Of a stretch of 33,889 bases of DNA, positions 1-33,889 are shown one piece after another. The notes below the pieces were generated by a model. The model did no database searches. It was not told the DNA's origin and saw only the letters and a list, made by a program, of their open reading frames with translations. Position numbers and translations under genes: made by a program. The stretch's first letter is position 1, and each line of letters starts with the position of its first letter. The DNA lies in contig JAABYT010000024.1 of assembly GCA_011775625.1 (NCBI GenBank), positions 1-33,889 of the forward strand. Reading direction: 5' to 3'. This DNA is from Gammaproteobacteria bacterium (GTDB lineage: Bacteria > Pseudomonadota > Gammaproteobacteria > HK1).

Positions 1-44
1 CGGTTCCCACTATCAACGTATGCGCACGCTGATAGACGGCCTCA

Positions 45-2252
45 TCACATCCCGGCACTCGTCCTGAGCGCGTCCATCTCGAGCGCTGTCTTGCCGGATT
101 CGCGGTAAAAGACGGCTGCAGATTCAGAAAGCCGCACGGCGGCTTGCGGATGTGTGTCCTGCATGGATTGCGCGAGCTCCACGAGTTTGTCGGCAAGACG
201 TTTTTTGGTGCGTGCTGAAAGATAGCGTTGGTTGCTCGGGTGCAGGGCATCCCTCAAGTAGGCTGCGACGAGCATTTCGGCCGACTCGCGTGGAATCTGC
301 TCCGAGCGCATGGCGTGTGGCACGAGGCGGGTGACAACGCCATCTGTGAAGAGCTCGTGCTGCCCGGTGGCTCTATCAATCATCGCGAGATAGCACAGCC
401 CCTGAATCAGCCGCGCGTCGCGGTCCTGCTCGATGATCCTGGTGGCTTCCTCGACGGCGAGACTAATCTGCCCCATGCTGAGCAAGGTTGACAGAAAAAT
501 TTGATCAATCGACAGCGCACGGAAGACAGCGGCGTCCCAGCCATCCGGGACTTGTAAATCCGGTGCGAGGATGTGCCCACGGAAGTATTCGAGGTCCTTG
601 CGGGCAGCGACCGCTTCACCCGCTGCAAGCCGCGACATGCCGCGCCACAGGCGGATTCGAGCCACGAGGGTGCGGTCCTCGTCGCCGTCGGGCACGTGTG
701 TCAGGGCGTCGGTGTAGAACTTCACTGCATCCGCGTACTCGCGATTCAGGAGGTAGTAGTTTCCCACCTGCGCGTACTCGGCAACGTCGGTCGGATACCA
801 GCGTATTGCATCCTCATCGAGATCGAGCACCGCGGCTGGATCACCAGGGGGCAGGTGCGAGACCGTGGGCAGATGTGTGGCCCAGAAGGAGAGCTTCGTG
901 GACTGATTGCCCCATCGCGCGGACGAGATATTCATCAAACCGAACCGTCGCGAGGGGAGCGTGCCGTTGGGTTGAGCGACCATCAGGTTATGCCGCTGTG
1001 CGGGTGCCCATCGGATGCGACCGTGAGGCACGATCGCAACCGTACGGTCGAATTCCTCCGCCAGGGTGAGATAAGCGAGGTTAGATCCCGGCTTTGACCA
1101 GCCCAGGAACTGCTCCACTTGCAAAGCCCCGGACAACTCGGTGAGGGTGCCGGATTCCGGATCTACGAGCAGCAGACGTTTCTCGCTCAGCATCCCCAGC
1201 AAGCGCTCACCGGGTGCCCAGTGAAGGTCGGTGGTCTGTCCTTCAGGCATGCTGAGGACCCGCTGCGGTCGATCGGTCGCGATCCGCGTCAGTACGAGCT
1301 CGCGGATCGGGTTTGAATCCGCCGGCTGGCTCGAGTCCGCCGGCTGCGCCGCTGCCGGTGCCCTGATGTGGGCGAGCCAGCGCGAGTCGGGCGACCAGCT
1401 TCCGAGGCGCGGACGCAGATCGTAGAGAAATTCGCTGTGTCCCCGATGCTGCGCGTCCTCCACTCTGTGCTCCGGCACGACAGGGGGCGCCGGACTCTTC
1501 TCGATTGACCGCCATTTCGTCTCGTCCGAACCAATGGGCCCGAGCCATAGGGCGCCCATGTCCGACTTACGGGTCGCAGAGGTGAGCCACTCGCCGTTCG
1601 GACTGATTGAAAACGCCAAGCTCGGTGCGCGAATCGGCGACGCCACGGTGCGCATGCCGTTGTCGGCGTTCAAGGACATGACGGACTGAAGGCCGGACGC
1701 GTCGGTATCGAGGAACAACACGTGATTGCCGTCCGGGTGCCAGGCGAAGAGCGCGTCGGCTTTGAGCTGGATCTCTGCCCGAAATCGAGCCGCAGTAAGA
1801 AATCTCGGATTTGCAGGTGTCCAATCGCTCGGTAGAGTTGCCGAATCTCCCGCGGACTTTTGCACGTCGGAAGTCCAGATGTCCTCCGGGGCCGGCCAAT
1901 ACCAAAGCGCGTAGCTCAGCAGTCCGGTGCTCGAGTCCCGCTTGCCATCCGTGACGGCGAATAGTACGGCACGCTGTCCTGGTGCCCAATGGGGAGAGGA
2001 CAGGGTGGTATCAGGCTTTGCCGTGAAAACGCGCCGATGCATGTCTCCCCGCGTGCGGGCTACAAAAACGCTGTCCTTATGACGATATGCAATGGCCCGG
2101 TCGTCGGCAGAGAATGGAATTGTGCGGTCCTCTTCCCATCGAACGGTGCCGTTCGGCACGCACGCGGCAAAGACCGAGAGCGCGAGTAAAACGACCGCAA
2201 GCTCTGCAAGCGTACGCGGCGAATCCGGTAAGTGTCGATGGCTATTGCTCAT
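45..2252 (-). CDS. PD40 beta-propeller / TPR lipoprotein
   Basis: Predicted envelope lipoprotein of 735 residues. The N-terminus has a signal peptide ending in a lipobox (SVFAAC, Cys31). Residues about 40-480 contain repeated WD40-like PD40/TolB-type blades, for example WAPGQRAVLF, FAWHPDGNHVLFL, SWSPDSRWLAHI and HWAPGERLLGML. From about residue 490 there are TPR-like helices (YYLLNREYADAVKFYTDAL and following). No catalytic motif is seen, so a scaffold or binding role is inferred. I chose ATG 2252 because AAGG lies about 9 bases upstream; an in-frame TTG at 2258 is the alternative. The start overlaps the end of the upstream TPR lipoprotein gene, so the two are probably co-transcribed and translationally coupled. 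Exact function unknown. Confidence 0.8.
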   Translation of the reverse strand: MSNSHRHLPDSPRTLAELAVVLLALSVFAACVPNGTVRWEEDRTIPFSADDRAIAYRHKDSVFVARTRGDMHRRVFTAKPDTTLSSPHWAPGQRAVLFAVTDGKRDSSTGLLSYALWYWPAPEDIWTSDVQKSAGDSATLPSDWTPANPRFLTAARFRAEIQLKADALFAWHPDGNHVLFLDTDASGLQSVMSLNADNGMRTVASPIRAPSLAFSISPNGEWLTSATRKSDMGALWLGPIGSDETKWRSIEKSPAPPVVPEHRVEDAQHRGHSEFLYDLRPRLGSWSPDSRWLAHIRAPAAAQPADSSQPADSNPIRELVLTRIATDRPQRVLSMPEGQTTDLHWAPGERLLGMLSEKRLLLVDPESGTLTELSGALQVEQFLGWSKPGSNLAYLTLAEEFDRTVAIVPHGRIRWAPAQRHNLMVAQPNGTLPSRRFGLMNISSARWGNQSTKLSFWATHLPTVSHLPPGDPAAVLDLDEDAIRWYPTDVAEYAQVGNYYLLNREYADAVKFYTDALTHVPDGDEDRTLVARIRLWRGMSRLAAGEAVAARKDLEYFRGHILAPDLQVPDGWDAAVFRALSIDQIFLSTLLSMGQISLAVEEATRIIEQDRDARLIQGLCYLAMIDRATGQHELFTDGVVTRLVPHAMRSEQIPRESAEMLVAAYLRDALHPSNQRYLSARTKKRLADKLVELAQSMQDTHPQAAVRLSESAAVFYRESGKTALEMDALRTSAGM

Positions 2253-2766
2253 GTTCAAGTACCTTCAATCGAAGCAAAGCGAGCTCCGTCTCCGCGGTTC
2301 CGGGATATTCGCCGACGATTTGTCGGTAGGCGATCATGGCCCGTTCTCTCTTTTCGAGATGACGCTCGAGCAGGTCGCCCAACATCAACAGCGCCTGGCG
2401 CCGCTGCTCGTGCGGAAGGCTCGCGCGCAAGGCCTGCTCGATGTTTCTGCGAGCCTCATCGTATTCCCCAAGTGCGATGTGGAGTTCCGCCAGTTGCATG
2501 AATGCCTGTCCCCTCAAGGCACCGTCGCGGGAGATTCGAATAATCGCGGCGTAATCACTCTCGAGTTGATGACGTTCGGCAATCGCCCGGATAGCAACGG
2601 AATGCCGGCGCTCGGTGCTCTCCCAGAGCGCATCCGCATCGAGATTTCTGCCTGGAGCCGCGCAGCCGGGAAGCACCGTAATGAGGAGTAAACCCAAGGA
2701 GGCACCGGCCGCAATTTTGTGCGCTGTCTTCATGATTGGCTTTGGTTGGCGCCGGTGCCGGGACAA
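2242..2766 (-). CDS. Small TPR-repeat lipoprotein
   Basis: Predicted lipoprotein of about 174 residues. A basic N-terminus is followed by a hydrophobic stretch and the lipobox VLPGC. The mature part is almost entirely helical with TPR-like periodicity (AFMQLAELHIALGEYDEARR, then ALLMLGDLLERHLEKRERAM, then a third partial unit), as in outer-membrane assembly or scaffold lipoproteins. Two starts are possible. TTG at 2766 has GGAGG about 6 bases upstream, while ATG at 2733 gives a shorter, more typical signal peptide but has no clear ribosome site. The gene precedes and overlaps the PD40/TPR lipoprotein gene, suggesting the two products act together in the envelope. No specific family assigned. 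Confidence 0.75.
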   Translation of the reverse strand: MSRHRRQPKPIMKTAHKIAAGASLGLLLITVLPGCAAPGRNLDADALWESTERRHSVAIRAIAERHQLESDYAAIIRISRDGALRGQAFMQLAELHIALGEYDEARRNIEQALRASLPHEQRRQALLMLGDLLERHLEKRERAMIAYRQIVGEYPGTAETELALLRLKVLEHEQ

Positions 2767-3249
2767 CCGGTCCCTCCAATCATCTAGGATCGATAGCGAT
2801 CGATGACTGAATATTAACCCGGGATCGCAATCCTCCGGACTTACAGATCGCTAACATATTCATCCCAAATGCACGGCTGCAAGGTAACACGCCGTTTACC
2901 GGTGCCGGCGTTTGATTCGCGTGCTTGTGCGGTGACGGGGGGTGATCGATTCCGCCAAGCGGAAAGTCGCCCGGCGTGGACTGTCGAGCCGTTGATCCAT
3001 GTCAATGCATCAATCACGGCTCACGGCAAGTGGTCAGGCTCAACAGGCAGACTGGTCAGGCGCTGTTCAGCATGGTCGAGCGTCGTGGCACCATCTGGTA
3101 GGAACGCGCCTCGAGGAGCCCTTCGCGCGCGAGATCGCGAAAGCGGCGGTGGTTGATTCCTGCAGGCTCGTGGAATCCGATGGCCATCACGTCCAGGGTG
3201 CGCCGGCGTCACCGTTCCGGGCCCCGCGACGATTGTCCACGGCAAAAAG
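2767..3249. other. Long intergenic region upstream of the lipoprotein pair
   Basis: This gap must contain the promoter of the minus-strand lipoprotein pair, probably in the AT-richer part near 2780-2870, but I see no convincing -35/-10 pair. A short direct repeat GATCGAT-AGC-GATCGAT lies near 2789-2805. Part of the rest (3056-3187, minus) looks like decayed coding sequence and is listed separately. No RNA gene was recognised. Confidence 0.5.
3056..3187 (-). pseudogene. Possible C-terminal gene remnant (43 codons)
   Basis: A short open frame starting ATG-GCC-ATC (an in-frame GTG lies just before the ATG) and ending in TGA. About three quarters of its codons end in G or C, like the real genes of this window, and it encodes a compact stretch including HRRFRDLAREGLLEARSY, which has the look of the last helices of a folded protein. 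The segment after the helix vaguely resembles the C-terminus of winged-helix regulators such as the Crp family, but that is impression only. The frame is closed by a stop a few codons upstream and there is no ribosome site, so a remnant of a degraded gene is more likely than an active small gene. Confidence 0.25.
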
Positions 3250-3273
3250 AAAGCCCCTCTAAAGAGGGGCTTT
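3250..3273 (-). terminator. Rho-independent terminator of the PPC-protein gene
   Basis: A perfect 11-bp inverted repeat (AAAGCCCCTCT / AGAGGGGCTTT) with a 2-base centre. On the minus strand it is followed by a T-rich tail (TTTCTTTTTGCC). It lies about 40 bases beyond the stop codon of the minus-strand PPC-domain gene. Stem and T-tract have the classical intrinsic terminator layout in that direction only. Confidence 0.85.
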
Positions 3274-3279
3274 CCATAC

Positions 3280-3300
3280 AGCCCCCCCAGGCGGGGGGCT
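3280..3300 (-). terminator. Second GC-rich hairpin between gene end and terminator
   Basis: An 8-bp inverted repeat AGCCCCCC / GGGGGGCT with a 5-base loop, placed between the PPC gene stop and the main terminator. It has no T-tract of its own, so it may act as a 3'-end stabilising hairpin or as part of a tandem termination signal. Confidence 0.45.
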
Positions 3301-3314
3301 CGTGCCGATGCCGC

Positions 3315-4229
3315 TCAGTCCTTGGTCTTGGCGGGGACCACCTTGAGCCAGGCGCTGCCCTCGAAGTCCGAGCCTGCTCGAGCGGCGCGTGCGCCCGAAC
3401 CGCCGCCGGTTCGGCCCTTCACGTGCCCCTCCAGGCTGCTCGGCCCGAAGCCGGCCTTCTCGGTGTAGAAGTGACACACGAGATCCCGATGGCCGTCGCG
3501 GTTGACGTCGCGGTAGTTGTTGGAGCACTTGTGCAGGCTCCGCTCGTTACCCGTCGCTCCGAACGTGAGGCTCTGCTGGTCTACGTCCCTCACGTCGAAG
3601 TCCTTCGAGCCCAGAAGAGCGACCGGAAGCTTGCCCTTGCTCCTGGGGTTGAAGGGCGGCGACACGTTGTCGTTGCCGGGCTTGATCACCATGCTGATCT
3701 GCACATTGGGCACCGAGACGCCGCTGATGACGAGCACGTAGTCGCCCTCGTCGACGTAACCCGACCACGTACTACCCCCGTGGGTAAAGTAGCGCGGATA
3801 GCTGCTGACTCCGACGGTGTACATGCCGGTGGCCGGCACGACGAAGCCGTCGATGCGGGCATCGTAGGCATGGTAGCTGCCAGGATCGACGCTGGCATCG
3901 TCACCGGCGCGCAGCAGGCTGCCCGCGGAATCGAAGATACCGATCACGGTATCGACGCTCTCGCCGGCTCCAAAGCCCTGGTCGATGTCCACTGTCAGCA
4001 CGTCGCCTGCCTGCGCGAAGAAGCGGAAGAAGTCGACGTCGTTGGGGTCATCCGCCTTGCTCAGCGCTCCACTGACCTGCAGCTCCGAGGTGCTGCCCCG
4101 CAGCACTTGGGCGTTTGCAAAAGGATTGTTGGGCTCGGACTCCAACACTGAGGATGCGTAGGCCTGGCCCGTGCCGGCCGCGAGCACGGCGGCGGCAAGA
4201 ATTGACGAGAGTCTTGCTGTGACGTTCAT
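3315..4229 (-). CDS. Secreted PPC-domain protein with calcium-loop motif
   Basis: Predicted exported protein of 304 residues. Residues 1-25 form a Sec signal peptide ending in AYA. Residues about 28-180 match a bacterial pre-peptidase C-terminal (PPC) beta-sandwich: SEPNNPFANAQ near 31-41, then DPNDVDFFRF at 61-70 and VVPATGMYTVGV at 130-141. A second module begins with VIKPGN and the SKGKLPVALLGSKDFDV stretch (about 197-213), a motif I associate with surface or secreted proteins of unknown function. It contains DVNRDGHRD (241-249), the DxNxDGxxD calcium-loop pattern, flanked by Cys235 and Cys252 that could pair. No protease domain is present, although PPC domains often accompany peptidases. 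AAGGGA lies about 9 bases before ATG 4229. A strong terminator follows. Confidence 0.85.
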   Translation of the reverse strand: MNVTARLSSILAAAVLAAGTGQAYASSVLESEPNNPFANAQVLRGSTSELQVSGALSKADDPNDVDFFRFFAQAGDVLTVDIDQGFGAGESVDTVIGIFDSAGSLLRAGDDASVDPGSYHAYDARIDGFVVPATGMYTVGVSSYPRYFTHGGSTWSGYVDEGDYVLVISGVSVPNVQISMVIKPGNDNVSPPFNPRSKGKLPVALLGSKDFDVRDVDQQSLTFGATGNERSLHKCSNNYRDVNRDGHRDLVCHFYTEKAGFGPSSLEGHVKGRTGGGSGARAARAGSDFEGSAWLKVVPAKTKD

Positions 4230-4743
4230 GTTTATCTGTCCCTTACTTGCTGTTTGCCGAATTACCGAATCTCCACCGCCTGCTTCTCACCCTACGAATC
4301 CCGAAGTCGCGTCGGAAATTCCCAGTATCGTAATTACTAACCGTGATACGTCGATTGACCCACCATCTTGCGCCATCAGCTCCAGCGCCTCGGGGCCGGT
4401 CTTGAGGTAATTATCGGCACCTGCGCAACGGAATCCGTGCGGCATTAGGCAGTCACGCTGTGCTGCAAATCACCAATTCGGCGGTTTTTGGCTGTCGATA
4501 ATCAATGGGTGACGGTATGGCGCCGAATGTCCAGGCGAGCCCGGCCGGCGCGGGCATCGAAGGCCGGTGGGAGTCGCGGTTGTTTCGTGTCAACGTGCCG
4601 TAGGAACGGTTGGCATGTAATTGCCCGGCTGAGAAATTAGGCGTCTATTTGCCGGCTCTGTTGGCGGGTCGGGTAGGAATGTCCCCTCAACGCAGAGAGG
4701 ATTCGCAAGGCAACGAAAAGCACGCGCGAGAGGCGCAGGGCAA
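4230..4743. other. Intergenic region between the PPC protein and kinase-like genes
   Basis: This 514-base gap should hold the promoter of the PPC-protein gene and the 3' end of the kinase-like gene. Part of it is AT-richer than the surroundings. A 52-codon minus-strand open frame (4287-4445) is listed separately. From 4446 to 4743 I see no gene, repeat or clear terminator. Confidence 0.5.
4287..4445 (-). other. Possible small ORF or remnant (52 codons)
   Basis: A minus-strand frame from ATG 4445 to a TGA 57 bases before the PPC-protein start. The translation looks protein-like in its first half (RCAGADNYLKTGPEALELMA, with mostly G/C-ending codons) and then becomes AT-rich. There is no Shine-Dalgarno sequence before the ATG, and the frame stays open only 8 codons further upstream. 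It could be a leader ORF of the PPC gene, a small gene, or a decayed fragment; I cannot decide between them. Confidence 0.2.
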
Positions 4744-5481
4744 TCAGAGCAGGAGGTCGCGGTCCTCGCGAGTGCTGGCGAATTCGTGATGCTTCAGGTG
4801 CTCATGGTGCAGACGCTCCGTTTCTTCGGGATCCAGCACTCCGTGCATGGAGAGACGCTTCTTCGCTCTCGCCCTGAGCGTGGCGAGCCTCGCGCGGGAC
4901 CGCTCGGTCTCCTGGAACGACACCAGGCGTAGCAATCTGCTGACCAGCGTGGCGGCGTCGTCGATCGAAGTGCGCTCGGTATTGATCACGATGTCATAGA
5001 AGCGCGGGTCTCTCCAATCGCCTTTAAATAAGTGTCTTACAATTCTTGCGTGCGCCGCGTCGTTTGATTTGATCTCCTTGCGTGCGACCGATGCGTTTTC
5101 CAGCCCCGCGCGCTCCATCAACCTCCTGACTCGAATGTGCATTGGCGCGCAGACTCTCACGCAGGCAACGTGGGACACCCCGCGCAGCAACTGCGCAGCG
5201 CCCCAGCCTCGAATGATGACATTTCCGCGTTCCGCGAGCTCGAATATCTGCTCGGCGGTGCAACGCGCAAGGCATTTCTCGTCGACGCGCCAGCGTTCGA
5301 GAATACCGGCGCCGCCCTCGAGATAGCGGTGCACCGCGCTATCGCGCATCTGCAGCCTGCTGGCCACGTGGTGCTCGACGAGCTCGTGATGTACCAGGGT
5401 GAGGTCACAGGCATCGGCGACACCGAGAGCCACATCTCTGCCGCCGGAGCCCATTTCCCGAGTCATTGCGATGACCGCCAT
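4744..5481 (-). CDS. Cytidylate kinase-like family protein
   Basis: Protein of 245 residues resembling the AAA-type cytidylate-kinase-like family (Pfam cytidylate kinase 2), which are P-loop nucleotide or nucleoside kinases distinct from housekeeping Cmk. The N-terminus has the family signature VIAMTREMGSGGRDVALGVA, a glycine-rich phosphate-binding loop, followed by HHELVEHH where relatives have the dxxLie segment. The middle has a LID-like basic region (HIRVRRLMERAG) and FYDIVINTERTSIDDA near the end of the fold. The C-terminus is rich in Arg, Lys, His and Glu. I chose ATG 5481 because GGGAGGAG sits about 6-7 bases upstream; ATG 5487 lies too close to that site and the longer frame to 5547 has no support. 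The substrate is not determinable from sequence. Confidence 0.75.
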   Translation of the reverse strand: MAVIAMTREMGSGGRDVALGVADACDLTLVHHELVEHHVASRLQMRDSAVHRYLEGGAGILERWRVDEKCLARCTAEQIFELAERGNVIIRGWGAAQLLRGVSHVACVRVCAPMHIRVRRLMERAGLENASVARKEIKSNDAAHARIVRHLFKGDWRDPRFYDIVINTERTSIDDAATLVSRLLRLVSFQETERSRARLATLRARAKKRLSMHGVLDPEETERLHHEHLKHHEFASTREDRDLLL

Positions 5482-5787
5482 CTCCATCTCCTCCCGTTCG
5501 AAGCGATTTGGAGATGCACAGCGCGCCGGCCCCTGGAGGCCCGTCACCGTGCCTTGTAACCAGCGGTCGCTGCAGGCGCGCAGCTAAAACTCGGATGGCC
5601 GCTATCCCGAGGGATGCATTGCGGGGAGGCCTTTTTGTTAGCCTGCGGTTTTCACCATACTCCTCGAGCGGCCGATTGTCATCCGCCGCCCGGGAGCAGG
5701 CGCGCCAGCCCCGTCACCAGGGGCGTGGGCGTGCGGGCGCTCGCGGGGATATCCGTGCAATGCCTGGTGCCGTGAGCGTGCCTCGCT
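5482..5787. other. Intergenic region between the kinase-like and CHAT genes
   Basis: About 300 bases holding the ribosome site of the kinase-like gene next to 5481 and the 3' flank of the CHAT gene. A short GCCCC/GGGGC hairpin lies near 5707-5725 without a T-tract. No gene and no convincing promoter were recognised. Confidence 0.4.
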
Positions 5788-8700
5788 CTAACTCCCGGCC
5801 GCTTGTCCGCCACCGTCGCCGATGAGCGAGAACGGTGCCCAAAAAATCGGATGGGCGTAGGAGAATACGGTGCGGCCTTTGGCATCGACGAAGCCCGGCC
5901 CGTCAATGAGGGCGTTCATCGTACGGCGCAGTGCCTCGGCTCGGGACAGGGTGGTATCAGCGGCTTGACGTCTGAACAGATCGGTCGTCAGCGTTCGCGC
6001 GCTGGTCGTCTCGACCGGCCAGTTCGAGACCAAGAGCGCCCGCGTACCGGCGTAGAAGAACGCGCGCCCGAGCCCCGAAACGGCTTCTGCGCCGGCGCCA
6101 GCGCCCGCTGCGGTGTTGCATGCCGATAGCACCACCCAATCGGCGTCCAGCCTGAGCGCCAGGATCTCGCCCATGGTCAGCAGCCCGTCCTCTCTGCCGC
6201 TTCCCACCTGCGGGGGTGTCAGCGCCAGTGCAGGTTGCGCCAGCCCGTCCAGGTCGCCCGGCACCAGCCCGTGGGTGGCGAACGCAACCACCTTGTAACT
6301 CGACAGCGTCATTGACTTGACCCGGTCTTCGGTTGCCGCCCTGCCGGTGAACACGTCGCGCGAGAGATCCGCGTTCAGCGCGAGCGCGATGCTTTCGATC
6401 TCCTCACCCGTATCCGGAAGACGCGGCAGCATGGCCAGATCCGCGCTCGATAAGCCTCCCAGATCCGGAGAGGCGCGCCGTGATAGGAGCAGGCTTCGCA
6501 CCTTCGGCGCACCGCGCGCGGACATCGTGACAGGCTCTGTCGGCTTCTCGGCCTCGGCGCCGGTGGCCTGTGCGTGCGTGAACCACGGATCGCCGAAGCC
6601 CGCAAAAGGCCGGCGCGAGGCCGATGCGGGCGCCAGGCTTCGCAACGTTACCAGGGACGCTACGGAAGGCAGCACCGTCACCGCGTGCGTGCGCGCGAGC
6701 CAGGGCATGTCTCGGTACTCGGAGAACAAGGGCTGCCTCTGCGGTACCGGCTGCGCGGACGCGGTGGTCAGCACCGACAACGGTAGCTGCCCGAGTGGGC
6801 CGTCCGCGACCACCAGCAGACTGTGCGCCTGCTCCCATCCCGCCGTCACCGGCGCCAGCAGCGCTTTATAAAGTCGGTGCGCCAACTCGACATCGAATGG
6901 CGGGATGCCTCCCAGCGAGGCCGCGCGCGGATCCAGCGATCGGCGCAGATCACCAACGGCTGCGGCCATGCGCTCTCGCCCGAGCGGGGCGACGGTGAAT
7001 GCGAGCTGTCCCACCCTGGGTATCGCCCAAACATAGGCCTTGTCCTTCGCGACATAGGTCACCACCAGCGCCTCGCCGACCGCCAGGCTGTTACGTGCGG
7101 CGGTAATGGTCGCGGGCCTGGGACTCATGAGCGTGGCATATTCGGGGAATCGTGTCTCGATCGCTTCGGCGAATGCGGCCCGAGCGTTACGCAGAGTGTC
7201 GATCCGCACCCTCAGCTCCTCTGTGGCGGCCGCCCCCGGCCTGTATTCGGGGCGCAATAACGTGCGCGCCAGCAACCCGTGCAACGCGCCAATCTGCTTG
7301 ACTGCGTCCTGCTCTTTTCGCACGAGCTCCGCGAGCTCCGCGTCGCCGGCGGCGGCACGGGCCGCGCTGGCCGACAAGGCCCGCTGCACCGCTTGCCCGC
7401 GGGCGAACTCGGCGAGCCGGAAGGCTTCGCCTACTGCATCCGGTCCGATCCCGACGCTGGCATCTTCGAGGCTCACGAGCAGATCGATGTAGGCTTCGAG
7501 GATCAGACCGAGGCGCATCTCCTTGGCTGTTTGATCGCCTAATTCCTCGTCGCTTCGACGAGAGCGCGTCATCAGTATCGGCACCGACGCCGCGAATGCG
7601 TCCATTGCCTGTCGCTGCTTTCCCATCCTGGCAAGCGCCATAGCGAGCACTCCATGCGCTTCGGCCGTGACGTAGTGCTTGGGTCCCAGAGCCGTCAGAT
7701 GGTGGCGCCACGCCCTTCGAGCGAGCGCTTCTGCTTCGTCGGCCCGGCCGGTGCTGACAAGCGCGACGGCCCAAGTGATGTCACGGGAAAAGAACTGATC
7801 GAAGGTGACGGCGTCCGTCGCGAGATCCGTTTCGATTGACTCGAATACTTCAATCGCCGCTGTCCACTGCCGCTGGTTGACCAGCGCTTCGGCAAGCTCG
7901 GCGTGGGCCAGTGCAAGTTGAAAGGAATCCCTCGGTGCACCAGTCTCCAGGTAGATGTCCGCCAATGCGCGCGCAAGGCGTTCGGCTTCTTCATGGCGAC
8001 CCTGCGCGCCAATCACACGAACCAGGGTCTTCAGTTGCAGTGCGGTGTCCTGCGAATCGCGGCCGGCCCGGGCGAGAGAACCCATCACGGCCTTCCTCGC
8101 TTCGATCTCTGCTTCGATTAATCGATCTTGACGCAGTAGGTTCTCAGCGAGCTCGGCGTGGCTCAAATCGATGTGTATTGCGCTGTACGTGGCGTGCGGA
8201 TGAACTTCGAAATTTTTCCGAAACCTGGTGATGGCGATTCGATAGTGTTGCTCGGCATCCGCATATCGTCCCTTCACGTCGAGCAGGTTAGCCCTTGCCC
8301 GCTCAATCTGAGCCGTCCAGAGGTTGTTCCATTCGGGCCATGATCGCCACGACCTGGCCTCATTGAGCAGTGCTTCCGATTTTTCCAGAAGTCGTTCTGC
8401 CGCAATCAAGTCTCCGCTGCGCCCGTAGTGGACAGCCAGTACGGCTCCGCGCGTAATTCCCAAGCCGCGGCGATTCGAGGGGATGGACGCGAGCGCCTTT
8501 TCCCGATGATCGATCGCGTCGACGAACCTGCCCGCAAGCAGCTCGGCATTCGACAGATCCCAGAGAATGCCCGAGCGAATTCTGTCTTCACTCTTGCGCG
8601 ACAAACGCTCGGCTTCTTTGAGATCCGCGAGGTAGCGTTGACTGTCACCGATCTCACGTGCTGCCAGGCCACGCTTCCAAAAGAACTCGGCCAACTCCGT

Positions 8701-9003
8701 GTTACCGGCGCCGAGCGGCGGCTCGGCGGTTGCCAACGTGCGAGCGCGCTCCATCGCTTTCGGATCCGCAAGCTCGTAGTCATCGATAAGCCCGGCGATA
8801 TCGTCGATGGTTCTGGGTGGCGGGGTGAAGGATTGTCCTTCGAAGGTCGCCGAGACCTTCTTGGCCTGCTCGAGCGAGATTGCCGGAGGCTCGCGTTCAG
8901 TGCTCTGGCAGCCCGATAGCAGTTGCAATACGACCGATGCGGCTGCCATTAAACGAGCTCCCGGGCTCACTCGTTGCGTGTGATGAATACGTATTCCGGT
9001 CAC
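5788..9003 (-). CDS. TPR-CHAT lipoprotein (caspase-like fold)
   Basis: Large protein of about 1071 residues. GTG 9003 is chosen because GGGAGGAG lies 8 bases upstream; a longer frame to 9150 has no such site. The N-terminus has basic residues, a hydrophobic stretch and the lipobox LLSGC (Cys32), so it is predicted to be a lipid-anchored exported protein. Residues about 70-600 are rows of TPR-like helices (AEQHYRIAITRF, AELAEALVNQRQWTAAIEVF). The C-terminal third is a CHAT domain, a caspase-HetF-associated peptidase fold, with the catalytic His in FATHG (about residue 911) and Cys in VLSACNTAAG (about residue 962), followed by ALLVSNWPVE. The dyad appears intact, so protease activity is plausible. 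No partner gene is obvious: the neighbours are the kinase-like gene and tRNA-Leu. Substrate unknown. Confidence 0.85.
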   Translation of the reverse strand: MTGIRIHHTQRVSPGARLMAAASVVLQLLSGCQSTEREPPAISLEQAKKVSATFEGQSFTPPPRTIDDIAGLIDDYELADPKAMERARTLATAEPPLGAGNTELAEFFWKRGLAAREIGDSQRYLADLKEAERLSRKSEDRIRSGILWDLSNAELLAGRFVDAIDHREKALASIPSNRRGLGITRGAVLAVHYGRSGDLIAAERLLEKSEALLNEARSWRSWPEWNNLWTAQIERARANLLDVKGRYADAEQHYRIAITRFRKNFEVHPHATYSAIHIDLSHAELAENLLRQDRLIEAEIEARKAVMGSLARAGRDSQDTALQLKTLVRVIGAQGRHEEAERLARALADIYLETGAPRDSFQLALAHAELAEALVNQRQWTAAIEVFESIETDLATDAVTFDQFFSRDITWAVALVSTGRADEAEALARRAWRHHLTALGPKHYVTAEAHGVLAMALARMGKQRQAMDAFAASVPILMTRSRRSDEELGDQTAKEMRLGLILEAYIDLLVSLEDASVGIGPDAVGEAFRLAEFARGQAVQRALSASAARAAAGDAELAELVRKEQDAVKQIGALHGLLARTLLRPEYRPGAAATEELRVRIDTLRNARAAFAEAIETRFPEYATLMSPRPATITAARNSLAVGEALVVTYVAKDKAYVWAIPRVGQLAFTVAPLGRERMAAAVGDLRRSLDPRAASLGGIPPFDVELAHRLYKALLAPVTAGWEQAHSLLVVADGPLGQLPLSVLTTASAQPVPQRQPLFSEYRDMPWLARTHAVTVLPSVASLVTLRSLAPASASRRPFAGFGDPWFTHAQATGAEAEKPTEPVTMSARGAPKVRSLLLSRRASPDLGGLSSADLAMLPRLPDTGEEIESIALALNADLSRDVFTGRAATEDRVKSMTLSSYKVVAFATHGLVPGDLDGLAQPALALTPPQVGSGREDGLLTMGEILALRLDADWVVLSACNTAAGAGAGAEAVSGLGRAFFYAGTRALLVSNWPVETTSARTLTTDLFRRQAADTTLSRAEALRRTMNALIDGPGFVDAKGRTVFSYAHPIFWAPFSLIGDGGGQAAGS

Positions 9004-9226
9004 CGAAACGACTCCTCCCGAGGTCCGTGCGCCAGAGCGAATAAGCCTGTGACAGGAGATTCCGCGGGCGAACGGTTCGTCAGGCGAGCCGTGTCGAAGA
9101 TTCTCTCCGTCGGGATTGCAGCCGTCATGCTGCGTCGCCGGAGGGGACAAGAGCGGGCATCCAATTCACTCTGAGCGATTCAGCGAGAGGGGCGGGCCAC
9201 GGCATTGGTGTGATACCGGTCGAGTT

Positions 9227-9313
9227 TGGTGCCGGGAGAGAGACTCGAACTCTCACTCAGTTGCCTGAACCAGATTTTGAGTCTGGCGCGTCTACCAGTT
9301 CCGCCATCCCGGC
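9227..9313 (-). tRNA. tRNA-Leu (anticodon CAA)
   Basis: An 87-base cloverleaf on the minus strand. Acceptor GCCGGGA pairs with TCCCGGC, followed by discriminator A and an encoded CCA. The anticodon arm is CCAGA-CTCAAAA-TCTGG with CAA at positions 34-36, and there is a long variable arm as in type II tRNAs. The T-arm loop is TTCGAGT. It reads UUG leucine codons. It lies back-to-back with queA. QueA and Tgt modify tRNAs with GUN anticodons, so this tRNA is not their substrate and the adjacency need not be functional. Confidence 0.97.
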
Positions 9314-9339
9314 ACGGGTTGGGAGGAATACCGGCCAGT

Positions 9340-9369
9340 AGTATAAGGAACAGCCTTGCGCAGGGGCAA
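9340..9369 (-). promoter_or_regulatory. Promoter of tRNA-Leu
   Basis: On the minus strand TTGCCC (9364-9369) and TATACT (9340-9345) are separated by 18 bases, matching the sigma70 pattern at 4 and 5 of 6 positions. The -10 box ends 26 bases before the mature tRNA 5' end, leaving a short 5' leader for RNase P. Confidence 0.5.
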
Positions 9370-9399
9370 AGCAGCGTGACGGGGATCGCGAGTGCATTC

Positions 9400-9408
9400 T
9401 GCTAACAT
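9400..9408 (+). promoter_or_regulatory. queA: Extended -10 promoter of queA
   Basis: TGC-TAACAT fits an extended -10 element (TGnTAnnaT) with no good -35 box at the normal distance. Transcription would start near 9415, within a base or two of the queA ATG at 9417, so the mRNA would be leaderless or nearly so. No Shine-Dalgarno sequence precedes queA, which agrees with this. Confidence 0.4.
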
Positions 9409-9416
9409 CGCCGCGC

Positions 9417-11575
<2,159 letters not shown>

Positions 11576-11617
11576 TCGCGCGTCCAGCGAAACTGTTGAC
11601 GACTCGGGGATTCCGAC

Positions 11618-11947
11618 ATGGGTTTTTTCATTTCCGACGCGTATGCTCAAGCCGGTGGGCCTGGCGGGGGCGCTCCGTACGCCGATATCCTGTTCCTCGT
11701 CCTGCTGTTCGCCGTCTTCTACTTCCTGCTCATTCGACCGCAGCAGAAAAAGGCCAAGGAGCACAAGAAAATGGTCGAGGCCGTCCAGAAGGGCGATGAA
11801 GTGATTACCAATGGCGGCATCGCCGGTAAGGTAATCGAGGTGGGCGAGTCCTTTCTCACCGTGAACATCGCCGAAGGCGTGGATGTCAAGCTGCAGCGAA
11901 GCGCCATCGCGCAAACGCTGATCAAAGGAACGATCAAGTCCAGCTGA
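11618..11947 (+). CDS. yajC: Sec translocon accessory subunit YajC
   Basis: YajC, 109 residues, a small inner-membrane protein that forms a heterotrimer with SecD and SecF on the Sec translocon. A single membrane helix lies near residues 27-44 (ILFLVLLFAVFYFLLIRP), followed by the family signature RPQQKKAKEHKKM and then the cytoplasmic beta-rich domain with GDEVITNGGIAGKV. GGGGA precedes ATG 11618 by about 6 bases. It sits between tgt and secD in the standard gammaproteobacterial order. Confidence 0.97.
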   Translation: MGFFISDAYAQAGGPGGGAPYADILFLVLLFAVFYFLLIRPQQKKAKEHKKMVEAVQKGDEVITNGGIAGKVIEVGESFLTVNIAEGVDVKLQRSAIAQTLIKGTIKSS

Positions 11948-12010
11948 AGGCACGATTTTCCATCGGACAGCCGGCCCCGTGACGCGGCACCGACTCTCTG
12001 GCGACGATAG

Positions 12011-13867
12011 ATGAACCAATATCCTCTCTGGAAATATCTGCTCATCGTGGCGGTGCTCGTCGTCGGCGTCTTTTTCGCGTTGCCGAATATCTATGGGAAC
12101 AATCCGGCGGTACAGATCAAAGCGGATCGCGATGCACCTGTCGACGAGATTCTCGAAGGGCGCATCGTCGACGCGCTAAAGAGCGTCGGAATAAAGACGC
12201 TTCGTGTCGAGCGCGACGATCGCAGCCTGCTGCTTCGCTTTGCCGACGAGAACACTCAGCTCAAGGCTCAGGATCAAATAGGCTCGGATCTCGGCTCCCA
12301 GTACGTGGTGGCGCTCAATCTGGCGCCGGCGACACCGGCCTGGCTCGAACGCCTCGGGGCACTGCCGATGTATCTGGGGCTCGATCTGCGCGGTGGCGTG
12401 CACTTTCTGATGGAAGTCGACATGGCCGGAGCAATCCGGCAGGCCGAGCAGCGGTATGCAGCCGATCTGCGCCAGATGCTTCGTGAGGAAAAGATCCGCT
12501 ATGCGGGCATTTCCCGTCGGGACAGCGGTGGAGTGCTCCTCGCCTTTCGCGACAACGAGACGCGTGGGGACGCCTACAATCTCATCCGCCGCGAGCTGCC
12601 CGAGCTCGAGTTGACGGAGCGCGACAACGGAAAGCAGCCCGAGCTGCTGGCACGCATGAACCAGCGCTCGGTCGACGAGGTCATGCGTTTCGCGTTACAG
12701 CAGAACATCACCACGCTTCGCAATCGCGTCAACGAGCTCGGCGTGGCCGAGCCGGTCATTCAGCAGCAGGGAGCCGACCGCATCGTCGTGCAGCTCCCGG
12801 GCGTGCAGGATACGGCGAAGGCCAAAGAGATACTGGGCGCGACCGCGACGCTCGAGTTTCGGATGGTCGATACGGAGCACTCGGTGCAGGACGCCGTTGC
12901 CGGCCGAGTACCCCCGACAGCAAGGCTGTACCGCGAAAGCAACGGGTCGCCGATTCTGCTGCAGCGAAGCGTCATGCTCTCCGGCGACTACATAACCGAC
13001 GCATCGTCGGGTATCGACCAGCAATCCGGGTCTCCGGCCGTATTCATCACGTTGGACGGCAAGGGAGCGAGCCTTTTTTCGAAACGCACCCGCGACAAGA
13101 TTGGCCGGCCCATGGCGACCGTGTTCATCGAGAACAAATCCGAGACAGTCACCGTCGATGGGCAGGAGATCAAGCGGAGAACCACCGAAGAGACGGTCAT
13201 CAACGTTGCGACCATTCGCGATCAGCTCGGCAAGCGATTCCAGATTACCGGACTCTCGACGACAGAAGAAGCGCGAGATCTGGCGTTGCTCCTGCGCGCC
13301 GGTGCGCTGGCGGCGCCTATCGAGATCATTGAGGAACGCACGGTGGGACCGAGCCTCGGCCAGGAAAACATCGAGCAAGGATTCCGATCGGTCATCATCG
13401 GATTCATCCTGGTGCTCATTCTCATGGCCATCTACTACAAGGTCTTTGGCATGGTCGCGAACCTGGCACTCACCTTCAATCTGGTCATGATCGTCGCGGT
13501 TCTTTCGATGCTGCAGGCAACGCTGACGCTGCCCGGCATCGCGGGAATCGTGCTCACCACCGGCATGGCGGTCGACGCCAATGTGCTGATATTCGAGCGG
13601 ATCCGCGAGGAGATCCGCAACGGAAACACGCCCCAGGCGAGCATCGAAGCTGGTTACAAGAAGGCGTTGTCCACCATTGCAGACGCTAACATCACGACCT
13701 TGATTGCGGCCATCGTGCTATTTGGATTCGGAACGGGGCCGATAAAAGGTTTCGCGGTTACTCTTTCCATTGGCATCGTCACTTCCATGTTCACGGCGAT
13801 CATGGGAACCCGCGCTGTGATCAATCTTTACTATGGCGGTCGGCGGGTCCAGAAGCTGCTTATCTAG
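12011..13867 (+). CDS. secD: Protein translocase subunit SecD
   Basis: SecD, 618 residues (E. coli about 615), an inner-membrane RND-type subunit that uses the proton gradient to help complete protein export through SecYEG. There is one N-terminal membrane helix (YLLIVAVLVVGVFFALPNIY), then a large periplasmic region with the conserved GLDLRGGVHFLMEVD. Five further helices fill the C-terminus, with GPSLGQENIEQG opening that part and VLTTGMAVDANVLIFERIRE, the conserved signature of helix 4-5, within it. The Shine-Dalgarno is weak. secF starts 2 bases after the stop. Confidence 0.98.
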   Translation: MNQYPLWKYLLIVAVLVVGVFFALPNIYGNNPAVQIKADRDAPVDEILEGRIVDALKSVGIKTLRVERDDRSLLLRFADENTQLKAQDQIGSDLGSQYVVALNLAPATPAWLERLGALPMYLGLDLRGGVHFLMEVDMAGAIRQAEQRYAADLRQMLREEKIRYAGISRRDSGGVLLAFRDNETRGDAYNLIRRELPELELTERDNGKQPELLARMNQRSVDEVMRFALQQNITTLRNRVNELGVAEPVIQQQGADRIVVQLPGVQDTAKAKEILGATATLEFRMVDTEHSVQDAVAGRVPPTARLYRESNGSPILLQRSVMLSGDYITDASSGIDQQSGSPAVFITLDGKGASLFSKRTRDKIGRPMATVFIENKSETVTVDGQEIKRRTTEETVINVATIRDQLGKRFQITGLSTTEEARDLALLLRAGALAAPIEIIEERTVGPSLGQENIEQGFRSVIIGFILVLILMAIYYKVFGMVANLALTFNLVMIVAVLSMLQATLTLPGIAGIVLTTGMAVDANVLIFERIREEIRNGNTPQASIEAGYKKALSTIADANITTLIAAIVLFGFGTGPIKGFAVTLSIGIVTSMFTAIMGTRAVINLYYGGRRVQKLLI

Positions 13868-13869
13868 AT

Positions 13870-14805
13870 ATGGAAATACTCAAGCGACAAACGAACTTCG
13901 ACTTCATGGGACAGCGCAAGCTGGCCATGATCTTCTCCGGCGTGCTGCTGCTCGTTTCCGTGGTTTCCCTCGGCGTGCGCGGGCTGAACTATGGTATCGA
14001 TTTCACCGGCGGCGTTCTCATCGAGGTCGGCTATCCGGATACGGCGGACCTCGTCCAGATCCGCACGGATCTCGCCTCGGCCGGATTTCCGGGGGCTACG
14101 GTTCAATACTTCGGCACCACGCACGATGTGCTGGTGCGTCTGGCTCCGCGCGAGGAAGTCAGCAAGGCGGAGCTCAGCAGCGAGGTTCTGAGGGTGCTCA
14201 GGAAAAGCGGCGGAGACATGCAGCTTCGCCGCGTGGAGTTTGTCGGGCCGCAGGTAGGAGAGGAGCTGCGGGAGCAGGGCGGGCTCGCCATGTTGATTGC
14301 GCTCGGCGCGATCCTCATCTACGTGTCGCTGCGCTTTCAGTGGAAATTCTCCCTTGGCGCCGTGGCGGCGTTGTTCCACGACGTGATCGTGACGATCGGA
14401 TTTTTCTCTGTTCTTGGTCTCGAATTCAATCTCACGGTTCTCGCTGCGGTGCTTGCCGTCATCGGCTATTCTCTCAACGACACGATCGTGGTGTTCGACC
14501 GCGTGCGCGAAAATTTCCGAACCATGCGCAAGGGTACCGCTGTCGAGATATTCAACAGATCGCTCAATCAGACGTTGTCGCGCACGTTGATGACGTCTCT
14601 GACGACGTTGCTTGTTCTCGTCACGCTCTTCTTCCTCGGCGGAGAGCTCATTCACGAATTTTCGACCGCACTCATTGTCGGAGTCGTCATCGGAACGTAC
14701 TCATCCATATACGTTGCCAGCACATCGGCGCTCGCGCTTGGCGTCATGAAAGCCGACCTCATGCCCGTCCAGAAGGAAGGTGCCGAAGCCGATGCCAGGC
14801 CGTGA
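13870..14805 (+). CDS. secF: Protein translocase subunit SecF
   Basis: SecF, 311 residues, partner of SecD in the Sec export motor. Signatures are GLNYGIDFTGGVLIEV after the first helix, the periplasmic P4 domain, VGPQVGEELREQG, FHDVIVTIGFFSVLGLEFNL, IGYSLNDTIVVFDRVREN and the tail RTLMTSLTTLLVL. Six membrane helices are expected. It starts 2 bases after secD and ends within the mlaF leader, where an overlapping GTG at 14802 offers a possible coupled start, so the secDF and mla genes appear to be joined here. Confidence 0.98.
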   Translation: MEILKRQTNFDFMGQRKLAMIFSGVLLLVSVVSLGVRGLNYGIDFTGGVLIEVGYPDTADLVQIRTDLASAGFPGATVQYFGTTHDVLVRLAPREEVSKAELSSEVLRVLRKSGGDMQLRRVEFVGPQVGEELREQGGLAMLIALGAILIYVSLRFQWKFSLGAVAALFHDVIVTIGFFSVLGLEFNLTVLAAVLAVIGYSLNDTIVVFDRVRENFRTMRKGTAVEIFNRSLNQTLSRTLMTSLTTLLVLVTLFFLGGELIHEFSTALIVGVVIGTYSSIYVASTSALALGVMKADLMPVQKEGAEADARP

Positions 14806-14819
14806 TAAATGGGACACGT

Positions 14820-15665
14820 TTGAATCAACCTGAAAGTCAGCCACCCTCGGGCGTGACGCGCCCGAAGCCGTTGGTTGCGGTCAAAGACCTGAATTTCCGC
14901 CGCGGCGACCGTTTGATATTCGATGGCGTCGACATCGAGATTCAGCGGGGAAAAATTACGGCCATCATGGGGCCGAGCGGGACGGGTAAGACCACTCTTC
15001 TAAAGCTCATCGCCGGTCAGTTGAGGCCCGACGCAGGATTCGTGAGCGTCGACGGTCTGGAGGTCCACAGCCTCTCCCGTGAACAGCTTTTCCTGCTGCG
15101 CCGACGCATGGGGATGCTGTTCCAGAGCGGTGCCTTACTGACCGATCTCGATGTTTTCGAAAATGTCGCGTTTCCTGTTCGCGAGCACACGGATCTGACC
15201 GAATCGATGATTCGAAATCTGGTCTTGATGAAGCTCGAAGCGGTAGGACTGCGCGGTGCGAGCCATCTGTATCCGCGAGAGCTTTCCGGTGGGATGGCAA
15301 GACGCGTTGCGCTCGCTCGCGCTATTGCGCTCGATCCGATGATGGTCATGTACGACGAGCCGTTCTCCGGCCAGGACCCGATTTCAATGGGTGTGCTCGT
15401 GCAGCTCATCCATCGTCTGAATGATGCGCTCAACCTGACAAGTATCATTGTCTCGCACGATGTGCCCGAAACCGCGTCAATCGCGGACTACATCTACGTT
15501 TTGTCTGAGGGTAAAGTGGTCGGTGAGGGCACGCCCGAGGAGCTCGGCAGATCGAGGTCCGAATGGGTCATGCAGTTCATGCACGGCCTCGCCGACGGTC
15601 CGGTGCCATTTCACTACCCCGCACCCGAGTTCTTCGATGATCTGATGGCGGAGCCGCTCAGGTGA
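14820..15665 (+). CDS. mlaF: Phospholipid transport ABC ATPase MlaF
   Basis: MlaF, about 281 residues, the ATPase of the Mla transporter that moves phospholipids between inner and outer membrane. Visible are Walker [10 protein letters not shown], the Q-loop [15 protein letters not shown], signature [14 protein letters not shown], Walker [14 protein letters not shown] and switch VSHDVPE. The C-terminus keeps the MlaF-specific [19 protein letters not shown] that contacts MlaB. The start is uncertain: TTG 14820 has GGGA 5 bases upstream, GTG 14802 overlaps the secF stop, and a further downstream GTG (before TRPKP) gives a length nearer E. coli MlaF. It overlaps mlaE by 4 bases. Confidence 0.95.
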
Positions 15666-16438
15666 TCGAGGTTTTGCGCCGTTTCGGCCGCACGGGCCTG
15701 CGCTTTTTCGAGCGTCTCGGACGCGGCAATATTTTTTTCCTGCACGTGCTGGCCGGGGTGCCTGCGCTGGTGCTGCGTCCGACGCTGGTTATCGCGCAAA
15801 CCTGGTCGGTCGGTGTGCGCTCGCTGATCATTACGGTGGTGTCGGGCACCTTCGTCGGCATGGTGCTCGGGCTGCAGGGCTATAATACCCTGGTAGATTT
15901 CGGTGCCGAGGAATCCCTGGGTGTGGTCGTTGCCCTGTCGCTCGTGCGAGAGCTGGGCCCGGTGGTGTCGGCGCTGCTTTTTGCCGGACGCGCGGGCTCT
16001 GCCCTGACCGCTGAGATCGGCCTGATGAAGGCCACCGAGCAGCTGGACGGGATGGAGATGATGGCTGTGGACCCTCTGCGCAGGGTGGTCGCGCCGCGCT
16101 TCATGGCAGGCGTGATCTCGATGCCCTTGCTCGCCGCCATGTTCAGCGCCGTCGGCGTGCTCGGCGGTTACTTCGTCGGTGTCGGTTTGCTGGGCGTGGA
16201 CGAGGGTGCATTCTGGTCGCAGATGCAGTCCAAGGTGGACGTTTACGAAGATATCTTGAATGGCGTCATCAAAAGTCTGGTGTTCGGCGTCGTGGTGACC
16301 TGGATTGCGGTCTTCGAGGGTTACGATACGGTGCCGACATCCGAGGGCGTGAGCGCGGCGACGACGCGTACCGTGGTGCATTCGTCGCTAGCGGTGCTGG
16401 GGCTCGACTTCGTGCTGACGGCACTGATGTTCAACTGA
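15662..16438 (+). CDS. mlaE: Phospholipid transport permease MlaE
   Basis: MlaE, 258 residues, the permease of the MlaFEDB inner-membrane complex. An N-terminal amphipathic interfacial helix ([19 protein letters not shown]) is followed by five hydrophobic segments. Conserved stretches include [36 protein letters not shown], the [20 protein letters not shown] coupling region that docks on MlaF, and [20 protein letters not shown] near the C-terminus. The GTG start overlaps the mlaF stop (GTGA), consistent with translational coupling. Confidence 0.97.
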
Positions 16439-16461
16439 AATAGACCGCTGGACGAAGGAAC

Positions 16462-16929
16462 ATGTACAGCAAGACCGTGGAGATTGGGGTCGGCGTATTC
16501 GTTGCGATGGGGCTCGCTGCGCTGCTGATGCTCGCCATGAAGGTCAGCAATCTCGCCGAGCTGACCGCGGCCGACGGGTATCAGGTTACGGCGCGCTTCG
16601 ACAACATTGGCGGTCTCAAGGTGCGCGCCCCGGTGACCATGTCCGGCGTGCGCGTCGGGCGCGTGACTCAAATCGACTTCGACGACTCAACCTACGAGGC
16701 AGTCGTGCGATTCTCGATCGACCCCCGCTATATGCGAATTCCGCTCGATACATCGGCCAGCATCTACACTGCGGGGCTGCTCGGAGAGCAATACATCGGA
16801 CTCGAGGCGGGCGGTGACGAGAATTTCCTGGCCGACGGGGATGAGATCACGCTGACCCAGTCGGCAATCGTGCTCGAGCAGGTGATCGGACAATTTCTCT
16901 ACAGCAAGGCCGCGGAAGGCGGGAGCTAG
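16462..16929 (+). CDS. mlaD: MCE-domain lipid-transfer protein MlaD
   Basis: MlaD, 155 residues, an inner-membrane-anchored periplasmic protein whose MCE domain forms the hexameric lipid channel of the Mla complex. One N-terminal membrane helix (IGVGVFVAMGLAALLMLAMK) is followed by the MCE core: VTARFDNIGGLKVRAPVTMS, GVRVGRVTQIDFD, IPLDTSASIYTAGLLGEQYI and GLEAGG. The length is shorter than in E. coli (183) but the MCE fold is complete. In E. coli the next gene is mlaC, which encodes the periplasmic carrier; here mlaB follows after 4 bases. Confidence 0.96.
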   Translation: MYSKTVEIGVGVFVAMGLAALLMLAMKVSNLAELTAADGYQVTARFDNIGGLKVRAPVTMSGVRVGRVTQIDFDDSTYEAVVRFSIDPRYMRIPLDTSASIYTAGLLGEQYIGLEAGGDENFLADGDEITLTQSAIVLEQVIGQFLYSKAAEGGS

Positions 16930-16933
16930 GCTC

Positions 16934-17268
16934 GTGCCCAGCGGTGATCAGAAACGGGCTCGCGCCGACATTCAGCGGCTCGATACGCGCAGCTACGGGG
17001 TAAGTGGACCCATGACTTTCGATACGGTCACCGAGCTGTGGCGGCAGAGCGAGCACATGTTCGAAGACAACACCGTCCTCGAAATCGATCTCGCGCAGGT
17101 GACGCGAACCGACAGCGCCGGACTGTCCCTGCTGGTCGAGTGGATGCGCGGGGCGTCGCGCCAGAGCGGTCGCGTCGAGTTTCTGAATCTCCCTGACCAG
17201 ATGCTGGCACTCGCCCGGGTTTCCAACGTCGAGCACCTGCTTGCAGGAAAGCGCAGCGAGCAACTGTC

Positions 17269-17272
<4 letters not shown>
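16934..17272 (+). CDS. mlaB: STAS-domain Mla subunit MlaB
   Basis: MlaB, 112 residues, a cytoplasmic STAS-domain protein that binds and stabilises the MlaF ATPase. The STAS core is visible: LEIDLAQVTRTDSAGLSLLV around residues 49-68 with the conserved D60-S61-A-G at the start of the helix, then VEFLNLPDQMLALARVSNVE. There is a GTG start 4 bases after mlaD. It overlaps the downstream BolA-family gene by 4 bases. Assignment rests on fold and operon position, since STAS sequences are poorly conserved. Confidence 0.9.
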
Positions 17273-18802
<1,530 letters not shown>

Positions 18803-18811
18803 TCCGATCCC

Positions 18812-19471
18812 ATGCTGACCATCGCCATCTCCAAAGGTCGCATCTATCGCGAAGCGCTGCCGCTTCTCGATGCGGCGGGTATTCGCCCCAACGACGACCC
18901 CGATACCAGCCGCAAGCTCCTGCTCGACACCAACCTCGCTGACGTCCGCCTGCTGGTCCTGCGGGCCCGGGACGTGCCGACCTTCGTCGAGCACGGCGCC
19001 GCCGACGCGGGAATCGCCGGCAAGGACGTGCTGCTCGAGCACGGCGGCGGCGGGCTCTACGAGCCGCTGGATCTCGGCATCGCCCGCTGCCGCATGGTGG
19101 TGGCGGCGCGCCGCGGCTGTGAGAGCCTGCCGAGGCGACCGCGGGTCGCGACCAAGTACGTGGTGAGCACGCGGCGCTACTTCGCGCAGAAGAGCGTGCA
19201 GGCCGAGATCATCGAGCTGTACGGCTCCATGGAGCTCGCGCCGCTCGTCGGGCTCGCCGATTGTATCGTCGATCTCGTTGACACAGGCGGCACCCTCGCG
19301 GCCAACGACCTCGTGGAAGTCGGGGACGTGTGCCCCATCAGCTCGCGGTTGGTCGTCAATCGAGCGTCGATGAAGATGAAGCACGAGCGCATGAAGGCTT
19401 TCATCGATAGTCTGGCGGATGCGGTGTCGAATGTGAGTGCGCAGGGAGCGGGCCGCGCCCGGGCGTCATGA
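18812..19471 (+). CDS. hisG: ATP phosphoribosyltransferase, short form (HisG-S)
   Basis: HisG, 219 residues, catalyses the first step of histidine synthesis, joining ATP and PRPP. Signatures are [15 protein letters not shown], the PRPP-site region [17 protein letters not shown], and [15 protein letters not shown]. The protein stops before the C-terminal regulatory domain of the roughly 300-residue long form, so it belongs to the short HisG type, which in known cases needs the HisZ subunit for activity and histidine feedback. No hisZ lies in this window. It overlaps hisD by 4 bases (ATGA). Confidence 0.97.
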
Positions 19472-20796
19472 AGTCGATTCGACGTCTTGCAACCAGCGAT
19501 GCGGACTTCGAAGCCCGCTTCGCTGCGCTGCTCGATGCGGGCGCCGCGCGCGATCCGCAGGTCGAAAAAATCGTCGCGGACATCATCGCAGACATCCGGG
19601 CCCGCGGCGATGCGGCCCTGCTCGAGTACACGAGGCGGCTCGACGGCCGCGACGTTGCTGACGCAGCGTCGCTGCGCGTCGACGCCGATCGCCTCGTCAG
19701 GGCGCTCGACGATCTTGGCGCGGAGCAGCGCGAGGCGCTCGAGTTCGCGGCAGGACGCATACGCGATTACCACCAGCGTCAGCGTGAAGAGTCGTGGTCT
19801 TACCGGGAGGCCGACGGCACGCTGCTCGGGCAGCAGATCACGCCGCTGGATCGGGTCGGCGTCTACGTGCCGGGCGGAAAAGCCGCCTATCCCTCGTCGG
19901 TGCTGATGAACGTCATACCGGCCCGCGTCGCCGGCGTCGGCGAGATCATCATGACGGTGCCAGCCCCGCAGGGCGAGCTCAATCCACTGGTGCTGGCGGC
20001 CGCCAGCGCAGCCGGCGTCGACGCGGTTTTCACCATCGGCGGCGCCCAGGCGGTTGCGGCGCTCGCTCACGGCACGGACACCGTGCCCGCAGTCGACAAG
20101 ATCGTCGGTCCGGGCAATGCCTACGTGGCCGAAGCCAAGCGCCAGCTATTCGGTGTGGTCGGCATCGACATGGTTGCAGGGCCATCGGAGATCCTGGTGC
20201 TGTGCGACGCGCACACATCGCCCGACTGGATCGCCATGGACCTGTTTTCCCAGGCCGAGCACGACGAGCAGGCCCGTGCCATCCTTCTGTGCCCGGACGC
20301 CGCCTTCATCGACGCAGTCGCCTCCGCCGTCGAGCGTCTGCTGCCGGGAATGGAGCGGGCCGCCGTCATCGACGCGGCGCTCGCGGCGCGCGGTGCATTC
20401 ATCCATGTGCGCGACCTGGAGGAGGGCGTCGCCCTCGCCAATCGCATCGCGCCGGAGCATCTGGAGCTCGCCGTCGACGACCCGCAGGCGCTTTTGCCCC
20501 AAGTTCGTCACGCGGGCGCCGTGTTCCTCGGTCATCACACGCCTGAAGCGTTCGGCGACTACTGCGCAGGCCCCAACCACGTCCTGCCCACGGCGAGCAC
20601 GGCGCGCTTCTCGTCGCCGCTCGGTGTTTACGATTTTCAGAAACGCACCAGCGTCATCGGCTGCACGCCCTGCGGCGCGGCGCGCCTCGCGACGAGCGCG
20701 GCAACGCTCGCGCGCGGCGAGGGTCTGACCGCCCACGCGCGCTCCGCGGAGCTGCGTGCCGGCGACGATGCCGGCAAGCGTGGGGCGGGCGATTGA
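19468..20796 (+). CDS. hisD: Histidinol dehydrogenase
   Basis: HisD, 442 residues, a zinc enzyme that oxidises histidinol to histidine in two NAD-dependent steps. Family signatures appear in order: [95 protein letters not shown] and the zinc and substrate loop [20 protein letters not shown] followed by NHVLPT. It starts by ATG overlapping hisG and ends overlapping the hisC start, forming a tight hisGDC unit. Confidence 0.98.
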
Positions 20797-21899
20797 GCGC
20801 GTCGCTCGAGGAGGACCGGGCCGAGCGCATCGCGCGGCTGATCCCGCCGGAGGTGCGCGCGCTCTCGGCCTACGCGGTGGCCGATTCGAGCGGCCTCATC
20901 AAGCTCGATGCGATGGAAAATCCCTACACGTGGCCGCCGGAGCTCGAAGACGCCTGGCTCGAGCGACTGCGCGGTGTCGGCGTCAACCGCTACCCGGATC
21001 CGAAAGCGTCCCGGCTCGATGCCCGGCTGCGCGCCGCCATGTCGGTGCCGGACTCGGCCGGTGTTCTGCTCGGTAACGGCTCCGACGAGCTCATCGAGCT
21101 GTTGATCCTCGCCATCGGGGGGCCGGGCAGCGTCGTGTTCGCGCCGGACCCGAGCTTTGCCATGTATGCTCTGGTAGCCCGCGCCACCGGCCGGCGCTTC
21201 GTCAGCGTGCCCCTCGACGCGGCGGACTTCAGCCTTTGCCCCGAGGCGACTCTGCAGGCAATCGACGAGCACCGACCGGCGCTCACCTTCCTTGCTTATC
21301 CCAACAATCCGACCGGCAACCTGTTCTCGACCGAGCACATGCACGCCATCCTGGATGCGACACCGGGCGTGGTCGTCGTCGACGAGGCCTATGCGCCGTT
21401 CGCAAAGGCGACCTTTTTCAGCGAGCTCGAGCGCAGGCCGAATCTGCTGGTTCTGCGCACGGTTTCCAAGCTCGGCCTGGCCGGCCTGCGGCTGGGGCTG
21501 CTCGCCGGGGATCCGGCGTGGATAGCGGAGCTCGACAAGTTGCGCTTGCCTTACAACATCAATGTCCTCACCCAGGTGACGGCCGATTTCGCGCTGTCGC
21601 GCTACGACATCCTCGAGGAGCAGACCGAGCGAATCATCCGCGACCGCGACGATCTCTACCAGCGCCTGTGCGCGTTGAGCAGCATCCGCGTATGGCCGAG
21701 CAGCGCAAACTTTCTGCTCGTTCGAACGCCGCCGGGCACCGGTAGCGCGACGGTGCAGCGGATTCGCGAACACGGCGTGCTCGTCAGAAACCTCGACGGC
21801 GCGAGCCCGTTGCTGCACGACTGCATGCGTGTCACGGTTGGAAGGCCGGAAGAGAATGCCGCCTTCGTGGCGGCGCTCGAAGCGTCTATTTCTGCCTGA
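20793..21899 (+). CDS. hisC: Histidinol-phosphate aminotransferase
   Basis: HisC, 368 residues, a PLP-dependent fold-type I aminotransferase that converts imidazole-acetol phosphate to histidinol phosphate. Visible are [14 protein letters not shown], the YPNNPTG motif (170-175), the PLP aspartate in [10 protein letters not shown] (Asp197), and the Schiff-base lysine in [13 protein letters not shown] (Lys226). The C-terminus shows [24 protein letters not shown] start overlaps the hisD TGA stop. The 3' end overlaps the convergent LLM oxidoreductase gene by 14 bases. Confidence 0.96.
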
Positions 21900-22788
21900 G
21901 CTTCGGAAACACGTCGGTTGCGATGCGCTCGAACATCGGCAGCTGCTCGTCACGTTCCGGGTAGTAGACGCCGATGTCCGTTATACCCAGCTCGATGACG
22001 CGCTCGACCATATCGGTGAAGCGCGCCTCGGACTCGTAGTAGCTGATCATGCCACCGCTCGAACGCGATTTGAGGTCCAACATGAGGTAGGAACGCCGCA
22101 GCGAGCCGGGATCCCGGTCGAGCGCCGCGCAGTGCTCGTCGATCCGGGCGACTCGATCGCGGATTTCCGCCAGCTGCTCGTCGAACTCCGTCTTGAAGCT
22201 GAGACTGTTCCAGATGTCCGCGTAGCGGGCGGCTTTTTTCAGCATCACCGGTCCCATGGCCGCGATCATGATGGGAGGACGCGGCTTCTGCACCGGCCGC
22301 GGATTCATCAGCGCCTCATTGACCTCGTAGTACTGGCCCTTGTAGGTGGTCAACTCGTTGGTGAGAAGTCGGTCGACAATCTCGACGTACTCGTCGAAGC
22401 GAGCCGCGCGCTCCTTGTTGCTCCAGTTTGCAATGCCCATCATGTCGTAGGACGGATCGATGGGCAGCCCCAGGCCGAGCCCCACCTCGAGCCGTCCACC
22501 GGAGATGTTGTCCACCGATAGCGCCTGGCGGGCGAGCATGGCTGGATTGTGAAGCGGGATCTGTGCGACACAGGTCGAGAGCCTGATTCGCGAGGTTTCG
22601 GCCGCCACCGCGGCTGCGTGGGTCCAGAGATCGAACCAGGGTGTCGACGTATTGGCCCAGTTCACGAAATGATCCGCCATCGCGACCAGGTCGAATCCCA
22701 GCGCCTCGGCTTTCAGGAAGCGCCCCAGCACCTCGTCCCAGGAAGCATTCGGAAGTATCAGCACCTGAAATCTCAGCTCGTGGGTCAT
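21886..22788 (-). CDS. LLM-class flavin-dependent oxidoreductase
   Basis: Luciferase-like monooxygenase family protein of 300 residues, predicted to use FMN or coenzyme F420. The TIM-barrel signatures are FLKAEALGFDLVAMADHF near the N-terminus, IRLSTCVAQIPLHNPAMLAR, DNISGGRLEVGLGLG, and NPRPVQKPRPPIMIAAMGPV in the C-terminal half. ATG 22788 is supported by GAGGTG 6 bases upstream; the longer frame to 22959 runs into degS and is not coding. It is 37 bases downstream of the degS-type gene and probably co-transcribed with it. The substrate cannot be inferred. It is an insertion relative to the his-algW order of Pseudomonas. Confidence 0.9.
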   Translation of the reverse strand: MTHELRFQVLILPNASWDEVLGRFLKAEALGFDLVAMADHFVNWANTSTPWFDLWTHAAAVAAETSRIRLSTCVAQIPLHNPAMLARQALSVDNISGGRLEVGLGLGLPIDPSYDMMGIANWSNKERAARFDEYVEIVDRLLTNELTTYKGQYYEVNEALMNPRPVQKPRPPIMIAAMGPVMLKKAARYADIWNSLSFKTEFDEQLAEIRDRVARIDEHCAALDRDPGSLRRSYLMLDLKSRSSGGMISYYESEARFTDMVERVIELGITDIGVYYPERDEQLPMFERIATDVFPKLRQK

Positions 22789-22825
22789 GGTGGTCACCTC
22801 GCGGCTTTCTCGCAATCGCCGCAGA

Positions 22826-23938
<1,113 letters not shown>

Positions 23939-24129
23939 TTCGCGTGACCCGGGGCGTCTACCCGGCGTGCCCGGCGAGGCATGCCCTTGACCTCAATGCG
24001 CTGTTTATAGGATTCTTCAAAAGTTCGTGCGCAGGCCAGCTGAGCGCGTCGAACCCAGCCTGAAATGCCCGGAAATGCGACAACAATAGCACCTCCACAG
24101 GCAATCTCGAACAAGGAGCTATCCAGACG

Positions 24130-24717
24130 ATGACTACCGATGTAGATGCCGGTCGGCGTCGCTTTCTCACCGCGACCGTTGGCGTCGTCGGCGGCGTTGC
24201 CGCGGCCGGCGTTGCCGTCCCGTACCTGGTGGCGTGGCAGCCGAGCGAGCGGGCTCGCGCCATCGGTGCGCCCATCGAGGTCGACATCAGCAAGATCGAG
24301 CCGGGTCAAATGCTGGTTCAGCAGTGGCGCGGCAAGCCCGTCTGGATCGTCAGCCGTCCGCCCGCGGTTCTGGAGGCGCTGCCCGGTCTCGACGCGCGCC
24401 TGCGGGATCCGGATTCCAGCCAGGATCAGCAGCCTCAGTATGCGCGTAACGAATTCCGCTCCATCAAGCCCGAGATTCTGGTGCTGATCGGTATCTGCAC
24501 GCATCTTGGATGTGCGCCGTCCTATGTCAAGCAGGACGAGGCGCCGCTCGGCGCCGGCTGGCCGGGTGGATTTTTCTGCCCATGTCACGGCTCGAGGTTC
24601 GACTACGCGGGCCGCGTCTACTCAGGGGTGCCGGCGCCGACGAACCTGGTGGTGCCACCCCATATGTATGTGACTGATACGCGCATACTTATCGGCGCCG
24701 ATGAGGGGAGTGCCTGA
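24130..24717 (+). CDS. petA: Ubiquinol-cytochrome c reductase Rieske iron-sulfur subunit
   Basis: Rieske protein of the cytochrome bc1 complex, 195 residues. A Tat-type N-terminus (GRRRFLTATVGVVGG) doubles as the uncleaved membrane anchor. The [2Fe-2S] cluster motifs are CTHLGC (Cys123, His125, Cys128) and CPCHGS (Cys150, Cys152, His153): Cys123, His125, Cys150 and His153 bind the cluster, and Cys128 and Cys152 form the disulfide. The FDYAGRVYSGVPAPTNLVVP tail is typical. AAGGAG lies about 11 bases before the ATG. Its stop overlaps the petB start by one base. Confidence 0.98.
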   Translation: MTTDVDAGRRRFLTATVGVVGGVAAAGVAVPYLVAWQPSERARAIGAPIEVDISKIEPGQMLVQQWRGKPVWIVSRPPAVLEALPGLDARLRDPDSSQDQQPQYARNEFRSIKPEILVLIGICTHLGCAPSYVKQDEAPLGAGWPGGFFCPCHGSRFDYAGRVYSGVPAPTNLVVPPHMYVTDTRILIGADEGSA

Positions 24718-26108
24718 TGAAAGCAATGTTGACCGGCCTGCTGCAATGGACCGATGCGCGCTTTCCGCTCACCAAGCTGTGGAACGAGCATCTCGCCAGG
24801 TACTACGCGCCCAAGAATTTCAACCTCTGGTACTACTTCGGCTCACTGGCGCTGGTGATGCTGGTAATACAGATCTTCTCGGGAATCTGGCTCACCATGT
24901 TTTACAAGCCGAGCGCGGAGGAAGCCTTCGCGTCCGTCGAGTACATCATGCGCGAAGTGCCCATGGGTTGGTTTATTCGTTACATGCATACGACGGGCGC
25001 TTCGTTCTTCTTCCTGGTCGTCTATCTGCACATGTTCCGAGGAATGATGTACGGCTCGTACAAGAACCCGCGCGAGCTCATCTGGATAATCGGGATGCTC
25101 ATCTACCTCTGCATGATGGTCGAGGGGTTCTTCGGCTACCTTCTCCCGTGGGGGCAGATGTCGTACTGGGGCGCACAGGTCATCATCTCGCTGTTCGGTG
25201 CCCTGCCATTCGGGTTGGGTGAGCCGCTGACCCTGTGGATTCGCGGTGACTACGTGGTTGCCGATGCAACGTTGAACCGCTTCTTCGCGCTGCATGTTGC
25301 CGCCGTTCCGCTGGCGTTGTTGGCACTGATTGGCGCGCACATCATGGCTTTGCATGAAGTCGGGTCGAACAATCCGGACGGCATCGAGATCAAGAAGGAT
25401 AAGGACGCCAGCGGCGTTCCGCGTGACGGCATTCCCTTTCATCCCTACTACACGGTGAAAGATATCTGGGGCCTCGCCATCTGCCTGATTCTGTTCGCAG
25501 GGGTGCTGTTCTTTGCACCTACCTTTTTCGGTTACTTCATCGAGAAACCGAATTTTGTTCCGGCAAATCCGCTGAAGACACCCGAGCATATTGCCCCGGT
25601 GTGGTATTTCACGCCCTATTACGCGATTTTGCGCGCCATTCCGGACAAGCTTACCGGGGTGATCGCGATGTTCGCCTCGGTGCTGATTTTCTTCTTCCTG
25701 CCGTGGCTCGACCGTCATCCAATCAAATCGATTCGCTATCGCGGCACCTTGTTCAGGCTCCTGCTGGGCACCTTCGTAATCACGTTCATCGTGCTTGGAT
25801 ATCTCGGCACGCAGGCGCCTACCCCGGCGAAGTCTGAGCTCGGATTCCGCCTCGGTGAGCTGTATTTCGCCTTTTTCCTGATTCTTTGGCTGTATAGCAA
25901 GGAACGCACCCAGAGCTTCAACTACACAGTACTCGGTATTGTTGCCGTGCTTCTCATTTTCTTCGATGCCATCAGATTCGACTCGGAGAATGGGGCCCTG
26001 ATGCTCGTGAGCTCACTTCTGGTCATTGGTTACTTCGTGGTGTTCGTACTGGGCTCCATGTACACCAGGCTGAATCAACCGAAACCGGTTCCAGAGCGGG
26101 TGACGTGA
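24717..26108 (+). CDS. petB: Ubiquinol-cytochrome c reductase cytochrome b
   Basis: Cytochrome b of the bc1 complex, 463 residues, a single full-length polypeptide (not split as in b6f). The paired heme histidines are seen in RYMHTTGASFFFLVVYLHMF and in FALHVAAVPLALLALIGAHI. Quinone-site motifs include GYLLPWGQMSYWGAQV and the Qo-site segment THPIVPEW-like KTPEHIAPVWYFTPYYA (PEW is PVW here). About eight to ten hydrophobic segments extend to the C-terminus. GGGGAG lies upstream of ATG 24717. The C-terminal part after about residue 400 is longer than in many relatives. Confidence 0.97.
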   Translation: MKAMLTGLLQWTDARFPLTKLWNEHLARYYAPKNFNLWYYFGSLALVMLVIQIFSGIWLTMFYKPSAEEAFASVEYIMREVPMGWFIRYMHTTGASFFFLVVYLHMFRGMMYGSYKNPRELIWIIGMLIYLCMMVEGFFGYLLPWGQMSYWGAQVIISLFGALPFGLGEPLTLWIRGDYVVADATLNRFFALHVAAVPLALLALIGAHIMALHEVGSNNPDGIEIKKDKDASGVPRDGIPFHPYYTVKDIWGLAICLILFAGVLFFAPTFFGYFIEKPNFVPANPLKTPEHIAPVWYFTPYYAILRAIPDKLTGVIAMFASVLIFFFLPWLDRHPIKSIRYRGTLFRLLLGTFVITFIVLGYLGTQAPTPAKSELGFRLGELYFAFFLILWLYSKERTQSFNYTVLGIVAVLLIFFDAIRFDSENGALMLVSSLLVIGYFVVFVLGSMYTRLNQPKPVPERVT

Positions 26109-26932
26109 AGATGAACAGAATCATTGCTGCGATTGTGCTCGGGCTTCTTCCTCTCGCGACGCTGGGGGCCGGCGGCGGCGTGACCCCGATGAGCGCCAAC
26201 AACAATCTCGAGGACAACACGTCTTTACAGCGTGGCGCCAAGGTATTTGTGAACTTCTGCATGGGCTGTCACTCGATGGGCTACATGCGTTACAGCCGCA
26301 TGGCGGACGACATCGGGCTCGAGCGTGATCTGGTAGCCCAGCATCTGATGTTCACCACCGAAAAGATTGGTGATCCCATGAAGATCGCCATGAGGGTAGA
26401 CGACGCGTCCGGCTGGTTCGGTGTCGCGCCGCCGGATCTTTCCGTGATCGCGCGGGCGCGGGGTGTCGACTGGCTCTACACGTACCTCACGACGTTCTAC
26501 GCGGATCCTGACCCCGCGCGGCCGTTCGGAGTCAACAACGTCATGTTTCCCGATGTCGGCATGCCGCACGTTCTCTGGCCGCTGCAGGGCGTGCAGAGCT
26601 ACATCAAGGCGGAACGCCCGGCGAATACCGTCTCGGAGCAGGTTGTGAGGATCGAATCGGACGAAAGCGGATTCGCGCTCTCGACATCTGTCACGACCAA
26701 AGACGGTGAGACGGCGCATGTGACCGACAGGCTGGAGGTCACGGTGCCGGGGTCGATGACGCCGGCAGAGTATCGCAAGACGGTGCGCGATCTCGTGAAT
26801 TTTCTCGATTATGCGGGTGAGCCTGTCAAGCTGCTGCGGTTCCAGATAGGCTTCTGGGCACTGCTACTACTCGCCGTCTTTGCCGTGGCGGCACGGCTCC
26901 TATACAAGGAATATTGGAGAGACGTGCACTGA
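26105..26932 (+). CDS. petC: Ubiquinol-cytochrome c reductase cytochrome c1
   Basis: Cytochrome c1, 275 residues, carries electrons from the Rieske centre to soluble cytochrome c. A signal peptide (IIAAIVLGLLPLATLGAGG) is followed by the covalent heme motif CMGCH (Cys52, Cys55, His56). The axial methionine is probably Met153 in FPDVGMPHVLWPL. A C-terminal membrane anchor (FWALLLLAVFAVAARLLYKE) holds the domain in the periplasm. GTG 26105 overlaps the petB stop; ATG 26111 two codons later is an equal alternative. Last gene of the petABC operon. Confidence 0.97.
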   Translation: MKMNRIIAAIVLGLLPLATLGAGGGVTPMSANNNLEDNTSLQRGAKVFVNFCMGCHSMGYMRYSRMADDIGLERDLVAQHLMFTTEKIGDPMKIAMRVDDASGWFGVAPPDLSVIARARGVDWLYTYLTTFYADPDPARPFGVNNVMFPDVGMPHVLWPLQGVQSYIKAERPANTVSEQVVRIESDESGFALSTSVTTKDGETAHVTDRLEVTVPGSMTPAEYRKTVRDLVNFLDYAGEPVKLLRFQIGFWALLLLAVFAVAARLLYKEYWRDVH

Positions 26933-27015
26933 GGCAGGCGCCCCGGGTGCCTGACCGCACGCGGACGGACGTGCCACACGCGCCCTGGAGGCCGGACTTT
27001 TTCAGACCGGATCGC

Positions 27016-27021
27016 TACAAT
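27016..27021 (+). promoter_or_regulatory. sspA: Possible -10 box of sspA
   Basis: TACAAT matches the sigma70 -10 consensus at 5 of 6 positions and lies 35 bases before the sspA ATG in the petC-sspA gap. No good -35 box is seen at the usual distance. A GC-rich inverted repeat (CAGGC/GCCTG) near 26936-26962, without T-tract, sits between petC and this site and may mark the petC end. Confidence 0.3.
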
Positions 27022-27056
27022 AGCCGGTTTGACTCAATGCTCGTGGAGACTGATGC

Positions 27057-27686
27057 ATGGCTATCCTGGCCAATCGTAGATCCGTCATGACCCTGTATTC
27101 GGACGCCCTCGACCCCGCTAGCCATGCGGTCCGTTTCGTACTCGCGGAGAAGGCGATCAATGTCGAGATTCACACCGTCACGCCAGACAATCGGCCGGAA
27201 GACCTGAACGACCTCAATCCCTATAACAACGTATTGACGCTGGTGGACAGGGAGCTGGTGCTCTACGAGCCGCACATCATCATGGAGTATCTCGACGAGC
27301 GCTTTCCGCATCCGCCGCTGATGCCGGTGGACCCGGTGGCACGTGCAAGCAACAGACTGTATCGATACAGAATCAAGCGCGACATCTACAGCCTGGTGTC
27401 AGACATCGAATCCGGCGACGCCGCAAAGGTCGATGCGGCCCGCAAGAGCCTGCGTGATCATCTCACGGCCGTGGCACCGGTATTTACACAAAAGCCCTAT
27501 TTCATGTCGGACGATTACTCGCTCGCCGATTGTTATTTGGCGCCGCTGCTTTGGCGATTGCCGCATTACCGCGTCAATCTGCCGCGACAGGCGAAGCCGC
27601 TCCAGCAGTATGCACAGAGGTTGTTCGAGCGCGAAGCGTTCGAAGCGAGCCTTTCGGATGCCGAGAGGGAGATGGGTGAACGCTGA
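27057..27686 (+). CDS. sspA: Stringent starvation protein A
   Basis: SspA, 209 residues, a glutathione-S-transferase-fold protein that binds RNA polymerase and sigma70 and alters transcription in starvation and stress. The N-terminal thioredoxin-like domain contains LYSDALDPASHAVRFVLAEK. The surface motif PHP at residues 84-86 (within FPHPPLMPVDPVARA) matches the pocket needed for polymerase binding in E. coli SspA. The helical C-terminal domain has YFMSDDYSLADCYLAPLLWR. Followed 8 bases later by sspB in the standard order. Confidence 0.97.
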   Translation: MAILANRRSVMTLYSDALDPASHAVRFVLAEKAINVEIHTVTPDNRPEDLNDLNPYNNVLTLVDRELVLYEPHIIMEYLDERFPHPPLMPVDPVARASNRLYRYRIKRDIYSLVSDIESGDAAKVDAARKSLRDHLTAVAPVFTQKPYFMSDDYSLADCYLAPLLWRLPHYRVNLPRQAKPLQQYAQRLFEREAFEASLSDAEREMGER

Positions 27687-27694
27687 GCTTTTCC

Positions 27695-28087
27695 ATGACC
27701 TCCAGTCGGCCTTATCTGATCCGCGCTATCCATGAATGGATCGTCGACAACGGCATGACGCCACATATCGTGGTAAATGCCGAAGCCGAAGGCGTTCGTG
27801 TTCCTCAGGGTTACGTGAATGACGGCCAGATCTCCCTGAATATCTCCGCCGGCGCCGTGCACGGCTTCTCCATGGACAATGATTGGATTCTGTTCGATGC
27901 GCGCTTTGGCGGGAAACCCTTCCAGGTCAGCGTTCCCACAGGCGCGGTGATGGCGATCTTCGCCAGAGAGAACGGCGCGGGCATGTCCTTCAGCGAGGAA
28001 GAGCACGGGGGCGATCCACCGCCCGAACCGCAGGACAAGGGCAAAAAGAAAAGCAGCGGCGGGCCGGCGCTGCGAATCGTGAAGTAG
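27695..28087 (+). CDS. sspB: ClpXP protease specificity-enhancing factor SspB
   Basis: SspB, 130 residues, a cytoplasmic adaptor that hands ssrA-tagged proteins to the ClpXP protease. The folded domain has PYLIRAIHEWIVDNGMTPHI at the start, LNISAGAVHGF, and FDARFGGKPFQVSVPTGAVM with AIFARENGAGMSF. After this comes a flexible, charged linker and the C-terminal tail PALRIVK, matching the ClpX-binding tail of known SspB proteins. It directly follows sspA. The DUF3301 gene ends convergently one base after its stop. Confidence 0.97.
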   Translation: MTSSRPYLIRAIHEWIVDNGMTPHIVVNAEAEGVRVPQGYVNDGQISLNISAGAVHGFSMDNDWILFDARFGGKPFQVSVPTGAVMAIFARENGAGMSFSEEEHGGDPPPEPQDKGKKKSSGGPALRIVK

Positions 28088-28088
28088 C

Positions 28089-28415
28089 TCAGAATTCCCG
28101 GGCGCCCTCGGGAAGATAGACCGATTCGACGCGGAAGCCGGACAGGGTGATACTGCCGACCCTGCGATCGTGTCCATCGGCGCTGAATTCGAATTCGTAG
28201 GTCCGGCGCAGCTGCAGCCAGCCGGGGGAGCCACGCACGATTCCCAACCGCGCGAGCGCGACAGTGTCGTCGAGAAACTGGTGTCCCCTGTGCGCACAGG
28301 CTTCACGACTGACGCGGATGGCCTCCTCCCTGGCGCGCAGCGTATTGCGCCAGAACACGAGCACGCCGGCTATGACGGCGAGCAAGATGAGCAGGTCCTC
28401 CTGTGCAAACCACAT
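28089..28415 (-). CDS. DUF3301-type small membrane protein
   Basis: A protein of 108 residues with one N-terminal membrane helix (LLILLAVIAGVLVFWRNTLR) and a basic, helical cytoplasmic part (REEAIRVSREACAHRGHQFL) leading to LDDTVALARLGIVRGSPGWL and a short beta-rich end (YEFEFSADGHDRRVGSITLS). This pattern is that of the DUF3301 family, uncharacterised proteins common in gammaproteobacteria near sspB. ATG 28415 fits the family's length; no Shine-Dalgarno precedes it. It is divergent from the macro-domain gene with only 27 bases between starts. Function unknown. Confidence 0.8.
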   Translation of the reverse strand: MWFAQEDLLILLAVIAGVLVFWRNTLRAREEAIRVSREACAHRGHQFLDDTVALARLGIVRGSPGWLQLRRTYEFEFSADGHDRRVGSITLSGFRVESVYLPEGAREF

Positions 28416-28442
28416 CTGGAGTGAATCGATTACGGAGCAGTC

Positions 28443-28931
28443 ATGGTTACCGTGAAGGTTGGAGACATCACTCAACTACATGTCGATGCCATCGTCAATG
28501 CCGCCAACTCCTCGCTGTTGGGAGGCGGTGGTGTGGACGGGGCCATCCATCGAGCGGCCGGCCCGGGCCTGCTCGAGGAATGCCGCACCCTCGGTGGCTG
28601 CAAAACGGGCGACGCGAAGCTCACGGCGGGCTACGATCTTCCCGCCCGTTTCGTCATTCATACGGTCGGACCCGTGTGGACAGGGGGACAGAGCGGGGAG
28701 CCGGCACTGCTCGAGAGCTGTTACCGGCGCTGTTTCGAGCTCGCCCTGGAGCGCGGCGTCAGCACCATCGCGTTTCCAGCCATCAGCACCGGCGTATACG
28801 GCTATCCGAAGGACGCGGCTGCCGGAATTGCCACATCGGTCATGCGCGAGCACGAGGACCGGTTTGCCGAGATCGTCGCCTGCTGCTTCAGCGAGCAGGA
28901 CGCGTCGGTCTACCGTCATGCGCTCGAATAG
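28443..28931 (+). CDS. Macro-domain protein (YmdB/MacroD-like)
   Basis: Single macro domain, 162 residues, predicted to bind ADP-ribose and probably to hydrolyse O-acetyl-ADP-ribose or mono-ADP-ribosyl groups. Family motifs are [20 protein letters not shown], then [33 protein letters not shown] with the HTVGP that follows, and the phosphate loop [12 protein letters not shown]. All residues expected in MacroD-type hydrolases (the Asn of NAAN, the GGGGVD glycines and Asp) are present. GGAG lies 5 bases before ATG 28443. It stands alone between DUF3301 and yraN, not next to a visible ADP-ribosyltransferase toxin. Confidence 0.92.
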
Positions 28932-28999
28932 CGGTCCGGTGGTTGGCTCTCGTACTCAGAAGCCTTCACGACTTCCCACAGCAACGCGGCCCTCTCCAC

Positions 29000-29371
29000 T
29001 CAAGCCGTGAACGCATTTCGGATCCATTCCAATCGATGCGCGTTGTCTCTTCTCGTTATCGACACGACATCGAAGCGGCATTTCGCGACAATATTGGCGT
29101 GGCGCTGGAGGTAATGCTCTGCGCTCGATATCAGGCGAGCCTGTTTTCTCGCGTCGACACTATCGGCGCCCGACCCGAAGTCCGTACGACTGCGCAGCCG
29201 TACCTCGATGAAGGCGATGGTTTCTGTGTCGCGCATGACCAGATCGATTTCACCGTGCCGGCATCGGTAGTTGCGGGTTATCAGTATGAGGCCGCGGTCG
29301 ATGAGATGTCTGCAGGCCAGGTCCTCGGCCCAGGATCCGAGCCGCAGGGCGCTCCCCCGGGTCGCTGGCAC
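29000..29371 (-). CDS. yraN: YraN/UPF0102 nuclease-fold protein
   Basis: UPF0102 family protein, 123 residues, with the restriction-endonuclease-like fold related to archaeal Holliday junction resolvases. Core motifs are GSWAEDLACRHLIDRGLIL, the catalytic-type HGEIDLVMRD and FIEVRLRSRTDFGSG (E-D-ExR arrangement), and CRFDVVSI near the end with EWIRNAFTA. GTG 29371 overlaps the last base of the lpoA TAG stop, so translation is probably coupled. The lpoA-yraN pairing is the usual gammaproteobacterial order. Its biological substrate is unknown. Confidence 0.93.
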   Translation of the reverse strand: MPATRGSALRLGSWAEDLACRHLIDRGLILITRNYRCRHGEIDLVMRDTETIAFIEVRLRSRTDFGSGADSVDARKQARLISSAEHYLQRHANIVAKCRFDVVSITRRDNAHRLEWIRNAFTA

Positions 29372-31266
29372 TAGCGGGTCGGTTGTGGTTCGCCCGTCAG
29401 CAACCGCGGTCTGCCTCGAACGAATCGCGCCCACGAGAGCTGGCGATCGATCTTGTTTTGCTCGTTGAGCGACAGCTTGCCGGTCGCGCCCTGAAATTCC
29501 GTGTAATGCTGGGCGCGCAGCCGGCCGAGCTCCTTGACCAGGTGGTAGCCATCGACACCGAAAGCATAAAGGCGCACGAACGCCTTGAACGAATCGCCCC
29601 ACAGGGTCTCGACGTTGCGGCGCAGCTCGGCGCTGCGCGCTGCCGGGTCGAGCACCCAGGGCATGTCGCCGAAGACGACCCCTTCGACATCCCTGTCGGC
29701 GGTGGCGTCGGCAATGCCGGAATAGACGTGCGAGGTCGCGTAAACGGGCAGGTCCTGCGCCTGGTGGAATTCGAGCTGCGGGCGCAGCTGTCGGGCCTGA
29801 ACGGGAAAGGCCGCCATGAAAACGAAATCCACATCGCGGCGCCGGCGTGCCTCCTTTTTGATGTCGACGCCCAGCACCTGGCGCAATGAACGGTATCGGG
29901 ACTCGCTGCCATCGATGTCCAATAGCTTTCTGACGGGCGTCGACATGTCCGATCCATCGTTCAGGTAGGTCTGCACCTCGACGACCCGGCCTCCGAGCTT
30001 CTCCCACGCCTGCGCGAACGCGCCGGCTACCCGTTCGCCCCACGCACCTGCCGGGGCCAGCACCGCGGCGTTGCTGTGGTCGGCAAACCACGCGTACTCG
30101 GCAACGAGCTTTGCTTCCGATTCCGGCGAGAGGGCGAACTGGAAAAGACCGGTCGTCGGCATCGCGGCCGAGCGCTCGCTGTCGGTACCGTTGTCGGTAT
30201 CGGCGTGATTGAGGGTCAGCGTCGGCACTGGAAGGGCGGCGCTCTCGGCCAGTCGCGCCACCGATGCTCGCCGGAGCGGACCGACGACGAAATCCGCCCC
30301 TTCCTCGACGACCTGGTCGTAGACGCTGCGAACGTCGCCGCTCGAGGTGTCGCGCACGATGACGGCCGGCCGGTTCTGGACGTCGGGATCCGCGAACCAC
30401 GCGGCCATGAAACCGTCGCGCACCGCCTCGGCAGCCTTGCCGAACTGGCCTTCGAATGGCAGCAGCAGCGCCACGCTTCGCGCCGGCGACCAGGCGAAGT
30501 GACCGTCGTCCATGAGCATCGGAACAACCGATTCGCCGGCCGGGTGCCCCGGGTAACGATGTCGCCAAAGGGCCACCGCCTGCGAGAGCGCGACCGGATC
30601 GGTGAGCGTTGCCGATCCGATGGCGGCGAGCTCGATCCAGCCGCCGAGGGTGCTCGGTGGCGGAATGTGCGCCGCCTCGAGAGCCTCGGGTGAGAGCTGG
30701 GTGAGCGACTGCCAGATGCGCCGGCGATTCTCGTTGAGCGCGGCGCCGTCGGTGACGAGCAGCTCGAGCTGGACCCGCTCGCGCGCGGACGCGAGGTGCT
30801 CGCCGGCCGCCTCCAGCGCGTCGGCGCGCACGCTACGGTAACGCGCCACGAGATCCGGCGGCGCGTCTTCGCGCGGGGCCGCGGCGAGCAGCCTGAGCGC
30901 CTCGTCGGTGCGTTCATCCACCAGCGCCAGCTGCGCCTCGACCAGGTTTCGGCGCACCTGCAGGTCCCGCGACGGCGTTGGCGCACCGCTCTCGGCGAGG
31001 ATGCGACGTGCGGCGTCCGGCCTTTTGGCGAGCACGAAGGCCGAGGCCGCTTCGAGCCGGTAACGCATCGCCGCGTCGCCCGCGGAGAGCTCGGCGAGAC
31101 GCAGAAACTCCTGGGCCGCCGGCAGGTACTCACCGCTCTGCATGTGCGTCCTCGCCACGCGCGTCGCCTCGCTGTCCGGCTCGACGGCACGTTGCGGAGC
31201 GGTTTCGCAGGCCGAGATCAGCACGGCTGAAACGACGAGGCTGGCGAATGTGCGCGCAATAGACAT
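29371..31266 (-). CDS. lpoA: LppC/LpoA family lipoprotein, penicillin-binding protein activator
   Basis: LpoA/LppC-type outer-membrane lipoprotein, 631 residues, which in E. coli crosses the periplasm to activate the peptidoglycan synthase PBP1A. The lipobox is VLISAC with Cys20. Residues about 25-300 are TPR-like helices (QSGEYLPAAQEFLRLAELSA, ALRLLAAAP). From about 310 the sequence follows a periplasmic-binding-protein fold: SVALLLPFEGQFGKAAEAVR, DGFMAAWF, VVGPLRRASVARLAE, VFMAAFPVQARQLRPQLEFH and the end segment FQGATGKLSLNEQNKIDRQL. ATG 31266 is chosen because the signal peptide begins there. Divergent from rsmI. Confidence 0.93.
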   Translation of the reverse strand: MSIARTFASLVVSAVLISACETAPQRAVEPDSEATRVARTHMQSGEYLPAAQEFLRLAELSAGDAAMRYRLEAASAFVLAKRPDAARRILAESGAPTPSRDLQVRRNLVEAQLALVDERTDEALRLLAAAPREDAPPDLVARYRSVRADALEAAGEHLASARERVQLELLVTDGAALNENRRRIWQSLTQLSPEALEAAHIPPPSTLGGWIELAAIGSATLTDPVALSQAVALWRHRYPGHPAGESVVPMLMDDGHFAWSPARSVALLLPFEGQFGKAAEAVRDGFMAAWFADPDVQNRPAVIVRDTSSGDVRSVYDQVVEEGADFVVGPLRRASVARLAESAALPVPTLTLNHADTDNGTDSERSAAMPTTGLFQFALSPESEAKLVAEYAWFADHSNAAVLAPAGAWGERVAGAFAQAWEKLGGRVVEVQTYLNDGSDMSTPVRKLLDIDGSESRYRSLRQVLGVDIKKEARRRRDVDFVFMAAFPVQARQLRPQLEFHQAQDLPVYATSHVYSGIADATADRDVEGVVFGDMPWVLDPAARSAELRRNVETLWGDSFKAFVRLYAFGVDGYHLVKELGRLRAQHYTEFQGATGKLSLNEQNKIDRQLSWARFVRGRPRLLTGEPQPTR

Positions 31267-31502
31267 GAAGTGTCGAGTATGAACCACGGTCGTGGCTCCG
31301 CTTTCGAGGCGGCGGTCGGCGTGGATTGTGCTGCAAAGCGGTGCTCTCCGCCACCCCGAGAGCAGCCGCCAACCGCATGCGGGAGAATGGCCGACGTTTG
31401 CACTTCCACAGGTCGACATCGGCGGATCCCATCGGTCGCATCGCGACCCATGGCGGGCGCTGGCGCGTAGAATGCGATCTCCCGCGCTGAGGTGGAAATT
31501 CG

Positions 31503-32408
31503 ATGAACAGCGAGGACCGCAGCTCGACGCCACGCGACCCGCAACGCAGCTCCGGCGCGCTGTACGTGGTCGCGACCCCCATCGGCAATCTTGCGGATAT
31601 CGGTCGCCGCGCGCTCGACGTCCTGGCGGGCGCGGACCTGATTCTCGCCGAGGATACGCGTCACAGCGCCAAGCTGCTGTCGCACTACGGCATTTCGACC
31701 GCCTGTCGTTCCTTTCACGAGCACAACGAGGCGCGCCAGGTCGCGCAGGTGGTGAAACGCATCGCCGACGGCGCGCACGTCGCGCTGATCTGCGATGCCG
31801 GCACGCCGCTTGTCAGCGATCCGGGCTTTCGCCTGGTGGCCGCGCTGCGCGAGCAGGGCCTGGCGGTCATCCCGGTGCCGGGGCCGAGCGCTGCGATTTG
31901 CGCGCTGAGCGTCGCCGGCCTGCCCACCGACCGGTTCTGCTTCGAAGGCTTTCTTCCCAGCCGCTCGAGCGCGCGCCGGCGCGTGCTGCACACGCTCGCG
32001 CGCGAGCCGCGCACGTTGATCTTCTACGAATCGCCGCGCCGGCTGCTGTCCGCCGTCGCCGACATGGCCGTCGAGTTCGGCGACGCGCGACGCGCGGTGC
32101 TGGCGCGGGAGCTCACCAAGATCCACGAGAGCGTCATCAGCGGCACGCTCGCCGAGCTGCGCGATTGGCTCGCGGCGCACGCCGAGCAGCGCCGCGGCGA
32201 GTGCGTGATCGTCGTCGCGGGCGCGGCCCGTGACAGCGACGACGGGCTCGCGGGTGGCGTCGACCCCGAGGCGCTTCTGCGCGTGCTCATCGAGGCGCTG
32301 CCGGTCAAGCAGGCGGTGGCGGTGGCGGCCCGCGTCACCGGCATCAAGCGCAACGTGCTCTACCGCCAGGCGCTGGCGCTCGCCGCCCGCGGGCGCGAAG
32401 ACGGCTAG
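31503..32408 (+). CDS. rsmI: 16S rRNA (cytidine-1402-2'-O)-methyltransferase
   Basis: RsmI, 301 residues, methylates the 2'-OH of C1402 in the decoding centre of 16S rRNA. RsmH, begun at the end of this window, methylates N4 of the same base. Tetrapyrrole-methylase fold signatures are VVATPIGNLADIGRRALDVL, ADLILAEDTRHSAKLLSHYG, SFHEHNEARQ, ALICDAGTPLVSDPGFRLV and VIPVPGPSAAICALSVAGLP, then FYESPRRLLSAVADMA. GAGGTG lies 8 bases before ATG 31503. Divergent from lpoA with a 236-base shared promoter region. Confidence 0.97.
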   Translation: MNSEDRSSTPRDPQRSSGALYVVATPIGNLADIGRRALDVLAGADLILAEDTRHSAKLLSHYGISTACRSFHEHNEARQVAQVVKRIADGAHVALICDAGTPLVSDPGFRLVAALREQGLAVIPVPGPSAAICALSVAGLPTDRFCFEGFLPSRSSARRRVLHTLAREPRTLIFYESPRRLLSAVADMAVEFGDARRAVLARELTKIHESVISGTLAELRDWLAAHAEQRRGECVIVVAGAARDSDDGLAGGVDPEALLRVLIEALPVKQAVAVAARVTGIKRNVLYRQALALAARGREDG

Positions 32409-32425
32409 CGCTGCGCGGGCGTGCC

Positions 32426-32454
32426 TTGATCTGCCGAGCGCCAGCCCCGACACT
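32426..32454 (+). promoter_or_regulatory. rnpB: Promoter of rnpB
   Basis: TTGATC (32426-32431) and GACACT (32449-32454) are spaced by 17 bases. The -10 box ends 6 bases before the first base of the RNase P RNA helix, the distance expected for a transcription start at 32461. Confidence 0.45.
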
Positions 32455-32460
32455 GGTTTA

Positions 32461-32818
32461 TGGGAGTCGGCCAGGCAGTCGCCGTGCCGCGGCCATGCCG
32501 CTCGGCGCGGAGGAAAGTCCGGGCTCCAAAGGGCAGGGTGCCAGGTAACACCTGGGGGGCGCGAGCCCACGGAAAGTGCCACAGAAAAGATACCGCCACG
32601 CCAGCAATGGCGCGGTAAGGGTGAAATGGTGCGGTAAGAGCGCACCGCGCCGCTGGTAACAGCGGCGGCAGGGTAAACCCCACCCGGAGCAAGACCAAAT
32701 AGGGGAGCATAGTGTGGCCCGCACGGCTCCCGGGTAGGTCGCGTGAGGTGTGCGGCGACGTACATCCCAGATGAATGGCTGCCCACGACAGAACCCGGCT
32801 TATCGGCCGGCTCCCATC
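32461..32818 (+). ncRNA. rnpB: RNase P RNA (class A)
   Basis: Catalytic RNA of RNase P, which trims tRNA 5' leaders. The 5' strand GGGAGTCGGCC pairs with the 3' strand GGCCGGCTCCC near 32805-32815 to form the closing helix. Conserved core segments are visible in order: CAGGCAGTCGCC, GAGGAAAGTCCGGGCTCC (CR-I), the tRNA-CCA-binding GGTAA/AGGGTAAACCCC region, AGACCAAATAGGGGAGCATA (J-type loop with adjacent helix), and ACAGAACCCGGCTTATCGG (CR-V). The 3' end is set from the helix and may be off by a few bases. Position between rsmI and mraZ matches other gammaproteobacteria. Confidence 0.97.
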
Positions 32819-33214
32819 TGCCTGCTACGCGGGCAGACGGGAGCTGCGCGTCGCGCGCAGGCTCCGTTTAGAGCTTTCCGGCGCTGCGCGGCCCCCCCGG
32901 GGCCTCGCGGATTCGAGGGGAGCGGGGTCGGGACCGCGCCTCGTTCATAACCCTCACCCCTGACGCCTCTCCCATCGGGGCAGAGGCGGATCCTTTGTTT
33001 AGTTCCTGGAAGTGGGGCGATTTCGGGCAATCGCGGCCGCCCGCGCTCGGCCCGGCCCGCCTTTTGACAATTCGCTTTAAGTGTTGAGGGCAACAGGATG
33101 ATGGGGAACAGGTTCTTCCATCGCGGTTCGGATCGGCGCCGGCCCGTCTGACACGGTTTGTCTCTAAGTCACTGTCTCATAAGCAAGATTTCGCCAGATT
33201 TCGGGGCGATTTTC
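32819..33214. other. Intergenic region between rnpB and the mraZ promoter
   Basis: About 400 bases after the RNase P RNA. It holds a GGCCCC/GGGGCC inverted repeat near 32889-32903, the likely terminator listed separately, and an AT-richer stretch from about 33060 leading to the mraZ promoter. Neither strand has a credible coding frame. Confidence 0.5.
32964..33000 (+). terminator. Possible terminator before mraZ
   Basis: Imperfect hairpin CGCCTCT-CCC-ATC-GGG-gc-AGAGGCG: a 7-bp outer stem and 3-bp inner stem separated by a 2-base bulge, followed by GGATCCTTTGTTT. It would stop transcription of rnpB, whose end lies about 150 bases upstream. The T-tract is interrupted, so the call is moderate. 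Confidence 0.4.
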
Positions 33215-33244
33215 TTGACACCGGCAGAGCCCAGTAACCATAAT
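33215..33244 (+). promoter_or_regulatory. mraZ: Strong sigma70-type promoter of the mraZ/dcw operon
   Basis: TTGACA (33215-33220, perfect -35) and CATAAT (33239-33244, 5 of 6) with an 18-base spacer. Transcription would start near 33251, right at the first of five operator repeats. This is the first promoter of the division and cell-wall cluster. Confidence 0.8.
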
Positions 33245-33252
33245 TTGCGCCA

Positions 33253-33298
33253 GTGGGAGATTGTGGGGAAAAGTGGATCTTTGGGGATGTTCGGGGAT
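33253..33298 (+). promoter_or_regulatory. mraZ: MraZ operator: five 10-bp-phased repeats
   Basis: Five G-rich boxes begin exactly every 10 bases: GTGGGA (33253), GTGGGG (33263), GTGGAT (33273), GGGGAT (33283) and GGGGAT (33293). The spacing of one helical turn and the TGGG-N core match the direct repeats bound by MraZ in E. coli, where three are described. The last box lies about 6 bases before GTG 33304 and also serves as the ribosome-binding sequence, so repressor and ribosome sites overlap at the DNA/RNA level. Confidence 0.8.
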
Positions 33299-33303
33299 AG
33301 CAA

Positions 33304-33762
33304 GTGTTTCGAGGCGAGTATTCACTCAGCCTAGACGCGAAGGGACGTCTGGCCATTCCCAGCCGCTATCGGCAGCGGCTGGTGGAGACCTGCGGCGGCA
33401 AGCTGATCGTCACCATCAGCCTGCTCGAGCGCTGTCTCGTCGTCTATCCATTCCCCCGCTGGCAGCGCATCGAGGACGAGCTCAAGGGACTGCCGGCCCT
33501 GGACCAGAAAGCTCAGGCGATCAACCACCTGCTCATCGGCCACGCCGTCGACTGCGACATGGACTCCCAGGGCCGCGTGCTGCTCACGCAGACCCTGCGC
33601 GGCTTCGCCGGCCTCGACAAACGCATCATGATGGTCGGGCAGGTGGACAAGTTCGAGCTCTGGGACGAGGCGGGCTGGAACCAGCGCCGCGAAGAGCTGC
33701 TCGGCGCGGTTCCCCAGCTCCACGAGGAACCCTCCGATGCCTTGCGCAATCTGGTCCTCTAG
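33304..33762 (+). CDS. mraZ: Transcriptional regulator MraZ
   Basis: MraZ, 152 residues, an AbrB-fold ring-forming DNA-binding protein that represses its own operon. The two MraZ repeats are visible: SLDAKGRLAIPSRYRQRL in the first half and DCDMDSQGRVLLTQTLR in the second, each carrying the family D-xx-GR type motif (DAKGR and DSQGR). The C-terminus KFELWDEAGW is conserved. The GTG start is preceded by GGGGA, part of the operator repeats. rsmH starts 5 bases after the stop. Confidence 0.97.
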   Translation: MFRGEYSLSLDAKGRLAIPSRYRQRLVETCGGKLIVTISLLERCLVVYPFPRWQRIEDELKGLPALDQKAQAINHLLIGHAVDCDMDSQGRVLLTQTLRGFAGLDKRIMMVGQVDKFELWDEAGWNQRREELLGAVPQLHEEPSDALRNLVL

Positions 33763-33767
33763 GAGCG

Positions 33768-33889
33768 ATGACCGACGCACATGGGCGCGCGCACGTACCG
33801 GTTCTACTCGCCGAGGTCATCGATGGCCTGCGCGTGCTCAGCGACGGCATCTACATGGACTGCACCTTCGGCCGCGGCGGTCACACGCG
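33768..33889 (+). CDS. rsmH: 16S rRNA (cytosine-1402-N4)-methyltransferase, 5' part
   Basis: The first 40 codons of RsmH (MraW), cut off by the end of the window. The visible part has AHVPVLLAEVIDGLRV and YMDCTFGRGGHT, the characteristic N-terminus with the SAM-binding DxTFGxGGHs motif. It methylates N4 of C1402 in 16S rRNA. ATG 33768 follows AGGAG, itself partly made by the mraZ stop region. Confidence 0.93.
   Translation, partial: MTDAHGRAHVPVLLAEVIDGLRVLSDGIYMDCTFGRGGHT

Follow-up and report, generated by a model that had tools for sequence, protein, structure and literature searches.

Introduction

To our knowledge, the bacterial CHAT proteases characterised so far are cytoplasmic and act mostly in defence. 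In Csx29 of type III-E CRISPR systems, a cytoplasmic protein of about 650-670 amino acids that is bound to Cas7-11, a TPR array leads into a CHAT domain that carries a His-Cys dyad, and a comparable pairing of a helical solenoid with a caspase-like domain is found in eukaryotic separase, a nuclear enzyme that cleaves cohesin and is controlled by securin. The TPR-CHAT protease of Craspase is autoinhibited and becomes active through movement of its TPR-linker, by which the His-Cys distance shrinks from about 7 to 3 Angstrom (PMC9729208). Three further reports touch on the envelope or on genomic context: DdvA of Myxococcus xanthus acts in envelope signalling, its signal being described as unknown (PMC4374960), in Magnetospirillum the gene of the small secreted protein MtxA lies next to that of a CHASE2 adenylate cyclase (PMC4439547), and for ECF54 sigma factors the genomic context has been noted to include CHAT (PMC8999054). 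Our literature search, with subscription journals mostly outside its reach, found no account of TPR-CHAT lipoproteins that are exported, nor of a trio of CHAT, small protein and CHASE2 genes. Here we analyse a CHAT gene that shares both the solenoid and the caspase-like domain of these systems and lies on a 33,889-nucleotide contig of a gammaproteobacterium, the whole of which we refer to as the window.

Results

A predicted lipoprotein with a TPR array and a C-terminal CHAT domain

The architecture proposed for this gene in a preliminary description, namely a lipobox at the N-terminus, a long array of TPRs and CHAT at the C-terminus, is what we observe at 9003-5788 on the minus strand, where Pfam recognises both CHAT and TPR_12. 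The features are as follows.

5788..9003 (-), coding sequence of the predicted TPR-CHAT lipoprotein, 1071 aa from GTG 9003
9012..9019 (-), ribosome-binding site GGGAGGAG for GTG 9003, read directly from the sequence
8911..9003 (-), predicted lipoprotein signal peptide ending in LLSG, with an equivalent signal in 38/61 complete N-termini
8908..8910 (-), predicted lipobox Cys (LLSG/C), residue 1 of the mature protein, followed by Gln and not Asp
7087..8874 (-), TPR/alpha-solenoid array, from Pfam TPR_12 and helices 13-608 of the AlphaFold2 model
5815..6888 (-), CHAT caspase-like domain PF12770, from Pfam
6271..6273 (-), putative catalytic His (FATHG), in 73/73 aligned sequences, directly after model strand 872-878
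6118..6120 (-), putative catalytic Cys (SACNTAAG), in 72/73 aligned sequences, directly after model strand 925-929

The open frame extends to 9150..5788 (-) and would encode 1120 amino acids from an upstream TTG, the numbering in which CHAT spans residues 755-1112 (E=7.9e-51; 173.6 bits against a PF12770 cut-off of 24) and the dyad is His960 and Cys1011. GTG 9003 is the best start of this frame, with GGGAGGAG as a strong ribosome-binding site 8 nt upstream; were the alternative GTG 8970 used, the lipoprotein signal would stay complete with a shorter n-region. From GTG 9003 the protein begins with a basic n-region and an h-region (AAASVVLQLL) that leads into the lipobox. By our own heuristic, which looks for an n-region, an h-region and [LVI][ASTVI][GAS]C near the N-terminus, this is a lipoprotein-type signal with LLSG/C at residue 32 (residue 81 of the 1120-aa frame).

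Export is retained across homologues while the form of the signal changes

We assembled 80 loci encoding relatives and read the N-terminus of each; 61 sequences, the window protein counted in, have a complete N-terminus and make up the signal census. A hydrophobic segment ending in a lipobox Cys is found at the equivalent position in 38 of the 61, the Cys lying mostly 38-46 residues ahead of the alignment point just after a conserved PPPRTIxDI. The remaining 23 mostly carry a plain Sec signal with a typical AxA site; L027 has a near-miss lipobox (LPRC), and L034, L040, L043, L055 and L088 have other sequence with no signal in the stretch examined. Four of these (L034, L040, L043 and L088) form a subclade with a different N-terminal extension, two pieces of which gave no Pfam match. 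Almost every homologue with a complete N-terminus has a lipobox or Sec signal, and these homologues come from Alpha-, Beta- and Gammaproteobacteria, Rokubacteria, Desulfobacterota and Nitrospinota. On the homologue tree, lipoprotein and non-lipoprotein forms interchange about 11 times while export persists, and thus export appears to be the conserved trait and the lipid anchor a common but replaceable one.

The lipobox could in principle be a chance match in a cytoplasmic protein that starts further downstream, in keeping with the lack of conservation in the congener upstream of residue 62. Yet the same-genus ortholog (76% identical) has a lipobox of its own, VVLLSG/C, despite its diverged upstream sequence, the ribosome-binding site serves GTG 9003, and nearly all homologues have a lipobox or Sec signal at an equivalent place. 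We give this reading almost no credence and regard it as refuted as far as sequence can do so. A start downstream of the lipobox is also not what the homologues show, most of them keeping the lipobox, and the exported-lipoprotein proposal of the preliminary description stands. The window protein is therefore predicted to be exported and lipid-anchored. In E. coli, Asp at position +2 retains lipoproteins in the inner membrane; among the 38 lipoboxes the +2 residue is Gln in 24 and Asp in one, so that by the E. coli rule sorting to the outer membrane is predicted, and the most likely anchor site of the window protein is the periplasmic face of the outer membrane.

The His-Cys dyad is nearly invariant and takes a caspase-like position in the model

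Both motifs of the pair that had been singled out at the start, His in FATHG and Cys in SACNTAAG, are kept in the family: across 73 aligned sequences, His is present in every one and Cys is replaced once, with the dyad nearly invariant throughout relatives of 35-77% identity. An AlphaFold2 model of the mature protein, built on an alignment of 60 sequences, is confident (mean pLDDT 88, pTM 0.89) and contains a helical solenoid over its first 600 residues. In this model each of His and Cys comes directly after a core strand of the CHAT fold (872-878 and 925-929, respectively), a predicted placement that is normal for a caspase-like dyad and bears on the question of dyad geometry raised earlier. 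From these features we infer that CHAT is proteolytically active; of the exported, dyad-bearing protease first envisaged, the export signal and the modelled position of the dyad hold, and the word protease stays at the level of this inference. Glu1047 (57/73) was considered as an S1-pocket acid conferring Arg specificity; its position is only roughly comparable with that in separase, and we make no such claim.

A search of the PDB with the model ranked DdvA first (8rw5, E=2e-11), then human separase (8e-10) and the Craspase TPR-CHAT protein (1e-9), the Foldseek matches being partial with TM 0.2-0.5. DdvA, for which 8rw5 shows a dimeric transmembrane anti-sigma factor, matches over most of the length, a likeness that rests on the fold match; the hits shown for our family profiles include no sequence match to it. 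It spans the membrane and acts on an ECF sigma factor, unlike the window lipoprotein, whose TPRs are preceded by a cleavable lipoprotein signal alone and which we do not class with DdvA. That solved fold matches are led by a transmembrane protein also qualifies the preliminary view of studied CHAT proteases as cytoplasmic: the structural relatives are not solely soluble cytoplasmic proteins.

This ranking bears on the main alternative to our proposed mechanism, a non-proteolytic, DdvA-like sensor in which a catalytically idle CHAT would serve as an envelope ligand-binding or dimerisation module of a scaffold, receptor-like or anti-sigma-like. The top fold match fits such a role, as does a CHAT substrate that is so far no more than a candidate. 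However, His and Cys are nearly invariant across relatives as distant as 35% identity, and the motifs FATHGLVPGDLDG and SACNTA surround them; this speaks for chemistry, and we consider an idle scaffold unlikely.

The gene lies behind a tRNA and lacks defence neighbours

Upstream of the window gene are tRNA-Leu(CAA) and queA and downstream is a cytidylate-kinase-like gene, flanking genes whose functions look unrelated. The tRNA lies at 9227-9313 (-) in the window and at 9599-9685 in the congener (L019), with the CHAT gene directly 3' in both. Among the CHAT loci of the genus no downstream neighbours are conserved; genomes of the family without a CHAT gene also keep the tRNA-queA order, and the site looks like a variable one behind the tRNA. 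A tRNA-borne island was considered, and integration is unsupported, as no copy of the tRNA 3' end that could serve as an attachment repeat was found in the window. Elsewhere in the window, at 45-2258 (-), a 737-aa protein has a lipobox-like signal (LSVFAAC), an apparent beta-propeller and then a TPR-like stretch, with no Pfam match.

The pairing of TPR and CHAT, the presence of the Craspase TPR-CHAT protein among the fold matches and the location beside a tRNA, in a region that differs between related genomes, all raise the idea of an abortive-infection type effector akin to gasdermin-linked or CRISPR TPR-CHAT proteases. Against this, the protein is predicted to be exported, and the surroundings contain none of the genes expected of such systems. 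As the preliminary description had reported, no gasdermin, CRISPR or NACHT gene is found among the main window proteins that we scanned, and none was seen among the recurrent neighbours of the 80 homologues; without an adjacent gasdermin in either set, we do not assign the protein to the gasdermin-linked CHAT proteases. Cas genes, including Cas7-11/gRAMP, are likewise absent from the window and from the recurrent neighbours. The window protein is considerably longer than Csx29, carries an export signal and gives no match to the Csx29 model (NCBIfam NF041237), and we do not class it as a Csx29. PADLOC, tried in support of a defence reading, matched neither the CHAT protein nor either of the two neighbours downstream of it, and its weak matches in the window are to a tgt, a DegP-like protease and a luciferase-like enzyme. 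Export and the lack of defence neighbours thus disfavour cell-death defence, which we regard as very improbable.

A CHASE2-cyclase and a small secreted protein recur beside relatives

To find recurrent partners, all genes around the 80 homologues were clustered, and profiles of both partner families that emerged were then applied to 75 usable loci with a 3-kb limit. One family is a CHASE2-class III cyclase and the other a small secreted protein of about 220 residues, with two predicted beta domains joined by a flexible linker and no Pfam match. The cyclase lies within 3 kb of the CHAT gene at 21 of the 75 loci and the small protein at 17, with two further cases (L028 and L029) in which its open frame begins inside the CHAT gene; at least one partner is present at 22 loci. 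The chance expectation for the cyclase is about 0.5% per locus, given a density of 0.63 CHASE2 genes per Mb across 13 host genomes. The CHAT loci are not independent, and those with a linked partner are distributed across the tree, L029 being one from the small clade to which the window protein belongs. The full trio of CHAT, small protein and CHASE2-cyclase occurs in many homologues (e.g. L021, L039, L047 and L084), and three gene orders recur: co-directional CHAT-small-cyclase, convergent (Ferrovibrio-type) and divergent (L022).

The small protein itself is single-copy and directly beside a CHASE2 gene in 12 of the 12 genomes that have it, even where CHAT is elsewhere. Among 398 genomes sampled evenly across the phylum, 27 have a member of the CHAT family, 12 the small protein and nine both; eight of the nine shared cases come from one genus in which the two genes are not adjacent, and counted by genus the co-occurrence has p=0.046. 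A small secreted gene beside a CHASE2 cyclase recalls MtxA. Identity with MtxA found no support, the small-protein profile missing the MtxA chain 4Z29 and 4Z29 not being among the 50 fold matches listed. Across the 34 distinct sequences of the small-protein family (among them L084:1728-2369 and L021:3916-4635), an Arg in the linker is invariant (34/34). We do not claim this motif as a CHAT cleavage site, as the Arg is also kept without a full-length CHAT relative: in three genomes the small protein and its linker Arg motif are present and no full-length CHAT relative was found. ABC transporters near the CHAT gene at 18 loci were set aside as a generic, dispersed family.

At the window locus both partner genes are absent, the small protein is missing from the window genome and its congener by profile search, and about two thirds of family loci have no partner nearby. 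The preliminary statement that the gene has no accompanying partner is thus right for the window locus and does not extend to the family, where the cyclase and the small protein recur. The window genome encodes two CHASE2-cyclases and at least one CHASE2-kinase elsewhere. On its contig C40 (L100/L101), the genes of a CHASE2 Ser/Thr kinase and of a CHASE2-cyclase are arranged facing one another, and in the congener (L118) the corresponding two genes are separated by those of a PP2C phosphatase and an FHA protein; loci of this type are a separate CHASE2 signalling cluster.

These recurrent neighbours point to an envelope signalling role. For part of the CHAT family a link to cyclase signalling is well supported; for the window protein itself it is no more than suggested. 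The main functional alternative is envelope protein processing without signalling: an exported protease for quality control or nutrient processing, with CHASE2-cyclase neighbours that are incidental to its biochemistry. No cyclase lies near the window copy or near about 70% of family loci, and in the genus the gene sits beside tRNA-Leu with downstream neighbours that are not conserved, as this alternative would have it. Nonetheless, 21 of 75 loci is not given by a 0.5% background, the three gene orders recur, and Craspase, a TPR-CHAT protease characterised in detail, is regulated (PMC9729208). We hold processing without signalling to be rather doubtful.

A proposed role in envelope signalling

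The best explanation as a whole, which we put forward tentatively and at somewhat less than an even chance, is that the protein is an exported, probably outer membrane-anchored TPR-CHAT peptidase of an envelope sensory or signalling pathway, and the data suggest a role in relaying envelope signals into the cell, not in killing. The scheme starts from features read in the sequence (export signal, architecture, dyad conservation and neighbourhood) and proposes a peptidase activity, an activation step, a substrate and an output. The TPR solenoid would be the sensing or docking part and CHAT an intact caspase-like (separase-like) cysteine peptidase. At rest the protein would be inactive; an envelope ligand or partner bound by the TPR array would rearrange the active site, and by analogy with Craspase the array could be the same activating part, here for an envelope ligand. 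Activated CHAT would then cleave, in a limited way, a periplasmic protein that supplies input to a membrane signalling receptor.

In many relatives this receptor would probably be the CHASE2 adenylate/guanylate cyclase together with the adjoining small two-beta-domain protein. The cut substrate might be either a small periplasmic regulator or the receptor ectodomain, changing the output of the CHASE2-cyclase, which in such relatives would take the form of a cytoplasmic cyclic nucleotide. The specific version in which a periplasmic caspase-like peptidase cuts the small regulator and so switches the CHASE2-cyclase, giving an output across the inner membrane, is rather doubtful. In the window genus the small partner is missing and the gene stands alone, and the target would therefore be another CHASE2 receptor of the genome or an unrelated envelope protein. 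An exported, lipid-anchored and deeply conserved CHAT branch would extend caspase-like proteolysis to the envelope, with the CHASE2-cyclase and the small secreted protein as concrete candidates for its output and substrate.

The same genome encodes a second TPR and CHAT protein on contig C7 (L001, ~123518-124312). It is about 770 aa long, has an apparent Sec signal and no lipobox, and is 32% identical to the window protein over part of CHAT. Exported like the window protein, it differs in its partner: its gene is directly followed by one for a DUF928 protein, a different exported CHAT pair.
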